In this document: positions 1-64,000 of the stretch, one piece after another
Position numbering within the stretch: position 1 is the first letter of the stretch
How the letters are laid out: every line of letters begins with the position of its first letter
NCBI RefSeq assembly: GCF_000522985.1
Contig: NZ_CP007128.1
Location: 1,534,220 to 1,598,219, forward strand
Length of the DNA: 64,000 nt
DNA from: Gemmatirosa kalamazoonensis
Lineage (GTDB): Bacteria > Gemmatimonadota > Gemmatimonadetes > Gemmatimonadales > Gemmatimonadaceae
Reading direction: 5' to 3'
Notes under the pieces: generated by a model
Seen by the model: the letters and a program-made list of their open reading frames with translations, nothing else
Told to the model about the DNA's origin: nothing
Databases searched by the model: none
Program-made: the position numbers and the translations under genes

Positions 1-627
1 CGCGACGTAGCGTCCGTACTCGGCGGTCGGCGCGACGTCGACGTGCGGCACGTGCGACGCCGCGTGGTCGATCTGCTCGGCCGCGAGCAGCTTCACCTGC
101 CCGCCGAGGTACAGCGCGCGGATGAGCGGCCCGGCGCGCGGTGGCGTGCGCTCGGTGCCGACCGCCGGGACGCTCCGCGCATACGCGACGATCGCGGCGA
201 GGTCCTCGTCGGACATGCCCGTCATCTCCTGCGACGGCATGACGAGCAAGGCGGACCCGTCGGCGCGCAGCCCGTGCCGCACGGCGAGCTCCCAGTCGCG
301 ATCGCCTAACGCCGCACCGCGCCCGCCGCGCGTGAGGTTCGCGCCGGTGAGCCGCCCGATCATCGGGTCGTCGATGATGGTGCGCCCGGCGAGGTTCTCG
401 CCGTGGCAGTCCATGCACCCGCGCGTCGTCACGAGATGCTTCCCGCGCGCGACGGCCGCGGCGTCGTCGCGCGCGGCGAACGCGTGGTCGGGCGTCGCGA
501 AGCGCGCGCGGAGCCGCCGCTCGCTCAACCCGTAGACGACGCCCACGCCGGTGAGCACGAGCACGACGACGACGGCGAGCACGCGCAGCGTCCAGCGTGC
601 GATGGTGCGGGCGGTCGAGGCAGACAT
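1..627 (-). CDS. Membrane-anchored cytochrome c family protein, C-terminus outside window
   Basis: A c-type cytochrome, which would carry electrons on the outer face of the membrane. It reads from an ATG at 627 down to base 1 without a stop, so 209 N-terminal residues are visible and the C-terminus is missing. Residues about 13-33 form a hydrophobic anchor. A heme-attachment motif CMDCH lies at residues 71-75, followed by the GENLAG-type sequence usual after the CxxCH of diheme dehydrogenase-type cytochromes. A Met-Pro near residue 128 could supply the distal ligand. The sequence VDVAPTAEYGRYVA at the window edge looks like the lead-in to a second heme domain. The gene was not obvious in a stop-to-stop scan because it runs off the window. 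Family level is secure; the electron partner is unknown. Confidence 0.85.
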   Translation of the reverse strand, partial: MSASTARTIARWTLRVLAVVVVLVLTGVGVVYGLSERRLRARFATPDHAFAARDDAAAVARGKHLVTTRGCMDCHGENLAGRTIIDDPMIGRLTGANLTRGGRGAALGDRDWELAVRHGLRADGSALLVMPSQEMTGMSDEDLAAIVAYARSVPAVGTERTPPRAGPLIRALYLGGQVKLLAAEQIDHAASHVPHVDVAPTAEYGRYVA

Positions 628-737
628 GGGTGGAGCTCCGGTCGGGATTCGTCCGGAAGCTCGCGGCGCTCAGTCGCGCCGGCCTGGGTCGGATGACCCG
701 GGAGCATGATGACGGCGGCGTGACGGGGGGACGACAT

Positions 738-815
738 CTCACGCGGAGCCGCGGAGGACGCGGAGAACACCACCTGTTGTTGGTTTCCTCCGCGTTCTCC
801 GCGGCTCCGCGTGAG
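738..815. repeat. Hairpin repeat family A, copy A1 (CGCGGAG type)
   Basis: Imperfect inverted repeat. The left arm begins CTCACGCGGAGCCGCGGAGG and the right arm is its near-exact reverse complement ending in CTCCGCGTGAG. Each arm is itself a run of 9-bp units of the type CGCGGAGRA. The loop holds TTGTTGGTTT. It lies between the cytochrome c start and the GxxExxY remnant. Confidence 0.9.
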
Positions 816-834
816 AGCATCCACCACGGCCGCC

Positions 835-1139
835 ATGCGCCTGCTCGACGAAGTCACTGCCACCATCATCGGCACGTCTCTCCGGATCCACCGCGACGTC
901 GGGCCGGGCCTCCTCGAGTCGGTGTACGAGGCGATCCTCGGGCGGGCTCTCACGCGACACGGGAGCGCCTGACGACCGTGCACGGCAAGCAGGTGCTCAC
1001 CTACCTGCGGCTCATGCACCTGCCGGTCGGCCTCCTGCTCAACTTCGGCGCGGGCACCATGAAGGAAGGGCTGCGTCGGATCGTCAACGACCTGCCGCCG
1101 GAGGAATCGCCCGCCCTCCGGGTCAATCGCGGCGGCTGA
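835..1139 (+). pseudogene. GxxExxY protein gene remnant, internal deletion and frameshift
   Basis: GxxExxY proteins are about 125-130 residues long and are classed with PD-(D/E)XK nuclease-like folds; their role is not established. Here the first 45 codons from ATG 835 give the family's N-terminus, including the name motif GLLESVY, and stop at 970-972. In another frame the sequence continues with QVLTYLRL, VGLLLNFG and KEGLRRIVND, which match the family's C-terminus, ending at the stop 1137-1139. Roughly 45-50 central residues, where the catalytic Asp/Glu/Lys residues would be, are absent. The remnant is bracketed by hairpins A1 and A2. Identification rests on motif recall, not on a search. 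Confidence 0.75.
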
Positions 1140-1146
1140 CGGCATG

Positions 1147-1222
1147 TCACGCGGAGCCGCGGAGGACGCGGAGAAACCCCAAGGCAGTGGTGTTCTCCGC
1201 GTCCTCCGCGGCTCCGCGTGAG
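1147..1222. repeat. Hairpin repeat family A, copy A2 (CGCGGAG type)
   Basis: Inverted repeat with arms TCACGCGGAGCCGCGGAGG and its complement ending CCGCGTGA. The right-arm side of the loop carries AAGGCAGT, a short word also seen before the right arm of copies A5 and A7. It sits between the GxxExxY remnant and the 3' end of the ADOP permease gene. Confidence 0.9.
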
Positions 1223-1274
1223 ATCCACGCAGCGTCCGACACGCCGCGGACGCCGCGCGGTCGGACGAGCGACC

Positions 1275-3749
1275 TCACTCCGCGCGCAGCGCCGCGTTCG
1301 GGTCCGCCCGCGCGGCGCGGCGCGCCGGGAGCGCGCTCGCGAGCGCCGCGACCGCGACGAGTGTGGCGCCGACCCCGAGATATGCGCGCGGGTCGGTGGC
1401 CGAGGTGCGAAAGAGCAGCGGCTGGATCCACGGCGCGGCGACGAGCGCCGCGATGGACCCGAGCCCCGCGCCCGCGAGCGCGAACGCGACGCCCTCGCCG
1501 ACGACGAGCCGCGCGACGGCGCGCGCGCTCGCGCCGAGCGCGACTCGCACGCTCAGCTCGTGCGACCGCTGCGCGACGTCGTACGCGACGACGCCGTACA
1601 GCCCCACCGCCGCGACGGCGAGCGCGAGCAGCCCGAACGCGGCGAACATCGTCGCGCCGAGCTCCCACGAGCGGCGCTGCGCGCTCACGAGATCGGCGAG
1701 CGGCTCCACGGTGACATATCCCTGCCCGGGCATCGCGCGCGTGAGCGCTCGGCGCACGTCCTCGGCCATCGCGGCGGCGTGCGCACCGGCGACGCGCACG
1801 ACCATGCGGTTGCCGCCCGCCGGGTCGCGCTGGTCGAGCGGCAGGTAGTAGACGAACCGCTCCGCGCTCGTGAGGTCGCGCTCCGCGGCGTCCTCGGCGA
1901 CGCCGACGACCGTCGCGCACGGCACGGTGTCGGCGCCGACGCGCAGGCAGCGGCCTAACGGATCGCGGCCGGGCCACAGCGCGCGCGCCATCGAGCGGCT
2001 CACGATGGCCACCGGCGGCGCGCCCTCGCGGTCGGCGTCGGTGAACGCGCGGCCGCGCACGACGCGCGTGCCCATCGCCGCGAAGAAGTCCGGCGTCGCG
2101 AGCTGGAAGTCGAACCGCCCGAGTCGCGCCACCGAGTCGACGCCGGGAACGAACAGCGGCTGCGCGTTCGCGCCGAACGGAGCGCTGTTCACGCGCGCGG
2201 CGTACCGCACGCCGGGGATCGTCTGCGCCGTGGCGAGCAGCCGGCGGCGGAACGCGACGCGCGCCGCGCTGTCGAGCTTCGTCCCGCGGTAGTCGGGCAG
2301 CACCATGAGGACGCGATCCGCGTCGTAGCCGAGCGGCAGCGCGCGAACGGCGTCGAGGCTGCGCACGAACAGCGCGGCCCCGACGAGCAGCGCTGCCGAC
2401 AGGGCGCCCTGCGCCACGAGCAGCCCGTCCCGAGCGCGCGACCGGCGCGCCGCGCCCGCGCGCCCGCGCAGGCGATGCGCGAGGTCGCCGCGGGTGCCTA
2501 ACAGCGCGGGCCCCACCGCGGCGAGCAGCGCGGCGGCGAGCGCGCACGCGGCCGCTGCGGCGAGCGTGCGCACGTCGGTGGCCGCGTCGAGCGGCTCGTC
2601 GCCGGGCACGAGCAGCCGGAGCGCGCCCGCCGCCGATTGCGCGACGAGCACGCCGACCACCGCGCCGAGCGCGGCGAGCAGCAGCGCCTCGGCCAGCGCC
2701 TGCGATGCGAGCCGCCGCCGGCTCACCCCGAGCGCGAGGCGCACCGCCGTCTCGCGGCCGCGACGGAGCGCGCGGGCGAGCAGCAGGTTCGTCACGTTCG
2801 CCGCGGCGATCAGCAGCACGACGAGCGCGACGCCGCTCACCCACAGCAGCGTGCGCGCCTCGAGCCCCGCATCGGGGCCGGCGGCGATGCGCAGCGCACC
2901 CGCCACCGCGCGCGGCCGCGACAGCGACGGCGGCGCCGTGCCGGGGTCGAGCTCGCGCTGCGCGACGCGGCTCCGCACGTGCGCCGCGCTCAGGTCCGCC
3001 GACGCCGCGGCGACCGACACGCCCGGCTTCCGCCGCACGACGATGCTCGTCCAGTCCCAGTTGTAGAGGCGCCAGTAGCTGTCGACCTTGTTCTCGCCGG
3101 CGGCGAGCGGGAACGTGGTGATGGGGATGAACGCCGCCGGCGCGCGCTCCGACGCGACGCCCACGAACCGCGGCGGCGCCACGCCGACGATCGTCGCGCG
3201 CACGGTGCCCACCTGCAGCGGTCGGCCGATCACGTCCGCGCCGCCGAACGCCTCGCGCCAGTAGCGATACGACAGCACGACGACCGCCGCGCCGCGCGGC
3301 ACGGTGTCCTCCGACGCGCCGAAGAACCGGCCGAGCACGGGCCGCGCGTCGAACATCGCGAACAGCGACGCGCTCACCCCGGCCACCTCGCGCTCGCGCG
3401 CGTCCTCGCCGGTGCCTAACGCGAGCGGCCGCTGCGCGACGGCGGCCGTCTGCGCGAACGACGTCGTCCAGCGGCGCAGGTCGAGCCAGCGCGTGTACGG
3501 CACCTCGCGCTTCGTCACCGTGCGGCCGTCGACGGTCGTCTGCAGGTACACGCGGTGCACCGTGCCGGCGTCGCGCAGGTACGGGAACGGCCGGAACATG
3601 AGCCGATCGACGACGCCGAACATCGCCGCGTTCGCCCCGACGCCGAGTCCGAGCGTGAGCGCGACGGCCGTGGTGAACCCCGGGGCGCGCCGCAGCGCGC
3701 GCGCGGCGTGCCGCAGGTCCTGCCACAGCGCCTGGATCGAGTCGAGCAT
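1275..3749 (-). CDS. ADOP-family ABC transporter permease (MacB/FtsX type)
   Basis: An 824-residue integral membrane protein of the ADOP class: two MacB-type periplasmic domains and two FtsX-type permease domains in one chain, without an ATPase. N-terminal landmarks are FTTAVALTLGLGVGANAAMF, which opens the first permease unit, and RPFPYL at the membrane exit. The first FtsX helices are near residues 300-400 and the last block ends RADPNAALRAE, nearly identical to the end of the second ADOP at 17160-19853. It lacks the N-terminal helical prefix present in that second copy and has no PadR gene beside it. The start ATG 3749 follows GAGGG at good spacing. Family members are thought to work in export of peptides or lipids; the substrate here is unknown. 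Confidence 0.9.
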   Translation of the reverse strand: MLDSIQALWQDLRHAARALRRAPGFTTAVALTLGLGVGANAAMFGVVDRLMFRPFPYLRDAGTVHRVYLQTTVDGRTVTKREVPYTRWLDLRRWTTSFAQTAAVAQRPLALGTGEDAREREVAGVSASLFAMFDARPVLGRFFGASEDTVPRGAAVVVLSYRYWREAFGGADVIGRPLQVGTVRATIVGVAPPRFVGVASERAPAAFIPITTFPLAAGENKVDSYWRLYNWDWTSIVVRRKPGVSVAAASADLSAAHVRSRVAQRELDPGTAPPSLSRPRAVAGALRIAAGPDAGLEARTLLWVSGVALVVLLIAAANVTNLLLARALRRGRETAVRLALGVSRRRLASQALAEALLLAALGAVVGVLVAQSAAGALRLLVPGDEPLDAATDVRTLAAAAACALAAALLAAVGPALLGTRGDLAHRLRGRAGAARRSRARDGLLVAQGALSAALLVGAALFVRSLDAVRALPLGYDADRVLMVLPDYRGTKLDSAARVAFRRRLLATAQTIPGVRYAARVNSAPFGANAQPLFVPGVDSVARLGRFDFQLATPDFFAAMGTRVVRGRAFTDADREGAPPVAIVSRSMARALWPGRDPLGRCLRVGADTVPCATVVGVAEDAAERDLTSAERFVYYLPLDQRDPAGGNRMVVRVAGAHAAAMAEDVRRALTRAMPGQGYVTVEPLADLVSAQRRSWELGATMFAAFGLLALAVAAVGLYGVVAYDVAQRSHELSVRVALGASARAVARLVVGEGVAFALAGAGLGSIAALVAAPWIQPLLFRTSATDPRAYLGVGATLVAVAALASALPARRAARADPNAALRAE

Positions 3750-3878
3750 GTTCCCTCGCGGTTGTCGGACGAGGAATGGACAGCGCGCCGGTCCCGAGGG
3801 ATTGTACGCCGCGCGGTGACTGCCGCACCGGTGGAGCAGGTAATGCCCGGAACGACTCCGTCACCCGGGAGCGGAACG

Positions 3879-4304
3879 ATGCGAGCATGCCTTCCCCTCG
3901 TCGCCACGGCGCTCCTCGGCTGCCGCGACGCCACGAGCCCGCGCGACGAGATCGCGCTGCACCGCGCCCGATGGACCGCGCACGCCGTCACGTCGTACCG
4001 GTACGACTACGAGCTGACGGGGTTCTTCATCAGGTACGCCGGCATCCCGGTGCGCGTCCAGGTGCGCGACGGCGTGGTGCAGGCCGCGACCGACGCGTCG
4101 ACCGGGCAGCCGCTCGACGCGCCGCTGACGCAGTGGCCGACCGTGGACCAGCTGTTCGACGACGCCGCGCGGTCCGCGAGCGCCGGCACGCTGCGCGCGG
4201 TGCGCTTCGATCCGACGTTCGACTATCCCACCGAGATCGACATCGACGGCCCGCCCGACGCGAGCGGGGCGATGCACGCGAGCGGGCTGGTGCCGGTGCG
4301 CTGA
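3879..4304 (+). CDS. DUF6174-like lipoprotein
   Basis: A 141-residue small secreted protein. The N-terminus MRACLPLVATALLGC ends in a lipobox (LLGC), so it should be lipid-anchored. After it come SYRYDYEL, VRVQVRDGVV, a TVDQLFDD helix and a closing FDYPTEIDID, the pattern I associate with DUF6174: a short beta-rich domain with the W...YxY opening and the DPxxxYPxxIxxD close. Start ATG 3879 was chosen because it places the signal sequence at the N-terminus; the open frame extends further upstream across the divergent promoter region. It is transcribed away from the ADOP gene. Its role is unknown. Confidence 0.75.
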   Translation: MRACLPLVATALLGCRDATSPRDEIALHRARWTAHAVTSYRYDYELTGFFIRYAGIPVRVQVRDGVVQAATDASTGQPLDAPLTQWPTVDQLFDDAARSASAGTLRAVRFDPTFDYPTEIDIDGPPDASGAMHASGLVPVR

Positions 4305-4317
4305 GTTCCGCGGTGTG

Positions 4318-4449
4318 TGAACCGCAGAGGACGCACAGCGCCGCAGAGGACTGCCTCTTCTTTTTGAACCACAGAGGACACAGAGGACACGGAGGAGAAC
4401 CCTTCAAGAGAAGTTGGTTTTCTCTGTGTCCTCCGTGTCCTCTGTGATA
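4318..4449. repeat. Nested hairpin repeat family A, copy A3 (CGCAGAGG arm plus CACAGAGG hairpin)
   Basis: An outer left arm of the CCGCAGAGGACGC type (about 4319-4351) is followed by a complete inner hairpin of the CCACAGAGGACACAGAGG type (arms about 4368-4400 and 4416-4448). The outer right arm is missing. The two arm sequences are different variants of the same 9-bp unit, so one variant appears to have been inserted into the other. Confidence 0.85.
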
Positions 4450-4543
4450 AGAAAGCAGTTGACGAGGCAAGCACGGCAGGGATGCCCGTCCCCGGTACCA
4501 CCCCCATATTGCCGCATCCCACCCGTCACCCTCCGGAGCCTCG

Positions 4544-5785
4544 ATGCGCCGTTCGATCGTCGGTCTGCTCGCTCTCACGCTCGCCACGTCCGCGTCCGCG
4601 CAGCCGCCTGCCGGCCAACCGCCGGCTGGCCAACCGCCTGCCGGCAATCGCGGCCCCGGCGGTCGGCGCGGCACGCCGATCAAGCCCGGCGAGCAGTGCC
4701 CGCCCGGGACGACCGAGATCCGGCCGAACAACTGCATGGCCCCCGAGGCCGCGCCGCCGAGCATCCTCGACTACCGGCCGCGCTCCACGCTCGTCACCGC
4801 GGCGCACCTGGTGCCGCGCGCGAAGTATCCGGCGATCGACTTCCACGGCCACCCGCAGGGACTGTTAGGCAGCGCGGACGGCGTCGCGCAGCTCGTGGCC
4901 TCGCTCGACAGCCTGAACGTGCGCATGATGGTCGCCGCCGACAACATGAGCGGCGATCGGCTCACGCGCGCGCTCGCCGCGATCGCCGCGTCGCCGCACA
5001 AGGATCGCGTGCGCGTGCTCGCCGGCATCGACTTCCGCAACGTCGGACCGGGGTGGGCGGACCGGGCGATCAAGCAGCTCGAGGCCGACGTCGCCGCCGG
5101 CGCGGTCGGCGTCGGCGAGATCTCGAAGTCGTTCGGCCTCTCCATCCGCAAGCCCGACGGATCGCGTCTCAAGATCGACGACCCCGAGCTCGACCCGATC
5201 TGGGACGCGTGCGCGCGGCTCGGCCTCCCCGTCTTCATCCACACGGCCGATCCGGAGGAGTTCTTCCAGCCGATCGACTACACGAACGAGCGGTGGCTCG
5301 AGCTGTCGCTGTTCCCGGAGCGACGCTACCCGCAGGACCGCTTCCCGAGCTTCGAGCAGCTCATGACGGAGCGCGACAACCTGTTCCGTCGCCACCCGAA
5401 GACGACGTTCGTCGCCGCGCACATGGGCTGGCACGCGAACGACCTGCCGCGGCTCGCGAAGATGCTCGACGCGATGCCTAACGTCTACACCGAGGTCGGC
5501 GCCGTGCTGTACGACATCGGCCGCCAGCCGCGCGCCGCGCACGACTTCTTCGTCAAGTACCAGGACCGCATCCTGTTCGGCAAGGACTCGTTCCAGCCGG
5601 AGGAGTACCCGTACTACTGGCGCGTCTTCGAGACCCGCGACGACTACTTCGACTACTACCGGCCGTACCACGCGTTCTGGAAGCTCTACGGCATCGACCT
5701 CCCCGACGCCGTGCTGAGGAAGGTCTACTTCGCGAACGCGCTGCGCATCACGCGTCGGCTGCCGCAGACCGGATGGCCGAAGTAG
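4544..5785 (+). CDS. Secreted amidohydrolase (amidohydrolase_2 family)
   Basis: A 413-residue TIM-barrel hydrolase or decarboxylase of the amidohydrolase_2 group. A signal peptide ends at about ASAQ (residue 20), followed by a threefold QPPAG repeat written as a 15-bp DNA repeat. Metal-site candidates are DFHGH near residue 105, FIHTAD near 236, AAHMGWH near 297 and the Asp of FGKDSF near 345, the usual HxH, His, His, Asp order. The family includes hydrolases and non-oxidative decarboxylases of aromatic or lactone substrates; I cannot name the substrate. Its stop overlaps the next gene, an MFS transporter, by 13 bases, which argues for coupled translation and a shared substrate. Confidence 0.85.
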   Translation: MRRSIVGLLALTLATSASAQPPAGQPPAGQPPAGNRGPGGRRGTPIKPGEQCPPGTTEIRPNNCMAPEAAPPSILDYRPRSTLVTAAHLVPRAKYPAIDFHGHPQGLLGSADGVAQLVASLDSLNVRMMVAADNMSGDRLTRALAAIAASPHKDRVRVLAGIDFRNVGPGWADRAIKQLEADVAAGAVGVGEISKSFGLSIRKPDGSRLKIDDPELDPIWDACARLGLPVFIHTADPEEFFQPIDYTNERWLELSLFPERRYPQDRFPSFEQLMTERDNLFRRHPKTTFVAAHMGWHANDLPRLAKMLDAMPNVYTEVGAVLYDIGRQPRAAHDFFVKYQDRILFGKDSFQPEEYPYYWRVFETRDDYFDYYRPYHAFWKLYGIDLPDAVLRKVYFANALRITRRLPQTGWPK

Positions 5786-7047
5786 CCGTCGCCGCGCCGG
5801 CACCCGTCGTCGACGCGGGCGCGCTCGGCTGGTGGCGCGCCGGCGACCGCGCCGCGCGCCGGGCGCTCGTCGCGGCGTCGTTGGGCTGGGCGCTCGACGC
5901 GTTCGACGTCATGCTGTTCTCGCTCACGCTCGCCGCGGTCATCGCGGAGCTCGGGCTCACGAAGGCGCAGGCCGGCGCGTTGGGCTCCATCACGCTGCTC
6001 GGCGGCGCGGCCGGGGGCCTCGTCTTCGGCCACGTCGCCGACCGCTGGGGGCGCACCCGCGCGCTCATGGCGAGCGTGCTGCTCTACTCCGTGTTCACCG
6101 CGGCGTGCGGCCTCTCCACCACGCTCTGGCAGTTCGCGCTCTTTCGCGTGCTGCTGGGACTCGGCATGGGCGGCGAGTGGGCGAGCGGCGCGGCGCTCGT
6201 CGCCGAGACGTGGCCGGCGCGGCACCGCGGTCGCGCGTTAGGCATGATGCAGAGCTCGTGGGCCATCGGCTTCGCCGCCGCGGCGGTCGTCGTGGGGCTC
6301 GTGCTGCCGCGGTGGGGGTGGCGCACGGTGTACTTCGTCGGCGTCGCGCCCGCGCTGCTCACGCTCTGGGTGCGGCGCAACGTCGAGGAGCCCGCGGTGT
6401 GGCGCGCGCGGCGCGACGCGCCCGTCGGCGCCGTGCGGCCGCGCTTCGCCGACATGTTCCGCGGCCCCATGCGCCGCCTGACGGCCGCGGTCACGTTCAT
6501 GAACGCGTGCGCGCTGTTCGGCTGGTGGGGGCTCAACTCGTGGATCCCCGCCTACCTGTCGCTCCCGACGGCGCAGGGCGGCGTGGGGCTCGGCACGCGC
6601 ACCATGTCGTGGTTCGTCGTCGCCATGCAGGTCGGCATGTGGCTCGGCTACGTGTCGTTCGGCTACGTCTCCGACGCCGTCGGGCGCAAGCGCGTCTACG
6701 TCACCTACCTGCTCGCGGCGAGCGTGCTGCTGCCGCTCTACGGCGCCGTCGCGAGCCCGCCGGCGCTCCTGTTGTTAGGCCCGCTCGTCGCGTTCTTCGG
6801 CACGGGCTACTACAGCGGCTTCGGCGCCGTCACGGCGGAGATCTACCCGACCGCGATCCGCGCCACGGCGCAGGGGTTCACGTACAACCTCGGGCGCGTC
6901 GCGAGCGCGGCGGCGCCGTTCACCGTCGGCACGCTCGCCGCGTCGCGCGGCTTCGGCACGGCGTTCGCCGTCGCCGGGGCGGCGTTCCTGCTCGGCGCGG
7001 TCGCGTGGGTGTGGATCCCGGAGACGCAGGGGCGCGAGCTCGCCTAA
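5773..7047 (+). CDS. MFS transporter, aromatic acid/sugar-type symporter
   Basis: A 424-residue permease with twelve predicted membrane segments. The signature DRWGRTRAL after helix 2 and GLGMGGEWASG in helix 4 are typical of the aromatic acid:proton symporter and sialate-type MFS subgroup. A second GRKR loop signature (SDAVGRKRV) lies between helices 8 and 9. The ATG lies inside the last codons of the preceding amidohydrolase gene. The stop TAA overlaps the stop of the convergent gene, and the shared bases belong to a GTTAGGC word. Uptake of the amidohydrolase substrate or product is the natural inference; direction and substrate are not shown by the sequence. Confidence 0.85.
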   Translation: MAEVAVAAPAPVVDAGALGWWRAGDRAARRALVAASLGWALDAFDVMLFSLTLAAVIAELGLTKAQAGALGSITLLGGAAGGLVFGHVADRWGRTRALMASVLLYSVFTAACGLSTTLWQFALFRVLLGLGMGGEWASGAALVAETWPARHRGRALGMMQSSWAIGFAAAAVVVGLVLPRWGWRTVYFVGVAPALLTLWVRRNVEEPAVWRARRDAPVGAVRPRFADMFRGPMRRLTAAVTFMNACALFGWWGLNSWIPAYLSLPTAQGGVGLGTRTMSWFVVAMQVGMWLGYVSFGYVSDAVGRKRVYVTYLLAASVLLPLYGAVASPPALLLLGPLVAFFGTGYYSGFGAVTAEIYPTAIRATAQGFTYNLGRVASAAAPFTVGTLAASRGFGTAFAVAGAAFLLGAVAWVWIPETQGRELA

Positions 7048-7982
7048 CGAACGAACGCGATGCGGGCCCCGTCCGGCGACCACGCGGGGCTCGAGCCATC
7101 CCGGATGAGCAGCCGCGCGCTGCCCCCCGCCGCCGGCATGCTCCAGATCTCGTGGCCCCCGGACGGCACGGGGATGGTGAACGCGAGCGTGGCGCCGTCG
7201 GGGGACCAGGCGGGGGCGTCGACGTATCCGACGCCGGCGGGATCGGCGAACCGGACGTCGGCCGCGCCGCCCCGCAGGTCGTGCACGGTGAGGCCCGCCC
7301 CGCCTTCCCAGTTCGAGTAGGCGAGACGCGTCCCGTCCGGCGACCACGCGGGCTTGCTCGGGCCGCCCGTCTCGGCGCGCGCGACGACGGCGACGCGCAG
7401 GTCCGATCCGTCGGCGTTCACGACGAGGATCTCGAGCGACGACCCGTGGTCCACGTCGAACAGCATGACCGCGATCCGCTGGCCGTCGGGCGACCACACC
7501 GGCGTACCGACGGCCGTGCTCACGGCGCGGTACCGCTCCGCCGCGAACCCGTGGCGGACGATCGTCGTGACGCTCGAGCCGTCGGCGCGCAGCACGGTGA
7601 TGCCCTCGGGGCCGGTCACCGCGATGCGGCTGCCGTCGGGCGACCACGAGGGCTGATAGCCGTCGCCGAGTCGGCGCTCGCCGCCGCCGTCGGCATCGAT
7701 GACGTAGACCGAGCCGTAGGCGCCTGCGCCGCGGTGGAACGCGAGCCGGCGGCCGTCCGGCGCCCACGCCGGGTCGTAGCCGCGCGTGAGCAGCGTGGGC
7801 GCTCCGCCGTCCGCGCTCGCGAGATAGATCGCCGCATCGGCCGTCGTCGCGGCGGGCGGTGGCGCTGGCACCGTCGGCGCGACGCCTTCCGAGGGCGTCC
7901 GTGGCGCGGCCGCGTCGCGGCACGCGGTGGCGAGCGAGACGAGTGCCGTCAGCGCGAGGATGCGGTGTCCGACGATGGGCAT
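7044..7982 (-). CDS. TolB-like beta-propeller lipoprotein
   Basis: A 312-residue protein with a lipobox (LATAC near residue 21), a Pro/Ala-rich linker and then six repeats ending in the WSPDG or WAPDG signature of PD40/WD40-like propellers (for example PAWAPDG, PSWSPDG, PVWSPDG, PAWSPDG). Such proteins are usually periplasmic scaffolds or sensors and have no catalytic residues. It lies 15 bases downstream of the multicopper oxidase gene and is probably cotranscribed with it. The start at 7982 has a strong purine ribosome site. The propeller call is firm; the biological role is open. Confidence 0.85.
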   Translation of the reverse strand: MPIVGHRILALTALVSLATACRDAAAPRTPSEGVAPTVPAPPPAATTADAAIYLASADGGAPTLLTRGYDPAWAPDGRRLAFHRGAGAYGSVYVIDADGGGERRLGDGYQPSWSPDGSRIAVTGPEGITVLRADGSSVTTIVRHGFAAERYRAVSTAVGTPVWSPDGQRIAVMLFDVDHGSSLEILVVNADGSDLRVAVVARAETGGPSKPAWSPDGTRLAYSNWEGGAGLTVHDLRGGAADVRFADPAGVGYVDAPAWSPDGATLAFTIPVPSGGHEIWSMPAAGGSARLLIRDGSSPAWSPDGARIAFVR

Positions 7983-7997
7983 GGTCCTTTCCTTCGA

Positions 7998-9866
7998 TCA
8001 ACGCACGTGGATCGGCATCGACGCGAGCGGCACGCCGGTCCCCGTCGTGACGAGGACGCGCAGGTCGCCCGGCTCGTTAGGCACCAGCTCGAAGTCGTAC
8101 GACTCGCCGTTCCCGATCTGCTGTACGGCGGGACGCACCGTGGCCTGGTCCGGCGGCAGGTCGCGCCCGTCCTTCGCCACCGCGCGCCACGTCACTGCTG
8201 CGGTGTCGCGCAGCACTCGCGCGATCATGCTCGGCCGGTACGGGTGGATGTTGATGACGCGCACCCGGTAGCGTTCGCCGACGCGCAGCTCTCGCGCGGA
8301 GGGCGCGAGGCTGCCGTTCAGCAGCACCCGGTCGCGGTCCGCGTCGCGGCGCGGCACGGTGATGAGCACCATCACGTCGTGCGCGGCGTCGTAGGCCGCC
8401 GGATCGTCGACGACGAGCAGCGCACCGGAGAGGCCGGCCTGCTGCTGCCGCACCTCGTCGGCGTGCGGGTGATACATGAACGTCCCCGCGCGCGGCGGCG
8501 TGAAGCGCGCCTCGAACGAGTCGCTCGGCGCGATCGCCGCCGCGATGTGCCCCGGCGTGCCGGAGAAGTCGGCCACGCCGTCGTAGTAGCTCTCCAGCTC
8601 GATGCCGTGCCAGTGCACCGCCGTCGGCTCGCGGAGCCGGTTCACGACCGTGATGCTCACCGGCTCGCCACGCTTCAACAGGATCGTCGGGCCGGGCAGC
8701 AGCGGACCGCCGTTAGGCACCGTGCGCGCACCCTCCTCCAGCACGTAGCCGTATGCCGGCTCCGCGTCCGTGCCGCCGGAGTCGGTGCGCGCCACGAGCC
8801 GCAGCCGTCGCCGCGGCGACGCCTCGGCCGATGCCGCCACCGCGACGACGGGCCGCGGGCGGACCGCGATCCCCATCACCAGCCCGCCCATCATGTCGCG
8901 CGTGTGGTCGTGCGTGTGCACCGCCTGCTCCGGCGGCAGCGGCGTGCCGTCGAGCGGCCGGTTGCGCAGCACGTGGAAGTTGTCGTGGCAGTGGAACAGC
9001 CAGTTCCCCGCGCGCTCCGGCACCCAGCGCATGGTGAACGTGCGCCCGGGCGGCAGCCGCTCGGTCACGGCGAGGTGCGGCGAGCCCGCGGCGTCGTAGG
9101 TGCTGTCGCGCGTGCCGTCGCCGCGGCTCTCGACGTCGAAGTAGAAGCCGTGGAGGTGCATCGGATGCACCGCGGCGGACAGGTTCACGAGCCGGAAGCG
9201 CACCGTGTCGCCCTCGGTGTACGCGAGCCGCTCGGTGTTCGGCCACGACCGGCCGTTGATCGCGAAGCGCAGCACGTCGGACCGTCCGGTGATGCCCGCC
9301 GCGTCCGCGTCCTGCTGCCACAGCGTGATGACGAGCACGCGGTCGGCCGCCGGCGCGGTCCCGCGCGGGTCGACGACGAACGCGCCGCCGAGCTGCGAGT
9401 CGGCGCCCGATCGGCCGCCGATCGTGGGCGAGCTCGTCGCGGCCCAGTAGCGATACGTCCCCGGTGCGCCCGCGACGAACCGCGCCTCGCGCGTCTCGCC
9501 GGGGCCGACCCGCATCGTGTCCGCCGGGCCTAACGGCACGCCGCGCGTCGACAGGCCGTGCACGACGATGGCCGCGTCGAGCGCGTTGTGCACGAGCGCG
9601 CGGATCTCCGTCCCCTCCGGCACGCGCAGCAGCGGTCCCGGCACGCTGGCCGGCTTTCCCGCCTCGGCGAACACCCGCACGGCGATCCCCGGCGCGTCGT
9701 CGCCGTCGGGGCGCCACTCGATCGCGCGCGCCTCCAGGTTGACCGTCAGCACGCCCGAGCGCAGCGTGCCCGCGCTCGCGCGGTTGTCGTTCGGCGTCGC
9801 GCGCTCGGTCGGCGCGGCGGGGCGGAGGAGCGCGAGCGCGAGCAGCGCGGGGAACAGGCGCGGCAT
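7998..9866 (-). CDS. Multicopper oxidase with rearranged cupredoxin order
   Basis: A 622-residue exported oxidase with a signal peptide at residues 1-20. All four copper motifs of laccase-type enzymes are present, but in unusual order: HPMHLHG at 234-240 and HCHDNFH at 292-298 come first, then HWHG at 418-421 and HPH at 466-468. In usual laccases the HWHG and HxH pair is N-terminal. The protein reads as four cupredoxin-like blocks, the first and last having lost the copper ligands. A His-rich insert (HTHDH) follows HCHDNFH, then MMGG, which could give the axial Met. Likely activity is oxidation of phenols or metals with reduction of oxygen. Start ATG 9866 was chosen for the signal peptide; the frame stays open far upstream only as antisense of the ankyrin gene. 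Confidence 0.85.
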   Translation of the reverse strand: MPRLFPALLALALLRPAAPTERATPNDNRASAGTLRSGVLTVNLEARAIEWRPDGDDAPGIAVRVFAEAGKPASVPGPLLRVPEGTEIRALVHNALDAAIVVHGLSTRGVPLGPADTMRVGPGETREARFVAGAPGTYRYWAATSSPTIGGRSGADSQLGGAFVVDPRGTAPAADRVLVITLWQQDADAAGITGRSDVLRFAINGRSWPNTERLAYTEGDTVRFRLVNLSAAVHPMHLHGFYFDVESRGDGTRDSTYDAAGSPHLAVTERLPPGRTFTMRWVPERAGNWLFHCHDNFHVLRNRPLDGTPLPPEQAVHTHDHTRDMMGGLVMGIAVRPRPVVAVAASAEASPRRRLRLVARTDSGGTDAEPAYGYVLEEGARTVPNGGPLLPGPTILLKRGEPVSITVVNRLREPTAVHWHGIELESYYDGVADFSGTPGHIAAAIAPSDSFEARFTPPRAGTFMYHPHADEVRQQQAGLSGALLVVDDPAAYDAAHDVMVLITVPRRDADRDRVLLNGSLAPSARELRVGERYRVRVINIHPYRPSMIARVLRDTAAVTWRAVAKDGRDLPPDQATVRPAVQQIGNGESYDFELVPNEPGDLRVLVTTGTGVPLASMPIHVR

Positions 9867-9974
9867 GGCAACCGGTCCGTGTGGAGGGCGCTCCATTATG
9901 GGGCCCGCGGGCGATCGTCGCGAGCGGCCCGGGCCGCGGTGTAAGTTCTCCGGCCTCACCGAGTGGAGCCGCCG

Positions 9975-11966
9975 ATGACGACGCTCATCCAGCCCGACGC
10001 GCTGAAGGGGCCGGAGCCGTGGCCCTGGTCGCCCGGCGCGGGCGTCGACGTGTGGGCGATGTTCGTCGCCTGCATGCGCGGCGATCTCGACGCCGTACGC
10101 GCGCTGGTCGCGAGGGACCCGTCGCTCGTCCGCGCGCACTACGAGTACCGCACGCCGCTGTCGTTCGCCGTGCGCGAGAACCGCCTCGAGGTCGCGGCGT
10201 ATCTCCTCGACCACGGTGCGAATCAGATCCTGCTCGGCGACGCGCTGGAGATGGCGCGCGACCGCGGCTACACGGAGATGGCCGCGCTGCTCGAGCGCGA
10301 TCTGGCGCGGCACGGCGCCGATGCGAGGGGCGAGGCCGTCGCGGCCGCGATCCGGGCGTACGACCGGGCGGAGGTGCGACGGCTCCTCGACGCGTCGCCG
10401 GAGCTGCTGCACGCCGGTGATGGACGCGGCAACCAGCCGATCCACTGGGCGGTGATGACGCGCCAGCTCGACCTGATCGACGAGCTGCTCGCGCGCGGCG
10501 CCGACGTCGACGCGGCACGCACGGACCACGCGCGGCCGATCCAGCTCACGAACGGCGACTACTTCCATCGTGGGTGGCGCGACGTGCCGGATCACGTCAC
10601 CACGACGCCCGACGACGTCTATCGCCATCTCGTCGCCCGCGGCGCGACGGTCGACATCGGCATGGCCGCGGCGAAGGGCGATCTCGCACGCGTTCGTGCG
10701 CTCGTCGACGCCGACCCGAAGATCGTGAGCCGCGTGGACGCGTACTGGTCCGGCTACTCCGGCGCGGGCGCGCCGCTCACGAACGCGGCGGCCGGTGGGC
10801 ATCTGGAGATCGTGAAGCTGCTCCTCGCGCACGGCGCGGATCCGAATCTCCCCGAGGAAGGGATCGCGCCCAACGGGCACGCGTTGTACGCCGCCGTGTT
10901 CAACGGCCACCACGAGATCGCGACGCTGCTGCTGGAGCACGGCGCGAACCCCGACGCCCCGGTCGAGAGCTCGGCCGACGCGGTGTGGATCGCCATCCGC
11001 GCCGGCGATCTCCGGATGCTGGAGCTGCTCGCGTCGCACGGCGCGACGTGGGAGATCCCGTTCGAGGTGCGCGAGCATCGCACGCTGACGTACGAGCAGA
11101 TCGTCGCCACCGGCATCCGCCGCTCGATGTCGGTGCTCGCGATGTACGACGACGTCGATGCGGCGGCGGCGCTCATCGACCGCGACCCGTCGCTCGCCGA
11201 CGACCCCGATGCACTGAGGGAGGCCGCATCGCACGCGCACGAGGCGTTCGTGCGGCTGCTGTTGGGCCATCGTCCCGACCTCGCGACGCGTGTCACGGTG
11301 TCGCGGCCGCGCGCGATGGCCGAGCTGCTGTTCGCGCACGGCATGGACCCGAACCGACCGAACTGGCTCCGCCGGAGGCCGCTGCACGACTTCGCGGACC
11401 ACGGCGACGTCGAGAGCGCCGCGCTGTTCCTCGACCACGGCGCCGACATTCACGCGCGCGACGCGGAGTGGCGCTCCACGCCGCTCGCCTGGGCGGCGCG
11501 GAGCGGCCAGGCGCGCATGGCCGAGCTCCTGCTCCGGCGCGGCGCGCGGCTCGAGCTCCCCGACGACCCGCCGTGGGCGACGCCGCTCGCCTGGGCGACG
11601 CGCCGCGGGCACGACGACGTCGTGCGCTTGCTGCGCGACGTCGCCGCGGGCCGCCCGCTCCCCGCACGCGACCTCGCGTTCTACGAGGCGCAGGCGCGCG
11701 ATCTCGTCGCCGCGTATCACAGCGCGGACGGCGCGCCGCTCGACACGATGATCGACCTGTTCCAGGGGCGCCGCCCGCTGCTCTGGGACCGGCCGCCGCT
11801 CGCCGAGCGCACCGCGCGCGTGCGACGCTTCGTGCGCCGCCGGCTGGGCGACGACCCCGCCGCCGCGCCGCTCGACACGTTGACGCTCGACGACGCGCGG
11901 CGCCTCGTGGCCGCGGTGCACGGCTTCGCGGGCTGGCACGCCCTCGCGGCGAGCGTGAGCCCGTGA
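9975..11966 (+). CDS. Large ankyrin-repeat protein
   Basis: A 663-residue soluble protein made of ankyrin-type helix pairs from about residue 25 to 560, with repeated cores such as GHLEIVKLLLAHGADPN, GHHEIATLLLEHGANPD and LLARGADVDA. The middle repeats (about 340-450) are degenerate. The C-terminal 100 residues are helical and non-ankyrin. There is no signal peptide, so it should act in the cytoplasm as a binding scaffold. ATG 9975 has GGAG six bases upstream. Its stop overlaps the start of the histidine kinase gene by four bases (GTGA), so the three genes ankyrin, LytS and LytTR probably form one operon. The partner is unknown. Confidence 0.9.
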   Translation: MTTLIQPDALKGPEPWPWSPGAGVDVWAMFVACMRGDLDAVRALVARDPSLVRAHYEYRTPLSFAVRENRLEVAAYLLDHGANQILLGDALEMARDRGYTEMAALLERDLARHGADARGEAVAAAIRAYDRAEVRRLLDASPELLHAGDGRGNQPIHWAVMTRQLDLIDELLARGADVDAARTDHARPIQLTNGDYFHRGWRDVPDHVTTTPDDVYRHLVARGATVDIGMAAAKGDLARVRALVDADPKIVSRVDAYWSGYSGAGAPLTNAAAGGHLEIVKLLLAHGADPNLPEEGIAPNGHALYAAVFNGHHEIATLLLEHGANPDAPVESSADAVWIAIRAGDLRMLELLASHGATWEIPFEVREHRTLTYEQIVATGIRRSMSVLAMYDDVDAAAALIDRDPSLADDPDALREAASHAHEAFVRLLLGHRPDLATRVTVSRPRAMAELLFAHGMDPNRPNWLRRRPLHDFADHGDVESAALFLDHGADIHARDAEWRSTPLAWAARSGQARMAELLLRRGARLELPDDPPWATPLAWATRRGHDDVVRLLRDVAAGRPLPARDLAFYEAQARDLVAAYHSADGAPLDTMIDLFQGRRPLLWDRPPLAERTARVRRFVRRRLGDDPAAAPLDTLTLDDARRLVAAVHGFAGWHALAASVSP

Positions 11967-13060
11967 GCCCAGGGGCCGATGCGCCGAAGCCGCGCCCGTA
12001 CTGGCTGCTCATCGCGGCCGCGTGCGTCGTGCCCGCGGTGCTCGACGCGCTCCAGACGTGGGCCAAGCAGCGCTTCGACGCGCGCCCCGGCGTCGATTGG
12101 GGCGACGTCGTGTTCCAGGGCGCGGAGTGGCTGTTCCTCGGCGCGCTCACGCCGATCACGTACGTGCTCGCGCGCCGCTTCCCGCTGCGCCGCGACCGGA
12201 TCGGACGCGCCGTCGCCGCGCACGCCGCCGGAGCGGCCGCGCTCTGCGTGGGCTGGGCGTCGTTAGGCGTGCTGCTCGGCGCGGCGATCCATCACTACCC
12301 GGCGGACCCGCGGGACATGCGCGGCGCGTACGCGAGCTGGGTGCTCACGAGCGTGCCGTGGTCGGTGTTCATGTACTTCACGGTGCTCGGCTGCGTCTAC
12401 GCGTTCACGTATTTCGTGGAGGCGCGCGAGCGCGAGGCGCAGCGCGCGCGGCTCGCCCAGCAGCTCGCCGAGGCGCGGCTCGGCGCGCTGCGCATGCAGC
12501 TCAACCCGCACTTCCTGTTCAACAGCCTGAACGCGATCCAGGTGCTCGTGCGCGACCACGACACCCAGGCCGCGTCGCGCATGCTCGAGCTGCTCGGCGG
12601 CGTGCTGCGCCAGGTGCTGCACGGCGAGCCACGCCAGCAGGTGCCGCTCGACGAGGAGCTGCGCTTCCTCCAGCGCTATCTCGCGATCGAGCAGGTGCGC
12701 TTCTCCGATCGGCTGCGGGTGCAGTGGGCCGTCGACGACGCGGCGCGCGACGCGCTCGTGCCCGAGTTCGTGCTGCAGCCGCTCGTCGAGAACGCCGTGC
12801 GACACGGCGTGGCCGGGCGCGCCGACGCGGGCACCATCGAGATCTCCGCGCACGTCGAGGGCGACACGCTGCTGCTGGGCGTCCGCGACGACGGGCCGGG
12901 CTACGACGCCGCGACCGCCGGCGCCGGCGTCGGTCTCGCGAACGTGCGCGCGCGGCTGGAGACGATGTTCGGCGACGCGGCGCGGTTGGAGATCGGGCGT
13001 GCGGCGAGCGGCGGCACGCTGGCGACGATTCGCCTGCCGCTCGCGAGGTCGCAGGCATGA
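11963..13060 (+). CDS. LytS/YehU-type sensor histidine kinase
   Basis: A 365-residue membrane kinase starting at GTG 11963 inside the preceding stop. Four hydrophobic segments occupy roughly residues 13-155, followed by a short coil and the His_kinase domain with the diagnostic LNPHFLFNSLNAI, whose His is the phosphoacceptor. The HATPase domain shows VENAVRHG (N box) and DDGPGYD (G1 box). There is no periplasmic sensor domain, so a membrane or redox signal is possible. The LytTR response regulator follows after 88 bases that hold hairpin repeat B1. Confidence 0.92.
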   Translation: MSPGADAPKPRPYWLLIAAACVVPAVLDALQTWAKQRFDARPGVDWGDVVFQGAEWLFLGALTPITYVLARRFPLRRDRIGRAVAAHAAGAAALCVGWASLGVLLGAAIHHYPADPRDMRGAYASWVLTSVPWSVFMYFTVLGCVYAFTYFVEAREREAQRARLAQQLAEARLGALRMQLNPHFLFNSLNAIQVLVRDHDTQAASRMLELLGGVLRQVLHGEPRQQVPLDEELRFLQRYLAIEQVRFSDRLRVQWAVDDAARDALVPEFVLQPLVENAVRHGVAGRADAGTIEISAHVEGDTLLLGVRDDGPGYDAATAGAGVGLANVRARLETMFGDAARLEIGRAASGGTLATIRLPLARSQA

Positions 13061-13144
13061 GACGAGTACCCATGGGGATCCCGAGATCGAGAGGATCGCA
13101 GGATCCCCTGCTGTACTCGCCTCCAATCTCGCACCTATCGAACC
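13061..13144. repeat. Hairpin repeat family B, copy B1
   Basis: Inverted repeat with arms GAGTACCCATGGGGATCC (13064-13081) and GGATCCCCTGCTGTACTC (13101-13118), followed by TCGCCTCC..CTCG.ACCT.TCGAA. The same arms and tail occur at 16960-17073. It fills the gap between the kinase and regulator genes. Confidence 0.85.
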
Positions 13145-13148
13145 GCAC

Positions 13149-13859
13149 GTGATCCGCACGGTCATCGCCGACGACGAGCCGCTCGCGCGCCGCGGCGTGC
13201 GCCAGCTCCTCGCGCCGCACCGCGACGTGACGGTGGTGGCCGAAGCGCGCAACGGCGAGGAGGCCCTGCGCGTGCTGCGCGCGTGCCGCCCCGACCTCGT
13301 GTTCCTCGACGTGCAGATGCCGGAGCTCGACGGCTTCGGCGTGCTGCGCGAGCTCGGTCCGGGCTTCGTGCCGGCGGTCGTGTTCCTCACCGCGTACGAC
13401 ACGTTCGCCGTGCGCGCGTTCGACGCCCGCGCGCTCGACTATCTCGTGAAGCCCGTGGAGGAGGCGCGGTTCCTCGACGCGATGGAGCGCGCACGCGAGC
13501 GGCTGCGCGGTGCGGCGCCCACGCCGCGGCGGCTGCTCGTCCCCGTCGCCGGCGGCGAGCTGCTGCTCGATCTCGACGAGATCGACTGGATCGAGGCCGA
13601 CGACTACTACGCCGCGGTGCACGCGCGCGGCCGCCGTCACCTGCTGCGCGAGTCGCTCGCCTCGCTCGCCGAGCGGCTCGACGCGTCGCGCTTCGTCCGC
13701 GCGCACCGCTCGGCCATCGTCAACATCGACCGCGTGCGTGAGCTGCGCGCCGAGTCGTCGGGCGAGACGGTGCTCGTGCTGCGCGACGGCACGCGCGTGC
13801 CGGTGAGCCGCCGGCGGCGCGAGGTCGTGGTCGACGCGATCCGACGATCGTCGGGCTGA
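13149..13859 (+). CDS. LytTR-family response regulator
   Basis: A 236-residue regulator with GTG start at 13149. The receiver domain (residues 1-120) has the acidic pair ADDE, the phosphoacceptor Asp in VFLDVQMPELDG, a Thr in FLTAYD and the Lys in YLVKPV. The LytTR DNA-binding domain (about 130-236) shows IDWIEADDYY, FVRAHRSAIVN and VPVSRRRR. It pairs with the LytS kinase upstream. LytTR proteins bind direct repeats upstream of their target promoters, often for secretion or quorum functions; the target is not visible here. Confidence 0.93.
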   Translation: MIRTVIADDEPLARRGVRQLLAPHRDVTVVAEARNGEEALRVLRACRPDLVFLDVQMPELDGFGVLRELGPGFVPAVVFLTAYDTFAVRAFDARALDYLVKPVEEARFLDAMERARERLRGAAPTPRRLLVPVAGGELLLDLDEIDWIEADDYYAAVHARGRRHLLRESLASLAERLDASRFVRAHRSAIVNIDRVRELRAESSGETVLVLRDGTRVPVSRRRREVVVDAIRRSSG

Positions 13860-13954
13860 CCGCTCGCTGCACGCCGAGCGCCGCTCGCGGACACGGGTCT
13901 GGCCGAGGGACGGACGGGGCGCATCATCCCACGCGGAAACGCGACGAACGGCGT

Positions 13955-14036
13955 CTCACGCGGAGCCGCGGAGATCGCGGAGAAAACCAACACGAGTGTG
14001 TTGCAGTTCTCCGCGTTCTCCGCGCCTCCGTGTGAG
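13955..14036. repeat. Hairpin repeat family A, copy A4 (CGCGGAG type)
   Basis: Inverted repeat, left arm CTCACGCGGAGCCGCGGAGA and right arm TTCTCCGCG..CTCCGTGTGAG, with loop ACCAACACGAGTGTGTTG that itself folds. It lies just upstream of the membrane acyltransferase gene. Confidence 0.88.
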
Positions 14037-14060
14037 CCCACCGAGCAAAGAGGAGAAGCC

Positions 14061-15254
14061 ATGGCGACCGCACTCGGATCCCGTCCGGCGACCTACGACC
14101 CGCACGTCGAGCCCGTCCCCGCCGCGACGCGGCGCGAGCGCGTCATGTCGATCGACGTCGTGCGCGGCGTGGCCATGATCCTCATGGCGATCGACCACGT
14201 GCGCGTCTACTCCGGCCTCCCCGCGGGCGGGCCCACACCGGGGATCTTCTTCACGCGCTGGATCACGCACTTCGTCGCGCCGGCGTTCGTGTTCCTCGCC
14301 GGCACGTCGGCGTACCTGCACGGCGAGAAGCTCGCGAGCAAGGGCGCGCTGTCGCGCTTCCTGCTCACGCGCGGCGCGTGGCTCGTGCTCCTCGAGCTCA
14401 CCGTCATCCGCCTCGCGTGGACGTTCAACGCCGACTGGTCGCACTACATGCTGGCCGGCGTGATCTGGATGCTCGGCTGGTGCATGATCCTCATGGCGGC
14501 GTGCGTGCACCTGCCGCTGCGCGCGAACGCGGCGATCGGCGTCGGCATCATCGCGCTGCACAACCTCCTCGGCCCGGCGATCGGACGGGTATCCGGCCCG
14601 CTCGCGCCGATCGTGTACGAGGGCGGCCCGGTGCGGGGAACCCCGCTGCTCGTGCTGTTCGTCATCGTGCCCTGGATCGGCGTCATGATGGCGGGCTACG
14701 CGTTCGGCGCGGTGACGCGGCTGCCGTCGGAGCGGCGCCGCGCGATCTGTCTCCGACTCGGCCTCGCGCTCACGGCGGCGTTCCTGGCGCTGCGCGCGCT
14801 CGACGTCTACGGCGACCCGCGGCCGTGGCACGGCAGCCGCATGCCGGCGGCGCTCGCGTTCCTCGCCACCAGCAAGTATCCCGCGTCGCTGCTCTTCCTG
14901 CTCATGACGTTGGGCCCGATCCTCGTCGGCGTCGGCCTCGCCGAGCGCGCGCGCGGACGCGTCGCCGACGTCGTCGCGACGTTCGGTCGTGTGCCGCTGT
15001 TCTACTACCTGCTGCACATCCCGCTCATCCACGTCGCCGCGTGCATTGTGTCGCTCGTCCGCGAGGGGCGCGTCGACCCGTGGCTCTTCACGAACCATCC
15101 CATGGCGCCCGGCCAGCAGCCGGCCGGCTACACGTGGCCGCTGCCACTGCTCTATCTCGTGTTCGCGCTCTGCGTGACGGCGCTGTACTTCCCGTGTCGC
15201 TGGTTCGCTCGCGTGCGCGCGGAGCGGCGGTCGCCGTGGCTCAGCTACCTGTGA
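14061..15254 (+). CDS. DUF1624/HGSNAT-type membrane acyltransferase
   Basis: A 397-residue integral membrane protein. The opening RVMSIDVVRGVAMILMAIDH is the hallmark of the DUF1624 / heparan-alpha-glucosaminide N-acetyltransferase catalytic family (SxDxxRG...MxxDH), in which His and Asp residues near the first helix face the acyl donor. About ten membrane segments follow, with FYYLLHIPLIH near residue 315. ATG 14061 has AGGAG eight bases upstream. Family members acylate sugars or glycans across the membrane. The substrate here is not inferable; neighbours give no clue. Confidence 0.82.
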   Translation: MATALGSRPATYDPHVEPVPAATRRERVMSIDVVRGVAMILMAIDHVRVYSGLPAGGPTPGIFFTRWITHFVAPAFVFLAGTSAYLHGEKLASKGALSRFLLTRGAWLVLLELTVIRLAWTFNADWSHYMLAGVIWMLGWCMILMAACVHLPLRANAAIGVGIIALHNLLGPAIGRVSGPLAPIVYEGGPVRGTPLLVLFVIVPWIGVMMAGYAFGAVTRLPSERRRAICLRLGLALTAAFLALRALDVYGDPRPWHGSRMPAALAFLATSKYPASLLFLLMTLGPILVGVGLAERARGRVADVVATFGRVPLFYYLLHIPLIHVAACIVSLVREGRVDPWLFTNHPMAPGQQPAGYTWPLPLLYLVFALCVTALYFPCRWFARVRAERRSPWLSYL

Positions 15255-15293
15255 CCGATTGCGGGTGACGGGACGCGGCGGTAGCGTCGGCCG

Positions 15294-16928
15294 ATGCGCC
15301 ACCGCCTCGTCCTCGCCCTGCTGTTGCCGGCCGCCGTCGCCGCGCAGCCCGTCGACGCGCGCGTCGACTCCATCTTCGCGTTCGCCACGCCGTCGACCCC
15401 CGGCTGCGCCGTCGCCGCGGCGCGCAGCGGCGAGGTGCTGTTCGCGCGCGGCTACGGCACCGCGGACCTCGAGCACGACGTGCCGATCACGCGATCGACG
15501 CCGTTCTATCTCGCGTCGGTGTCGAAGCAGTTCACCGCGGCGGCGATCGACCTGCTCGTGCTCGACGGCAAGCTGTCGCTCGACGACGACGTCAGGAAGT
15601 ATGTCCCCGAGCTGCCGAGCTACGGCGCGCCGATCACGCTCCGCCATCTCATGACGCACACCAGCGGGCTGCGCGACTACCTCGCGCTGTTCTCGCTGCG
15701 CGGCCTCGACGACCACCCGATCACGATCGCCGAGTTCCTGGAGACCGTCGCGAAGCAGCGCGCGCTGAACTTCCCCACCGGCGAGCAGTACTCGTACAGC
15801 AACACCGGCTACGTCCTGCTGTCGATCGTCGTCCAGCGCGTGTCGGGGAAGTCGCTGCGCGATTTCGCGCGCGAGCGCATCTTCGGGCCGTTAGGCATGA
15901 CGTCCACGCAGTTCCGCGACCGGCACGATCAGCTCGTGAAGGACCGCGCGCTCGCCTACGCGCGTGCGGCGGGCGGCGGCTACCGGCTCGCCGTGCCGTA
16001 CTTCGACGTCGTCGGCGACGGCGGCCTATTCTCCACGGTCGAGGACCTGGCGCGGTGGGAGGGGAACTTCTGGGACCCGCGCGTGGGCGGCGCCGAGTGG
16101 CTCACGCTCGAGGCGATGCGCGGCCGGCTGCGCGACGGCACCACCATCGCGTACGGCGCGGGGCTGCAGCACGGCGTCTATCGCGGCGAGCCGATCGTGG
16201 AGCACGGCGGCTCGTTGGGCGGCTACAACACGCACCTGCTGCGCATGCCGGCGCGACGGTTCTCCGTCGCCGTGCTGTGCAACGACAACGCGAAGTCGGC
16301 CAGCGTGCTCGCGCGTCAGGTCGCCGACGTGTTCCTCCCCGACCTCGTCGCCGCCGACCGGCCCGCCGTCGCGGCGGCTCCCACCGTCGTCGCCCCGGCG
16401 AGCGCGGAGTCGGTCGATCGCTACGCGGGCGCGTTCTTCAACGACCGCACGATGACCGTCAGATCGATCTCGGCGCGCGGCGGAAAGTTGTACTACCTGC
16501 GCGGGCCCACCGACTCGGTGGAGCTGGCGCCGCTGGGCGCCGGCCGGTTCCAGCTCACCGGCACGCCGTCGGCCGTGGCGCTCTCGCGCGCCGCCGACAC
16601 GCTGCGCCTGGAGATTCCCGGCGCGCCGCCGAGCGCGTACGGCCGCGTCGCCCCCGTGCGCACGCGCGACTGGCGCAAGTACACCGGCACGTACGCGAGC
16701 GACGAGCTGGGCGTCACCTGGCGCGTCGACCCCCCGGGCGGCGCCGACTCCGCGATCGTGCTGCGCTCCGCCCTCGGCGACTCCGCCCGCGCGGTCCCCG
16801 CGTTCGACGACGCGTTCCGCGCGGGCGGGCTGTTCCTCCGCTTCGCCCGCGACCGGCATGGCCGGGTCACGGACATGCTCGTGAGCGCGGGCGAGCGCGC
16901 GCGGAACGTGCGCTTCGTCAGACGTTAG
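15294..16928 (+). CDS. Secreted serine hydrolase (beta-lactamase/class C PBP family)
   Basis: A 544-residue exported hydrolase. The signal peptide ends near VAAQ (residue 18). The active-site SxxK is S75-V-S-K78, the YxN motif is Y168-S-N170, and HGGSLGGY near residue 305 takes the place of the KTG box, as in class C penicillin-binding proteins and esterase-like relatives. A C-terminal beta-rich region (about 365-544) of the kind found in D-aminopeptidase-like members follows. It probably acts on D-peptides or esters. The stop codon TAG lies inside a GTTAGGC word. Confidence 0.88.
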   Translation: MRHRLVLALLLPAAVAAQPVDARVDSIFAFATPSTPGCAVAAARSGEVLFARGYGTADLEHDVPITRSTPFYLASVSKQFTAAAIDLLVLDGKLSLDDDVRKYVPELPSYGAPITLRHLMTHTSGLRDYLALFSLRGLDDHPITIAEFLETVAKQRALNFPTGEQYSYSNTGYVLLSIVVQRVSGKSLRDFARERIFGPLGMTSTQFRDRHDQLVKDRALAYARAAGGGYRLAVPYFDVVGDGGLFSTVEDLARWEGNFWDPRVGGAEWLTLEAMRGRLRDGTTIAYGAGLQHGVYRGEPIVEHGGSLGGYNTHLLRMPARRFSVAVLCNDNAKSASVLARQVADVFLPDLVAADRPAVAAAPTVVAPASAESVDRYAGAFFNDRTMTVRSISARGGKLYYLRGPTDSVELAPLGAGRFQLTGTPSAVALSRAADTLRLEIPGAPPSAYGRVAPVRTRDWRKYTGTYASDELGVTWRVDPPGGADSAIVLRSALGDSARAVPAFDDAFRAGGLFLRFARDRHGRVTDMLVSAGERARNVRFVRR

Positions 16929-16959
16929 GCACGCCGGCCGCAGAGAACACCGATGGGGC

Positions 16960-17073
16960 GAGGTGACAGGCGAGTACCCTGGGGATCCAAGTGCGATTGA
17001 AAAGATCTCGAGATCCTCTACATCGCCCTTGGATCCCCAGAGTACTCGCCTGTCACCTCGAACCTGTCGAAGA
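16960..17073. repeat. Hairpin repeat family B, copy B2
   Basis: Near-perfect inverted repeat. The left arm AGGTGACAGGCGAGTACCC runs into TGGGGATCC, and the right arm (17031-17060) reads GGATCCCCAGAGTACTCGCC then TGTCACCTCG. The tail AACCTGTCGAAG resembles the tail of B1. It sits between convergent genes and could also act as a terminator. Confidence 0.88.
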
Positions 17074-17091
17074 GAACGTCAACTTCAATTC

Positions 17092-17140
17092 AAAGAGGCA
17101 GTCCTCTGCGGCCCTCTGCGTCCTCTGCGGTTCAATTCGA
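17092..17140. repeat. Family A half-element, copy A5 (right arm only)
   Basis: A single arm of the CGCAGAGG class: AGGCAGTCCTCTGCGGCCCT then CTGCGTCCTCTGCGGTTCAATTC. No matching left arm is nearby. The TTCAATTC end also appears (inverted) in copy A8, so this may be what is left after loss of half an element, next to B2. Confidence 0.75.
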
Positions 17141-17159
17141 GCGGAGCACTACGAATGCT

Positions 17160-19853
17160 CTACTCCGTACGCAGCGCGGCGTTGGGATCGGCGCGCGAGG
17201 CGCGGAGCGCCGGCGACGCGCTCGCCGCGACGGCGACGAGCAGCAGCGCCGCGCCGACCGCCAGGTATACCGACGGATCCGTCGCCGACTGCTCGAACAG
17301 CAGCGGCTGCAGCCGGCGCGCGGCGAGCAGCGCCGCGCCGGCGCCCAACGCGATGCCGGCGAGCGCGAAGTACACGCCGCGCGCCACGACGAGCCGCACC
17401 ACGTCGCGCGCGCGGGCGCCGAGCGCGACCCGCACGCTCAGCTCGTGGGCGCGCTGCGCGACGTCGTAGGCGATCACACTGTAGAGGCCCACCGCCGCGA
17501 TCACGAGCGCGAGCGCGCCGAACGCCACGAACATCGTCGCGCCGAGCCGCCACGATTGCTTGCGCTCGCCCACGGCGTCCGAGAACGGCGTGACCGTCAC
17601 GTACGACGCGCCCGGCATCTCGCGCTGCAGCCGCGCCCGCAGCGTCTCGCGCATCCGCGCCGCGTCCGCACGCACGCGCACGAACAGCCCCCCGGTCTGC
17701 GGCGCGAACTGCGCCGCCGGCACGTAGTAGTAGTGGAAGTCCGGCTCGGCCCCGAGCTCGTCGGCCTTGATGTTCTCCGCCACGCCGACCACCTGCGTGC
17801 ACGGTGCCGTGTCCGCACGCAGCCGCACGCAGCGGCCTAACGGATCCTTCCCCGGCCACAGCACGCGCGCCATCGACTCGCTCACCACCATCACGCGCGG
17901 CGCGCCGTCCCGGTCGCCGGGCTCGATCGCGCGGCCGCGGATCACGCGCGTGCCCACCGTCGCGAAGTGCTCCGGCCCCACCGCGTTGTAGTAGAACTGC
18001 CCGAGCCGCGCCACCGAGTCGATCCCCTCGACGTACAGCGACTGGTTGCGGTAGTCCCAGAACGGCACCGAGATCCGCAGGCTCGCCGACTGCACGCCGG
18101 GCGTCGCCTTCGCCGCGTCGAGCAGCCGGCCGCGCAGCGCCACCATGCGCGCGCTGTCGAGCTTGAGCCCGCGCATGCTGAGGTCCACCAGCAGCACCGG
18201 GTCCACGTCGTAGCCGAGTCGCACCTGCTGCACGTGGCGAAGGCTGCGCACGAACAGCCCCGCGCCGACGAGCAACGACACGCACAGCGCGCCCTGCACC
18301 ACCAGCAGCACCGATCGCAGGCGCGACTCGCGCCGCGCGATCCCGCCGCGCGCGCCCGCGCGGATATCCGACGTGAGCCGCACGCGCCCGGCCTGCACCA
18401 TCGGCGCGAGCCCCATGAGCGCGCCGGTGGCGAGCGCTGCCCCCGCGGCGAACCACACCGTGCGCGGATCGTGCATCCCCGCCGGCGCCTCGCTCTTCTC
18501 GAGGAGCAGGGCGCGCAGCACCGCCCCGCCCCAGTGCGCCACCGCGAGCCCCACCGCGCCGCCCAGCACCGCGAGCAGCATCGACTCCGTCCACAGCTGC
18601 GCGAGCAGGCGGCGGCGCGTGACGCCGAGCGCGAGCCGCAGCGCGATCTCGCGGCGGCGGCGCAGCGCGCGGGCCAGCAGCAGGTTCGCGACGTTCGCGC
18701 ACGCGATGAGCAGCACGACGCCCGACACCCCCGCCACCCACGTCGCCACCTTCGACTCGGGCGACGCGTTGGGCCCGCGCGAGAACAGGATCGATCCCAC
18801 CTCGCCGCGCGGGCGCAGCTCGCTCAGCGGCGGTGACCCCGGCTGTTGCTCGCGGGCCGCCTCGAAGCTGCGTCGCAGCGCGCTGGTGAGGTCCGCGTTC
18901 GCCGCGGCCGTCGACACGCCTTGCTTGCGCCGCGCCAGCGTCGACATCCACCCCCAGCCGTAGGAAGTCCACCAGCTCGCCGTCAGCCGCGGCCCCTCGG
19001 AGGCGGCGTACGCGGCGAGCGGCACGAACGCGGCCGGCGGCTGGTCGGGCCACAGTCCCACGAAGCCACGCGGCGCGACGCCGATCACCGTGTAGGTCGT
19101 CGATCCGATCGGCAGCGTGGTGCCCAACACGTCGCGGCGGCCGCCGTAGCGTGTCTGCCAGAACGCGTAGCTCAGCACGACCACCGGCGCGCCGGAAGGC
19201 GGGCGGTCCTCGGCCTCCGTGTAGTAGCGCCCCAACGTCGGCGCCGCATCGAAGAAGCCGAAGAAGCTCGGACTCACCACACCCACCTGCATTTGGCGCG
19301 TCGCGTCGCCGGTGCCGATCGGCATCTCGCGCAGCGCGTAGCCGGCCACGCTGGCGAACGAGTGCGTGTACGTCGCGACGTCGCGGTAGCGCGCGTACTG
19401 CGAGCCGCCGCCTGGTGTCTCCTCGCCGCGCCGTGTGACGTAGACGTAGACGCGGTGCGCGGTCGCCGGGTCGCGCAGCAGTGGGGGCGGCCGGAAGAGC
19501 AGCCGGTCGACCACGCCGAACATGGCGACGTTCGCGCCGAGGCCGAGGCCGAGCGTGACGACCACGGCGAGCGTGAAGCCGGGCGAGCGCGCGAGCCCGC
19601 GCAGCGCGTAGCGGACATCGTGCAGCACGCGGTCGAGCGCGGGAAGCGACCACCGCTCGCGCGCCGCGGCCTTCGCGCGCAGCGTGCTGCCCAACGCTCG
19701 GCGCGCGGCCCACGCCGCCTCGTCCGCGCTCGCCCCCGCGGCGCGCGCATCGCGCTCGAGCTGCGCGCGGTGAAACGCCAGCTCCTCGTCGAGCTCCGCG
19801 TCCAGCGCGTCGCGCCGCAGCCAGTCGCGGCCCCGCGTCAGCCATTCGCGCAT
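17160..19853 (-). CDS. ADOP-family ABC transporter permease with N-terminal prefix domain
   Basis: An 897-residue permease with two MacB/FtsX units. Residues 1-75 are the soluble helical prefix of this class (LDAELDEELAFHRAQLERDA). Then come GFTLAVVVTLGLGLGANVAM and the periplasmic domain, a first FtsX block near 350-460, the second MacB domain and the last helices, ending RADPNAALRTE. The start ATG 19853 lies 17 bases after the PadR gene, so it follows PadR in one transcript. Sequence blocks such as DPLGRC and LSMRG/LDSAR are shared with the ADOP at 1275-3749, so the two are paralogs. It probably exports a toxic or amphipathic compound under PadR control. Confidence 0.92.
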   Translation of the reverse strand: MREWLTRGRDWLRRDALDAELDEELAFHRAQLERDARAAGASADEAAWAARRALGSTLRAKAAARERWSLPALDRVLHDVRYALRGLARSPGFTLAVVVTLGLGLGANVAMFGVVDRLLFRPPPLLRDPATAHRVYVYVTRRGEETPGGGSQYARYRDVATYTHSFASVAGYALREMPIGTGDATRQMQVGVVSPSFFGFFDAAPTLGRYYTEAEDRPPSGAPVVVLSYAFWQTRYGGRRDVLGTTLPIGSTTYTVIGVAPRGFVGLWPDQPPAAFVPLAAYAASEGPRLTASWWTSYGWGWMSTLARRKQGVSTAAANADLTSALRRSFEAAREQQPGSPPLSELRPRGEVGSILFSRGPNASPESKVATWVAGVSGVVLLIACANVANLLLARALRRRREIALRLALGVTRRRLLAQLWTESMLLAVLGGAVGLAVAHWGGAVLRALLLEKSEAPAGMHDPRTVWFAAGAALATGALMGLAPMVQAGRVRLTSDIRAGARGGIARRESRLRSVLLVVQGALCVSLLVGAGLFVRSLRHVQQVRLGYDVDPVLLVDLSMRGLKLDSARMVALRGRLLDAAKATPGVQSASLRISVPFWDYRNQSLYVEGIDSVARLGQFYYNAVGPEHFATVGTRVIRGRAIEPGDRDGAPRVMVVSESMARVLWPGKDPLGRCVRLRADTAPCTQVVGVAENIKADELGAEPDFHYYYVPAAQFAPQTGGLFVRVRADAARMRETLRARLQREMPGASYVTVTPFSDAVGERKQSWRLGATMFVAFGALALVIAAVGLYSVIAYDVAQRAHELSVRVALGARARDVVRLVVARGVYFALAGIALGAGAALLAARRLQPLLFEQSATDPSVYLAVGAALLLVAVAASASPALRASRADPNAALRTE

Positions 19854-19870
19854 CGTGCGCCTCGAGGGTG

Positions 19871-20203
19871 TCAGGTGGATCCCAGGACCTGCTGGATCGC
19901 GGCGATCAGCTCCGCGAACCCCGCCTCCTGCTCGCCGAGCTGCTTGCGGCCGGCGCGCGTGATCGTGTAGTAGCGCGCGCGCTGGTTGTTCGGCGTCTGC
20001 CCCCACGCTGCGGTGATCCATCCCTTCTGCCGCATGCGCTGCAGGGCGGGGTAGAGCGACCCCTCCTCGACGCGGATCACGTCGTCGGAGCGGCGCTGGA
20101 GCTCCTGCGCGATGCCGTAGCCGTGCATCGCCTGCACGGTGAGCGTCTTCAGGATGAGCATGTCGAGCGTGCCGGGGAGCAGCTCGCGCTTCGGTGTGGT
20201 CAT
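19871..20203 (-). CDS. PadR-family transcriptional regulator
   Basis: A 110-residue winged-helix repressor. The core LLPGTLDMLILKTL, GYGIAQELQRR, EEGSLYPALQRM and YYTITRAGRKQL covers the DNA-binding wing and recognition helix of PadR-s1 proteins, with a short C-terminal dimer helix. ATG 20203 was selected because MTTPKREL is the usual start; the frame upstream is repeat and operator sequence. It precedes an ADOP permease gene in the same direction, a pairing common in Gemmatimonadota and Acidobacteriota. A 29-bp dyad overlaps its start codon, which implies autorepression relieved by a ligand. Confidence 0.93.
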   Translation of the reverse strand: MTTPKRELLPGTLDMLILKTLTVQAMHGYGIAQELQRRSDDVIRVEEGSLYPALQRMRQKGWITAAWGQTPNNQRARYYTITRAGRKQLGEQEAGFAELIAAIQQVLGST

Positions 20204-20230
20204 AGATGGCCTATGGGATAGACAATCTAT
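20202..20230. promoter_or_regulatory. Putative PadR operator
   Basis: A 29-bp AT-rich dyad in GC-rich surroundings: ATAGAT-3-CTAT-3-ATAG-3-ATCTAT. All ten paired positions in each half match their partner. Its left edge overlaps the PadR start codon (20201-20203). Position and symmetry suit autorepression of the padR-ADOP operon. PadR binding itself is inferred. Confidence 0.7.
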
Positions 20231-20267
20231 GGCCTCGGAGCGTTTGCACCGCAAGCGACGGTGTGAT

Positions 20268-20344
20268 GAACCGCAGAGGACGCAGAGGGCCGCAGAGGAC
20301 ATCATGCGCAGTCCTCTGCGGCCTTCTGCGTCCTCTGCGGTTCG
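20268..20344. repeat. Hairpin repeat family A, copy A6 (CGCAGAGG type)
   Basis: Inverted repeat with left arm GAACCGCAGAGGACGCAGAG and right arm CTTCTGCGTCCTCTGCGGTTC. Each arm is four 9-bp units of the GCAGAGGAC or GCAGAGGGC type. It lies between the PadR operator and the 3' end of the TldE gene. Confidence 0.92.
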
Positions 20345-20353
20345 AACGAACGG

Positions 20354-21742
20354 CTACACCGCGTCCGACAGCGACGTGAAGTTGAAGTCGCGCGCCTTCA
20401 CCGGCGGCACCACGATCGCCGGCCCCGGGCTCCCGTCCTCGCTCGCGCTCACCCGCACCGGCCGGCCCATCGCCTCGAGGTTGTTCAGCAGGAAGATCGG
20501 CGACTCGTTGTAGCGCAGGTTCTTCACCGCCTTCGTGATCTTGCCGTTCTCGATGAGGAACGTGCCGTCGCGCGTCAGCCCCGTGTACAGGATCGTGCGC
20601 GGATCCACCGGGCGGATGTACCAGAAGCGCGTGACGAGCAGCCCGCGCTCCGTCGAGGCGATGAGATCCTCGAGCGACGCGTCGCCGCCCGACATGCGGA
20701 GCCCCGCGCCGAAGCCGCCGCCCGTCGGCGCGTGTCCCGTCTTCTGCGCCCAGTAGCGGTCGTACGCGAGGTTCTTCACGACGCCGTTCTCGATCCACGT
20801 GATCGCCTGCGTCGGCAGCCCGTCGCCGGCGAACGGCGTGCCCGGCGCCGCAGGATCGTACGGGTCGGAGACGATCGTGACGCGCTCGTCGACCACCTTC
20901 TGCCCGATCTTGTTGCCGCCGCCGGGCTTCGACATGAACGAGCGTCCCTCGTCGGCGGCGCGCGCGCTCAGCGCACCGGCGATGAGCTGCACCAGGTTGC
21001 CGACCGCCGTCGGCTCCAGCACTACCGTGTAGCGTCCGGGCTCGATCGCCACCGGGTTCACCGAGCGGCGCGCCTTGTCGATCGCCGTGCGGCCTAACGC
21101 GGCGGGGTCGAGCCGCGTGAAGTCGTTCGCCTGGCCCCCCGCCCACCCCGAGCCGGTGCCGTCGGCCGTGCGCACGGTCGTCGTCATCGCGACGCGCGTC
21201 TGTCGCGCATACGCGAACAGCCCCTTCGAGTTCGCGAGCGCGGTCGCGCCGGCGTTCGTCTCCAGAAAGCCCGTCGCGGTGAGCCCCGCCGCCCGCGCCG
21301 GCTCCGTCACCGCGCGCACCGCGGCCGCGCGGGCCGCGGGGTCGAGGCCCGCCGTCGAATCCACCCAGCCCGGCGTGTCGCGGTACTCCTGCGGGCCCAA
21401 CAGCGGCACGTACTCCGGGTCCTCCGGCGCGAGCCGCGCGAGCGCCTCGGCGCGCTCCACGACCGCCTTCAGCGACGCGTCGTCGAACGCGTTGGTCACC
21501 GCCGCGGCGGAGCGGCGCCCGAACGACGAGCGCACGCTCACGTTCGCGTCGAACGCGTCGCCCGACGTCGAGATCTGGTTCACGGCGAAGCGCGTGTTGC
21601 CGCGCGTGCCGCTGCCGACGCTGACGCTCGTCTCGTCGGCCGTGGCGAACGACAGCAGCTTCTTCGCGATCGCCTCGCACTCGTCGCGCGAGAGCACGCG
21701 GGGCGCCGCCGCCGCCGTGAGGAGCGACTTCGGCCCGCTCAT
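20354..21742 (-). CDS. tldE: TldE/PmbA-family metalloprotease subunit
   Basis: A 462-residue partner of TldD. TldD and TldE form a heterodimeric zinc protease that degrades unfolded or modified peptides and matures some ribosomally made peptides; TldE itself lacks the zinc-binding HExxxH, and none is seen here. The conserved C-terminal half shows LIQ/LVQLIAGALSARAADEG, GLPTQAITWIENGVVKN and FLIENGKITKAVKNLR. The start ATG 21742 (MSGPKSLL) has GGGAGGAAGG upstream and overlaps the TldD stop by four bases (ATGA). There is no signal peptide, although TldD carries one. Confidence 0.9.
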   Translation of the reverse strand: MSGPKSLLTAAAAPRVLSRDECEAIAKKLLSFATADETSVSVGSGTRGNTRFAVNQISTSGDAFDANVSVRSSFGRRSAAAVTNAFDDASLKAVVERAEALARLAPEDPEYVPLLGPQEYRDTPGWVDSTAGLDPAARAAAVRAVTEPARAAGLTATGFLETNAGATALANSKGLFAYARQTRVAMTTTVRTADGTGSGWAGGQANDFTRLDPAALGRTAIDKARRSVNPVAIEPGRYTVVLEPTAVGNLVQLIAGALSARAADEGRSFMSKPGGGNKIGQKVVDERVTIVSDPYDPAAPGTPFAGDGLPTQAITWIENGVVKNLAYDRYWAQKTGHAPTGGGFGAGLRMSGGDASLEDLIASTERGLLVTRFWYIRPVDPRTILYTGLTRDGTFLIENGKITKAVKNLRYNESPIFLLNNLEAMGRPVRVSASEDGSPGPAIVVPPVKARDFNFTSLSDAV

Positions 21743-23352
21743 GCCTTCCTCCCCGTGTTGATGACGTTGACGTTGCGGAAGCGCGCCGGCACGCACCCGT
21801 GGCTCACCGCGTTCACCTGCGCCGGCTGTCCCTTCCCGTCGTTGTTCGCGCCGCCGAGGAAGTAGCTCGCCTTGCCGCCGATCATGTCCATGCCGCCCCA
21901 GAACTCCGGCGTACGGAACTGGTACGCCACGTCCTTCAGCATGCCGACGATCTTGCCGCCGCGGATCTCGTAGAACGCCTGTCCCGAGAACTGCCCGTTG
22001 TAGCGCTGCTGGTCGATCGAGAACGACCCGTCGCCGACGATCGCGATGCCGCGGTCCGTCGCCGCGATGAGGTCCTCGTACGACTGCTCCTTGTCGCCCG
22101 GCAGGAGGCTGACGTTAGGCATGCGCTGGAACTGCACGTCGCTCCACGACTGCGCGTACGAGTTCCCGTGCGAGCGCACCGCCTTCCCCTGCTTCTTGTA
22201 CCACCAGTCGAGGTACGGTGCCTGCTCGCGCGTCGTCTGATAGTCCACGACGACGCCGTTCCTGATGATCGTGTACGTCTCCGGCTTCACGCCCTCGTCG
22301 TCCCACCCGCACGCGGCGAGCGACCCGACCTGCGAGCGGTCGGCCTGGATGTTCATGAGCGACGAGCCGTACTTCATCGTGCCCAGCACCTTCTCCGGCG
22401 GCGCGACGAAGCTCGTCCCCGCGTAGTTCGCCTCGTAGCCGAGCGCGCGGTCCAGCTCCGTCGGGTGCGCGACGCTCTCGTGGATCGTGAGCCACAGGTT
22501 CGACGGGTGCAGCACGAGGTCGTAGCGCCCGACGTCCACCGGCTTCGCCTTCAGCTTCTCCTGCGCCTCCGCCGCGTAGCGCCCGGCGGCCGCGACGAGG
22601 TCGCTGTCGGTGACGTACTCGTAGCCGAGCCCCCGCGGCGCGATCTCCGCCGAGTTGCGCGACTGGAAGTCGGAGTTGTCCGACGAGACAGCGGTGACGT
22701 TGATGTTCGGCGACGCGCGGAAGAGCGTCTGCACGGTGAACGTGCCGTCGGTCGACGCGAACGTCTTCTCCTCGCGCAGGAAGCTGAGCGCCGAGCTGAC
22801 GAACCGCGCGCCCGCCTTCAGCGCCGCCTCGTTCGCGGCGAGCAGCAGCGCGACCTTGTCGGCGACCGGCACGGTGAACGGGTCGACCTTGATCGGGCTC
22901 GCCCACTCGCCGTTAGGCGTCGGCGTCACCGGGGCGAGCGTCACCGGGCGCACGAGCGCCGAGCGGTTCGCCTTCGCCTGCGCCGCCGCCTGTCGCGCCG
23001 CGGCCGTCACGCCGTCCGCCGTCAGCTCGCGCGTCGCCGCGAACCCCCATGCGCCGCCGACGAGCGTGCGCACGCCCACGCCCACGGTCTCCGAGTCGGC
23101 CATGCCCTGCACGCGCCGCTCGCGGGTGGCGACGAACTGCGACCGGTACCGTCCGACGCGCACGTCGGCGTAGTCCGCGCCCGCGGCCCGCGCGGCGTCG
23201 AGCGCCTTCATGGCGAGCTCGCGGATCGCGGGGTCGCCCGGGGCAGTCGGCGGAGCGCTCGGAGCCGCGGCGGTGACTTCGCGCGCGCCGAGCGCGGTGG
23301 CCGCCGCAACGGCGGCGGAAGATTTCAGGAAGTCGCGACGATGGAGAGACAC
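21739..23352 (-). CDS. tldD: TldD-family metalloprotease with Tat signal
   Basis: A 537-residue catalytic subunit. The N-terminus SLHRRDFLKSSAAVAAA has the twin-arginine motif followed by a hydrophobic stretch, so export by Tat is expected. The zinc motif HESVAH (HExxxH) lies near residue 295, with further family blocks GYEANYAGTSF, GGKIVGMLKDVAYQFRT and NAVSHGCVPARF. The chain is longer than cytosolic TldD (about 480) because of the signal region. The start codon is GTG. It is followed without gap by TldE. Substrate peptides are unknown; no peptide-natural-product gene cluster is visible nearby. Confidence 0.9.
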   Translation of the reverse strand: MSLHRRDFLKSSAAVAAATALGAREVTAAAPSAPPTAPGDPAIRELAMKALDAARAAGADYADVRVGRYRSQFVATRERRVQGMADSETVGVGVRTLVGGAWGFAATRELTADGVTAAARQAAAQAKANRSALVRPVTLAPVTPTPNGEWASPIKVDPFTVPVADKVALLLAANEAALKAGARFVSSALSFLREEKTFASTDGTFTVQTLFRASPNINVTAVSSDNSDFQSRNSAEIAPRGLGYEYVTDSDLVAAAGRYAAEAQEKLKAKPVDVGRYDLVLHPSNLWLTIHESVAHPTELDRALGYEANYAGTSFVAPPEKVLGTMKYGSSLMNIQADRSQVGSLAACGWDDEGVKPETYTIIRNGVVVDYQTTREQAPYLDWWYKKQGKAVRSHGNSYAQSWSDVQFQRMPNVSLLPGDKEQSYEDLIAATDRGIAIVGDGSFSIDQQRYNGQFSGQAFYEIRGGKIVGMLKDVAYQFRTPEFWGGMDMIGGKASYFLGGANNDGKGQPAQVNAVSHGCVPARFRNVNVINTGRKA

Positions 23353-23376
23353 GAGGACGAAGGGGAAGGGTTGACG

Positions 23377-23551
23377 GGCGCCGGGACGGCGCCGGCGATA
23401 CGGCGCTCACGATGAGGCGCGATGATGCGCGAACGACGTCTCACATCGCGGCACGGCGCCGTACTGCGTGGTTCAGCGATTTGAGCGTCGTTTGCGCAAC
23501 ATCGCGCAGCACCGGCAGCGCCGTATCGCAGCCGCCGGCATCGGCGCCGCA
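23377..23551. repeat. Long hairpin repeat family G, copy G1
   Basis: A degenerate long inverted repeat beginning GGCGCCGGGACGGCGCCGGC and containing GGCGCGATGATGCGCGAACG on the left and GCGTCGTTTGCGCAACATCG on the right. It matches the better preserved copy at 57207-57373 block by block. It fills most of the 205-base gap between the TldD start and the small membrane protein. Confidence 0.75.
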
Positions 23552-23557
23552 ACGAGA

Positions 23558-23728
23558 TCAGCGGCCGAACACGTAGTACAACACGAGTCCAGCGCCGACG
23601 AGCAGCACGATCACGATGAGCCCACTCTGCCGCCCCGCCGCCGTCGGTGTGCCGCGGCCGCGCATCGTCGTCGCCAGCACCACCACGAGGAGGAGCGCGA
23701 CAAGCCCGAGGATGATGGGAATCGTCAT
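23558..23728 (-). CDS. Small two-helix membrane protein (56 aa)
   Basis: A 56-residue frame from ATG 23728 to TGA 23558: MTIPIILGLVALLLVVVLAT is a first membrane helix, a short loop MRGRGTPTAAGRQSG carries positive charge, and LIVIVLLVGAGLVLYYVFGR is a second helix. The hydrophobic pattern, charged loop and correct ends make it a credible gene although it is short. It is divergent from the HXXEE protein gene, whose start is 24 bases away. I do not recognise a family. Confidence 0.6.
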   Translation of the reverse strand: MTIPIILGLVALLLVVVLATTMRGRGTPTAAGRQSGLIVIVLLVGAGLVLYYVFGR

Positions 23729-23752
23729 GGACGTATGTTAGGAGCCGTGACC

Positions 23753-24250
23753 GTGCCGCGTCGACCGCCGCTCCGGATCCTCGCCGCCCTCGTGCCGCTC
23801 CACAACGCCGAGGAGGCGCTGACGTTCGGGCACTACCTGCCCGCGGTGCGCGCGCGGGTGCCGCCGGTGCTCGCCCCGCTCGCCGCGTCGATCACCGAGC
23901 GGCAGCTGCTCGTCGCGCTCGGCGCGGCGACGGTCGTGCCGGTCGCCGTCGTGCTGTGGGCGGAGCGGCGGCCCCGATCGGGCGGCGCGCGGTGGCTCGC
24001 CCTGCTCGTCGCGGCGGTGCTGCTCGTGAACGTCGCGTCGCACGTCGCCGCCGCGGTGGTCGTGCTCCGCGGCTACTCTCCCGGTCTGGTGACGGCGCTC
24101 GCCCTCAACCTGCCCGGATGCGCGTGGCTGCTGTGGCGCGCCGCGCGCGAGCGGTGGGTGAGCCCCGGCGCGTTCGCCGCGCTCCTCCCGGCGGCGTTCG
24201 TCGTCCACGGGCCGCTGCTCCTCGGCCTCATCGCCCTCGCCGGCCGCTGA
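23753..24250 (+). CDS. HXXEE-domain membrane protein
   Basis: A 165-residue membrane protein. The motif HNAEE near residue 18 is the naming motif of the HXXEE family, and four or five hydrophobic segments follow with a second conserved-looking His in VASHVAAA. I chose GTG 23753 because AGGAG lies eight bases upstream; ATG 23735 in the same frame would add six residues but has no ribosome site. The family is uncharacterised; its conserved His and Glu residues suggest a membrane enzyme or metal site. Confidence 0.75.
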   Translation: MPRRPPLRILAALVPLHNAEEALTFGHYLPAVRARVPPVLAPLAASITERQLLVALGAATVVPVAVVLWAERRPRSGGARWLALLVAAVLLVNVASHVAAAVVVLRGYSPGLVTALALNLPGCAWLLWRAARERWVSPGAFAALLPAAFVVHGPLLLGLIALAGR

Positions 24251-24331
24251 ACGCGAGACCCCGGCGGCGCGTATCCTTGTGCACGGCTCGCCGCCGTCCC
24301 CCCCTTCCGTGCCCACAGGAGATCCGCGCGC

Positions 24332-26560
24332 ATGTCCCCGCGTCGCTTCCACGCAAGTTCGGTCGCCCTCCTCGCCCTCGTGGCCACCGGCGCTGGCGCG
24401 CAGGACCGGCTGCCGTCCATGCCCGGCTACGACCGCTACCAGCAGATGCTCCCGTCCTACCAGGGCGCCGTGCGCCTCGGGAGCGTCCTCGGCGGCTTCG
24501 GCTTCGGGCGCGCTGCGGGCGGACGGGGCGTCGTCCCACCGAGCGGGGTCACCTGGTCGGCCGACGGGCGCTTCCTCGACTACGCCGCGAGCGGCACGCG
24601 CTACCGCCTCGACCTCGCGTCGAAGACGAGGAGCACCCTCGCCGGCGACGCCGCGGCCACGCCGGCCGGCCCCCCGCCGTTCCTCGGTCGCGGGGGCGGG
24701 GAGCCGATGCGCGGCTGCGGCGGCGCGATGCTCCCGCCGCCCGAGCGGGGGCGCCAGCGCCCGGTCGCCGCCTCGCCGGACGGCAAGCTCCTCGCCCACT
24801 ACCGCGACCGCAACGTCTACGTCTGCGACGCGGCCGGCGCGAACGAGGTCGCGGTCACGACCGACGGCAGCGAGAAGACGCGCACCAAGTACGGCACCGC
24901 GTCGTGGGTCTACGGCGAGGAGCTCGGCCAGACCACGGCGATGTGGTGGAGCCCGTCGGGCGACCGGCTCGCGTACTTCCGGTTCGACGAGAGCCAGGTC
25001 CCCGACTTCTACATCACGCAGAACGAGACGAAGCTCCAGACGACGCTCGACGTCGAGGCGTACCCGAAGCCCGGCGTGCCGAACCCCGTCGTCGAGCTGT
25101 ACGTGTACGACGTCGCCACGAAGCAGAGCCGCAAGATCGACGTGCGCGACGGCAAGCCGTTCACGAACGACGTCGTCGGCCACTACGTGTACGACGTGCG
25201 CTGGGCGCCTAACGGAAAGGATCTGCTCATCCACCGCACGAACCGCCGCCAGAACGTTCTCGAGCTCGCGGCCTGCTCCGCGGCGACCGGCGCGTGCCGC
25301 GCGATCATCCACGAGGAGTGGCCCACCGGGTGGCTCGAGAACCATCCCACGATGCGCTTCCTCGCCGACAGCAACCGGTTCATCTGGGAGTCGGAGCGCA
25401 CCGGCTTCAAGAACTACTATCTGTACGATCTCGACGGCCGCCTGCTGAAGACGCTCACGCGCAACCCGTTCGAGGCCGCGGGCATCGTGCGCGTCGACGA
25501 GCGCGCGAACGCGCTCTGGTACCTCGCGCGCGACGGCGACAACTACCTGAAGACGCAGCTCCATCGCGTGAGGCTCGACGGCACCGGCGACCGCCGCCTC
25601 ACCGATGCTGCCTTCGCGCACCAGGTCGACGTGTCGCCCGACGGCAGGTTCTTCGTCGACGTCGCGCAGACGCACGACCGGGCGCCGGTGTCGCGCCTCG
25701 TCGATGCCGCGTCCGGGAAGGCCGTCGCCGAGCTGGCGACGAGCGACGTATCGCAGATGGAGCAGCGCGGCATCCGCAAGGCGGAGCTGTACAGCTACCT
25801 CGCCGCCGACGGCAAGACGACGCTCTACGGCGAGATCTGGTTCCCGTCGAACTTCGATCCGTCGAAGCAGTACCCGGTGCTCACCGCGGTCTACGGCGGC
25901 CCGGAGTCGGGGAGCAACGTGCCCACCGAGACGTTCAGCGCCGGCAACCCGCTCACCGAGTACGGCTTCATCGTCGTCTCGCTGTCGTCGCGCGCCGCAC
26001 CGGGGCTCGGCCGCCGCGCGCTCGACGCGATCTACATGAAGCTCGGCCAGACCGAGATCGACGACATGGCCGAGGGGATCAAGGCGCTCTACGGCCGCCC
26101 GTACGTCGACCGCAACCGCGTCGGCATCTACGGCACGTCGTACGGCGGCTACTCGGCGGTGATGTCGATCCTCCGCCACCCCGACGTGTTCGCCGTCGCC
26201 TCGTCGGAGTCGCCGCCGACCGACTGGCGCAACTACGACACGATCTACACCGAGCGGTACATGTGGATCCCGCAGGAGAACGCCGAGGGCTACGACAAGG
26301 GCGCGGCGATGACGTACGTGAAGAACCTGCGCGGTCGGCTCATGCTCTACTTCGGCACGCTCGACAACAACGTCCACACGAACAACACCATGCAGCTCGT
26401 GCGCGCGCTGCAGGCCGCCGGCAAGAGCTTCGAGCTGCAGGCCGGGCCGGACCTCGGCCACAGCAGCCTGAACGCGAACCGCCGCATGGAGTTCCTCGTC
26501 GAGAACCTGATCCAGCGCCCCGAGCGCATCCGCCAGGGCTACGATCGGGCGACGCCGTAG
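24332..26560 (+). CDS. Dipeptidyl peptidase IV-type S9 peptidase
   Basis: A 742-residue secreted peptidase. The signal peptide ends near GAGAQ (residue 24). The DPPIV-type propeller spans about 70-470 and includes WVYGEELGQTTAMWWSPSG, where Glu196-Glu197 correspond to the pair that binds the substrate N-terminus. The alpha/beta-hydrolase domain holds Ser603 in GTSYGGYS, Asp678 in GTLDNN and His710 in DLGHSS, a complete triad. It would remove N-terminal dipeptides, often Xaa-Pro, from peptides in the periplasm. AGGAG precedes the ATG. It stands alone, followed by gntK after 16 bases. Confidence 0.93.
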   Translation: MSPRRFHASSVALLALVATGAGAQDRLPSMPGYDRYQQMLPSYQGAVRLGSVLGGFGFGRAAGGRGVVPPSGVTWSADGRFLDYAASGTRYRLDLASKTRSTLAGDAAATPAGPPPFLGRGGGEPMRGCGGAMLPPPERGRQRPVAASPDGKLLAHYRDRNVYVCDAAGANEVAVTTDGSEKTRTKYGTASWVYGEELGQTTAMWWSPSGDRLAYFRFDESQVPDFYITQNETKLQTTLDVEAYPKPGVPNPVVELYVYDVATKQSRKIDVRDGKPFTNDVVGHYVYDVRWAPNGKDLLIHRTNRRQNVLELAACSAATGACRAIIHEEWPTGWLENHPTMRFLADSNRFIWESERTGFKNYYLYDLDGRLLKTLTRNPFEAAGIVRVDERANALWYLARDGDNYLKTQLHRVRLDGTGDRRLTDAAFAHQVDVSPDGRFFVDVAQTHDRAPVSRLVDAASGKAVAELATSDVSQMEQRGIRKAELYSYLAADGKTTLYGEIWFPSNFDPSKQYPVLTAVYGGPESGSNVPTETFSAGNPLTEYGFIVVSLSSRAAPGLGRRALDAIYMKLGQTEIDDMAEGIKALYGRPYVDRNRVGIYGTSYGGYSAVMSILRHPDVFAVASSESPPTDWRNYDTIYTERYMWIPQENAEGYDKGAAMTYVKNLRGRLMLYFGTLDNNVHTNNTMQLVRALQAAGKSFELQAGPDLGHSSLNANRRMEFLVENLIQRPERIRQGYDRATP

Positions 26561-26576
26561 TCGTTAGGCATCTCCC

Positions 26577-27089
26577 GTGGCGCCGAACGTCGTCGTGCTC
26601 ATGGGTCCGGCCGGCGCCGGCAAGACGACCGTGGGCGAGCGGCTGGCCGAGTCGTTGGGCTGGCCGTTCGCCGACGCCGACGCGTTCCATCCCGCGTCGA
26701 ACGTCGAGAAGATGCGGCGGGGCGAGGGGCTCACCGACGCCGACCGCGCGCCGTGGCTCGCCGCGCTGCGCGAGGCCGTGCGCGCCACGCTCGCCCGCGG
26801 CGACCATCTCGTGCTCGCCTGCTCGGCGCTGCGCCGCAGCTACCGCGAGGCGCTCGTGCCGCCCGACGCGCCGAGCGGCGCCGTGCGCTTCGCGTATCTG
26901 CACGTGAGCCGCGCCGAGCTCGCGCGGCGGCTCGCCACGCGCGTCGGCCACTACGCGCCCCCATCGCTGCTCGACAGCCAGCTCGCGACGCTCGAGGAGC
27001 CGGCGCCGGAGGAGGGGATCGCCTGGATCGACGGCGAGCGTCCGGTGCCCGACGTCGTGGCCGCGCTGGTCGCCCTCTTGCGCGGATGA
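26577..27089 (+). CDS. gntK: Gluconokinase
   Basis: A 170-residue kinase that phosphorylates D-gluconate to 6-phosphogluconate. The Walker A loop is GPAGAGKTT (residues 10-18), followed by the gluconate-site pattern DADAFHPASNVEKMRRG and LTDADRAPWL, then CSALRRSYRE and LEEP. This is the full set for GntK. The start is GTG 26577. It lies 16 bases after the peptidase gene and ends inside a palindromic operator-like site, so it may be regulated with the following gene. No gluconate permease is nearby. Confidence 0.92.
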   Translation: MAPNVVVLMGPAGAGKTTVGERLAESLGWPFADADAFHPASNVEKMRRGEGLTDADRAPWLAALREAVRATLARGDHLVLACSALRRSYREALVPPDAPSGAVRFAYLHVSRAELARRLATRVGHYAPPSLLDSQLATLEEPAPEEGIAWIDGERPVPDVVAALVALLRG

Positions 27090-27104
27090 TACGCTTGTAT
27101 CATC
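27085..27104. promoter_or_regulatory. Palindromic operator candidate
   Basis: GATGATAC-GCTT-GTATCATC is a perfect 8-bp inverted repeat with a 4-base spacer. It is AT-rich compared with its surroundings, overlaps the gntK stop and lies directly before the cyclodeaminase-family gene. It has no T-run, so an operator is more likely than a terminator. The binding protein is unknown. Confidence 0.5.
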
Positions 27105-27128
27105 GTGGGGGCCCCGCACCCGCGCTCG

Positions 27129-28127
27129 ATGCCGCCCACGCAAGCGCACACGCTCGTCCTCACGCGCGCCGACGTCGTCGCCCTGCTCGACCTCGACGCG
27201 TGCATCGACGCCGTCGAGGACGCGTTCCGCGCCCACGCCGCGGGTTACGTGCTGCCGGCCGGTGTGCTCGGGACGCGCGCCGCCGAGGGCGGCTTCCACG
27301 TGAAGGTCGCCGGGCTGCGGCGCGGGCGGCCGTACTACGCCGCGAAGGTGAACGCGAACTTCCCCGGCAACGCGGGCCGCGGGCTCCCCACCATCCAGGG
27401 CGTCGTCGCGCTGCACGATGCCGCCGACGGCTCGCTGCTCGCGCTGCTCGACTCCGGCGCGCTCACGGCGCTCCGCACCGCCGCCGCGACCGCCGTCGCC
27501 GCGCGGCACCTCGCCCGTGTCGACGCGCGCACCGTGACGGTCGTCGGCTGCGGCGTGCAGGGGCGCGCACAGCTCCGCGCGCTCGCCCGGGTGCGGCCGC
27601 TCGCGCGCGCGTACGCGTGCGACCACGATGCGGCCGCGGCGCGCGCGTTCGCCGACGAGCTGTCGCGCGCGCTCGCGATCCCCGTGGAGGTGGCCGCCGA
27701 CCACCGCGCCGCGGCGTCGGCGAGCGACGTCGTCGTCACGTGCACCACCGCGCGCGGCGCGCTGCTCGACGCGGGCGACGTGCGCGCCGGTGCGTTCGTC
27801 GCCGCCGTCGGCGCCGACGCGGAGGACAAGCAGGAGCTCACGCCCGCGCTGCTCGCGTCGAGCGCCGTCGTCGTCGACGTGCTCGCGCAGTGCGCCGCGA
27901 TCGGCGACCTGCACCACGCGCTCGACGCCGGTGCGATGCGGCGCGACGACGTGCGCGGCGAGCTCGCCGACGTGGTGAGCGGCCGCCGGCCCGGCCGCCT
28001 GCGCGACGACGAGGTCGTGGTGTTCGACAGCACCGGCACCGCGCTCGAGGACGTCGCCGCCGCGGCCGTGATCTACGAGCGGGCGTGCGCGCTCGGCCGC
28101 GGCGTCGCGCTCGTGTTAGGCACCTGA
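27129..28127 (+). CDS. Ornithine cyclodeaminase/mu-crystallin family protein
   Basis: A 332-residue NAD(P)-dependent enzyme of the family that includes ornithine cyclodeaminase, alanine dehydrogenase (archaeal type) and ketimine reductases. The N-terminal substrate half shows FHVKVAG, YYAAKVNANFPGN and GALTALRTAAATAVAARHL; the Rossmann half begins VTVVGCGVQGRAQLRAL (GxGxxG) and continues with VVVTCTTAR and VGADAEDKQEL. ATG 27129 was chosen over GTG 27105, which abuts the palindrome; neither has a clear ribosome site. Substrate cannot be decided from motifs. Confidence 0.85.
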   Translation: MPPTQAHTLVLTRADVVALLDLDACIDAVEDAFRAHAAGYVLPAGVLGTRAAEGGFHVKVAGLRRGRPYYAAKVNANFPGNAGRGLPTIQGVVALHDAADGSLLALLDSGALTALRTAAATAVAARHLARVDARTVTVVGCGVQGRAQLRALARVRPLARAYACDHDAAAARAFADELSRALAIPVEVAADHRAAASASDVVVTCTTARGALLDAGDVRAGAFVAAVGADAEDKQELTPALLASSAVVVDVLAQCAAIGDLHHALDAGAMRRDDVRGELADVVSGRRPGRLRDDEVVVFDSTGTALEDVAAAAVIYERACALGRGVALVLGT

Positions 28128-28151
28128 GGCCCACCCATCGGAGGTCGCGCC

Positions 28152-28616
28152 ATGCAGTGGATCACGCGCCAGCACCCGAAGATCGACCGCGTCGCCTGCC
28201 CGTGGCTCGTCGCGCGCTTCATCGACGCGGAAGCCGAGTTCCTGTTCGTGCCGCCGGACGACGTCGCGTCCGAGGCGGCGCGCACGGGCGCGGTCCCGTT
28301 CGACGTCGACGGCGTGGAGCTGTCGCACGACGGCCCGCGCTGCAGCTTCGACGCGTTCCTCGCGAAGTACGCCGTCGACGATCCCGCGCTCGACACGATC
28401 GCGACCATCGTGCGCGGCGCCGACACCGCGCGGCTCGACCTCGCGCCGCAGGCGGCCGGGCTGCTCGCGATCTCGCTCGGCCTGTCGCGCCTCTTCCGCG
28501 ACGACCACGAGATGCTCCGCCACGGCTTCGTGCTGTACGACGCGCTCTATGCCTGGTGCCGCGAGGCGCGCGACGAGACGCACACGTGGAACCCGCAGCG
28601 CACGGCGGCCGCGTGA
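28152..28616 (+). CDS. ChrB C-terminal domain protein
   Basis: A 154-residue protein that matches only the C-terminal domain of the chromate-resistance regulator ChrB: MQWITRQHPKIDRVACPWLV, ARFIDAEAEFLFVPP, CSFDAFLAKY, LGLSRLF and HGFVLYDALYAWC. The N-terminal half of full-length ChrB is absent and no ChrA chromate pump is nearby, so chromate sensing should not be assumed. It follows the cyclodeaminase gene by 24 bases and ends before a strong hairpin terminator. Confidence 0.85.
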   Translation: MQWITRQHPKIDRVACPWLVARFIDAEAEFLFVPPDDVASEAARTGAVPFDVDGVELSHDGPRCSFDAFLAKYAVDDPALDTIATIVRGADTARLDLAPQAAGLLAISLGLSRLFRDDHEMLRHGFVLYDALYAWCREARDETHTWNPQRTAAA

Positions 28617-28651
28617 ACCCGGTGAACCGCGTCGTCCACGGGTGAAAACGC

Positions 28652-28681
28652 CGACGGCGGCTCGATCCCGAGCCGCCGTCG
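28652..28681. terminator. Bidirectional hairpin terminator
   Basis: A perfect 13-bp stem CGACGGCGGCTCG / CGAGCCGCCGTCG with a 4-base loop between two convergent genes. Read leftwards it is followed by CGTTTTC, so it suits the minus-strand gene best. Confidence 0.65.
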
Positions 28682-28711
28682 CGTGCGCTGCCTAACGTCG
28701 TTGGGCGCTCG

Positions 28712-29956
28712 TCACGGCACCCGCGGGTGCGCGGTGCGCTCGCCGCCCGAGCTGCTCGAGCCGGTCGAGCTGGACGGCGTCGACGACGATCCCGACGAGC
28801 TGCCCGACGAGCTGCTCGACCCGGCGTTCGTGTACCCGCTGCCGCGCGACACCGACGGCTCCGAGCGGTTCTCCGTGTAGCCCTGGCCGCGCACGACGCG
28901 CGGGTTCGTGCTCGGAGTCGCCGGCGTGTCGCCGTTGCGGACGATGATGATCGGGCCGCTGTAGCCGTAGCCGTAGCCGCCGTACGGGTACCCGTACGGG
29001 CTGCCGTAGCCGTACCGGTAGCCATACGGCGAGTAGTACGACCCGTACGCGCCCCAGCCGAACGGCGAGTAGCCGTACGGGTCGATGTACACCGGGATCG
29101 TCCGGCCGCTCACGACGTTCCCCTGCGACGCGTTCGACGGGCGGAGCAGGTCGGCGTCACGCGAGCCGCGGTTGATCGCGAACGTCTTCGGGAACGTGAG
29201 CGCCACCATGAGGTCCGTCACGCTCCCCGGCACGCCCGCGTCGGCGAGCGACACGAGGTCCTTCGCGTCGAGCGCGAAGCCCTGGCCGCGCTCGAGCAGC
29301 CACGCCTCGACGACCGGCGTCTGCGCGTGCTTCACCGCGTCGGTGACGTCCTCGGGGCCGATCGGGCCCGCCGCCGCGCCGCGCGCGGTGCTCACCGCCA
29401 GCGCGGCGCCGGAGATCCGGCTCGTCACCTCGGCCGGCAGGCCCGCGAGGTCGGTCACCGGGCGATAGCGCGTGACGTGCACGCCGCTGTTCTTCCCCGT
29501 CGTCACGCCCTGCACGTCGAGCCACTCGCCGCTCGGCGCGAACGCGAGGATGCCGCTCGTCGAGCGCTTCACGCCGTCGCAGGTGAGGTCGGCCTTCAGG
29601 TACACGCGCAGGCCGTCCGCCGACCACTCGGCGCTCTCGACCCCGGTGCATCCCTCGCGGCCGATCTCGTGCTTCGCACCCGTCGCGTCGACGTGCGTGC
29701 GCTCGGCCACCTTGCCGTTCACGACGTTCATGACGTCGACCTCGGACGGGCCGCCGCTCGGCACGACGCAGACGCGCATCGCCTTCGCGTCGTCCGTCGT
29801 CGTGATGGCGTTGTCCGGCGACACCGGCTGCCAGCAGCCGACGAACGCCCGCCAGCGCGTGTCGGTCTGGGCGCCGCTCTGGGCCCCGGCCGTGGTCGAC
29901 GCGAGGGCGCCGACGACGAGCGTCGCCGCGAGCGTGTACGTGATCCGTGCTCTCAT
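28712..29956 (-). CDS. Secreted protein with Tyr/Gly-rich and Ser-rich tail
   Basis: A 414-residue exported protein of unknown function. The signal peptide ends near TAGAQ (residue 26). Residues about 30-270 form a globular part with FVGCWQPVSP, CVVPSGG and GREGCTGVESAEWSADG, which resembles a lipocalin-like opening but is not a confident match. Residues about 300-345 are a Tyr/Gly/Pro tract (GYGSPYGYPYGGYGYGYSG) and the last 50 are Ser/Gly-rich. Such tails are flexible and often surface-exposed. ATG 29956 has GGAG upstream. It follows the beta-barrel gene by 14 bases in one operon. Confidence 0.7.
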   Translation of the reverse strand: MRARITYTLAATLVVGALASTTAGAQSGAQTDTRWRAFVGCWQPVSPDNAITTTDDAKAMRVCVVPSGGPSEVDVMNVVNGKVAERTHVDATGAKHEIGREGCTGVESAEWSADGLRVYLKADLTCDGVKRSTSGILAFAPSGEWLDVQGVTTGKNSGVHVTRYRPVTDLAGLPAEVTSRISGAALAVSTARGAAAGPIGPEDVTDAVKHAQTPVVEAWLLERGQGFALDAKDLVSLADAGVPGSVTDLMVALTFPKTFAINRGSRDADLLRPSNASQGNVVSGRTIPVYIDPYGYSPFGWGAYGSYYSPYGYRYGYGSPYGYPYGGYGYGYSGPIIIVRNGDTPATPSTNPRVVRGQGYTENRSEPSVSRGSGYTNAGSSSSSGSSSGSSSTPSSSTGSSSSGGERTAHPRVP

Positions 29957-29970
29957 GGTCTGCTCCTCGG

Positions 29971-30765
29971 TCAGAATCGGACGGTCAGGCCGGCCGTCGC
30001 TGCGAGCCCCGACAGATCGATGCGCTGGAAGCCCGCATAATCCGAGCTGAGCCCCGCGCGCCCCCACGTATACCGCGTCTCCGCCGTGAGCGCGAGTCGC
30101 GGATTCAGCGTGTAATCCAAGCCCCCGAATGCGTGCGCCTCACCCGTCCAGTTCGACGACTCGAACGTCGCCGTGAAGATCCGCGTGTTCGGCGTGTTGA
30201 AGTCGACGAAGTCGCCCTGCTGCTGGAAGCGGTACCAGATGAACCCGCCGCCGCCGCCGAGGTACGGCGAGAGACGGCTCGGCACCCAGGCGAACTTCCC
30301 GATCGACCGGCCGCGCGGCGTCAGGTACAGCTTGAGGCTCCCCGTGATCGGCACGCGCTGGAACGTCGTCGTCTGCTCGATCTCCGCGTTCTGGTTGCTG
30401 CCGACCGTCTCGGTGAAGTCGCGGTAGTGCGACCGCGTCCGGTTGCCCGCGTACGAGCTGCCGAGCACGAAGTCGAGCCGGTCGGAGATCCGGACGCCGA
30501 TGTCCGCCGCCAGCGACGGCGCGCTGAAATCGCCCTTCGACAGGGTGAGCTTCCCGATCGTGGAGGGGTCGGTGAAGATGTCGCTGCCCGCCGTGGCGTG
30601 GTCGTACCCCGCCCGGATGGACAGCGACCCGACCGGTGTGCCGAGCAGGAACCCCTTGCCAGGCCCCCCGCCCTGAGCGAGCGCCGCCGCGGCCGGTGCG
30701 GCGAGACACGCGACGAGCGAGAGCGCCGAGAGCGACGTGCGACTGCCGAAACGGTGACGCGACAT
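29971..30765 (-). CDS. Outer-membrane beta-barrel protein
   Basis: A 264-residue protein with a signal peptide (cleavage near ALAQ, residue 31) and alternating hydrophobic strands ending in the terminal aromatic TAGLTVRF, the usual C-terminal signal for barrel insertion. Repeated amphipathic strands such as PYLGGGGGFIWYRFQQQ, ALTAETRYTWG and LSGLAATAGLTV fit an eight-stranded barrel of the OmpW/PorT-like size class. The start ATG 30765 has GGGGAAG upstream. It heads a two-gene operon with the Tyr/Gly-rich secreted protein. No enzymatic residues are recognisable. Confidence 0.75.
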   Translation of the reverse strand: MSRHRFGSRTSLSALSLVACLAAPAAAALAQGGGPGKGFLLGTPVGSLSIRAGYDHATAGSDIFTDPSTIGKLTLSKGDFSAPSLAADIGVRISDRLDFVLGSSYAGNRTRSHYRDFTETVGSNQNAEIEQTTTFQRVPITGSLKLYLTPRGRSIGKFAWVPSRLSPYLGGGGGFIWYRFQQQGDFVDFNTPNTRIFTATFESSNWTGEAHAFGGLDYTLNPRLALTAETRYTWGRAGLSSDYAGFQRIDLSGLAATAGLTVRF

Positions 30766-31130
30766 GGGACTTCCCCGGCACATGTGATCGGCCAAGCGGG
30801 CCGGCGACCTGCGCGACGAGAACGGCGTGGCCTCCTCCACGATCTGGCGAGACGCTCGAGTGCGCAACGCCAAGAGGGTGCCACCGGCGGGGGTCACCCG
30901 CCGCGTGCGCAAGCTCCACATCTACTACGCTTTACCTGCCACGGACGTTCATTCGCCCGAGGGCGGCGTCCCTCCGCGGCGACAGCGGTGTCACCACCGG
31001 GCGACAGTGGGTCCGGTCCCGCGCCACGCGTCAGGCGCGCGCTCGCTCGGGCGACGCGGTTCGTCACATAGCGGTCGCGGTCGGCGCGTGATCTGCACTC
31101 GGGAGCCACGTCCTCAATGCAGGAGGACGT
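30766..31130. other. 365-base divergent intergenic region
   Basis: Gene-free region between two divergently transcribed genes, so it should hold both promoters. I see a ribosome site GGAGGACGT just before ATG 31131 and the locally AT-rich word CTACGCTTTACCTG near 30927-30940, but no convincing dyad, terminator or member of hairpin families A-H. Confidence 0.5.
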
Positions 31131-31823
31131 ATGCACGTCGCGTTCGAACGGTCGCGGGTCTCGCACCGGACGCTGACGGTGCTGGCGCTCGCCGGTTGGG
31201 TCCTCACCACGACGCCGCCACTCCGCGCGCAACGCGGAGACACCCTGTCGCGCGGCCCGGTCCAGCGTGCCGCGGTCATCTTCACGCGGATCGACTCCGC
31301 CGTCCGCGCCGCCGGCGTCCGCCTCGACTCCGTGGCGCCGCTCCGCTCGGAGCAGGGGTGCCGGATGGTGCGCGGGGCGGTGCTCGGCATGGCCGCGTAC
31401 CAGGGGTACCGTGCCGGCAGCCTCACGCACGTGACGGTGCGGAGCTGGCACGGCCCGCCGGCGATCGTCTTCGGCGCGGAGGCGGTCGGCGCCGCCACGG
31501 CGGTGGCGTGGGCGATGTTCGAGCCGCTGCCTCGGCCGATCCCGCTCTGCCCGGCGGAGATGCGCACGATCTCCGGCCGCTCCCCGAACGGCACCATCGG
31601 CTGTCGGGCGTCGCAGATCACCGCGGGGATGCTCGGCATGTCGAGCGGCTCGGTCGCCGCCGCCGTCGTCGCGCCGACGGTGACGGTGTTCGAGTTCCTC
31701 GGCGGCCGCACGAAGGCGCACCGACGGCGCGACCGGAAGATGATCGTGATCGGGCTCCCGCTCGCCGGCGCGACGGCCGGCGCGTTCGACGCGCACCGCC
31801 GAACGCCCTGTCGGTCGAGGTAG
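31131..31823 (+). CDS. Unknown membrane protein, tandem paralog 1
   Basis: A 230-residue protein with an N-terminal signal or anchor segment (residues 12-33) and three later hydrophobic stretches. I recognise no family. It is a clear paralog of the next gene: both carry an early GCR/GCQ..RAAVLG block, then LCP-x-x-MRT-x-SGRS, a Cys-Arg-Ala stretch, GMLG-SSGS and a C-terminal LPLAGATAGAF / LPVAGAVAGVL helix. The conserved cysteines (one after LPLCP or LPFCP, one at GCRAS or SCRAA) may pair. GGAGG precedes the ATG. Confidence 0.65.
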   Translation: MHVAFERSRVSHRTLTVLALAGWVLTTTPPLRAQRGDTLSRGPVQRAAVIFTRIDSAVRAAGVRLDSVAPLRSEQGCRMVRGAVLGMAAYQGYRAGSLTHVTVRSWHGPPAIVFGAEAVGAATAVAWAMFEPLPRPIPLCPAEMRTISGRSPNGTIGCRASQITAGMLGMSSGSVAAAVVAPTVTVFEFLGGRTKAHRRRDRKMIVIGLPLAGATAGAFDAHRRTPCRSR

Positions 31824-31912
31824 CGCGCCGATATGTTCGGCGCCCGGCAGCGTACTGAGCCGCGACGACGCGGCGACCGTACGAGCACCGGCGTCCGCTT
31901 CACGGGTGCGAC

Positions 31913-32590
31913 GTGCGTCCTCCCCGAATCCACGACGGCCTCGCGCGGGCCGTCGCGCTGCTGCTCGTTTCCGCGTGCGCATCGACGACACTCAGGGCGC
32001 AGCAGCCCGACAGCGCGCAACGCGGTCCCATCGCGCACCCGACGGGGGCCCTCGTCGCCGGCGATTCGTCGGCCGCCGTCGTGTCCCAGGAGGCATTCCG
32101 GCTCAACGCCGGCTGCCAGCTCTCGCGGGCCGCGGTGCTCGGGATCGGGGGCTACATGGGCTACGTGATGGGTGACCTGGCGGCGCTGTCGATGACACCG
32201 GGCCACCTGCCGTCACGCGACACGTTCCTCGGCGTCGGCGTCGTCGGAGCGGTCGTCGGGGTCGTCTCGTACGCGGACGTTCCACTCGCGCACAGGCTGC
32301 CGTTCTGCCCGAGAGCGATGCGCACCGTTTCCGGGCGATCGTCGCTCGGCGCCGTGTCGTGTCGCGCGGCGCGGGTCGTGAACGGCATGCTCGGCTTCTC
32401 GAGCGGGAGCCTGGTCGCCTTCCTCGTGAACTTACCCGGGGAGCTCGGCGACGGCCTGCACGGCGACACGCGCGCGCATCACAAGGCCAGGGCGATGGCG
32501 TCGGTGACGCTGCCCGTCGCCGGTGCCGTCGCCGGTGTGCTCATGGCGGGCGAGCAGCCGGTCTGTCGCGCGAGGCGGGCCGCGCGCTGA
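31913..32590 (+). CDS. Unknown membrane protein, tandem paralog 2
   Basis: A 225-residue paralog of the preceding gene, starting at GTG 31913 with a lipobox-like LVSAC in its N-terminal segment. Shared blocks are described for the partner; this copy has a longer hydrophobic pair (GIGGYMGYVMG and FLGVGVVGAVVGVVSY). Identity between the two looks low outside the blocks, so the duplication is not recent. The pair is flanked by a beta-barrel operon and cutC. There is no GTTAGGC word in either gene, unlike most genes of the window. Confidence 0.65.
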   Translation: MRPPRIHDGLARAVALLLVSACASTTLRAQQPDSAQRGPIAHPTGALVAGDSSAAVVSQEAFRLNAGCQLSRAAVLGIGGYMGYVMGDLAALSMTPGHLPSRDTFLGVGVVGAVVGVVSYADVPLAHRLPFCPRAMRTVSGRSSLGAVSCRAARVVNGMLGFSSGSLVAFLVNLPGELGDGLHGDTRAHHKARAMASVTLPVAGAVAGVLMAGEQPVCRARRAAR

Positions 32591-32612
32591 CGACGGCGGC
32601 TATCGTTCCGCC

Positions 32613-33368
32613 ATGCCCGTCGTCGTCGAAGCCTGCATCGATTCCGTCGCCTCCGCCGTGGCGGCCGAGCGTGGCGGCGCCGCGCGCGTGGAGCTGTGCG
32701 ACGCGCTGCACGACGCCGGCACGACGCCGAGCGCGGGGATGATCGCGGCGGTGAAGGAGCGCGTGCGCGTTCCCGTGTTCGTCATCGTCCGACCGCGCGG
32801 TGGCGGCTTCGTCTACTCCGCCGAGGAGCTGGACGTCATGCGCCGCGACGTGATCGCCGCCCGGCGGCTCGGCGCCGACGGCGTGGTGATCGGCGCGCTG
32901 CGGCCCGACGGCACGGTGGACGACGCGGCGACGCGCGCGCTCGTCGACGCCGCCGAGGGACTGCCGGTGACGTTCCACCGCGCGTTCGATCTCGTGGCCG
33001 ACCGCGACGCCGCGCTCGACGCGCTCGTCGCCTGCGGCGTGTCGCGCGTGCTGACGTCCGGCGGCGCGCCGTCGGCGATCGAGGGCGCCGACGCGATCGC
33101 CGCGCTCGTGCGGCGTGCCGCGGACCGTCTCACCGTGCTGGCCGGCGGCGGCATACGCGAGGCGCACGTGGCCGAGCTGGTGCGCCGCACCGGCGTGCGC
33201 GAGGTGCACGTGCGCGGCAGTCGACTGACGCGCACCGAGATGACGTCCGCGAACGGCGCCATCCGCCTGCGCAAGCCGCTGCCCGACGACGAAGGCGCGT
33301 GGGAGGAGACGGACGAGGCGCGCATCCGCGAGCTCGTGCACCGGGCGAACGCGGAGCCGGGCGGGTGA
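32613..33368 (+). CDS. cutC: CutC family protein (copper homeostasis)
   Basis: A 251-residue TIM-barrel protein. The start MPVVVEACIDSVASAVAAE and the blocks RVELCDALHDAGTTPS, VPVFVIVRPRGGGFVYS, GADGVVIGAL, TFHRAFD, VLTSGGAPSA and LAGGGIR cover the CutC fold from end to end. The family was linked to copper tolerance in E. coli, but a direct copper role is disputed; conserved residues line the barrel like an enzyme site. Start ATG 32613 was selected at the conserved PVVVEAC. Its stop overlaps the GTG of the next gene (GTGA). Confidence 0.92.
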   Translation: MPVVVEACIDSVASAVAAERGGAARVELCDALHDAGTTPSAGMIAAVKERVRVPVFVIVRPRGGGFVYSAEELDVMRRDVIAARRLGADGVVIGALRPDGTVDDAATRALVDAAEGLPVTFHRAFDLVADRDAALDALVACGVSRVLTSGGAPSAIEGADAIAALVRRAADRLTVLAGGGIREAHVAELVRRTGVREVHVRGSRLTRTEMTSANGAIRLRKPLPDDEGAWEETDEARIRELVHRANAEPGG

Positions 33369-34084
33369 CGATATGGGACGGGCTGTACGTGGCTCACGCG
33401 GAGGCGCGGAGAACGCGGAGAGCTGTTTCTTGTATCGAACCGCAGAGGACGCAGAGGACGCAGAGGACAACCAATTCTTGTTGGTTTCCTCTGCGTCCTC
33501 TGCGTCCTCTGCGGTCAACGCACACAGCCAAGGCAGTTCTCCGCGTTCTCCGCGTCTCCGCGTCCGACGCCGTCGTCGCGCTCGCGGCGCTACTCACCGC
33601 CTGCGACCGACCGTCGGGGCACGCCGCGCGCGCAACCCGCTCGGTCGCCGACAGTGTGCGTGGCGACAGCGCGGCGCTCGCGAGCCTGCCGCCGGCGTTG
33701 GCCGAGGCGTTCGCGGTGCGCGCGGTGCTGACGCGCGAGGCGCTGCGCGACACCGATGTCGCGTCGTGCGAGCCGCTGCTGCGGCGCGACACGAGCGCCG
33801 TGCGACGGCGGCTGCGCGCGCGGCTCGCCGACGGCTCGCGCACGGTGCTGTTCGTGCGTGCCGCGCGCGACACGATCCGGCGCGTGGAGCTGGTGCGGCG
33901 CGCGCGCGGCGGCGGGCAGCGCGGGTTCATCTGGGATGCGTCGACCGACGCGGCCGAGTCGGTAGAGTGGCGCGTCGGTGTCACTCGGCCGGAGGTGACG
34001 ACGCTGCCGCGCGGCGGACCGGTGCCGCGGGCGCTGCGGGCGCTCGGGCGGCAGCTGCTCGCGCTGCCGTGTGACGGGCGCTGA
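33365..34084 (+). CDS. Lipoprotein gene with hairpin repeat A7 inside its N-terminus
   Basis: The body from about 33564 onward encodes VVALAALLTACDRPSG, a normal lipoprotein signal with lipobox LTAC, and then a 150-residue helical and beta domain that I do not recognise. No ATG, GTG or TTG in this frame lies close before the signal. The nearest are GTG 33389 and GTG 33365; the latter has GGAG eight bases upstream and overlaps the cutC stop by GTGA. Between them and the signal lies the 171-base repeat A7 (57 codons), which stays open in this frame. Either the repeat lengthened the n-region of the signal peptide in frame, or the gene lost its own start and is silent. Confidence 0.5.
   Translation: MTIWDGLYVAHAEARRTRRAVSCIEPQRTQRTQRTTNSCWFPLRPLRPLRSTHTAKAVLRVLRVSASDAVVALAALLTACDRPSGHAARATRSVADSVRGDSAALASLPPALAEAFAVRAVLTREALRDTDVASCEPLLRRDTSAVRRRLRARLADGSRTVLFVRAARDTIRRVELVRRARGGGQRGFIWDASTDAAESVEWRVGVTRPEVTTLPRGGPVPRALRALGRQLLALPCDGR
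33393..33563. repeat. Nested hairpin repeat family A, copy A7
   Basis: Outer arms are CGCGGAG type (CTCACGCGGAGGCGCGGAGA ... TTCTCCGCGTCTCCGCG). Within them is a complete inner hairpin of CGCAGAGG type, with three 9-bp GCAGAGGAC units in each arm and loop ACCAATTCTTGTTGGT. The total length is 171 bases, a multiple of three, and lies in the open frame of the lipoprotein gene. Confidence 0.9.
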
Positions 34085-34108
34085 CGCGTTCGCGGGATCC
34101 GTCGCGCG

Positions 34109-34188
34109 CTCGCATGGTACCGGAGCGAGATTCCGGCGGTGCAATACTGGGCGAAGGGGGGGGAGCCCCCCCGGGACCTAGGTACCGC
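34109..34188 (-). repeat. Repeat family C, copy C1
   Basis: Reading the minus strand: GGTACCTAGGTCCCGGGGGG, then GCTCCCCCCCC, TTCGCCCAGTATTG and a tail ending GGTACCATGCGAGC. It holds two palindromes (ACCTAGGT and the G6-C6 hairpin). It lies just before the amidohydrolase start at 34205 but points away from that gene. Confidence 0.88.
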
Positions 34189-34204
34189 GAACCGACCCCG
34201 CGAG

Positions 34205-35641
34205 ATGCCTGACGCCATCCGTGCCGCGCGGCTCGCCGCGCTCGTCCCCGCCGTCACGCTGAGCGCCGTGACGAACGCCGCCGCCCAGCCCGCGCTCGCG
34301 GCCGAGCTGCGGCCGTTCGTGAGCGTCGACGCACCGGTCGTCGCACTCACCCACGCGCGCGTGATCGACGGCACCGGCGCGCCGCCGCGCGCGGACCAGA
34401 CGATCGTCATCGAGGGCGGCGCCATCCGCGCGGTGGGCGACGCCGCGTCGGTCGTGGTGCCGGCCGGCGCGCGCACGATCGATCTCGCGGGACGCACGGT
34501 GCTGCCGGGGCTCGTGATGGTGCACGAGCACATGTTCTACCCGTCGGGCGGCGGCACCGTGTACAACGAGCAGGCGTTCAGCTTCCCGCGCCTCTACCTC
34601 GCCGGCGGCGTCACCACCGCGCGCACGGCGGGGAACATGGTGGGCTACGCGGACCTCGAGCTGAAGAGCGCGATCGACGAGGGGCGGGCGTTAGGCCCGG
34701 CGCTCGACGTCACCGCGCCGTACCTCGAGGGGCCGGGGCTGCCGATCTACCAGGTGCACGCGCTCACCGGTCCCGACGACGCGCGGCAGATGGTCGCGCA
34801 CTGGGCCGACCGCGGCGCGACGTCGTTCAAGGCGTACATGCACATCACGCGGGCCGAGCTGAAGGTCGCGGCCGACGAGGCGCACCGGCGCGGGCTCAAG
34901 ATCACCGGCCACCTCTGCTCGGTGACGTTCCGCGAGGCCGCGGCGTTAGGCATCGACAACCTGGAGCACGGGGTCGTCGTGGCGAGCGACTTCGCCGCCG
35001 GCAAGACGCCCGACGCGTGCCCCGCGAACCAGCAGGCGTCGGTCGCCGCGGCGCCGGACGACTCGATCGTCGCCCTCGCGCGCGACCTCGCGACGCGGAA
35101 GGTCGCGCTCACCTCGACGCTCACCGTGTTCGAGACGTTCGCGCCGAACCGGCCGCCCGCGCCTAACGGTGCGCTGGACGCGATGCTCCCCGAGGCGCGC
35201 GAGCAGTACCTCCGCCGGCGCCTCGCGATCGCGTCGCAGCCGGCGTCGCCGTGGACGATGCTGCTCGCGAAGGAGATGCGCTTCGAGCGCGAGTTCCTGC
35301 GCGCCGGCGGGCTGCTCCTCGCGGGCACCGATCCCACCGGCTACGGCGGCGTCGTCGCGGGCTACTCGAACGCGCGCGAGCTCGAGCTGCTCGTCGAGGC
35401 GGGTCTGACGCCGCTCGAGGCGATCACGGTCGGCACGCTGCACGGCGCGCGCTACCTCGGCCGCGCGGACCGCGTCGGCTCGATCGCCGTCGGCAAGCGC
35501 GCGGATCTCGTCGTCGTGCGCGGCGATCCGTCGGCGCGCATCGCCGACGTGGAGAACGTGGAGACGGTGTTCAAGGACGGCGTCGGCTACGACTCGGCGA
35601 AGCTGTTCGCGTCGGTCAAGGGGCAGGTGGGGCTGCACTGA
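34205..35641 (+). CDS. Secreted amidohydrolase (imidazolonepropionase-like)
   Basis: A 478-residue exported metal-dependent hydrolase. The signal peptide ends near NAAAQ (residue 28). The strand VIDGTGAPPRADQTIVIEGG, the barrel entry LPGLVMVHEHMF (HxH variant), FKAYMHI with the bridging Lys, ITGHLCS and NLEHGV with the two His, and AGTDPTGYGG with the Asp are in canonical order. The closing TVGTLHGARYLG and GKRADLVVVRGDP are typical of the imidazolonepropionase/prolidase-like group. ATG 34205 was chosen; the frame runs on into repeat C1 but that extension is repeat-coded. The next gene overlaps its stop by one base. Confidence 0.9.
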   Translation: MPDAIRAARLAALVPAVTLSAVTNAAAQPALAAELRPFVSVDAPVVALTHARVIDGTGAPPRADQTIVIEGGAIRAVGDAASVVVPAGARTIDLAGRTVLPGLVMVHEHMFYPSGGGTVYNEQAFSFPRLYLAGGVTTARTAGNMVGYADLELKSAIDEGRALGPALDVTAPYLEGPGLPIYQVHALTGPDDARQMVAHWADRGATSFKAYMHITRAELKVAADEAHRRGLKITGHLCSVTFREAAALGIDNLEHGVVVASDFAAGKTPDACPANQQASVAAAPDDSIVALARDLATRKVALTSTLTVFETFAPNRPPAPNGALDAMLPEAREQYLRRRLAIASQPASPWTMLLAKEMRFEREFLRAGGLLLAGTDPTGYGGVVAGYSNARELELLVEAGLTPLEAITVGTLHGARYLGRADRVGSIAVGKRADLVVVRGDPSARIADVENVETVFKDGVGYDSAKLFASVKGQVGLH

Positions 35642-36435
35642 TGACGCGCCCGTCTCGTTCGACCTCGGCACGAGCACGGTCTCCCGGTACGCTGCGGGCC
35701 GGCGGCGTGGTCGTGGCGCCACCGGCCGTGACGCTCCAGGCGCTCGTCGCCGAGGTGCGCGCGCTCGCCGATCCGGCGCGGGCGGAGGGCGCGGCGCGCT
35801 TCTTCCGCGTCGGTCCGGGCCAGTATGGGGAAGGGGACCGGTTCCTCGGCCTCACGGTGCCGCAGGTGCGCCGGCTCGCGCGCTCGCATCGCACGCTCCC
35901 GTTCCACGACGTCGTCGCGCTGCTGCGGTCCGAGTGGCACGAGGAGCGGCTGCTCGCGATCCTGCTGCTCGTCGACGCGCACGACGGCGCGGACGCCGAG
36001 CTGCGGCGCCGGATCCTCGACGTCTACCTGTCGCCCGACACGCGCGTCGACAACTGGGATCTCGTGGACGCGTCGGCGGCGCGCATCGTCGGCCCACACG
36101 TGTCGTCAGACGACGTCTCGCTGCTCGACCGACTGGCGAGCGCGCCGTCGCTGTGGCACCGGCGCATCGCGATGATCGCGACGCTCCACCACATCCGGCT
36201 CGGCGAGATGCGTCCCGCGCTGCACATCGCCGAGCGGCTGCTCGACGACGGGCACGATCTCATTCACAAGGCGGTCGGATGGATGCTGCGCGAGACGTGG
36301 CACCGCGACGCCGCGGCGGCCGAGGGATTCATGCGTCGGCACTACGCGCGGCTGCCGCGCACGACGCTGCGCTACGCGATCGAGCGGTTTCCCGAGCCGC
36401 GTCGTCGACGCTGGCTCACTGGCGACCTGGCGTGA
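35641..36435 (+). CDS. AlkD-like DNA alkylation repair protein
   Basis: A 264-residue HEAT-repeat protein of the AlkC/AlkD glycosylase class, which removes N3- and N7-alkyl purines. Helical repeats carry GVTVPQVRRLAR-like (here LGLTVPQVRRLAR), HEERLLAILLLVD, VDNWDLVDASAARIVG, LWHRRIAMIATLHHI and HKAVGWMLRETW, all close to the AlkD family pattern. The conserved Asp after VDNWDLVD corresponds to the catalytic-region Asp of AlkD. The first 28 residues are a basic tail not seen in the family. ATG overlaps the previous stop (TGATG). Confidence 0.9.
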   Translation: MTRPSRSTSARARSPGTLRAGGVVVAPPAVTLQALVAEVRALADPARAEGAARFFRVGPGQYGEGDRFLGLTVPQVRRLARSHRTLPFHDVVALLRSEWHEERLLAILLLVDAHDGADAELRRRILDVYLSPDTRVDNWDLVDASAARIVGPHVSSDDVSLLDRLASAPSLWHRRIAMIATLHHIRLGEMRPALHIAERLLDDGHDLIHKAVGWMLRETWHRDAAAAEGFMRRHYARLPRTTLRYAIERFPEPRRRRWLTGDLA

Positions 36436-36476
36436 CGGGCTGGCGTGCGGCGCGCGAGGCAGCGAGGTTCGTCGCC

Positions 36477-36911
36477 ATGCGATCCGTCCGACATCTCTCC
36501 TCGCTCGCGCTCGGGCTCGCGCTCGCCGCTCCGGTGCGCGCGCAGCAGCCGGTGTTCGGGCTGCACGTCGCCGGTCCCGTGCGCGCGTCGGCGTCGGTGG
36601 GCGTGTGGCTCGGCGAGGATCCGCGCCACGACGCGGCGAGCGGCGCGGTGCTGCTCGTCGAGCCGGGGCTGCGCGGCGGCCGCGCGTCGGTGGGCTACGC
36701 GTACGCGCTGCGCGGCGGGTTCGGATCGTTCGTGACGGCGCGAGCGAGCGCGCTGCGCACCTGGCGCATGGTGGGCCCGCCGCGCACGTACGCCGGGGCC
36801 GAGGTGCAGGTGCTGCCGCTCCTCGCGGTGGGGCCGCGGCTCGGTGCGTTCGTGCCGACGAGCGGCGCGCGGCGCGTGCTCTGGATCCTCGACGTCGGAC
36901 TCGGGCTCTGA
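36477..36911 (+). CDS. Small secreted protein, possible beta-barrel
   Basis: A 144-residue exported protein. The signal peptide MRSVRHLSSLALGLALAAPV ends at RAQQ. The rest alternates Gly-rich beta strands (VRASASVGVWLG, GRASVGYAYALRGGFG, YAGAEVQVLPLLAVGPRLGAF) and ends ILDVGLGL. It is compatible with a small barrel or a secreted beta sandwich. I do not recognise the family. GTG 36432 in the same frame overlaps the previous stop but gives no signal peptide at the N-terminus, so ATG 36477 is preferred. Confidence 0.6.
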   Translation: MRSVRHLSSLALGLALAAPVRAQQPVFGLHVAGPVRASASVGVWLGEDPRHDAASGAVLLVEPGLRGGRASVGYAYALRGGFGSFVTARASALRTWRMVGPPRTYAGAEVQVLPLLAVGPRLGAFVPTSGARRVLWILDVGLGL

Positions 36912-36918
36912 GCGCGCG

Positions 36919-37020
36919 CGGTACCTAGTATCCAGGGGGGCTCCCCCCCCTTCGCCCAAGGTTCCACTCGGCGGCGCGCACCGCGGTATCAGAACGACGC
37001 GTGCCGTCGCATTCCGACGC
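36919..37020 (+). repeat. Repeat family C, copy C2
   Basis: GGTACCTAGTATCCAGGGGG followed by GCTCCCCCCCC, TTCGCCCAAGGT, a GCGGCGCGCACCGC hairpin and the tail GTATCAGAACGACGCGTGCC..ATTCCGACGC. It points towards the histidine phosphatase gene, whose ATG is 15 bases past the tail. Confidence 0.9.
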
Positions 37021-37035
37021 ACCAGCCCATCGCCG

Positions 37036-37644
37036 ATGTCGCGCCGCCTCGCACCGCTCCTCGCCCTCGCCGTCACGGTCGTCATCCCCTCGTACGCGGG
37101 GATCGCCGCGCAGCCCGTGACGAAGGACGCCACGGCCGCCGCCCCCACGGTGGTCGTCCTCGTGCGCCACGCCGAGAAGGCCGCCGAGCCGGCGACGGAT
37201 CCCGCGCTCACGCCGGCGGGCGAGGCACGCGCGCAGGCGCTCGCCGCAGCGCTCGCCGACGCGCACGTCGACGCGGTGCTCAGCACGCCGTACGCGCGCA
37301 CGCGCGCCACCGCGGCGCCGCTCGCCGCGCGCGCCGGGCTCACGCCGGAGATCGTCCCCATCGGCGCCGGCGGCGCGCCGGAGCACGCGGCGGCCGTCGC
37401 GGCGGCGATCCGCGGCAAGCACCGCGGCCACACGGTGCTCGTCGTGGAGCACAGCAACACGATCCCGGCGGTGATCCGCGCGCTCGGCGGTCCGGCGATG
37501 AAGGATCTGTGCGACGCGCAGTACGCGTCGCTGTTCGTGCTCGTGCTGCCTAACGACGGCGGCGCGGCGCGGCTGGTGCGCTCGACGTACGGCGCGGCCG
37601 ACCCGCCGGGCGCGGACGCGTGCGCGGCGTCGGGGATGCGGTAG
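37036..37644 (+). CDS. Secreted histidine phosphatase (SixA/PGM-like)
   Basis: A 202-residue phosphatase of the histidine superfamily. It has a signal peptide (cleavage near IAAQ, residue 26), then VVVLVRHAEKAAEP with the catalytic RHAEK, LSTPYARTRATAAPLA with the second Arg, and VVEHSNTIPAVIRALGG with the second His. The compact domain without large inserts is like SixA-type enzymes. It would dephosphorylate a periplasmic small molecule or protein. It is preceded by repeat C2 and followed by repeat E. Confidence 0.9.
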   Translation: MSRRLAPLLALAVTVVIPSYAGIAAQPVTKDATAAAPTVVVLVRHAEKAAEPATDPALTPAGEARAQALAAALADAHVDAVLSTPYARTRATAAPLAARAGLTPEIVPIGAGGAPEHAAAVAAAIRGKHRGHTVLVVEHSNTIPAVIRALGGPAMKDLCDAQYASLFVLVLPNDGGAARLVRSTYGAADPPGADACAASGMR

Positions 37645-37650
37645 CACGGC

Positions 37651-37753
37651 GAGGGCAGGAGGGCAGGAGGGCGCGCGCGAAACGCGCGAGGGCAGGAGAG
37701 CCTAACGACTCTCCTGCCCTCCTGCCCTCCTGCCCTCCTGCCCTCCTGCCCTA
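37651..37753. repeat. Hairpin of 8-bp GGGCAGGA repeats, family E
   Basis: Left side: GAGGGCAGGAGGGCAGGAGG, an inner GCGCGCGAAACGCGCG hairpin, then GGGCAGGAGAG. Right side: CTCTCCTGCCC followed by five more CCTGCCCT units. A GTTAGGC word (minus strand, 37700-37706) lies at the turn. It fills the space between convergent genes and may end transcription of both. Confidence 0.9.
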
Positions 37754-39220
37754 GGGCTTCAGCTCCGGCGCGTATGCCTCCCGCAGCCCCGCCACGTACC
37801 GGTCGAACAGCGCCGCCATCGTCTTCTGCTCGGTCTGCACCGTCGCGCGGAACGACGCGTTCGTGAGGAAGTCGAACAGCACCGCCGCCTCGACCTTCGC
37901 GTCCATGAGGAACGCGGTGTGTCCCATCGCGGTGAAGTTGTCGGCGGTCATCTCGTAGGTGTGGTTCGCGTGCTCCGAGCTCGCCACGCGCACGCCCACG
38001 CCCGGGATCTCGCGCGACACCCACCCCGATTCTTCGTAGCCCGACGGCCGCTCCGCTTCGTCGACGAGCTTCGGCGCGCCGAGCTTGCGCGCGTACGCGA
38101 ACTGCAGCTCCTCGAGCGAGCCTAACGAGATCCCGTCGCGGTACTCGCCGACGTGCTCGATCTCGACCTCCACACCCATCGCGAGCGCCGCGCCGCGCGC
38201 CGCGTTCGCCATCATCGAGTCGATGTGCGCGAGGTAGATCTCGTCGGGGTAGCGGATGTAGTACTCCACCCGCGCGCGGTCGGGCACGACGTTGGGCGCC
38301 GCGCCGCCCTCGGGGATGATCCCCTGGATCGACGCTTCGGGGCGGAAGCTCGGACGCAGCCGGTCGACCGCGGTGTAGAACATCACCGCCGCCTCGAGCG
38401 CGTTGCGCCCGTTCCAGGAGCTCATCTGGTGCGACGGGCGTCCTTTGAAGACGTACTTCACCGAGTTGATGTTCAGGCAGCACACGCCGAACCCCGCGCG
38501 CGCGCGCGTCGTGCGCGTCGTCGAGTGGCTGCGCACGAGGATGTCGGCGCCCTTGAACACGCCGGCGCGCCACATGATCGTCTTCGCCGGCGGGTCCACC
38601 TCCTCGCCCGGCGTGCCGTAGATCGCGATGCGGCCGGGGACGCGCTTCTCGGTCATGTAGTCCTTCAGCGCGAGCGCCGCGGCGATCGCCACCGGCGACT
38701 GCGCGTTGTGCTGGTCGCCGTGAAAGTCGCCCTGCGTGCCGCGCAGCGCGTCGTACTCGCCGATGAGGCCCAACGTCGGCCCGTTGGTGCCGGCCGGCGA
38801 GTCCCACCGCGCGACGAACGCGGTGTGCAGCCCCGCCACGCCGGTGTCGACGCGGAAGCCGGCCGCGCGCAGCACCTTCGTGAGCGTGTCGACGGCGAGC
38901 ACCTCCTTGAAGCCGACCTCGGGGTGGCGGCCGATCCAGTCGCTGAGCCCCTGCATGCCGCCGGTCCAGTACGACTCCACGCGCGCGAGCACGCGGTCGC
39001 GGTCGGCGTCGGCGCGCTCGGCCATCCGGCGCGCGAGCGGCGCGGGCGCGATGCGCGCCTGCAGCGCGTCGATCTCGGTGAGCACCTGCGCGGCGGCGGC
39101 GCGCTCCGTGGGCGTGGACTGTGCGCCGAGCGACGAGAGAACGGGCGACGCGACGAGCGACGACGCGGCGAGCGACAGCACGACGAGCGCGGGCGAGGGA
39201 CGCATCGGAGTGCGGAGCAT
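37751..39220 (-). CDS. M20-family amidohydrolase (AbgB/aminoacylase-like)
   Basis: A 489-residue exported hydrolase with a signal peptide ending near LGAQ (residue 34). M20D-type metal site: GEYDALRG with the first Asp, GDQHNAQS in place of the usual GCGHN motif, GTPGEEVDPPAK with the two Glu, and HSTTRTT further on. The dimerisation domain shows FKGRPSHQMSSWNGRNALEA. The closest family pattern I recall is p-aminobenzoyl-glutamate hydrolase subunit B and related amidohydrolases. A second ATG at 39205 gives a slightly shorter signal. It would release amino acids from N-acyl or aryl amides in the periplasm. Confidence 0.88.
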   Translation of the reverse strand: MLRTPMRPSPALVVLSLAASSLVASPVLSSLGAQSTPTERAAAAQVLTEIDALQARIAPAPLARRMAERADADRDRVLARVESYWTGGMQGLSDWIGRHPEVGFKEVLAVDTLTKVLRAAGFRVDTGVAGLHTAFVARWDSPAGTNGPTLGLIGEYDALRGTQGDFHGDQHNAQSPVAIAAALALKDYMTEKRVPGRIAIYGTPGEEVDPPAKTIMWRAGVFKGADILVRSHSTTRTTRARAGFGVCCLNINSVKYVFKGRPSHQMSSWNGRNALEAAVMFYTAVDRLRPSFRPEASIQGIIPEGGAAPNVVPDRARVEYYIRYPDEIYLAHIDSMMANAARGAALAMGVEVEIEHVGEYRDGISLGSLEELQFAYARKLGAPKLVDEAERPSGYEESGWVSREIPGVGVRVASSEHANHTYEMTADNFTAMGHTAFLMDAKVEAAVLFDFLTNASFRATVQTEQKTMAALFDRYVAGLREAYAPELKP

Positions 39221-39254
39221 GAGCGGGTGAACGGTACGACCGCGTACCCAGGTC

Positions 39255-39334
39255 CGTACCTAGGTCCTGGGGGGCTCCCCCCCCACGCCCATCATAGCAC
39301 CACGTTCGACCGGTCGCCGTACCATGCGAACGCG
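39255..39334 (+). repeat. Repeat family C, copy C3
   Basis: GTACCTAGGTCCTGGGGGGC then TCCCCCCCC, ACGCCCATC and a tail CGTACCATGCGAACGCGACG. It lies in the divergent promoter region between the M20 gene and the PAS/GAF kinase gene and points towards the kinase. Confidence 0.88.
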
Positions 39335-39468
39335 ACGCAGCCCCCCGTGACGCATCGCACCGTGACGCGCACGTACGCTTCACTTCGCCGGCACGTCCCG
39401 ATACCGTCCGGGTACCTCAGAGGAGGACCGTCCAGGAGCCGGTCCGCAGCGACGTACGGAGCAGTGAC

Positions 39469-41634
39469 ATGGATGGTCCGACCGACATCGAGGGAATGCT
39501 GGAGCCGGTCGACGCGTCGACGCGCGTCGCGGCCGGCGCGCTGCATCCGGCGCCGCCCGACCTCACGTTCCGTCTCATGGCCGAAGCGATGCCGCACCTC
39601 GTGTGGTCGGCGCGGCCGGACGGGACCGTGGACTACTTCAACGAGCGCTGGTACGCGTTCACCGGCAGCGCGCGTCCGGACGACGACGGCAACGGCGCGT
39701 CGCCGCGTGGAAGCTGGCTCGACGGGCTGCACCCCGACGACGTCGACGCCGCCGCGGCCGCGTGGCGGCGCGTACTGCACACCGGCGAGACGCTCGACGC
39801 GCGCTTTCGCCTGAAGGAAGCGGGCGACGCGTACCGGTGGTTCCTCGGCCGCGCGGCACCGCTGCGCGACGCGGCCGGCGCGGTGGTCCGATGGCTGGGC
39901 ACGTGCACCGACGTCGACGATGCGACGCGCAACGAGGAGGCGATGGCGATCCTCGCGCGCGCCGGCGAGCTGCTCGGCGGCGCGCTCGCCGTGGAGCCCG
40001 CGCTCGCCGCCGCGGCGCGCGCGGCCGTGCCCACGCTCGCCGACTGGTGCGCGGTGGATCTCGCCGAGCGGCGCCCCGACGGATCGTTAGGCACGCACCG
40101 CGTCGCCGTCGAGCACCGCGACCCGGAGAAGGTCGCGCTCGCGCTGCGGCTCGCCGAGCGGTACCCGGACGCGAGCGACGCGCCGCACGGTGTGCCGCAC
40201 GTGCTGCGCACCGGCCGTCCCGATCTCGTGCGCGAGATCCCGGCCGCGTTGCTCGAGGCCTCGGCGCGCGACGCCGAACACCTCGCGGCACTGAAGACGC
40301 TGGGCCTCTGCTCGTACATCGTCGTGCCGATCCTGGAGGCGGTCGCGCAGCTCGAGCTGCCCCACGGCGCGCCGCGCCCGGCGACGGATGCGGCGCCGTC
40401 GGTCCTCGGTGCGATCACCTTCGTGTCCGCGGAGAGCGAGCGCCGCTACACGGAGCGGGACGTCGAGGTCGCGTCCGAGCTCGCGCGCCGTGCCGCGCTC
40501 GCGCTCGAGCGCGCGCGGTTGTACGAGCACGCGCTGCGCGACCGCGAGCAGCTCGCCGAGCAGGCCGAGGAGCTGTCGGTGCAGAACGAGCGCCTGCAGG
40601 AGCAGGCCGCGGAGCTCGAGATGCAGGCCGCGCAGCTGCAGGAGCAGGCGACGGAGCTCGAGATCACGCACGAACAGCTCCAGCAGCAGGCCGCGGAGCT
40701 CGAGGTCTCGCAGGAGCAGCTGCAGGAGCAGGCGGCGGAGATGGAGGTCGCGAACGAGCAGCTCCAGGAGACGGCGGAGGAGCTGTCGCGCCGCGTGATG
40801 GAGCTCGAAGCGGCGAAGCGCGAGGTCGAGCACACGGCCGCCGAGCGCCAGCGGCTCATCACGGATCTCGAGCACGCGCGCGCGGACGCGGACGCCGCGC
40901 GCGAGCGGGCCGAGGAGGCGAACCGCGCGAAGAGCGAGTTCCTCGCGTCGATGAGCCACGAGCTGCGCACGCCGCTGAACGCGATCGGCGGCTACGCGGA
41001 GCTCATGGAGCTCGGCCTGCGCGGGTCGGTGACCGAGCAGCAGCGCGAGGACCTCGCGCGCATCCGACGCAGCCAGCGGCACCTGCTCACGCTCATCAAC
41101 GACATCCTGAACTTCGCGCGCATCGAGGGCGGGCGCGTGGAGTACGATCTACGCGTGATCCGCCTCGCCGGCCTCGTGGCCGACGTGGTGCCGATGATCG
41201 AGCCCCAGGTCGTCGCGCAGCAGCTCACGTTCGACGTGCGCCTGCCGGGCGGCCCGGGAAGCGACGTGTCGGTGCGCGCGGACGCCGAGCGCGTGCGGCA
41301 GATCCTGCTCAACCTGCTGTCGAACGCCGTGAAGTTCACGCCGGCCGGCGGCCGCGTGGGCGTCGAGGTGGTGAACGATGATGCGCGCCCCGACGTGGTG
41401 CTGATCCGCGTCTCGGACACCGGCATCGGCATCCCGGCGGACAAGCAGGAGGCGGTGTTCGACGCGTTCGTGCAGGTGCACGCCGGGCTCACGCGCCGGC
41501 ACGAGGGCACGGGCCTCGGCCTCGCCATCAGCCGCGACCTCGCGCGCGGCATGGGCGGCGACCTCACGGTGGAGAGCGAGGTCGGCAAGGGGAGCACGTT
41601 CACGCTGACCCTGCCGAGAGCGCGTGACGAGTGA
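39469..41634 (+). CDS. PAS-GAF sensor histidine kinase with long coiled coil
   Basis: A 721-residue soluble kinase. A PAS domain covers about 33-150 (MPHLVWSARPDGTVDYFNER, DGLHPDD), a GAF domain about 165-345 (YIVVPILE, RDVEVASELARRAALALE), a coiled coil about 350-485, HisKA with His497 in SMSHELRTPLNAI and HATPase_c about 600-720 (NLLSNAVKFTP, DTGIGIP, GTGLGLAI). Within the coil, residues 376-445 are five near-identical 14-residue units of the LQEQAAELE type. No receiver or regulator gene is adjacent, so the partner must lie elsewhere. There are no membrane segments, so it probably senses a cytoplasmic or diffusible signal. Confidence 0.93.
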   Translation: MDGPTDIEGMLEPVDASTRVAAGALHPAPPDLTFRLMAEAMPHLVWSARPDGTVDYFNERWYAFTGSARPDDDGNGASPRGSWLDGLHPDDVDAAAAAWRRVLHTGETLDARFRLKEAGDAYRWFLGRAAPLRDAAGAVVRWLGTCTDVDDATRNEEAMAILARAGELLGGALAVEPALAAAARAAVPTLADWCAVDLAERRPDGSLGTHRVAVEHRDPEKVALALRLAERYPDASDAPHGVPHVLRTGRPDLVREIPAALLEASARDAEHLAALKTLGLCSYIVVPILEAVAQLELPHGAPRPATDAAPSVLGAITFVSAESERRYTERDVEVASELARRAALALERARLYEHALRDREQLAEQAEELSVQNERLQEQAAELEMQAAQLQEQATELEITHEQLQQQAAELEVSQEQLQEQAAEMEVANEQLQETAEELSRRVMELEAAKREVEHTAAERQRLITDLEHARADADAARERAEEANRAKSEFLASMSHELRTPLNAIGGYAELMELGLRGSVTEQQREDLARIRRSQRHLLTLINDILNFARIEGGRVEYDLRVIRLAGLVADVVPMIEPQVVAQQLTFDVRLPGGPGSDVSVRADAERVRQILLNLLSNAVKFTPAGGRVGVEVVNDDARPDVVLIRVSDTGIGIPADKQEAVFDAFVQVHAGLTRRHEGTGLGLAISRDLARGMGGDLTVESEVGKGSTFTLTLPRARDE
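40594..40803 (+). repeat. Five 42-bp tandem units encoding a coiled coil
   Basis: In-frame repeat inside the kinase gene. Each 14-codon unit reads LQEQAAELE plus five variable residues (MQAAQ, ITHEQ, VSQEQ, VANEQ and a diverged last unit). The regular heptads make a rigid coil, and the unit number is open to slippage. Confidence 0.85.
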
Positions 41635-41637
41635 CGG

Positions 41638-41681
41638 GTGACGCGCGCCGTTAGGCAGATGCGTCACGCGTCGCGCGTCAC
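41638..41681. terminator. Possible hairpin terminator between convergent genes
   Basis: A 10-bp stem GTGACGCGCG (41638-41647) / CGCGCGTCAC (41672-41681) with a GTTAGGC word in the loop. It starts three bases after the kinase stop and overlaps the stop of the convergent beta-barrel gene. There is no T-run, so the call is tentative. Confidence 0.4.
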
Positions 41682-42328
41682 TGATCGTTCATCCCGAACT
41701 CGAAGCTCGCGACGAGCATGATCGTCGAGTGCCGCGCGCTGGAGCCGGGCGAGACCTTCGTCAGCCCCATGCCGTAGCGCAGGTCGAGCTGGATCTGGCG
41801 CTCGCCGAAGGCCACCGAGCCGCCGCCGCCGCCCATCAGGCCGAGCGACAGCGGGTTCACCTCCTGGAACGGTCCGGCGATCTGCTTGCCCGATCCGTCG
41901 CACACGCCGCTCGTGGTCGCGCGCGGACCGGCGAGCTCCACGTCGCACCGCACCCGCGTGGCGAACGACGGGCCCGCGAAGACGTGGGCGAGCACCCGTC
42001 GGCCGGTGGGGATGTGCAGGCGCACCATCACGGGCACCTCGAGGTAGTCGACCTGCACCGACTCGCTTCCCACGCCGCCCGTCGTCGGCATGGCGAACGT
42101 GAACCCTTTCCTCACGAAGAGCAGCTCCGACTGCAGCGACACGCGCTGCGTCCCCCACACGCGCAGCGATCCGCCGACCACGGGGCCCGTGGTGCCCGAC
42201 TGGATCGCCTCCGCGCCGCCGATGGGACGCGAGTAGCTCGCGCCGGCGAGGAGGCCGAGGCTCACCTGCGCCTGCGCCGCGCGCGCGAGCGCGAGCGAGG
42301 CGCCGATCGCGACGAGCGTCCGCGTCAT
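41678..42328 (-). CDS. Outer-membrane beta-barrel protein (PorT-like)
   Basis: A 216-residue exported protein. The signal peptide ends near RAAQAQ (residue 21), then alternating strands SLGLLAGASYSRPIGG, SLQSELLFVRKGF, DYLEVPVMVRLHIPTG and LDLRYGMGLTKV, with the DYLEVPxLxR pattern I associate with PorT/OmpW-like small barrels, and a last strand TIMLVASFEFGM. ATG 42328 overlaps the stop of the upstream carboxypeptidase gene (ATGA), so the two are translated together. No function can be assigned beyond membrane barrel. Confidence 0.8.
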   Translation of the reverse strand: MTRTLVAIGASLALARAAQAQVSLGLLAGASYSRPIGGAEAIQSGTTGPVVGGSLRVWGTQRVSLQSELLFVRKGFTFAMPTTGGVGSESVQVDYLEVPVMVRLHIPTGRRVLAHVFAGPSFATRVRCDVELAGPRATTSGVCDGSGKQIAGPFQEVNPLSLGLMGGGGGSVAFGERQIQLDLRYGMGLTKVSPGSSARHSTIMLVASFEFGMNDQ

Positions 42329-44508
42329 CGCAGCGCCTCCACCGCGCGGCCGAGCGCCGCCGTCGCCGCGTCGATGCGGCCGGCCAGGTCGGCGATCTCG
42401 CGCTCCAGCAGTGTGCGGTCGCCGGCGCGCGCGGCCTCGCTCACCGACGGCAGCGGGATGTTCGCGTAGCCGTTGTCCTCGTCCGACGCGTACACGAGGT
42501 TGCGGAACCACGGCCGCGTGCGAAGCCCTTCGGGGCGGGTGAGCGCGCGCTCCACCTGCTTCAGCGCCTCGTTCGCCGCGGCGAGCGACTGGCGCGTCGG
42601 CGCGTTAGGCGTGGCGAGACGCGCGTCGCGCGCGGCGGCGAAGTCGGCGGCCGCGCGCTCCATGCGGTCGAGCGCGGCCGACACCGGCGCGAGGCTCGGC
42701 TGCGCGCCGCCGGGCGTCCCCGTCCACCCGCGCGTGGCGAGCGAGCGCACGATCGGGCCGACGTAGCGTCGCAGGGTGCGCGCGTACTCCACGTAGTCGT
42801 ACGGGAGCACGTCGGCGTCGGCGAGACGCAGCACCATGCCGGCGGCGACGCGCGCCGCGGCCGCGTGGTACGCGTACGTGGGATCGCCGAACTTCGTCAT
42901 CCACGCGTACGAGTCGTACTGCGAGTGATACACGCCGCCCGCGCCGCCGAACCCCCACTCCGCGATGGGAATGCCGAGGTGGTTGTAGAAGCCGGCGAAG
43001 TCGCTGCCGCCGCCGGGATCGCCCATGTTCGGCGTCGCCGTGTCCACGACGCCCGCGCGGCGGCGCCACACGTCGTACACGCTCCCGCGGCCGCTCGGAT
43101 CCGGCACCGTCGACGCGACGTCGCGCAGCACCGCGCGCAGCGACGGCGAGCCGCCGCCGCCGAACGCCGGCCCCTGCGCGGCGACGTCCTGGTTGAGGTA
43201 GGCCACGGCGTGGCGCGCGAGGCGCAGCGAGTCGTCCTCGACGTACTCCGTGGATCCGACCAGCCCCCACTCCTCCGCGTCCCACGTCGCGAACACGATG
43301 GTGCGTCTCGGGCGGTGGCCGGCCTTCAGCTGCTCCGCGACCGCGCGCGCCGCCTCGAGCACGCTCACCGTGCCGCTCACGTTGTCGGCGGCGCCGGGGC
43401 CCCAGCCGTCGCGGTGTCCGCCGATGATCACCAGCTCGTCGGGCAGCTCGGCGCCGCGCACGACACCGAAGGTGTCCCAGATCGTCTTGTACGCCGCGGT
43501 CGCCGAGTCGTCGCGCACCTGCACGCGCGCGCGCACCGGACCGGGGCCGACGTGGTAGCGGAACGGCAGCCCGCCCTGCCACGACGCGGGTATCGCCGCG
43601 CCGCCTAACGGCTCGAGCAGACGCGCCGCGTTGCCGTACGAGATGGGCACGACCGGGATGTGCGGCACGCCCATGCGGTCGGCGGAGACGCACGGCGCGT
43701 TCGGCAGGCTCGGATAGCCCGGCGTGCACGGATCGCCGTCGCCGTTGAACACGGAGCCGCGCTGCACGCCGTTCGCGTTGCGCATGGGTCCCGCGGGATA
43801 CACGTCGCCGCGCACGTAGCCGTCGTCGGCGGGATCGCTGTAGATGAGGAGCGCGACCGCGCCGCGCTTCTCCGCCTCGCGCGCCTTGATGCCGCGAAAC
43901 GACCGCCCGTAGCGCGCGAGCACCACCTTGCCGCGCACCGACACGCCGACCGAGTCGAGCTGCGCGTAGTCCTCGATGAGACCGTAGTTGACGTACACCA
44001 CGTCGCCGGTCGCGTCGCCGGCCGCGCTCGACCCGTTCACGGTGGGGTACTGCGGCAGGTACGACGTGGAGTCGCCCGGCACCGGCGGCTCGGCGAGCGC
44101 GAGCTCCTCCGATCGACCGTCGGGCGTTAGGCGCCACACGTGCACCGCGGTCGCGTGCGGCATCCACACGCGGTACGCGCGCACCTCGGTCTCGAGGCCG
44201 AGCTTCTTCATCTCGGCGATCACGTAGTCGCGCGTGCGCGCCTGCGCCGGCGTGCCGGCGACGTGCGTCTCCGCGGAGAGCGCGCGCGAGTGCGCGCGGG
44301 CGCGCGCCGGATCGGGACGCGCGATGGCGGCGGCTTCGGCGGCCGACTCCCGCGCCGCGTTCGCCGGCGTGAAGCCGACGAGCGGGCGCGCGTCCTTCGT
44401 GACGGGCTGCTGGGCGGCGAGCGCGAGCGGCGCGAGCGAGGCGAGAGCGAGACGGCGGAGCGACACGTCGGTGGGGACGAGGGTCGGTGCGGGCGGGGCG
44501 CGCGGCAC
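42325..44508 (-). CDS. M28-family carboxypeptidase (glutamate carboxypeptidase II-like)
   Basis: A 727-residue exported metallopeptidase. After a signal region comes a PA domain (VVYVNYGLIEDYAQLD, GKVVLARYG), then the M28 core: IIGGHRDGWGPGAADN supplies the first His and Asp, FATWDAEEWGLVGS the two Glu, YLNQDV a further acidic ligand and YHSQYDSYAW the last His. A C-terminal helical domain like the transferrin-receptor dimerisation domain (about 590-727) completes the glutamate carboxypeptidase II layout. It should release C-terminal Glu or Asp-like residues from peptides. An internal GTG at 44466 (MSLRRLAL) gives a cleaner signal peptide than ATG 44508. Confidence 0.92.
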   Translation of the reverse strand: MPRAPPAPTLVPTDVSLRRLALASLAPLALAAQQPVTKDARPLVGFTPANAARESAAEAAAIARPDPARARAHSRALSAETHVAGTPAQARTRDYVIAEMKKLGLETEVRAYRVWMPHATAVHVWRLTPDGRSEELALAEPPVPGDSTSYLPQYPTVNGSSAAGDATGDVVYVNYGLIEDYAQLDSVGVSVRGKVVLARYGRSFRGIKAREAEKRGAVALLIYSDPADDGYVRGDVYPAGPMRNANGVQRGSVFNGDGDPCTPGYPSLPNAPCVSADRMGVPHIPVVPISYGNAARLLEPLGGAAIPASWQGGLPFRYHVGPGPVRARVQVRDDSATAAYKTIWDTFGVVRGAELPDELVIIGGHRDGWGPGAADNVSGTVSVLEAARAVAEQLKAGHRPRRTIVFATWDAEEWGLVGSTEYVEDDSLRLARHAVAYLNQDVAAQGPAFGGGGSPSLRAVLRDVASTVPDPSGRGSVYDVWRRRAGVVDTATPNMGDPGGGSDFAGFYNHLGIPIAEWGFGGAGGVYHSQYDSYAWMTKFGDPTYAYHAAAARVAAGMVLRLADADVLPYDYVEYARTLRRYVGPIVRSLATRGWTGTPGGAQPSLAPVSAALDRMERAAADFAAARDARLATPNAPTRQSLAAANEALKQVERALTRPEGLRTRPWFRNLVYASDEDNGYANIPLPSVSEAARAGDRTLLEREIADLAGRIDAATAALGRAVEALR

Positions 44509-44551
44509 AGCTTAGCGTCGCTCCCGGCGGGACGCGACCCTCGGTGTGGGG

Positions 44552-44689
44552 CTCACGACTCCACGTACGAGTCTGTATAGGACTGAAGAAGGACTGAAGA
44601 GGGACTGAAGAAGGAAACTCCAACAAGAAGTGTTGGTCCTTCTTCAGTCCTGCTTCAGTCCCACGTGCACTCGTACGTGGAGTCGTGAG
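44552..44689. repeat. Hairpin of 12-bp GGACTGAAGAAG repeats, family D, copy D1
   Basis: Left arm: CTCCACGTACGAGTCTGTAT, then three 12-bp units GGACTGAAGAAG with small changes. The loop AACTCCAACAAGAAGTGTTGG itself folds. Right arm: CCTTCTTCAGTCCTGCTTCAGTCCC and ACTCGTACGTGGAGTCGTGAG. It lies between divergent genes. Confidence 0.92.
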
Positions 44690-44763
44690 GGGCGCTCCCG
44701 CATCGCGTGCCCGCCGCATATCGTGCACGACCGGCCACACTTCACCTCAACGCGATCGCCCCG

Positions 44764-45288
44764 ATGACCGCACCCGCCACCGCCCCGTCGCTGCAGCAGC
44801 TCGGGCTCGGCGACTTCGACGCCGAGATGCAGTCCACGCGCCGCATCCTCGAGCGCGTGCCGGACGAGCACTGGAACTGGAAGCCGCATGCGAAGAGCGC
44901 CTCGCTCGGCGACCTCGCGTCGCACGTCGCGATGGTGATCGGGCTGCAGAACGCGGTCGTGCGCCGCGACGAGTTGGACATCCTGGCGCGCGACGGCGCC
45001 CCACCGGCGAAGGTGACGAGCCGCGCCGAGCTGCTCGAGCGGTTCGACGCCACGGTGGCGAGCGTGCGCGAGTCGATCGCGGCGGTGGCCGACGAGGCGG
45101 CGTGGCAGCGGCAGTGGACGTTCCGGCGCGGCGACCACGTGATCTTCGCGATGCCGCGCGTCGCGGCGTTCCGCACGCTCGGCATCAACCACCTCGTGCA
45201 CCACCGCGGGCAGCTCAGCGTTTACCTCCGGCTGCTCGACGTGCCCGTGCCGGGGATGTACGGCCCGTCGGCGGACGAGCGCATGTGA
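44764..45288 (+). CDS. DinB-family protein
   Basis: A 174-residue four-helix protein of the DinB/YfiT fold. The blocks RVPDEHWNWKPHAKSASLGDLASHVA and INHLVHHRGQLSVYLRLLDVPVP place three His residues (HVA, H of NHLVHH and HRGQ) where the family binds a metal ion. Members include thiol-dependent transferases; many are uncharacterised. ATG 44764 is preferred because the frame upstream is spacer. It is single, after repeat D1, and convergent with the globin operon. Confidence 0.9.
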   Translation: MTAPATAPSLQQLGLGDFDAEMQSTRRILERVPDEHWNWKPHAKSASLGDLASHVAMVIGLQNAVVRRDELDILARDGAPPAKVTSRAELLERFDATVASVRESIAAVADEAAWQRQWTFRRGDHVIFAMPRVAAFRTLGINHLVHHRGQLSVYLRLLDVPVPGMYGPSADERM

Positions 45289-45452
45289 TCCGCGGCGCGG
45301 CGCATGACGCCGGCGAGCAGCCCGTACGCTTGCGCCCACGCGGCGGCGCCGGCACGAGCTGCTCGGGGGTGTCGAGCACGCTCACCGTCCACGCGAGCGC
45401 ATCGGCCAGCTCTCCTGCAGGAGACGACGTTCGTCGGGTGTCACGCCCGGCC

Positions 45453-45863
45453 TCAGGCGACGCGGGCCGAGCGCCCGACCGACGGCGACCGCTGGCTACG
45501 GGCGAGCAGCGCGACGCAGTGCTGCCACGCCACGCGGACCGGCGGCGTCCAGAGGGCGGGGCCGAGCGACTGCTCCACCGCCCACAGCAGCGCGGCACCG
45601 ACCACGCCGCCGTCGTCGAGGTCGCCGTCGCCGTGCAGCCGCGCGACGATCCCGTCCAGCCGGTCGAGGTGCATCACCGCCACCCCGATCGTGTGGAGCA
45701 GCGTGCGCCCCTGCGCCGACGGATCCTCGCCGATGACGAGCAGCCGCAGCGACGGATCGAGCAGGTAGAGCCGGTCGAAGAAGTGGGCGAGCAATCGCTC
45801 CGGGTCGGCCGACGCGGCGGCCCACGTCGCCCGGGCGAGGTGGCGCTCCGAGGAGTGCATCAT
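45453..45863 (-). CDS. Diverged globin paralog, heme residues doubtful
   Basis: A 136-residue protein that aligns along its length with the globin gene directly upstream: HFFDRLYLLDPSLR against HFYERLFELDPSLR, LLHTIGVAVMHLDRL against LMQTLGVAVGAIDRL, and VVGAALLWAVE against VVGRALLDTLA. The CD-corner Phe of the partner is replaced (LLVIG) and the F-helix stretch RRHVAYGV is shortened to ARLHG, leaving one candidate proximal His at residue 77. Heme binding is therefore uncertain. GAGGA precedes the ATG. It is 22 bases downstream of the partner in one operon. A sensor or accessory role is possible. Confidence 0.7.
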   Translation of the reverse strand: MMHSSERHLARATWAAASADPERLLAHFFDRLYLLDPSLRLLVIGEDPSAQGRTLLHTIGVAVMHLDRLDGIVARLHGDGDLDDGGVVGAALLWAVEQSLGPALWTPPVRVAWQHCVALLARSQRSPSVGRSARVA

Positions 45864-45885
45864 CGTATGGTCCTCAATCAGGCGA

Positions 45886-46302
45886 TCAGGCGGCCGCCGC
45901 GTAGGCGGCGCGTCGCATCACGTTGGTAATTGTGAGATACGTCTCCGTCCACGCCGCGCGGACATCGGCGGTGAACGCGCTGCCGAACGTCGAGGCGAGG
46001 GTATCGAGCAGCGCGCGGCCGACGACGTCGTAGTGGTGGTCGCTCACGCCGTAGGCGACGTGGCGCCTGCCGAGCGCGTCCAGCGCCGGGGTCAGCGTTT
46101 CCAGCCGGTCGATGGCGCCGACGGCGACCCCGAGCGTCTGCATCAGCTTCGCGACCTGCGCGTCGAGGTCGGACGGGAAGATCGGGCGCAGCGAGGGGTC
46201 GAGCTCGAACAGCCGCTCGTAGAAGTGGAGTCCGATCGACAGGGCGTGCGGCTTGGCGAGGGACCAGGTGGACCGCACGATCGAGACGTAGTCGGGTCGC
46301 AT
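45886..46302 (-). CDS. Single-domain bacterial globin
   Basis: A 138-residue globin like the heme domain of flavohemoglobins. Landmarks are YVSIVRSTWSLAKP (A helix), GLHFYERLFELDPSLRPIF with the CD-corner Phe at 42, VAKLMQTLGVAVGAID (E helix) and LGRRHVAYGVSDHHYDVVG with the proximal His at 81, then YLTITNVM. There is no reductase domain. Such proteins bind O2 or NO and often detoxify NO with a separate reductase. It heads a two-gene operon with a diverged paralog. Two GTGATAAC half-sites lie about 105-125 bases upstream. Confidence 0.9.
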   Translation of the reverse strand: MRPDYVSIVRSTWSLAKPHALSIGLHFYERLFELDPSLRPIFPSDLDAQVAKLMQTLGVAVGAIDRLETLTPALDALGRRHVAYGVSDHHYDVVGRALLDTLASTFGSAFTADVRAAWTETYLTITNVMRRAAYAAAA

Positions 46303-46406
46303 GGGGTGATCCTGGGAGGCAGGCGCGGAGCGCCGGTCGGGGGCGCGGGTCGACGGCCAGCGGCGGCCGGTGCGACGCCGGACAGCCTATGCGGCGCCCC
46401 CACCGC

Positions 46407-46425
46407 GTTATCACCCCGTTATCAC
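46407..46425 (-). promoter_or_regulatory. Paired GTGATAAC sites upstream of globin operon
   Basis: On the minus strand GTGATAAC-GGG-GTGATAAC: two identical 8-mers with an 11-bp period, so on the same face of the helix, about 105-125 bases upstream of the globin start. The AT-rich half-sites stand out from the background. A gas- or redox-responsive regulator is plausible but not shown. Confidence 0.5.
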
Positions 46426-46559
46426 CCGCGGCCTGGCGGACCCGATCGGCCGGTCGTGACGGTGTCCGCGGGCTCCGCCTCCCCACGTTCGGCGGCCTTG
46501 CCGTGCGCCGGGACGGGCGAGCGATCGCCGGCGCCGCCTCGCAGCCACGCAGCCCTACC

Positions 46560-48545
46560 TCACATCGCCTTCACCGGCCACGTGTTGTTCGACCGATCGA
46601 TGTCGACCAGCCGCTGATCGGGATCGAGCTCGATCTTCGCGAGCTTCTTCGACGCCGGGAACGCGTAGCGTCGGATGTAGTGCGACGTGTTCGTGCTCCA
46701 CACCTCGGCCGGATAGTCGAAGTCCTCCTTCGAGCCGTCGGCGAACGTGAAGCGGGCGTGGATCGGGAGCACGCCGCGGGCGGCGTTGCCGTACATCACC
46801 GCGACGCGCAGCGTGTCGCCCTGCATCTGCGTGGCGACGGTGTCGATCTTCTGGTCGAAGTGCGGGTTCTCGAGGAACCACTCGCGCCAGAACCAGTCGA
46901 GCCGCTTGCCGCTCGCGTTCTCCATCGTGCGGAAGAAGTCCGCCGGGCTCGGGTGCTTGAACGCCCACGCCGCGGTGTACGCGCGGAACGCGTCGTCGAA
47001 CGCGTCGGGGCCGAGGATCTCCTCGCGCAGCAGGTGCAGGCCGACCGCGGTCTTCACGTACGCGTTCTCGCCGAGCAGCGCCGGGTTGATGCGGTCGGGG
47101 TTGATCTCCAGCGGCTGGTCGACGTCGTTCTGCATGTACTGCTCGACGAGGCGCATGTTCTCGAGGGCGCGCGCGTTCGCCGTCCCCTTCTCCGGGAAGC
47201 GGCGCCCCTCGGAGTAGTAGTTGATGAACGTGTTGAAGCCCTCGTCCTGCCACATGTGCGCGCGCTCGTTCGAGCCGACGATCATCGGGTACCACATGTG
47301 CCCGATCTCGTGCGTGATCACGTTGTACAGGTCGTACTTGTCCTCGCTCTTGTTCTCCATCGCGAGCATCGGGTACTCCATGCCGCTGATCGGCCCCTCG
47401 ACCGCGCTGATGTGCGGCCACGGGTACGGGAACCAGCGCTCGGAGTACTCCTGGATCGACATGCGCGACATGTCGGCGGCGTCCTTCCACGTCTCGATCG
47501 CGCTCGGCCGGTAGTAGCCCATGGCGAGGATGCCCTTGTAGCTCGACGCGTCCCACATGTAGTCGGGGCTCGCCGCCCACACCGCGTCGCGCACGTTCTT
47601 CGCCGCGAAGCGCCACGTCAGCGTGCCGGTCTTTCGCGGGCGCGCGGAGCCGTTCTTCAGCTCCGCCTCGGTGACGATGTGCACCGGCGTGTCGCTCTTC
47701 GACGCCTGCGCGAGCCGCTGCACCTGCGTCGGCGTCAGCACCTCGCTCGCGTTCTGCAGCGCGCCCGTCGCGGCGACGATGTAGCCGGCGGGCACGGTGA
47801 CGCTGAGGTTGTAGTCGCCGTACTCGAGGTAGAACTCGCCCTGCCCGAGGTACGGCTCGGTGTTCCAGCCGCGCAGGTCGTCGTAGACGCAGACGCGCGG
47901 GTACCACTGCGCGAGCTCGTACAGCGCGCCGTCGCGGCCCATGCGGTCGGCGCCGTGCTCGGGGATGTTGAAGTGCCACGCGACGTCGAACGTCGCCGTG
48001 GCACCGGGCGCGAGCGGCTGCGCGAGGTCGACCTTCATGATCGTCCCCTCGACGCGCGTCTTCAGCGCACTGTGCTTGCCGCCGACGACCTGGTCGAAGC
48101 GATCGAGCACGTCGCCGCCCTCGAAGTTGCGCGCGCCGAAGCGCGACTCCGCGGCGAAGACGAGCGAGTTCAGCGAGTTGCCACGGAAGGCGTTCTGCTC
48201 GACCTGGAACCACACGAACGTGAGCGTGTCCGGCGAGTTGTTCGTGTAGCGCAGCGTCATGGTGCCGGCGAGTGACTTCGCGGCGGTGTCGAGCGTGCCG
48301 TGCAGGTCGTAGTCGGCGCGGTTCTGCCAGTAGCGCGGCCCGGGGCGGCCGGCGCCGCTGCGGTACAGGGTGCTCGACGTGTAGTCGAGCGGCGCGAAGA
48401 TCGACGTGTCGCCGACGCCGCGCGCGTGGGCCTCGCGCTGGGCGGGCGTCTGCGGCGGCCGCTGCTGCTGGGCGCGCGCCGACGTGGGCGCGCCGAGCGC
48501 GGCGACGCCGAGCAGCGCGGTGAGCTGACGGATCGTGGGTCGCAT
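46560..48545 (-). CDS. M1-family metallopeptidase
   Basis: A 661-residue exported zinc aminopeptidase-like enzyme. The signal peptide ends near ARAQQ (residue 26), then come the M1 N-terminal beta domain, GMEYPMLAM in place of the GAMEN exopeptidase motif, HEIGH at 412-416 and the third ligand Glu435 in WQDEGF. The catalytic domain closes with YVKTAVGLHLLREEILG and WFWREWFLENP. The altered GAMEN motif is common in environmental M1 proteins and leaves exopeptidase activity to be tested. ATG 48545 was chosen for the signal; upstream frame is repeat C4. It ends near the globin operon promoter. Confidence 0.92.
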   Translation of the reverse strand: MRPTIRQLTALLGVAALGAPTSARAQQQRPPQTPAQREAHARGVGDTSIFAPLDYTSSTLYRSGAGRPGPRYWQNRADYDLHGTLDTAAKSLAGTMTLRYTNNSPDTLTFVWFQVEQNAFRGNSLNSLVFAAESRFGARNFEGGDVLDRFDQVVGGKHSALKTRVEGTIMKVDLAQPLAPGATATFDVAWHFNIPEHGADRMGRDGALYELAQWYPRVCVYDDLRGWNTEPYLGQGEFYLEYGDYNLSVTVPAGYIVAATGALQNASEVLTPTQVQRLAQASKSDTPVHIVTEAELKNGSARPRKTGTLTWRFAAKNVRDAVWAASPDYMWDASSYKGILAMGYYRPSAIETWKDAADMSRMSIQEYSERWFPYPWPHISAVEGPISGMEYPMLAMENKSEDKYDLYNVITHEIGHMWYPMIVGSNERAHMWQDEGFNTFINYYSEGRRFPEKGTANARALENMRLVEQYMQNDVDQPLEINPDRINPALLGENAYVKTAVGLHLLREEILGPDAFDDAFRAYTAAWAFKHPSPADFFRTMENASGKRLDWFWREWFLENPHFDQKIDTVATQMQGDTLRVAVMYGNAARGVLPIHARFTFADGSKEDFDYPAEVWSTNTSHYIRRYAFPASKKLAKIELDPDQRLVDIDRSNNTWPVKAM

Positions 48546-48640
48546 GTCGTGCGGTACGGTTGTGAACACGGACGAGCGCCGCCGGTCAGCCGCGCCCCCT
48601 TGCATGCAATACACCCGGGTGCGCTCGGGGAGCCCTCCAC

Positions 48641-48739
48641 GCGTCGGAATGTGATGGCACGCGTCCGAATGGTACTGCGGCGCGGTCGCGGCGTAGCACC
48701 TTGGGCGCAGGGGGGGGACCCCCCTGGGACCTAGGTCCC
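48641..48739 (-). repeat. Repeat family C, copy C4
   Basis: Reading the minus strand: GGGACCTAGGTCCCAGGGGG, GTCCCCCCCCC, TGCGCCCAAGGTGCTACG, a GCGACCGCGC stem, GTACCATTCGGACGCGTGCC and ATTCCGACGC. It points towards the M1 peptidase gene. The tail matches that of C2. Confidence 0.9.
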
Positions 48740-48829
48740 GCGCCCGGACGAGTCCTTTCAAAACGCTTACCACCTCCGTCGCTCCGCGCCCTCGCCGAGG
48801 GTGGGACGCGGTGCAGGATTCTCGTCGGC

Positions 48830-49052
48830 CTCACGCGGAGCCGTGGGCGCGAGGCCTCTTGAAGTGAACCACAGAGGGCCGCAGAGGGCCGCGGAGGACT
48901 GCCCTTCTGAATTGAACCACAGAGGACACGGAGGACACGGAGGACACCAACTTCTTGAAGACGTTCTCCTCTGTGTCCTCTGTGTCCTCTGTGGTAAGAC
49001 GCGGTTGAAGTTGCCGTCCTCTGCGGCCCTCTGCGGCCCTCTGCGGTTCACC
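48830..49052. repeat. Nested hairpin repeat family A, copy A8 (three arm types)
   Basis: Remnant outer arm CTCACGCGGAGCCGTGGGCG; middle arms CCGCAGAGGGCCGC type (about 48864-48899 and 49012-49048); inner hairpin CCACAGAGGACACGGAGG type (about 48914-48992) with loop CCAACTTCTTGAAGACG. Three variants of the 9-bp unit are thus stacked one inside another. Confidence 0.9.
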
Positions 49053-49111
49053 GGCCAGCGACACGCCGCGCCTCCGCACCATCCACGTACGCGCCTCTCC
49101 CGACGGACCCG

Positions 49112-50512
49112 ATGCGAAGAACCGCTCTCGCCGCCGCGCTCGCCATGCTCGCGACCGCCGCGCTCCCCGCGCAGCCGGCCGCGCCCGACGATGTCCTCGC
49201 GCACGTCCCCGCGCCGGCGTACGCCGCGATCGTCGACGTCACCGTCGTGCCGATGGATCGCGAGCGGATCCTCGAGCACCAGACGGTCGTCGTGCGCGAC
49301 AGCCGCATCGTCGCGTTAGGCGCGGCGCGCGGCACGCCGGTGCCGGCCGGCGCCGCGCGCATCGACGGGCGCGGGAAGTTCGTCGCGCCGGCGCTCGTCG
49401 ACATGCACGCGCACCTCTCGGCCGGCGACGAGTCGCTCGGCACCGCGGCCGGGCGCCAGCTCGCGCTCTACCTCGCGAACGGCTTCGCCACGGTGCGCGG
49501 CCTCTCCGCGCCGACGCCGATCCTGCCGGCCCAGCTCCGGCTGCGCGACCGCGTGGCGCGCGGCGAGGTGCTCGGTCCCACGCTGTACGTCGCCGGGCCC
49601 TCGCTGAACGGGGGGAGCGTGACGTCGCCGGCGGCGGGGGTGCGCATGGTCGACGACGCGAAGCGCGCCGGCTTCGACCTGCTGAAGACGCACGGCGGGC
49701 TGTCCGCCGAGGCGTACGACAGCGTGGCGGCGGCGGCGAAGCGCGACGGGCTCGCGCTCGTCGGCCACGTGACGCCGGAGTACGGCCTCGCGCGCGCGTA
49801 CGCCGCGGGGCAGCAGATCGAGCATCTCGACGGCTGGATCGCCGCCATCGTCGCCGACGGCGTGGCGGTGCCGCCGGGGCAGCTCGTGCTCGACCCCGCG
49901 GTGCTCGCGCGTGTCGACGCGCGGAAGCTCGACTCGGTGGTGCGCGAAACCGTTAGGCGCGGGATTTGGAACGGCCCCACGCTCGCGCTGTTCGAGACGC
50001 TGGCGTCGGACGAGACACCCGAGCAGCTCGCGCAACGCCCCGGCCTGCGCTATCTGCCGGCGGCCGAGGTGGCGCGGTGGGCGCCGGCGAAGGCGCAGAT
50101 CCTCGCCGCACCGGCCGAGGGGCGCGCCGCGTTCGTGACGCTGCGACGGCGCATCGTGCGCGCGCTGCACGACGCCGGGGCCAAGCTGCTCGTCGGGTCC
50201 GACTCGCCGCAGCTGTACATGGCGCCGGGCGACGCCGCGCTGCGCGAGATCGATGCGTTCGTCGCCGCGGGGCTCACGCCGTACGCCGCGCTCGAGGCGG
50301 CGACGCGCAACCCGGCCGAGTGGTTAGGCCGCACCGACGCCGGGACGGTCGCGGCCGGGAAGCGCGCCGATCTCGTGCTGCTGGACGCGAACCCGCTCGT
50401 CGACACGGCGAACCTGCGCAAGGTGGCCGGCCTGTTCGTCGGTGGACGGTGGCTCGACGCGTCCACGCTCGCCGCGCTGCGCGCGGGGGTGCTGGCGCGG
50501 GTGCAGGGGTGA
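49112..50512 (+). CDS. Secreted amidohydrolase family protein
   Basis: A 466-residue exported hydrolase. The signal peptide ends near LPAQ (residue 21). Canonical metal residues in order: DMHAHLS (HxH), FDLLKTHGG with the Lys, LVGHVTPE and QIEHLDG with the two His, and LLVGSDSPQ with the Asp. The end GKRADLVLLDANPL is standard for the imidazolonepropionase-like branch. It is a paralog of the enzyme at 34205-35641 in layout. The following M28 peptidase gene lies 53 bases downstream on the same strand, so the pair may act together on small peptides or amides. Confidence 0.9.
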   Translation: MRRTALAAALAMLATAALPAQPAAPDDVLAHVPAPAYAAIVDVTVVPMDRERILEHQTVVVRDSRIVALGAARGTPVPAGAARIDGRGKFVAPALVDMHAHLSAGDESLGTAAGRQLALYLANGFATVRGLSAPTPILPAQLRLRDRVARGEVLGPTLYVAGPSLNGGSVTSPAAGVRMVDDAKRAGFDLLKTHGGLSAEAYDSVAAAAKRDGLALVGHVTPEYGLARAYAAGQQIEHLDGWIAAIVADGVAVPPGQLVLDPAVLARVDARKLDSVVRETVRRGIWNGPTLALFETLASDETPEQLAQRPGLRYLPAAEVARWAPAKAQILAAPAEGRAAFVTLRRRIVRALHDAGAKLLVGSDSPQLYMAPGDAALREIDAFVAAGLTPYAALEAATRNPAEWLGRTDAGTVAAGKRADLVLLDANPLVDTANLRKVAGLFVGGRWLDASTLAALRAGVLARVQG

Positions 50513-50565
50513 GCGCGCGCCGTCGTCGCCCGTCGTTAGCTTCCGGACGACACCGTCCGCCGCGC

Positions 50566-52224
50566 ATGCCGAGAGCCGCCACGCTCAGCCTCCTCTGCTG
50601 CCTCCCCGGCGCGCTGCATGGCCAGCGCGTGACGAAGGCGGCGCCGACCGACACCGGTCCGACGACGGCCGCGATCACGCCGGCGGATCTGCGCCGCCGG
50701 CTGTACGTCTTCGCCGCCGACTCCATGATGGGGCGCGCCGCGGGCACGGCGGACAACCTCCGCGCCACGGCGTACATCGAGCGCGAGCTGCGCCGCCTCG
50801 GCCTCGTGCCCGGCGGCGACGGCGGCTCGTTCTTCCAGCAGGTGCCGCTCGTGCGCCGTGGCGTCGGGCAGGACGCCGCGCTGACGATCGACGGCGTCGA
50901 CGGCGCGCGATTCGTCGCCGGACGCGACTTTCTCGTGCGCGACCCCGGCGCCGCCCAGCGGTCGGTCGACGGCGCGGCGACGGTGTACGGCGGCACGTGG
51001 GGCGACTCGTCGACGTACGTCGCGCCCGCCGCCGCGAACGGAAAGCTCGTCGTCGTGGACGTGCGGCGCGGGTGGGAGGCCGACCGCGCGCATCTCCTGA
51101 AGCGCTATCGAGGCGCGGCCGGGATCGCCGTCGCGTCGTACGACTCCATGCCGCCCGACGTGCGCGGCGCGCTGTCCGACACGCCGGTGTCGCTCGCCGA
51201 CGGCGAGGCGCCGGTCGTCACCACGGGCGCGACGCCGGCGCCCGTGTTCCTGTACGTGACGCGGGCGCTCCGTGCCGCGCTGTTAGGCGCGCCGGGGCGC
51301 ACGGTGCGCGGCGACGTCGCGTTCGGCGACCAGCCGGCGCCGGCGCGGAACGTCGTCGCGATCCTGCCGGGGAGCGACCCCGCGATGCGCGGTCAGTACG
51401 TCGCGCTCGGGGCGCACAACGATCACGTCGGCTACACGCGCAACCCGGTGGACCACGACTCGATGCGCGCCGTGCTCACCGTCGCGCGGCCGCTCGGCGC
51501 CGACAGCCCCGAGCGGCCGCTCACCGCGGCGCAGCAGCGGCGCGTGCGCGCGCTCACCGACAGCCTGCACCGCGCCCACGGCGGCGCGCGCCCCGACTCG
51601 ATCTACAACGGCGCCGACGACGACGGCTCCGGCTCGATGGCGCTGCTCGAGATCGCGGAGCAGCTCGCGTCGCTGCCGACGGCGCCGAAGCGGTCGATCG
51701 TGTTCGTGTGGCACACCGGCGAGGAGCTGGGCCTGTATGGCTCGCAGTGGTTCACCGACCATCCGACGGTGCCGCGCGACTCGATCGTCGCGCAGCTCAA
51801 CATGGACATGATCGGGCGCGGCAGCGCGTCCGACGTCACGGGCGGCGGGCCGGCGTACCTGCAGCTCATCGGCTCGCGCCGGCTCTCCACGGAGCTCGGC
51901 GACCTGATCGAGCGCGTCAATCGCGAGACGGACGCCGGCTTCCGGTTCGACTACGCGTACGACGCGAACGGACATCCGGAGCAGTACTACTGCCGCAGCG
52001 ACCACTACGAGTACGCGCGCTACGGCATCCCGATCACGTTCTTCTCCACCGGCGGCCACCGCGACTACCACGAGGTGACCGACGAGCCGCAATACATCGA
52101 CTACGACCATTACGCGCGCGTGACGACGCTCGTGCGCGACGTCGCGGTGCGCATCGCGAACCTCGACCACCGGCTCGTCGTCGACCGGGCGAAGCCGGAT
52201 CCGCACGGGGAGTGCAGGCAGTGA
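50566..52224 (+). CDS. Secreted M28-family peptidase
   Basis: A 552-residue zinc peptidase with a signal peptide (MPRAATLSLLCCLPGALHGQ). A PA-like insert spans about 130-270 and the M28 ligands follow: ALGAHNDHVG (His), NGADDDGSGS (Asp), WHTGEELGLYGS (Glu-Glu), LNMDMIGRG (Asp) and TGGHRDYHEVTDE (His). An insert of about 50 residues between the first two ligands (DHDSMRAV..RAHGG) is longer than in typical aminopeptidases. It likely removes N-terminal residues from peptides. It is followed by the large repeat F. Confidence 0.92.
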   Translation: MPRAATLSLLCCLPGALHGQRVTKAAPTDTGPTTAAITPADLRRRLYVFAADSMMGRAAGTADNLRATAYIERELRRLGLVPGGDGGSFFQQVPLVRRGVGQDAALTIDGVDGARFVAGRDFLVRDPGAAQRSVDGAATVYGGTWGDSSTYVAPAAANGKLVVVDVRRGWEADRAHLLKRYRGAAGIAVASYDSMPPDVRGALSDTPVSLADGEAPVVTTGATPAPVFLYVTRALRAALLGAPGRTVRGDVAFGDQPAPARNVVAILPGSDPAMRGQYVALGAHNDHVGYTRNPVDHDSMRAVLTVARPLGADSPERPLTAAQQRRVRALTDSLHRAHGGARPDSIYNGADDDGSGSMALLEIAEQLASLPTAPKRSIVFVWHTGEELGLYGSQWFTDHPTVPRDSIVAQLNMDMIGRGSASDVTGGGPAYLQLIGSRRLSTELGDLIERVNRETDAGFRFDYAYDANGHPEQYYCRSDHYEYARYGIPITFFSTGGHRDYHEVTDEPQYIDYDHYARVTTLVRDVAVRIANLDHRLVVDRAKPDPHGECRQ

Positions 52225-52227
52225 CGA

Positions 52228-52594
52228 TTGACTGCGGGACGCTGCACGGCGGGACGCTGCACGGCGGGACGACTAACGGCGGGACGCCGCACGGCGGGAC
52301 GCTGAACGGCGGGATGGATACGGCGGGACGATCGACCGCGGGACGGTCGACGGCGGGCGCGGTACCTAGGTCCCAGGGGGGCTCCCCCCCCTTCGCCCAA
52401 GGTGCTACGCGCCGCTCGAGCGGCCGTACCAATCCGACGCCGGCTGGATCCCTCCGAACGCATCCCGATCCGCCCCGTGTCCATCCCGCCGTCAGTCGTC
52501 CCGCGGTCAGTCGTCCCGCGGTCAGTCGTCCCGCCGTCAGGCGTCCCGCCGTTAGTCGTCCCGCCGTGCAGCGTCCCGCCGTTAGTCATCAGTT
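52228..52594. repeat. Large hairpin of 15-bp repeats, family F, enclosing C5
   Basis: Both arms consist of 15-bp units: CGGCGGGACG plus five variable bases (CTGCA, ACTAA, CCGCA, CTGAA, CCTGA, ACTGA). The left arm (52228-52357) has about eight units; the right arm (52483-52594) is the inverted form with about seven. Both arms hold adjacent CTGCA and ACTAA units. The loop carries the family C copy. As 15 bp is five codons, both strands read as pentapeptide-like repeats, but no start or gene context supports translation. Confidence 0.88.
52361..52440 (+). repeat. Repeat family C, copy C5
   Basis: GGTACCTAGGTCCCAGGGGG, GCTCCCCCCCC, TTCGCCCAAGGTGCTACGCG, GCCGCTCGAGCGGC stem and CGTACCAATCCGACGC. 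It lies in the loop of repeat F and points towards the response regulator gene. Confidence 0.92.
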
Positions 52595-52609
52595 CGTCGG
52601 ACCACCCGT

Positions 52610-53311
52610 ATGAGGATCTTGCTGGTCGAGGACAACGACGATCTGGCGTTCGGCCTCCGCCGCACGCTCGAGGGGGAAGGCTACGACGTCGCCGTCGCCG
52701 CCGACGGGCCGTCGGGGATCCGCGCGGCGCTCGACGCGCGCCCCGACCTCGTCATCCTCGACGTGATGCTGCCGGGCGTCGACGGCTTCGGCGTGCTGCG
52801 CGCGCTGCGCGAGCGCGGGATGACGGCGCCTGTGCTCATGCTCACCGCGCGCGGCGACGAGACCGACAAGGTGCACGGCTTCGGGCTCGGCGCCGACGAC
52901 TACGTCACGAAGCCGTTCGGGCTCTCGGAGCTCGTGGCGCGCGTCGGCGCGCTGCTGCGGCGGGCGCGCCCGGCCGAGCCACCGAACGCGCCGAACGCCG
53001 ACGGCGCCGACGAGACGCTCGGCTTCGACGACGTCGTCATCGACCCGCGCTCGCGCGTCGTGACGCGGGGCGGGGAGCGGGTCGCCCTCACGCCGAAGGA
53101 GTTCGACCTGCTGCTCACGTTCGTGCGCCGACCGGGCGAGGTGCTGTCGCGCGTGTCGCTGCTGCGCGACGTGTGGGGGCACGCCGCCGACGTGCTCACG
53201 CGCACCGTCGACATCCACGTCGCGGAGCTGCGGCGTAAGCTGGAGCGCGTGCCGGCGCACCCGCGGCACCTGGTGACGGTGTGGAAGGCGGGGTACCGCT
53301 TCGACCCGTGA
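52610..53311 (+). CDS. OmpR/PhoB-type response regulator
   Basis: A 233-residue regulator. The receiver domain shows EDNDD, VILDVMLPGVDG (phosphoacceptor Asp), MLTARGDE and YVTKPFGLSEL. A linker with PNAPNADGADE leads to the winged-helix domain with LTPKEFDLLLTFVRRPGEVL, LLRDVWG and TVDIHVAELRRKLE, and a final VWKAGYRFDP. It is followed after 18 bases by its sensor kinase. The gene starts directly behind repeat F/C5, so the repeat region must hold or border its promoter. Confidence 0.95.
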   Translation: MRILLVEDNDDLAFGLRRTLEGEGYDVAVAADGPSGIRAALDARPDLVILDVMLPGVDGFGVLRALRERGMTAPVLMLTARGDETDKVHGFGLGADDYVTKPFGLSELVARVGALLRRARPAEPPNAPNADGADETLGFDDVVIDPRSRVVTRGGERVALTPKEFDLLLTFVRRPGEVLSRVSLLRDVWGHAADVLTRTVDIHVAELRRKLERVPAHPRHLVTVWKAGYRFDP

Positions 53312-53329
53312 GCGACGCGTGAGACGCCC

Positions 53330-54946
53330 ATGACGTGGCGCATCGGGCGCCGCGCGGCGCTCGGCGCGCTGCTGTTCGCCGCCGTGCTCGCCGCCGCGAT
53401 CACGGCGCGCGTGCTGTGGGTGCGGCGCGCGCTCGTCGACGAGACGGCCGCGCAGCTCCCGCGCACGCTCGACGTGACGCGACCCGCGCTCGACCTGTGG
53501 CGCGACGCGTACGTGGCGCAGGCGGCGCTCGCGGCGCGCGTCGCCGCGCTGGAGCCGGCGACACGGATCGGCGCGGTGCTCGGCGCCATCGACACGCGCG
53601 GCCCGATCGTCGGCGCGTGGGCCTACGATTCGGCGGGCCAGGTCATCGCCGGCGGCGCGGGCGCACCGCCGCCGCGGCGCGCGGCCGGTGCGACGCGCGT
53701 GGAGACCGGCGTCGACGCGGGCGGCGTGCACGCCGACGTCGTCGCGCCGATCGCGGCACCGGCGGGCGCGCGCGAGGGGGCGTCGTTAGGCACCGTGGTC
53801 CTGCGGCTGCGGCTCACCGACACGACGTTTGCGATGCTGAACCCCACCCGCGCGGGCACGAACGGCGGCCGCACGACGCTGCTCGCGCGGCTCGGCGACT
53901 CGGCGGTCGTCGTGTCGACGTCCGTCAGCGGCGACGAGCCGACGCCGCGCCGCGCGTTCGCGCTCGGCGAGCTGCCGCCGCATGTGCGTGCCGCGCTCGG
54001 CGGCGCAGCGGCGCACGGCGCGGGACGCGGCCTGTACGCGCCGAGCGTCGCGTACGCTGCCGCGCCGGTGCCGACGCTCGGCTGGGCGCTCGTGCGGGAG
54101 CTGCGTACCGACGCGCTGTTCGCGCGCGTGCGTCCGGCGATCGCGGTCGAGGAGGTGATCCTGGCGACGATCGCGACGCTCGCCGCGCTCACCATCGTGT
54201 TCCTCGTGCGCGCGGCGCGCGCCCGTCGCGAGACGGCGCTCGCGCAGCTGCGCGGGGACTTCGTCTCCGCCGTGTCGCACGAGCTGCGGACGCCGCTCGC
54301 GCAGATCCGCATGTTCGCCGAGCTGCTGCGCAAGGGATCGCTGCGGGAGCCGGCGGAGGCGGACCGCGCGTTAGGCATCATCGAGAAGGAGGCGGGGCGG
54401 CTCACGATCCTCGTCGACAACATCCTGAGCTACACGAGCCTGCGCCGCCGCCAGCGGTTCGTGACGCCGCTCGCCGCCGACGTCGCCGCCGAGGCGCGGC
54501 AGGTGATCGAGTCGTTCGCGCCGCTCGCCGCCGAGCGCGGCGCGCGCGTGGTGGCGTCGCTCGAGGACGGGACGCGCGCGCGCATCGACGCGCAGGCGCT
54601 GCGGCAGGTGCTGCTCAACTTCCTCGAGAACGCGGTGAAGTACGGCCCCAAGGGGCAGACGGTGACCGTCGGCGCGCGGCACGTGGCGGCGCCGAACGGC
54701 GGCGCGCGCGTGCGGCTGTGGGTCGACGATCAGGGCGCCGGCGTCCCGGAGGCGGAGCGCGCCGCGGTGTGGGACGCGTTCTACCGCACCGAGCGCGCGC
54801 AGCGCTCGGGCGCCGGCGGGTCGGGGCTCGGGCTGGCGGTCGTGCGCGACCTCATGGCGCAGTACGGCGGCGCGGCGACGGTGGAGGACGCGCCGGGGGG
54901 CGGAGCGCGGTTCGTGGTGGAGCTACCGGGGCTGCGCGTGTCGTGA
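53330..54946 (+). CDS. Sensor histidine kinase of the OmpR-type pair
   Basis: A 538-residue membrane kinase with a first helix at about 9-30, a periplasmic region to about 268, and a second helix at about 275-293. There is no HAMP domain; the coil runs directly into HisKA with His317 in VSHELRTPLAQI. The ATPase domain has FLENAVKYGP, DDQGAGVP and GSGLGLAV. The periplasmic part is rich in Ala and Gly and has no recognised fold. Its 3' end overlaps the convergent APH-like gene by 24 bases. The signal is unknown. Confidence 0.93.
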   Translation: MTWRIGRRAALGALLFAAVLAAAITARVLWVRRALVDETAAQLPRTLDVTRPALDLWRDAYVAQAALAARVAALEPATRIGAVLGAIDTRGPIVGAWAYDSAGQVIAGGAGAPPPRRAAGATRVETGVDAGGVHADVVAPIAAPAGAREGASLGTVVLRLRLTDTTFAMLNPTRAGTNGGRTTLLARLGDSAVVVSTSVSGDEPTPRRAFALGELPPHVRAALGGAAAHGAGRGLYAPSVAYAAAPVPTLGWALVRELRTDALFARVRPAIAVEEVILATIATLAALTIVFLVRAARARRETALAQLRGDFVSAVSHELRTPLAQIRMFAELLRKGSLREPAEADRALGIIEKEAGRLTILVDNILSYTSLRRRQRFVTPLAADVAAEARQVIESFAPLAAERGARVVASLEDGTRARIDAQALRQVLLNFLENAVKYGPKGQTVTVGARHVAAPNGGARVRLWVDDQGAGVPEAERAAVWDAFYRTERAQRSGAGGSGLGLAVVRDLMAQYGGAATVEDAPGGGARFVVELPGLRVS

Positions 54947-55891
54947 GCCGAGGCGCGCGACGGTCCGCGCGACGAGCCCCGCGAGCTCCGCGCCGATGTC
55001 GTCCGGCGTCCGCTCGCGGGCGAGCATCTCGCACAACGCCACGAGATCGACCACGCGCGACAGCGCCCGCCAGTCGTCGGGCAGCTCGCCGCCGTGCGCG
55101 ACGTACGCGCGCGAGAAGTGCGGCTCCGCCGTCGCGGCGTCGTCGCGCTCGTAGCGGAGGAAGTTCGCGATGTCCATGAGCGGAGTGCCGGCGACCGCGA
55201 ACTCCCAGTCGAGCACTGCCGCGACGCGCCAGCCCCCGCGCGACTCGGCCACGACGACGTTCAGCGTGCGGAAGTCGCCGTGCGCGAGGCGCCGCTCGGT
55301 GCCCAACGTCGTTAGGCGGTCGCGCCACGCCCACATCAGCGCGTGCACGCCGTCGCGCAGCGCGCCGTCCACCCGGCGCACGAGATGCGGCGAGTCGAGG
55401 CACGCGTCGACGAAGCGTGGCATGGCGTCCGGGCCGTGGAGCAGCGGCGCGCCGACGACGAGGCCGTCGGGCCCCGCGTCGAGCCAGCCGCCGCGTGGGA
55501 ACGCGTGCCGGCCGATCGCCCCGAGCACGGCCCCCACCGACGCCGACGCGGTGGCGAGCGCCGCGCGGTCGCCCGTGTGCTTCAGCGCGCGGAACGTGAT
55601 CCCGTCGACCCACCGCAGCACCGCGAACGGCCCGACGCCGTCCGCGCCGTCGGGCGCCGCGTCGAGCACCTCGGGCACCGGCACGGTGTCGCGCACGCGC
55701 GAGAGCAGCGCGATCTCCTTGGCGCACGCCGCGGGGTCGCGCGCGTAGCGGCGCAGCACGACGTCGAGCGGGGGGTCGAGCCGCACGCGGAGGGTCACGT
55801 TGCTCAACCCGCCCGTGAGCGGCTCGACCGCGACGACGCGCCGGCCGGGGACCGCGCGCGAGACGAGCCGCGCGATCTCGTCGGGCGTCAC
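54923..55891 (-). CDS. APH-like phosphotransferase
   Basis: A 322-residue kinase of the aminoglycoside phosphotransferase/choline kinase fold. Landmarks are LTGGLSNVTLRVRLD (nucleotide loop), DVVLRRYARDP with the Lys/Arg of strand 3, RLAHGDFRTLNVVV with the catalytic Asp of HGDxxxxN, and VAAVLDWEFAVAGTPLMDIAN with the metal-binding Asp. The layout is closest to acyl-CoA dehydrogenase-linked or fructosamine-like family members, not to known resistance enzymes. It overlaps the kinase gene at its 3' end and is 11 bases from the STAS protein stop, in which case the STAS gene lies upstream of it in another unit. Confidence 0.88.
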   Translation of the reverse strand: MTPDEIARLVSRAVPGRRVVAVEPLTGGLSNVTLRVRLDPPLDVVLRRYARDPAACAKEIALLSRVRDTVPVPEVLDAAPDGADGVGPFAVLRWVDGITFRALKHTGDRAALATASASVGAVLGAIGRHAFPRGGWLDAGPDGLVVGAPLLHGPDAMPRFVDACLDSPHLVRRVDGALRDGVHALMWAWRDRLTTLGTERRLAHGDFRTLNVVVAESRGGWRVAAVLDWEFAVAGTPLMDIANFLRYERDDAATAEPHFSRAYVAHGGELPDDWRALSRVVDLVALCEMLARERTPDDIGAELAGLVARTVARLGSRHAQPR

Positions 55892-55901
55892 GCGTCGCGG
55901 T

Positions 55902-56363
55902 TCAGCGCCGCCGGCGCCGGGCCAGCCGCGCGCGGGCGGCGTCGTCGAGCGGGAGGACGCCCGGCTCGGGCGGAGCGTTAGGCGCCGCCGGCACGGCGGC
56001 GGGCTCCGGGTCCTCGCTGCGGAAGGCGAGCGGCATCGGCGGCTGGCGGCCGCTCGCGAGCCACGCGGCGAGCGCGGGCGGCGCGTCGACGACGACGATC
56101 TCCACCCCCGCCGCGGCGGCCGCGCGGCGCAGCGCCCAGAGCGTGGCGAGGCCGGTCTCGTCCATCACCGCGCAGCCGCGGGCGTCGAGCACCAGACGCG
56201 GGTCGGTCGCGTGGCGCGCGAAGCTCGTCGCCGACGGGAGCACCGAGCGGGCGCGCGCGTCGAACGGCCCCCGCGTCGCGGCCGTCAGCGTGTGCGGCAG
56301 CTCGACGAGCACGTCGCCCGGACGGGCGACGTACGGCAGCGGGAAATGGATATCGGTGGACAT
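55902..56363 (-). CDS. STAS-domain protein (anti-sigma factor antagonist-like)
   Basis: A 153-residue protein. Residues 20-105 fit a STAS domain: VELPHTLTAATRGPFDARAR, PRLVLDARGCAVMDETGLAT with the Ser/Thr-phosphorylation region (here MDETG, with Thr in place of the usual Ser), and VEIVVVDAPPALAAWL. A Pro/Ala-rich tail ends in poly-Arg. No anti-sigma kinase or sigma factor is adjacent. ATG 56363 was chosen at MSTDIHFP. It is divergent from the lipoprotein gene at 56563 across 199 bases. Confidence 0.8.
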   Translation of the reverse strand: MSTDIHFPLPYVARPGDVLVELPHTLTAATRGPFDARARSVLPSATSFARHATDPRLVLDARGCAVMDETGLATLWALRRAAAAAGVEIVVVDAPPALAAWLASGRQPPMPLAFRSEDPEPAAVPAAPNAPPEPGVLPLDDAARARLARRRRR

Positions 56364-56562
56364 CGCGGCACGTCCTCGGCGTCGCGTGATCGCGTATCGT
56401 ACCGCCGAACACGCGTCCCCGCGATGGAGGTCTGGCCGGCGCGCCGAATCAAGGCGTGCTCGGCCGCGCCAGGCCCGCAGGCGGACCCACGGGATCGGCC
56501 TCCCGAACGGATGGCGGCACCAGCCTTGCCTTTTCCGAGGCGGTCTCGACGTGGAGGACAGG

Positions 56563-57204
56563 ATGCAGATGCAGCGGATGCAGCACATAGACAGGATCGC
56601 GCGACGGGGGACCGCCCTCCTCGCGCTGGCGCTCGTGGCGACGACGAGCGCGTGCTCGAACGCCGGGAACATCGGCGAGATCCTCGGCAGCGTGCTCGGG
56701 CAGCAGGGCGGGCAGGCGGCCAACCAGGTGAGCGGCACGGTGCGTGGCGTGGACACGCGCAACCAGCAGATCGGCCTGCAGCTCTCGAACGGCCAGACGG
56801 TGGGGCTGCAGTACGACAACAACACCCAGGTCGTCTACCAGAACCAGCGCTACGGCGTCACGTCGCTCGACGCCGGCGACCAGGTCACGGCGCGCATCCA
56901 GCAGAACGGGAACGCGTACTACACGGACCTCGTGCAGGTCGACGCCGCGGTGCAGGGGTCGGGGAACACGTCGTCGTCGAACGCGAACGTCCAGTCGCTC
57001 AGCGGCACGGTGCGCCAGATCGACCAGGCGAACGGGCTGTTCACGATCAACACGAGCAACTACGGCACGCTCACCGTGTCGCTGCCGTACAACGTCAGCC
57101 GCGCGGACCAGAACAAGTTCGTGAGCCTCCGCTCGGGCGACGCCGTTAGGCTGTACGGCGTGTTCCTGAACAACTCCCGAGTCGAGTTGCGCCAGTTCTA
57201 CTGA
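56563..57204 (+). CDS. Lipoprotein with two repeated beta domains
   Basis: A 213-residue lipoprotein. The lipobox is TTSAC (Cys near residue 31). Then two related modules follow: VSGTVRGVDTRNQQIGLQLS to about residue 125, and LSGTVRQIDQANGLFTINTS to the end, each a small beta barrel like DUF5666 or OB-like domains, each opening with SGTVR. The region between is Gln/Asn/Ser-rich. GGAGGACAGG precedes the ATG. Function is unknown; such proteins may bind polymers at the outer membrane. Repeat G2 follows directly. Confidence 0.78.
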   Translation: MQMQRMQHIDRIARRGTALLALALVATTSACSNAGNIGEILGSVLGQQGGQAANQVSGTVRGVDTRNQQIGLQLSNGQTVGLQYDNNTQVVYQNQRYGVTSLDAGDQVTARIQQNGNAYYTDLVQVDAAVQGSGNTSSSNANVQSLSGTVRQIDQANGLFTINTSNYGTLTVSLPYNVSRADQNKFVSLRSGDAVRLYGVFLNNSRVELRQFY

Positions 57205-57206
57205 TT

Positions 57207-57373
57207 CGACGGCGCTGATGACGGCGCCGGCGAAGCGGCGCTGACGATAGGGCGCGATGAGGCGCACGAATCGCAAACACCGCTGAACCGCGCAGTACGG
57301 CGCAGTTCAGCGGTGTTTGCGTCGTTCGCGCACCATCGCGCCGTACGGTCAGCGCCGTACCGCCGGCGCACTT
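57207..57373. repeat. Long hairpin repeat family G, copy G2
   Basis: An inverted repeat with arms of about 75 bases. The left half holds GCGCCGGCGAAGCGGCGCTG, GGCGCGATGAGGCGCACGAA and GCAAACACCGCTGAACCGCG; the right half gives their reverse complements in opposite order around the centre AGTAC. It is the best preserved member of the family seen at 23377-23551. Confidence 0.92.
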
Positions 57374-57429
57374 GCCGTTCGCAGTTCGCCGGCGCATGCT
57401 CGGGTCCGACCGCCACCCCGAGGATTTTC

Positions 57430-58932
57430 GTGCGTCACGCTCCCCTCCTGCTCGCGCTCATGGCCCTCTCCACCGCCGGCGCGCAGGCGCCGTTAGGCCT
57501 CTTCGACGGCCACGGCGACGTCGGCACCGTGCGCACGCCGGGCACCGTGCGGTACGACCCGAGGACCGAGGAGTACGTGATCTCGGGCTCGGGGCAGAAC
57601 ATGTGGGCGGGGCGCGACGACTTCCACTTCGTGTGGAAGCGCATGACGGGGAACTTCATCCTCACGACCCGCGCGCGCTTCGTCGGCCGCGGCGTCGAGG
57701 CGCACCGCAAGATCGGATGGACGATCCGCCCGACGCTCGACGCCGACGGGCCCCACGTCACCGCCGCGCTGCACGGCAACGGGCTCGTGTCGTTACAGAC
57801 GCGGCGCACGCGCGGCGCGACCACCGAGCAGGTCGTGTCGCCCGACAGCCTGTCCGATCCCTCCGACGCCGTCGTACAGCTCGAGCGGCGCGACGGCGTG
57901 TATCTCATGTCGGTCGCGCGGTGGGGGGACACGCTCGTCACGACTCGGCTCGCCGACGTGTCGCTGCCCGACTCCGTGTACGTCGGCCTGTACGTGTGCG
58001 CGCACAACGACACCGTCGTCGAGCGGGCGCGCTTCTCGAACGTGCGCATCACGGTGCCGGCGTGGGCCGAGCTGCGGACGTATCGCGACTTCCTCGGCAG
58101 CCGCCTCGAGATCCTCGACGTCGGGTCGGGGAACGCGACGGTCATCCACACGTACGCGGGATCGTTCCAGGCGCCGAACTGGACGCACGACGGCAAGGCG
58201 CTCGTCTACGCGCAGGATGGGAAGCTCTATCGCTTCGACCTCGCGTCGCGCGCGCCGAGGGAGATCAACACCGCGTTCGCGAACAAGAACAACAACGACC
58301 ACGTGCTGTCGTTCGACGGGAAGCTGATGGGGATCAGCGACCAGAGTGCGCCCCCCGGGCAGTCGCTCGTCTACGTGGTGCCCGCGACGGGCGGCACGCC
58401 GCGGCGCGTGACGGAGCGCGGGCCGTCGTACTTCCACGGCTTCTCGCCGGACGGCAAGTGGATGGCGTTCACCGGACAGCGTGACGGCGTGTTCGACGTG
58501 TACAAGATCCCGACCGCCGGCGGCGCGGAGATCCGCCTGACGACCGCCGAGGGGCTCGACGACGGACCGGAGTACTCGCCCGACGGCCGGTACATCTACT
58601 TCAACTCGTCGCGCACGGGCCGCATGCAGATCTGGCGCATGAAGCCGGACGGCAGCGAGCAGACGCAGATCACCGACGACGGCTTCAACAACTGGTTCCC
58701 GCACGTGTCGCCGGACGGGAAGTGGATCGTGTACATCGCGTTCCCGCCGCCGCCGGAGGTGTCGGCGACCGACCATCCGTTCTACAAGCACGTCACGCTG
58801 CGGCTGATGCCGATCGCGGGCGGCAGGGCGCGCGTCATCGCGTACCTGTACGGCGGCCAGGGGACGATCAACGTCCCGTCGTGGTCGCCCGACGGGAAGC
58901 GGCTCGCGTTCGTCAGCAACACGAAGATGTGA
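57430..58932 (+). CDS. Secreted TolB-like propeller protein with N-terminal beta-sandwich
   Basis: A 500-residue exported protein starting at GTG 57430, which has GAGG six bases upstream and gives a signal peptide ending at TAGAQ. Residues 25-210 form a jelly-roll domain of the DUF1349 / concanavalin-like type (NMWAGRDDFHFVWKRM, IGWTIRPTLDADGPHV). Residues 225-500 have repeated WTHDG, FSPDG, YSPDG, VSPDG and WSPDG signatures of a six-bladed propeller. Such fusions are common near outer-membrane DUF5916 or SusD-like proteins, and the DUF5916 gene follows 63 bases downstream. Confidence 0.88.
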   Translation: MRHAPLLLALMALSTAGAQAPLGLFDGHGDVGTVRTPGTVRYDPRTEEYVISGSGQNMWAGRDDFHFVWKRMTGNFILTTRARFVGRGVEAHRKIGWTIRPTLDADGPHVTAALHGNGLVSLQTRRTRGATTEQVVSPDSLSDPSDAVVQLERRDGVYLMSVARWGDTLVTTRLADVSLPDSVYVGLYVCAHNDTVVERARFSNVRITVPAWAELRTYRDFLGSRLEILDVGSGNATVIHTYAGSFQAPNWTHDGKALVYAQDGKLYRFDLASRAPREINTAFANKNNNDHVLSFDGKLMGISDQSAPPGQSLVYVVPATGGTPRRVTERGPSYFHGFSPDGKWMAFTGQRDGVFDVYKIPTAGGAEIRLTTAEGLDDGPEYSPDGRYIYFNSSRTGRMQIWRMKPDGSEQTQITDDGFNNWFPHVSPDGKWIVYIAFPPPPEVSATDHPFYKHVTLRLMPIAGGRARVIAYLYGGQGTINVPSWSPDGKRLAFVSNTKM

Positions 58933-58995
58933 TGTGAAGCATTCAACCTTCGCGGCTCGTAGGGTGTCCCAGACGAGACCTCGCGGAGGGACGCC

Positions 58996-61536
58996 ATGCT
59001 CGTCGGGATGGCAGTACTGCTGCTCGCGCTCCAGGCTCAGCCACCGGTCGTGACGCCACCGACGGACTCGACGGCCGTGGCGGTCCGCGCCGCGGCGCCG
59101 CCGGAGATCGACGGCCGCGACGATGACCCGGTGTGGCGCGCGGCGCCGCCGATCACGGGCTTCCGCGAGTGGCGCCCGACGGAGGACAAGGCGCCGCGCT
59201 TCCGGACGGAGGCGAAGATCGCGTACGACGCCGCGAACCTGTACGTGCTCGTGCGGGCGTTCGACCCGCACCCGGACAGCATCATCAAGATCCTCGAGCG
59301 GCGCGACACGTTCACGGCGTCGGACATGGTGTGGCTGTTCGTCGACTCGTACCACGACCGCCGCACCGGCTACGAGTTCGGCGTCAACGCCGCGGGCGTG
59401 AAGATGGACCAGGCGATCTACGACGACGGCCGTGAGGACGGCGCGTGGGACGCGGTGTGGGACGTCGCGACGCGCGTCGACTCGTCGGGCTGGGTGGCGG
59501 AGTACCGCATCCCGCTGTCGCAGCTCCGCTACAGCACCCAGCGCACGCACACGTTCGGCATCACGATCGACCGCGACATCTACCGCTACGCCGAGCGCGT
59601 GTCGTGGCCGGTGATCCGGCAGTCGCGGACGGGGTTCGTGTCGCAGTTCGGCACGGTCACGGGGCTCGACGACCTCGAGGCACCGCGTCGGCTGGAGGCG
59701 ACGCCGTACGTGGTCACGCGCCAGGCGCCGCGCATCGTCGCGAACCGGTACGCGAGCCGCGCGAACGCGGACGTCGGCGGGGACTTCAAGTACCGCGTCG
59801 CGTCGAACCTCACGCTCGACGGGACGATCAACCCGGACTTCGGCCAGGTGGAGGCCGACCCCGCGGTGCTGAACCTCTCGGCGTACGAGTCGTTCTTCGA
59901 CGAGCGTCGCCCGTTCTTCGTGGCGGGGCGCGGTCTGTTCCGCTTCGACGTGAACTGCAGCGCGGTGAACTGCAGCAGCGAGGGGCTCTACTACAGCCGG
60001 CGCATCGGCCGCACGCCGCAGCTCGCGGGCGTCTACGGCGACACGGTGCCGCAGCAGCCGACGACGATCCTCGGCGCGGCGAAGCTGCTCGGCCGGTTCC
60101 CGCGCGGGCTCACGATCGGCGTGCTCGACGCGGTGACCCAGCGCGCGTCGAGCCCCGGCGACACGACCTACGAGCCGCGGACCAACTTCACCGTGGCGCG
60201 CGTGCAGCAGGACCTGCGGCACGGCGCGTCGGCGTTAGGCGCGATCGTCACCGCCGTGAACCGCGGCGCCGACCGGTGGGTGTCGCCGTACCTCGCGTCG
60301 GGCGCGTACGCCGTGGCGGTGGACGGGCGGCACCGGTTCCTGCGCGACCAGTACGAGGTGGGCGGGTCGCTCGACCGGAGCGAGGTGCGCGGAAGCCGGA
60401 CCGCCGTGGCGTCGCTGCAGACGAGCGCCGTGCACTATTACCAGCGCCCCGACGCCGACCTGCCGCTCGACACGACACGCACGTCGCTCGGCGGCGATGC
60501 GGAGGAGGTGCGGTTCGGCAAGGTGGGTGGGCAGCATCTCATGTTCGAGACATCGTACCAGCGGCGCTCGCCGGGGTTCGAGGTGAACGACCTCGGATAC
60601 CTGCGCCGCGCCGACCAGGCATCGTGGAACAACTGGGTCGGCTACTTCGACCGGCACCAGCGCAGGCTGTACAACAGCCTCCAGTGGAACAACAACTGGT
60701 GGCAGTACTGGACGGCGGCGGGGCTGCCGCTCGAGGCGGCGTACAACACGAACTTTCACGTCACGTTCCGCAACAACTGGGGCTGGCACATGGGCGGCAC
60801 GGTGGGCCAGCTCGGCGCCACGTACGACGACCGCGCGGCGCGCGGCGGGCCGGCGGTGCGGCAGGACGCGTACCTCGCTCCGTGGCTGTTCATGAACGGC
60901 GACGACCGCAAGTCGGTGGTGCCGTCGATGAGCGTGAACTACTTCCGCGGCAGCGGCGGGCGCCACACGTCGTGGAACCTGAGCCCGCAGCTGAACTACA
61001 AGATGCTCGGGCGGTTCAGCGCGGCGCTCTCGTTAGGCTACTCGCGCAACGTCGACGACGCGCAATGGTTCGGCAACTTCACCGACAGCGCGGGCGTCGC
61101 GCACTACACGTTCGCGCACCTCGACCAGACGACGCGCTCGGCCACGGTACGGCTGAACTACACGTTCGCGCCCAGCGTGTCGCTGCAGGTGTACGCGCAG
61201 CCGTTCATCTCGAAGGGGACGTACACCGACGTGCGGCAGCTCTCGGCCACGCCGCGCGCGGCATCGTACGCGTCGCGGTTCGCGCCGTACGGCGATGCGT
61301 CGGTCACCGCGGACCCGGGCGGGTTCGACTTCAAGCAGCTGCAGTCGAACGTGGTGTTCCGGTGGGAGTACCGGCCCGGGTCGACGCTGTTCGCGGTGTG
61401 GAACCAGGGGCGCCAGGGAAACACGCCGATGGACGGAAACGGGCCGGCCGACGCGGGCGGCGATCTGCGGGACCTGTTCCGGCTGCGGCCGGCGAACGTG
61501 TTCCTCGTGAAGGTGTCGTACTATCTCACGCGGTGA
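58996..61536 (+). CDS. DUF5916 outer-membrane protein
   Basis: An 846-residue exported protein. After a short signal (residues 1-15) comes a carbohydrate-binding family 9-like domain (about 30-220: PEIDGRDDDPVWRAAPPI, FRTEAKIAYDAANLYVLVR). The DUF5916 barrel follows, with FGQVEADPAVLNLSAYESFF, DERRPFFVAG, LYYSRRIGR and YTFAPSVSLQVYAQPF, ending in the aromatic strand VKVSYYLTR. This is a full-length family member; the barrel is thought to sit in the outer membrane and the CBM9-like domain to face outside. GGAGGG precedes the ATG. Substrate is unknown. Confidence 0.92.
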   Translation: MLVGMAVLLLALQAQPPVVTPPTDSTAVAVRAAAPPEIDGRDDDPVWRAAPPITGFREWRPTEDKAPRFRTEAKIAYDAANLYVLVRAFDPHPDSIIKILERRDTFTASDMVWLFVDSYHDRRTGYEFGVNAAGVKMDQAIYDDGREDGAWDAVWDVATRVDSSGWVAEYRIPLSQLRYSTQRTHTFGITIDRDIYRYAERVSWPVIRQSRTGFVSQFGTVTGLDDLEAPRRLEATPYVVTRQAPRIVANRYASRANADVGGDFKYRVASNLTLDGTINPDFGQVEADPAVLNLSAYESFFDERRPFFVAGRGLFRFDVNCSAVNCSSEGLYYSRRIGRTPQLAGVYGDTVPQQPTTILGAAKLLGRFPRGLTIGVLDAVTQRASSPGDTTYEPRTNFTVARVQQDLRHGASALGAIVTAVNRGADRWVSPYLASGAYAVAVDGRHRFLRDQYEVGGSLDRSEVRGSRTAVASLQTSAVHYYQRPDADLPLDTTRTSLGGDAEEVRFGKVGGQHLMFETSYQRRSPGFEVNDLGYLRRADQASWNNWVGYFDRHQRRLYNSLQWNNNWWQYWTAAGLPLEAAYNTNFHVTFRNNWGWHMGGTVGQLGATYDDRAARGGPAVRQDAYLAPWLFMNGDDRKSVVPSMSVNYFRGSGGRHTSWNLSPQLNYKMLGRFSAALSLGYSRNVDDAQWFGNFTDSAGVAHYTFAHLDQTTRSATVRLNYTFAPSVSLQVYAQPFISKGTYTDVRQLSATPRAASYASRFAPYGDASVTADPGGFDFKQLQSNVVFRWEYRPGSTLFAVWNQGRQGNTPMDGNGPADAGGDLRDLFRLRPANVFLVKVSYYLTR

Positions 61537-61549
61537 GGTGCGCTTCTCA

Positions 61550-61690
61550 TGGCTCCACGTACGTGTCGTTGTAGGACTAAAGAAGGACTGAAGGAGGACT
61601 GAAGAAGGACCGACAACGCTTTCTGTGTTTGGTCCTTCTTCAGTCTCTCTTCAGTCCTTCTTCAGTCCTCGAGAAACTCGTACGTGGAGC
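61550..61690. repeat. Hairpin of 12-bp GGACTGAAGAAG repeats, family D, copy D2
   Basis: Left arm: GGCTCCACGTACGTGTCGTT then GGACTAAAGAAG, GGACTGAAGGAG and GGACTGAAGAAG. Loop: CCGACAACGC..GTGTTTGG. Right arm: CCTTCTTCAGTCTCTCTTCAGTCC..TTCAGTCC, then ACTCGTACGTGGAGCC. It separates convergent genes. The terminal CTCCACGTACGAG-like word is shared with D1. Confidence 0.92.
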
Positions 61691-61704
61691 CCTGCACGGG
61701 CGGG

Positions 61705-64000
61705 TCACCGCAAGTCCGCGTAGTACCGCATGGAGCCGCCCGACGACCGGAAGCCGCTCTCGCGGAGCACGGCCGCCCAGCGCGACGCGGACGCGCTCTC
61801 GCCATCGACGGTCTCCACGACGACGTCGTGCCGCCGCCCGCGCTCGTTCGGCCGCGCCAACCGCGCGAGCAGCACCCGAATCGCCACGCGGACGTCGTCC
61901 TCCGACGCGTCGTCGCGCACGCGGAGCCGAGCACCGCGCCCCTCCGCGGTCACGACGATGCGGCCGCCGATGGTGACGAGCAGCGCGCCCGCGCCGCGCG
62001 GCCGCGCGAGCGGGTCGACGGCGACGTCGGGGCCCAGTGGGAGCGCGTACACGTTCGACGGGTCGGAGACGGAGAGCACCACCGGGTCGCTCGCCGGTGC
62101 GGTCGGTGTGTTCGGCTCGCGCAGCAGCTCCACCGCGTCGGGCAGGGCGAACTGCGCGCCGGCGAGCCCGGCGACGAAGTAGCCGCGCCGCACCTCGCCG
62201 CGGAACTCGAGCCGCTTCAGCTCGTGGTACACGTCCCGCCACGACACCGCCGGCCGCTCGCGCCGCCACCAGTCGCGGCTCACGACGCCGTAGCGCGCGA
62301 GCCACTGCCGCGCCACGAGCTCGGCACCCGAGGGACCGTCCTCCGTCTCGATGCCTAACGTGCCGGCGGTGTGCACGAGCGACCAGCGGCCGCCCCACCG
62401 CGCCGCCGCGTCGGGGCGGTCGGGGCGCTTCCACTTCGCGAGCGACCGCGGGCTCACGCGGCGCTGCACGACGGGGCGCGACCGCGTGAAGTCGGCGGGG
62501 AGCCACCGCGTGGGGTCCGGCTCGTCCGTGCGCCGCACGGGGAACACCGGCCGCCACCCCAGCACGTCGCGCAGCGCGTCGATCGTGTCGTTCGTCACGA
62601 GCCCCGCCGCCACGAGCTCGCGCAGCGCATCGCGCACGCGCTGCGGGCCGAGCCCCGACGCGGCCGCGAGGTCGAGCGTGAACGACGCACCCTCCGCCTT
62701 CAGCGCGTCGCGCACGCGCCGGGCCGCGTCGCTGAGCCGCGCGTCGTCGATCGGCGGCGCGAGCCAGAGGCGCCCCGTGCCGCGCTCGAAGAAGCGGAGT
62801 CGTCCCACCGACTGCCCGGGCGTCGTATCCGATGCCGGCGGCTCGGCGGCCCACGCCAGCCGACCGCTCGCGGCGAGCATGCCTAACGCGGTCGGATCGT
62901 ACGGCGTCACGCGCGCCGGCAGGTAGTCGCGCTCCCACGCCACGGCGGGGCGGCCGAGCCCGTAGAGCTGCGCGAGCGCGCGCGACGCGGCGTCGGCGCC
63001 GGTGAGCCGCGCCTCGGGCGCGACGTGCTGCCACCGCTGGAGGAACCACGCGAAGTCGACGACGGAGACCGCCTCGATCTGCTTGCGCGCCAGCGCGAGC
63101 TCGCGGCGCCGCGCCTGCTCCAGCAGCCGACGCGAGCACCAGCGCGCGGCCGCGCGATCGCTACCGAAGGAGCCGCGCACGAGGATGCCCGCGCGCTCCA
63201 TGTCCTCGAGGCGGCGCAGCACCCACGGCGCAGCGAAGTCGTACCGCGCGCGCACGCCGTCGACGCTCACCGGGCCGGCGAGCGCGACGAAGCGCGACAG
63301 GATCTCGCGCCGCGCGGCCTTCGGCTCGAGCACCGCCGCGCGCAACGGTTCGGGGACACGATCGGCGCCGCCCAAGGTCCCCGCCCCGAACGCGGCGGCA
63401 TATCGCGCATACGAGTCGACGAGGACGAAGCGCCGAGTCGACAGGAACGAGTCATCCTGTCCATCCTGTTCATCCTGTCGAAGATCTTGGACAGGATGAA
63501 CAGGAGGGACGGGATGCCTGTCCGTCTTGTCCGTCTTGTTCCCCGTCTCTCGTGTCGCTCCTGTCGGGATGTTCACGGGGATCAGGCGGCCGCTTCCTGT
63601 CAGCGCTTCCAGCGGGTCGCCGCGCGTCCACTCGGTCGGCGGCGCGACGCGCGCGCGCAGCTCGTCCTCCGTCAGATCGCCGGCGCGGTCGACGAGCACC
63701 GCCAGCTCGTCGGCGTCGCGCGCCTGGCGGCCCGGCGCCGTGCCGCGCCGCCGAGCGAGCACCTCGTCGAGCACCGCGAGCGTCGCCTCGTCGGCGCCCT
63801 TGCCGCCCATCAGCTCGTCGAGCAGCGCGCGGTCGAGCGACAGCAATGCCGCGCGAGCCTCGGCGCGCGGCGTGTCGTCGCCGTACATCCAGTCGATCAC
63901 GAACCCGAACTGCAGCGACGCGGCGAACGGCGACGGGCCCTCCGTCTTCACGACGCGGATCGAGACGTCGCCCGCAGCCAGCCGGCCCAGCACGTCGCGC
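61705..64000 (-). CDS. Lhr-like helicase C-terminal region, N-terminus outside window
   Basis: The 3' 765 or so codons of a large ATP-dependent helicase of the Lhr family; the frame is open to the window edge. What is visible are the DEAD/H-associated and winged-helix domains typical of Lhr: FAASLQFGFVIDWMYGDDTP, LDRALLDELMGG, LLEPKAARREILSRF-like (here VLEPKAARREILSRF), and a C-terminal beta domain (RWSLVHTAGTLG). The RecA-like helicase domains must lie beyond 64000. About 38 residues near 63449-63563 (NIPTGATRETGNKTDKTD and following) are encoded by a hairpin repeat (family H) in frame. Lhr proteins act in DNA crosslink repair. Confidence 0.85.
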   Translation of the reverse strand, partial: RDVLGRLAAGDVSIRVVKTEGPSPFAASLQFGFVIDWMYGDDTPRAEARAALLSLDRALLDELMGGKGADEATLAVLDEVLARRRGTAPGRQARDADELAVLVDRAGDLTEDELRARVAPPTEWTRGDPLEALTGSGRLIPVNIPTGATRETGNKTDKTDRHPVPPVHPVQDLRQDEQDGQDDSFLSTRRFVLVDSYARYAAAFGAGTLGGADRVPEPLRAAVLEPKAARREILSRFVALAGPVSVDGVRARYDFAAPWVLRRLEDMERAGILVRGSFGSDRAAARWCSRRLLEQARRRELALARKQIEAVSVVDFAWFLQRWQHVAPEARLTGADAASRALAQLYGLGRPAVAWERDYLPARVTPYDPTALGMLAASGRLAWAAEPPASDTTPGQSVGRLRFFERGTGRLWLAPPIDDARLSDAARRVRDALKAEGASFTLDLAAASGLGPQRVRDALRELVAAGLVTNDTIDALRDVLGWRPVFPVRRTDEPDPTRWLPADFTRSRPVVQRRVSPRSLAKWKRPDRPDAAARWGGRWSLVHTAGTLGIETEDGPSGAELVARQWLARYGVVSRDWWRRERPAVSWRDVYHELKRLEFRGEVRRGYFVAGLAGAQFALPDAVELLREPNTPTAPASDPVVLSVSDPSNVYALPLGPDVAVDPLARPRGAGALLVTIGGRIVVTAEGRGARLRVRDDASEDDVRVAIRVLLARLARPNERGRRHDVVVETVDGESASASRWAAVLRESGFRSSGGSMRYYADLR
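63451..63565. repeat. Hairpin of ATCCTGTTC repeats inside helicase gene, family H
   Basis: CATCCTGTCCATCCTGTTCA TCCTGTC on one side and GGACAGGATGAACAGGAGGG on the other, with a GAAGATCTT turn, then GTCCGTCTTGTCCGTCTTG. The unit is 9 bp. It is translated in frame as an Asp/Gln/Lys/Pro-rich insert. Confidence 0.85.

Follow-up and report, generated by a model that had tools for sequence, protein, structure and literature searches.

Palindromes that lie in the loops of other palindromes raise the question of how they came to be nested and what carried them there. The case considered here stands at positions 33393-33563 of a 64,000-nucleotide stretch of the Gemmatirosa kalamazoonensis genome (hereafter the window; C2:1534220-1598219 in a genome of 7.48 Mb and 4 contigs), where direct reading of the sequence bears out an outer hairpin with arms of three CGCGGAG heptamers and, in its loop, a full hairpin with arms of three CGCAGAG heptamers. 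We name the families of tandem-heptamer palindromes G (CGCGGAG), B (CGCAGAG) and C (CACRGAG); H denotes the CTGGGGATNNAAAGGATC hairpin, F is built on GGACTGAAG and P on GACAGGAT.

Structure of the nest and related hairpins

The left arm of the outer G palindrome (33393-33420, plus strand) reads CTCA-CGCGGAGgCGCGGAGaaCGCGGAG, with CGCGGAGgCGCGGAGaaCGCGGAG at 33397-33420 holding three CGCGGAG units separated by spacers of 1 and 2 nt, and its right arm (CTCCGCGttCTCCGCGtCTCCGCG, 33539-33562) is on the minus strand. Between them, a 20-nt left linker of beta type (33421-33440), ending in the B terminus TCGAAC, leads to the left arm of the inner B palindrome (33441-33465, plus strand; CGCAGAGgaCGCAGAGgaCGCAGAG, three CGCAGAG units with spacers GA and GA), a 23-nt innermost loop (GACAACCAATTCTTGTTGGTTTC, 33466-33488), the complement of the CGCAGAGgaCGCAGAGgaCGCAGAG arm as right B arm (33489-33513, minus strand) and a 25-nt alpha-type right linker (33514-33538; reverse complement AACTGCCTTGGCTGTGTGCGTTGAC). 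By inspection, G palindromes terminate in CTCA...TGAG, and B and C palindromes in TTGAAC...GTTCAA. Folded as single-stranded DNA, the nest reaches -86.9 kcal/mol, compared to -32.8 ± 3.05 kcal/mol for shuffled sequences (z = -17.7).

Two further nests in the window carry a C hairpin within B, at about 4323-4450 and about 48870-49045. The sequence-only reading had placed CACRGAG hairpins within CGCAGAG arms at both, which stands with the correction that the innermost layer mixes CACAGAG and CACGGAG units; at the first nest the inner C hairpin is present, but the outer layer is not two-armed as had been described, its right B arm having been lost. The trace of an outer CGCGGAG arm reported for the second is indeed there, as a remnant CTCACGCGGAG arm lying outside on the left, from about 48840. 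Simple hairpins without an insert also occur (G at 13959-14033; B at 20272-20339, with loop GACATCATGCGCAGTC), and at 16959-17134 an H-type hairpin (CTGGGGATCC) lies beside half a B element, probably as a decayed nest. A search of the window against Rfam matched no RNA family.

Nesting order across the genome

The whole genome contains 158 triplet arms of G and 315 of B or C, with 0-1 hits for reversed-pattern controls. We tallied adjacent same-direction arms in contiguous stretches covering 2.06 Mb and found the nestings G(B) 28, B(C) 58, B(H) 3 and G(H) 1 times, while the reverse arrangements numbered C(B) 0 and B(G) 1, the latter an isolated arm. The order CGCGGAG, then CGCAGAG, then the inner family, previously suggested from the window, therefore holds genome-wide, and the reverse order is not equally frequent. 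Among bracket-matched pairs, arms of another family lay in the loops of 7 of 39 G, 28 of 72 B and 0 of 33 C palindromes; further loops of 61-93 nt contain, by reading, H-like inserts that would raise the counts for G and B. The number of B hairpins expected in G loops is 0.03 under uniform placement, or 0.3 if placement is intergenic only (0.31, assuming an intergenic fraction of 10%). The hairpin-within-hairpin arrangement is real, and the nest at 33393-33563 is one among dozens in this genome.

A further arrangement, palindromes of CGCAGAG/CGCGGAG heptamers without spacers, occurs at C2:1645999, 1726267 and 1749451. Separately, the C arm of one B(C) nest is interrupted at C2:619880-621206 by a 1.35-kb insertion; we considered this gene-bearing stretch (C2:619.9-621.2 kb) as a candidate autonomous form and rejected it, since on reading it looks like a secondary insertion of an IS3-type element.

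Palindromes bracket GxxExxY genes in this genome

The sequence-only reading described the hairpins but missed their link to a gene. A GxxExxY (PF13366) gene remnant at 835-1138 of the window, on the plus strand, stands between complete G hairpins directly upstream (742-811) and directly downstream (1150-1218). Profile positions 2-39 match window positions 850-963 and profile positions 79-117 match 963-1082; the intervening part, which would contain the D...ExK catalytic region, is absent. Nine PF13366 matches in the genome correspond to seven genes. Besides the remnant, these comprise a frameshifted gene with B hairpins on both sides (C3:993.5-994.3 kb), intact genes with P (C2:905456), F (C3:1092491) or H (C2:5013050) palindromes on both sides, a gene with a CGCGGAT palindrome on one side (C3:437285) and one with no evident palindrome (C2:2514178). 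Family C has no visible partner here, as none of the genome's GxxExxY genes was found to carry CACRGAG arms. The F family numbers 37 hairpins in the 2.06 Mb, and F palindromes, built of tandem GGACTGAAG units, occur in the window at 44552-44689 and 61548-61694.

GxxExxY proteins have about 120-150 residues and no known transposase domain. All eight tested against TIGR04256 match it at 103-155 bits (cut-off 35), and the matches to Pfam PF13366 (PDDEXK_3) reach 132-147 bits (cut-off 22). The E of GxxExxY, a D, an ExK and a Q are conserved in 63 aligned proteins. The predicted fold (core pLDDT about 85-97) matches Cas4 SSO0001 (Z 7.3), BglII (6.9), Hjc (6.0) and VRR-Nuc (5.5), and also I-Bth0305I; since Z values of this size are moderate and are also reached by some unrelated chains, the matches support the PD-(D/E)XK superfamily rather than any particular function. 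On sequence and model together, GxxExxY is a predicted nuclease. A sequence search against solved structures gave no convincing relative, Foldseek by itself was weak (best E 0.05), and the marginal Cas4 similarity in PADLOC (E 0.001-0.05) is read at the level of fold only. The TIGR04256 family model assigns no function, and open-access papers mention the family in passing only.

Linkers, nesting events and the probable age order of layers

G/B linkers fall into a 25-nt alpha class (AACTGCCTTTGCTGTGTGAATGAAC), a 20-21-nt beta class (AACGGCCTCTTCGTATTGAAC) and a short class of 9-13 nt. B/C linkers begin with GACTGCC... on one side of nearly all copies and carry AACGGCAACTGC..., CCTTTCATTTGAAC, AACACCATCTCTC... 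or AACATCGAC... on the other. B loops hold either C or H, and the sequences that flank the two there are related; H is found in one G loop as well. The several junction types and these alternative occupants argue for more than one nesting event, and the homologous linkers common to many copies show that composites also multiplied as units, so that independent events may be few. The same observations bear on two origins suggested for the nests from sequence inspection. Targeted insertion into loops gains partial support from the variety of junctions, from the two occupants of B loops and from H in a G loop, and loses from the multiplication of composites as units. The evidence does not favour a single element extended step by step: the layers are separate families, in that a GxxExxY gene of its own is bracketed by each of G, B and H, and G and B are also found alone.

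Mismatches are rarer in inner C arms (0.22) than in the surrounding B arms (0.98; p = 5e-4), as would be expected of a younger inner layer; the counts for C are lowered slightly by three positions of its pattern that accept two letters each. No difference in decay was seen between G and B arms (p = 0.5). Given that the catalytic region is missing from the G partner, the B partner is frameshifted, the H partner is intact and C arms have fewer mismatches, the order G, B, then C or H most likely mirrors the order in which the families were active. Among 39 relatives from the same family or order, no match to a G(B) nest was found. In Sphingomonas (L328, L329 and L330, relatives of L098), a short intergenic site is occupied by differing heptamer palindromes in three genomes and is free of them in a fourth, which suggests a recurrent landing site; a nested site there yielded no clean intermediate between outer-only and nested forms, the three genomes having other palindromes at the same place.

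Heptamer arms and GxxExxY genes across phyla

Serial arms were sought in 84,980 species genomes, and the scan yielded 116 loci spread over many phyla. GxxExxY-type open reading frames (...LGPGLLES.YE...) adjoin several of the arm loci and are present in 10 of the 116; where arm pairs face inward around a loop of 250-1600 nt, 9 of 14 loops in this set contain GxxExxY, and the open reading frames in the remaining gene-sized loops had no Pfam match. PF13366 is present in 45 of 50 arm-selected genomes, compared to 37 of 121 in a phylum sample and 3 of 14 control genomes. Arms and gene co-occur in the 121 genomes (counts 16/3/21/81, Fisher p = 1.9e-7) and also within the family (14/0/12/16, p = 2e-4).

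We also assembled 29 GxxExxY loci from 29 Gemmatimonadota genomes that were not picked for repeats. Exact CRCRGAG arms lie within 400 bp at 12 of these 29 loci, on both sides at 9, and number 30 in 23.2 kb of near flank vs. 0 in 49.9 kb beyond 600 bp. A motif-free comparison, from which three loci at contig edges are left out, found that upstream and downstream flanks share a repeat scoring at least 18 at 14 of 26 loci, while distal flanks score at most 16; the repeats common to both flanks are mostly of heptamer types. CRCRGAG arms are absent at about half of GxxExxY loci, and other repeats are found at many of them, although not all. The arms point inward (40 vs. 12 upstream, 40 vs. 6 downstream; p = 1e-10).

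A tree of 63 GxxExxY proteins has a split with 100/96 support, on one side of which 34 of 46 proteins have CRCRGAG arms vs. 0 of 17 in the sister clade (p = 5e-8, for rows that are not fully independent, as relatives share history). The 17-protein clade includes the P, F, H and CGCGGAT partners, and the three CGCGGAG-flanked proteins form one clade. In several genomes the repeat type that flanks the gene is also the type dispersed through the genome. Heptamer palindromes bracket GxxExxY genes in many phyla.

Empty sites in Geothrix

About 30 Holophagaceae genomes lack, at the orthologous site, an arms-gene-arms unit of about 490 nt that Geothrix fermentans carries (L155). Both flanks lie close together in these genomes and are up to 99% identical; 19 of the empty sites were read base by base. 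The unit alone recurs elsewhere in a relative at 83% identity, and its arm sequences occur at dozens of dispersed places. Judged from these comparisons, the arms-plus-gene unit is an insertion. No target-site duplication is visible at the empty site, whose left junction is fuzzy because the intergenic DNA has diverged. Furthermore, 24 relatives lack a gene-less CACGGAG hairpin that the G. fermentans strain carries, and have another small hairpin or none in its place.

A proposed mobile element and its alternatives

We propose, with a probability of about 0.68, that the hairpins are gene-less forms of mobile elements linked to GxxExxY and that the nests are successive layers of families. Each family would have inverted arms, each made up of some three tandem heptamers, and a gene-bearing form in which a single GxxExxY gene lies between such arms or is enclosed by two complete hairpins. 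The families would have arisen or been activated in turn, G first, B next and C and H last, with younger families entering the loops of older ones to give the fixed order, after which some composites would have multiplied as units. In mechanism, the nuclease may recognise the heptamers and drive movement; it would probably nick or cut the palindrome, in the arm or loop of an extruded hairpin, and repair-mediated copying would follow. Hairpin loops would be its preferred targets, and the order of layers the order of ages. The fuller claim, that GxxExxY is the mobilising enzyme of a very widespread, undescribed class of element, made of inverted heptamer arrays and a lone PD-(D/E)XK nuclease, whose gene-less hairpins prefer older loops and so record the order of invasion, we hold to be evenly balanced between true and false.

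The fixed order could instead reflect one or two events, if one original G(B(C)) nest, or a small number of them, spread as units and the simple hairpins are reduced forms. Alpha and beta linkers are homologous in most G(B) nests and GACTGCC stands on one side of nearly every B(C) nest, as such a history would predict; however, the several unrelated linker classes on the other side, the 9-13-nt G/B junctions alongside those of 20-25 nt, the occurrence of both C and H in B loops and of H in a G loop, and the commonness of simple G and B hairpins with loops of their own, together with the separate partner genes of G, B and H, make it a doubtful account, if one to be taken seriously. It is unlikely, in turn, that GxxExxY is a passenger, either as cargo of another transposase that recognises the arms or as a host gene beside which palindromes land. 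The small enzyme without a known transposase domain would fit a passenger, REP-like elements elsewhere rely on other enzymes, and the movement of GxxExxY units is deduced here from sequence comparison. Against this, the protein clade predicts the repeat family, the flanking and dispersed repeat types coincide in several genomes, and the inserted Geothrix unit consists of arms plus gene. A RAYT as mobiliser was rejected, as the transposase profile searched for, Y1_Tnp (PF01797), has 0 matches in the whole genome.

It is very improbable that the palindromes are immobile regulatory or structural sites, such as regulator-binding sites or terminators. This reading draws on Geobacter metallireducens, in which inverted TCTCCGTS[Y] triplets were called predicted binding sites of a global regulator (PMC2700814), and is in keeping with the many copies here that directly follow stop codons and with heptamers that are conserved while spacers drift. 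The hairpins are nevertheless species-specific and missing at the two orthologous sites tested in close relatives, and the copies nest in each other and bracket a single gene family. A secondary regulatory or structural role after insertion may exist alongside mobility. The class 2 inverted triplets of G. metallireducens, as described there, resemble our repeats in their three tandem CACGGAG-type units, opposite-strand pairing and variable distance, and very likely belong to the same repeat superfamily; such units in inverted pairs are found in this genome and among the loci of the scan. The passages of that paper on the triplets draw no link to GxxExxY, nesting or mobility.

The GxxExxY-linked element that we favour has much in common with REPIN/RAYT systems: intergenic palindromes are dispersed, gene-less hairpins exist in many copies, a low-copy partner gene is bracketed by cognate palindromes that are also dispersed, and the partner's lineage matches the repeat family. 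In contrast to them, the partner is a PF13366 PD-(D/E)XK protein and not a Y1 (HUH) tyrosine transposase (TnpA-REP, PF01797), the arms are tandem heptamers and the families nest in fixed order. Like MITEs of classical insertion sequences, the short inverted-repeat units have no gene and apparently derive from a gene-bearing form with the same arms; unlike MITEs, they are not accompanied by a DDE transposase in the loci read. No target-site duplication is visible at the Geothrix empty site, where divergence blurs the left junction. PD-(D/E)XK homing endonucleases (I-Bth0305I being among the matches) resemble the element in having a small, mobile nuclease gene and in their fold class, but the heptamer arms and many gene-less copies set the element apart, as does the lack, as far as seen, of an intron or cognate allele. 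Searches of the open-access literature found no paper linking heptamer triplets to GxxExxY, nor the exact repeat sequences. Within that literature, the evidence points to an undescribed kind of mobile element.

GxxExxY genes and heptamer palindromes occur in many phyla, yet the open literature searched assigns no function to either. Should the palindromes be moved by the nuclease, the REPIN/RAYT lifestyle would have a second enzymatic solution, and a large orphan nuclease family would gain a function. The nests, if the proposal is true, would let one read off which mobile families entered a genome first and which came later.

Other repeats in the window

At 52213-52591, a 15-nt unit of CGGCGGGACGCTGCA type forms inverted arrays with arms of roughly 100 nt that stand 150-230 nt apart; these may represent one more family of this sort. 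A GGGGGGGGAGCCCCCC...CCTAGGT palindromic repeat occurs at 34139-34189, 36917-36967, 48710-48746 and 52354-52399, its copies being up to 98% complementary to one another. Finally, the segments 1411-2461 and 17296-18346, 15.9 kb apart, share 71-75% identity over about 1 kb and are probably paralogous genes.

Follow-up and report, generated by a model that had tools for sequence, protein, structure and literature searches.

A dispersed hairpin element with inverted tandem-repeat arms in Gemmatirosa kalamazoonensis and its proposed kinship with IVP hairpins and rRNA intervening sequences

The locus

The window, the whole stretch of DNA that was analyzed, is 64,000 nucleotides long and lies on the chromosome of Gemmatirosa kalamazoonensis (C2, 5,311,527 bases). 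The other contigs of the assembly have 1,106,233, 1,040,503, and 20,952 bases, and the genome parts reported for strain KBS708 are 5,312, 1,106, 1,041, and 21 kb (PMC3974934). Read directly, the sequence at 52225-52600 of the window is made up of two convergent arrays of a ~15-nt unit around a ~120-nt repeat, called C. The element has an M28 peptidase gene upstream and a response-regulator gene downstream, and its features are as follows.

49966-52224, + strand: upstream neighbor, an ORF with a Peptidase_M28 domain, the true start of which is probably later
52225-52357, + strand: left arm, ~8 units of GCGGGA(C/T)G-NNNN-AC(G/T/C), 15 nt each and one of 14 nt
52246-52314, + strand: best complementary part of the left arm, partner 52514-52582, 90%
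52353-52472, + strand: C core, in the loop, profile match of 104.3 bits
52484-52587, - strand: right arm, ~7 units in reverse orientation
52514-52582, - strand: best complementary part of the right arm, partner 52246-52314
52610-53311, + strand: downstream neighbor, a response regulator (PF00072, PF00486)

A first-pass annotation, made from the letters alone, had described a large hairpin with repeat arms around a different repeat, directly before a response-regulator gene. This description holds. TRF reports a period of 15 on both sides, with 8.3 copies at 52234-52357 and 6.9 copies at 52484-52587, and the best parts of the arms are 90% complementary over 69 nt. The RNA fold of the element has an energy of -273 kcal/mol compared to -182.8 +/- 5.6 kcal/mol in 100 shuffles (z -16). 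The motif CGGCGGGACG occurs 11 times in the window, where 2.86 copies are expected and none of 100 shuffles reaches 11. Nine of the 11 copies fall at 52247-52581, five of them forward in the left arm and four reverse in the right arm. Rfam models gave no match to the window at the gathering score.

The left array begins directly 3' of the stop codon of the upstream ORF (52222-52224), and the response-regulator ORF starts 23 nt beyond the end of the right array. No tie between the element and the response regulator was found, and sister copies adjoin unrelated genes.

The hairpin family in the genome

Members of the family are found throughout the genome. The two-unit arm pattern, allowing up to two mismatches, has 449 matches in the whole genome and 2 for a reversed control. 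Copies were then counted in 2.81 Mb of DNA, comprising C3 and C4 in full, the greater part of C1, and selected stretches of the chromosome; the latter were selected around C and array matches, so the chromosome counts are biased and the whole reads are those of C3 and C4. This DNA contains 55 array clusters, many with two units or one side, and 33 are two-sided. All 33 run forward and then reverse, and none shows the opposite polarity. The C motif is present in 31 of the 32 two-sided arrays with at least three cores per arm. On the megaplasmid C3, six two-sided hairpins correspond one-to-one to six copies of C. C4 has eight C copies at E<1e-5, and each of its three two-sided hairpins contains C.

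The first-pass annotation had asked whether C is always in the loop. It is there in 31 of 32 arrays, and there are two exceptions: the array pair at C2:875579 is almost loopless, and at C2:4973200-4973871, window-type arms enclose a gene for the "23S rRNA intervening-sequence protein" (IVP, also known as S23p). The arms of the latter are too widely spaced for inclusion among the 33. With an IVP gene or almost no loop at these sites, and with C also occurring without arms, C is not required by the hairpin. IVP is found in only one of the ~34 two-sided GGCGGGACG hairpins that were read, and for this reason it could have entered a hairpin that already existed.

Hairpin copies are mostly intergenic, and their neighboring genes and orientations are mixed. 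As in the window, the array of several sister copies starts near a stop codon. Six pairs of hairpins with similar C were compared, two of which are near-identical over C. In all six, the homology consists of C plus the arms and ends in or at the arms, while the flanks differ. One of the pairs is shared between the chromosome and a megaplasmid and another is megaplasmid to megaplasmid. As the homology spans C and the arms between unlike flanks, the whole hairpin seems to be copied as one piece to unlinked sites, including across replicons. The flanks were inspected by eye for the target-site duplication and fixed ends of a MITE or other DNA transposon derivative. The ends of the element fall within variable arrays, and neither a clear target duplication nor an empty site was seen.

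Outside of this species, the arm pattern is nearly absent. It gave two single matches in 58 other genomes and none in plasmids. Public genomes yielded 62 matches, scattered and either single or double, which resemble chance matches in GC-rich DNA. In the relatives searched, neither arms nor C were found beyond single weak matches.

Repeat C

The profile of C matches 73 copies at E<1e-5 in the 2.81 Mb. Its hallmarks are a G6/C6 hairpin that hardly varies and a conserved GGTACCAATCCGACGC block. Two arms flank 32 of the copies, one arm flanks 9, and 32 have none. In a tree of C, which rests on few columns and in which a few bare labels are wrong where another repeat lies between C and the arm (e.g., 5230890), armed and bare copies are intermixed and supported branches force at least four changes of state. 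The copy in the window loop scores highest of the five C copies in the window; armless copies are located at 34078-34191, 36912-37026, 39255-39358, and 48629-48745.

Some armless copies of C are part of genes, where they keep the reading frame, as in hisIE and in the gene of a GIY-YIG protein. In hisIE, C (C2:1433180-1433297) lies in the linker between the PRA-CH (PF01502) and PRA-PH (PF01503) domains. Because C occurs without arms, in some cases in frame within genes, it is a repeat in its own right. The C motif has one weak match in 98 other genomes.

Two functions were considered for C and rejected. A promoter or 5' leader would fit the many lone copies that precede a start codon, and C lies upstream of a same-direction gene in many copies, but the gene context is mixed and some copies are intragenic. 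As a structured RNA, an alifold of the 73 copies recovers the G6/C6 hairpin with few double changes on either strand, and the covariation is unconvincing. Rickettsia palindromic elements are palindromic repeats that also occur in frame within protein genes. C shares both properties; the sequences are unrelated, and C differs in being mostly intergenic and in hairpin loops.

In several copies with one arm or a wide loop (C2:2953430-2953600, C2:4967100-4967230, and C2:1153890-1154010), C is next to a third repeat, which has its own palindrome around a GGATCAGCGGATTCGCGAATCC-like center.

Turnover of the arms

The unit had been described as ten fixed plus five variable bases. Its length of ~15 nt is correct, and the exact split is not: over 408 spacers of 32 elements, ~4 positions are free and the others are nearly fixed, and units of 14 nt exist, one of them in the left arm of the window element. 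Of 344 pairs of adjacent spacers, 155 are identical, where 4% is expected, and one arm has a run of ~28 identical units. Both observations indicate that units duplicate in place.

Rare unit types (those in at most 4 of 64 arms) are common to both arms of one element nine times, compared to 0.86 expected, and none of 10,000 permutations is as high. The shared types come mostly from four elements, including that of the window, where CTGCA sits next to ACTAA in both arms, in register and with the order kept, as the first-pass annotation had noticed. Removing the window element and the three strongest cases leaves three shared rare types against 0.66 (249 of 10,000 permutations; 28 elements). In C2_1848866, an odd long unit is found at the matching place in both arms.

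Arms of the same element are not similar in general. Whole-arm alignment scores 0.515 within and 0.509 between elements, with 2,821 of 10,000 permutations as high. The partner arm ranks first in 3 of 32 elements, and that of the window element ranks fourth. The copy numbers of left and right arms are uncorrelated (rho -0.05). The excess of shared rare types thus supports arm-to-arm copying or inversion in a minority of elements, that of the window among them, and not as their general origin.

IVP genes between inverted arms

The gene at C2:4973412 encodes a four-helix-bundle protein (PF05635/TIGR02436), with 2gsc and 2rld as related solved structures. The genome has nine IVP matches. The four IVP genes that were read are all flanked by inverted arms ~460-530 nt apart; in three, the arms are tandem units of 8 or 15 nt, and at C2:291033 they are not clearly tandem. 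Arms were scored by aligning the 250 nt upstream of a gene to the reverse complement of the 250 nt downstream. These four genes score 22-60, whereas the maximum of 1,500 random windows is 19.5. Among 502 called small genes, the top six scores belong to three IVP, two GxxExxY, and one LOR gene, and the next is 19.5; the fourth IVP gene was missed by the gene caller and was scored separately.

IVP loci from plasmids and viral contigs are often built in the same way. The plasmid samples are 14 of 18 matches of one search and 7 of 26 of another, with duplicates and weak matches omitted. Of these loci, 13 of 21 score above 12.5 (9 of 14 and 4 of 7); the control windows of the first 14 overlap IVP genes, which makes for a stricter control, and the 12.5 line was borrowed for the other seven in place of a control of their own. 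In viral contigs, 24 of 29 loci exceed 11.0 and 23 exceed 12.5, the 95% and 99% points of 475 control windows. Many viral loci are near-duplicates, and by eye the 29 form ~21 groups, of which 19 are above 11.0. Eight of the 21 plasmid loci and five of the 29 viral loci are below threshold. Inverted arms are absent from L307, L310, and L313, and L310 has arrays in the same direction on both sides. Since IVP genes between inverted arms far exceed the control windows, and since this holds for all four that were read in this genome, IVP does not behave as a chance passenger of hairpins.

The arm units are usually tandem and 7-8 nt long. They vary by locus (TAGGGAG, GGGTGTA, AGTGGAG, ACGTTCA, and others), and there is no single conserved sequence. 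Arms paired across different loci have a 99% point of 24.5, with some unit types recurring. IVP is present in 35 of 40 genomes searched in this group, including this one. Searches of the open-access literature turned up no account of IVP genes enclosed by inverted tandem arms.

Several of the plasmid IVP copies are embedded in gene sets, with cas6 and cas4, cas10 and cmr3, or two ribonucleotide reductase genes on either side. The armed IVP genes of L296, L300, and L295 lie within type I-D and III-B CRISPR gene sets of cyanobacteria, and an association of IVP with CRISPR may come from insertion. IVP is among the domain names in the available part of a CRISPR survey (PMC10910872).

The DNA adjoining one IVP hairpin of this genome (C2:338777-339208) has a 69% match to the end of the M28 peptidase gene of the window. 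By this match, the two genes appear to be related, and a hairpin borders both of them, holding IVP in the one case and C in the other.

Comparison with known systems

The closest likeness is to the intervening sequences (IVS) of 23S rRNA in Coxiella, Leptospira, and Azospirillum. Like the window family, these have complementary stem arms, short tandem units, variation in copy number, and an IVP gene in some copies only. IVS without IVP exist, so the IVP-less loop of the window element does not exclude it from this kinship. The borders of the window element form a complementary stem, as those of an IVS do (69 nt, 90%; fold z -16). Unlike an IVS, the window element has protein genes on both sides rather than a place in an rRNA helix, its units are longer (15 nt) and variable, and C occupies the loop instead of IVP. 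The IVP gene of Azospirillum lipoferum is inside a complete LSU rRNA match and has similarly built arms, scoring 23.5. As described in the accessible portion of one report, the S23p gene of the Coxiella IVS is preceded by three tandem copies of the heptamer GACAGAT, or by two in some strains; the IVS has a 28-bp terminal stem and is excised by RNase III (PMC4990558). The heptamer build is not generalized in that portion.

In Nostoc, one of two seven-nucleotide motifs serves as the building block of the P6b stem in the tRNA-Leu intron, according to the part of the study available (PMC4476775). This stem shares with the window arms the inverted short tandem units and the change by whole units, and its unit class shifts between lineages; it differs in lying within a group I intron, in its geneless loop, and in unit length. 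In other work, cyanobacterial STRR repeats form comparable stems of inverted short tandem units. Foldback transposons of Drosophila have long terminal inverted repeats of short tandem units and a variable middle. These two properties are shared with the window family, but the transposons are eukaryotic and larger.

REP, BIME, and REPIN sequences are high-copy intergenic palindromes, as is the window family, but they lack 15-nt tandem arms. REPINs need the RAYT (Y1) transposase. PF01797, the Y1/RAYT family, has no matches in this genome and is found in 5 of 14 control genomes, and a REPIN/RAYT model was therefore rejected. We know of no transposase for the window element. Another candidate was the diversity-generating retroelement (DGR), and PF05635 resembles Avd in the available part of a DGR survey (PMC10053308). 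This model was dropped because the genome has no match to the reverse transcriptase PF00078, which is found in 3 of 14 control genomes.

Proposed origin and alternatives

The most fitting view of the window element is that of a mobile hairpin whose arms renew themselves. The explanation favored here, to which we give about an even chance, is that it is a dispersed hairpin element with arms that turn over and a loop that serves for docking, within a wider class of IVP hairpins that includes the IVS, is tolerated through RNase III, and spreads with the help of IVP. The window feature is one copy of this mostly intergenic element. Its arms, as inverted tandem arrays, would be lengthened or shortened by slippage or unequal exchange, and occasionally one arm would be rewritten from its partner. 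The loop would act as a docking place, taken by the separate repeat C in most copies and by an IVP gene in one. In the wider class, inverted arms of short tandem units would enclose a small IVP gene; IVP-less derivatives would also belong to it, and the IVS would be its form in rRNA. On this reading, which draws on the one arm family shared in this genome and on the general association of IVP with arms, the window element would be an IVP-less representative of a class of hairpins akin to the IVS.

Once the element is transcribed together with its neighbors, its two arms would pair into a single long stem of RNA. RNase III could cleave this stem, which would make insertion at gene borders tolerable. 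RNase III processing of window-type elements is carried over from the IVS by analogy. A DNA copy would spread to new places, and IVP, where present, would act on the hairpin and may take part in its movement. The data themselves establish the family, its polarity, the contents of the loops, the turnover of units, and the association of IVP with arms; kinship with the IVS, processing by RNase III, and a part for IVP in movement are inferred.

The main alternative is a species-specific family of intergenic palindromes, similar to REP/BIME, ERIC, or MITE sequences, with the IVP gene at C2:4973412 as a chance passenger. The likeness to the IVS would be convergent, because any hairpin with slipping arms would look alike. 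The lack of arms and C in the relatives searched fits such a family, as do the many other geneless, short-loop inverted-array families of the genome, the intergenic placement of most copies, and the 31 of 32 loops that hold C, not IVP. The IVP genes between inverted arms in unrelated contigs, well above control windows, and in four of four cases in this genome speak against a chance passenger, and no Y1/RAYT transposase was found in the genome. We consider this alternative possible but rather doubtful. The first-pass annotation had proposed that an array had undergone inversion or back-copying around C, which could occur through template switching at the replication fork (quasi-palindrome correction). 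The shared rare unit types, the common CTGCA-ACTAA order, and the odd long unit of C2_1848866 agree with this for some elements, including that of the window. It is unlikely as the overall explanation, since there is no general similarity of arms within elements and no correlation of copy number, and it would account for the upkeep of some arms but not for 33 copies of the same polarity.

Least probable, and very unlikely in our judgment, is a host device between genes, such as a two-way transcription terminator, a stabilizer of mRNA 3' ends, or a promoter insulator. An array that begins at the upstream stop codon here and near one in several sisters, the very stable fold, and the position of C upstream of a same-direction gene in many copies would suit such a role. 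Mixed neighbor genes and orientations, free drift in the number and sequence of units, and intragenic, in-frame C in hisIE and the GIY-YIG protein would not.

Returning to the mobile hairpin, a broader proposal is offered tentatively, at somewhat less than an even chance. IVP genes with inverted tandem arms may form one widespread class of bacterial hairpins, found between and inside operons and in rRNA, with the IVS as the ribosomal branch. Many of the high-copy hairpins with tandem arms, including those of Gemmatirosa and perhaps the cyanobacterial heptamer repeats, might be geneless offspring with loops that are landing sites for repeats like C. The dozens of hairpin copies here and the IVP hairpins in many bacteria point to a widespread, little-noticed kind of selfish element.

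The function of IVP/S23p and the spread of the rRNA IVS are long-standing open questions. If IVP genes regularly lie in tandem-unit hairpins across phyla outside of rRNA, these questions could be tested in genomes with dozens of geneless copies. If true, this would also provide one explanation for several short-tandem-repeat families that are used as strain fingerprints and whose origin is obscure. With IVP present in most genomes of this group, the arm test can be widened across it.

Other inverted arrays

Other inverted arrays abound in the genome. Their units are 9, 10, 11, or 14 nt long, and they enclose short loops, nested hairpins, or a gene. Where two similar arrays on C3 and C4 are at most 150 nt apart, they are inverted in 161 cases and direct in 3; reassigning the units among the arrays at random gives a mean of 3.7 (20 shuffles). 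Five more inverted tandem-array hairpins, with 9-, 10-, and 11-nt units, are in the window at 4370-4446, 20272-20339, 33441-33513, 48872-49046, and 61573-61669. The hairpin at 48872-49046 has a second hairpin, of a different unit, in its loop.

GxxExxY genes were considered as a similarly armed class and set aside: two are in the top six scores of this genome, but three on plasmids score 9-12. At 741-1219 of the window, a broken GxxExxY (PDDEXK_3) gene, with matches at 850-963 and 963-1082, lies between ACGCGGAGG-unit hairpins. The GxxExxY genes at C3:1092464-1092907 and C3:993804-994168 have a complete hairpin on each side, of one unit family. At C2:816678-817172, a LURP-one-related gene is found between arrays of a 14-nt GGCGGCGCTG unit.
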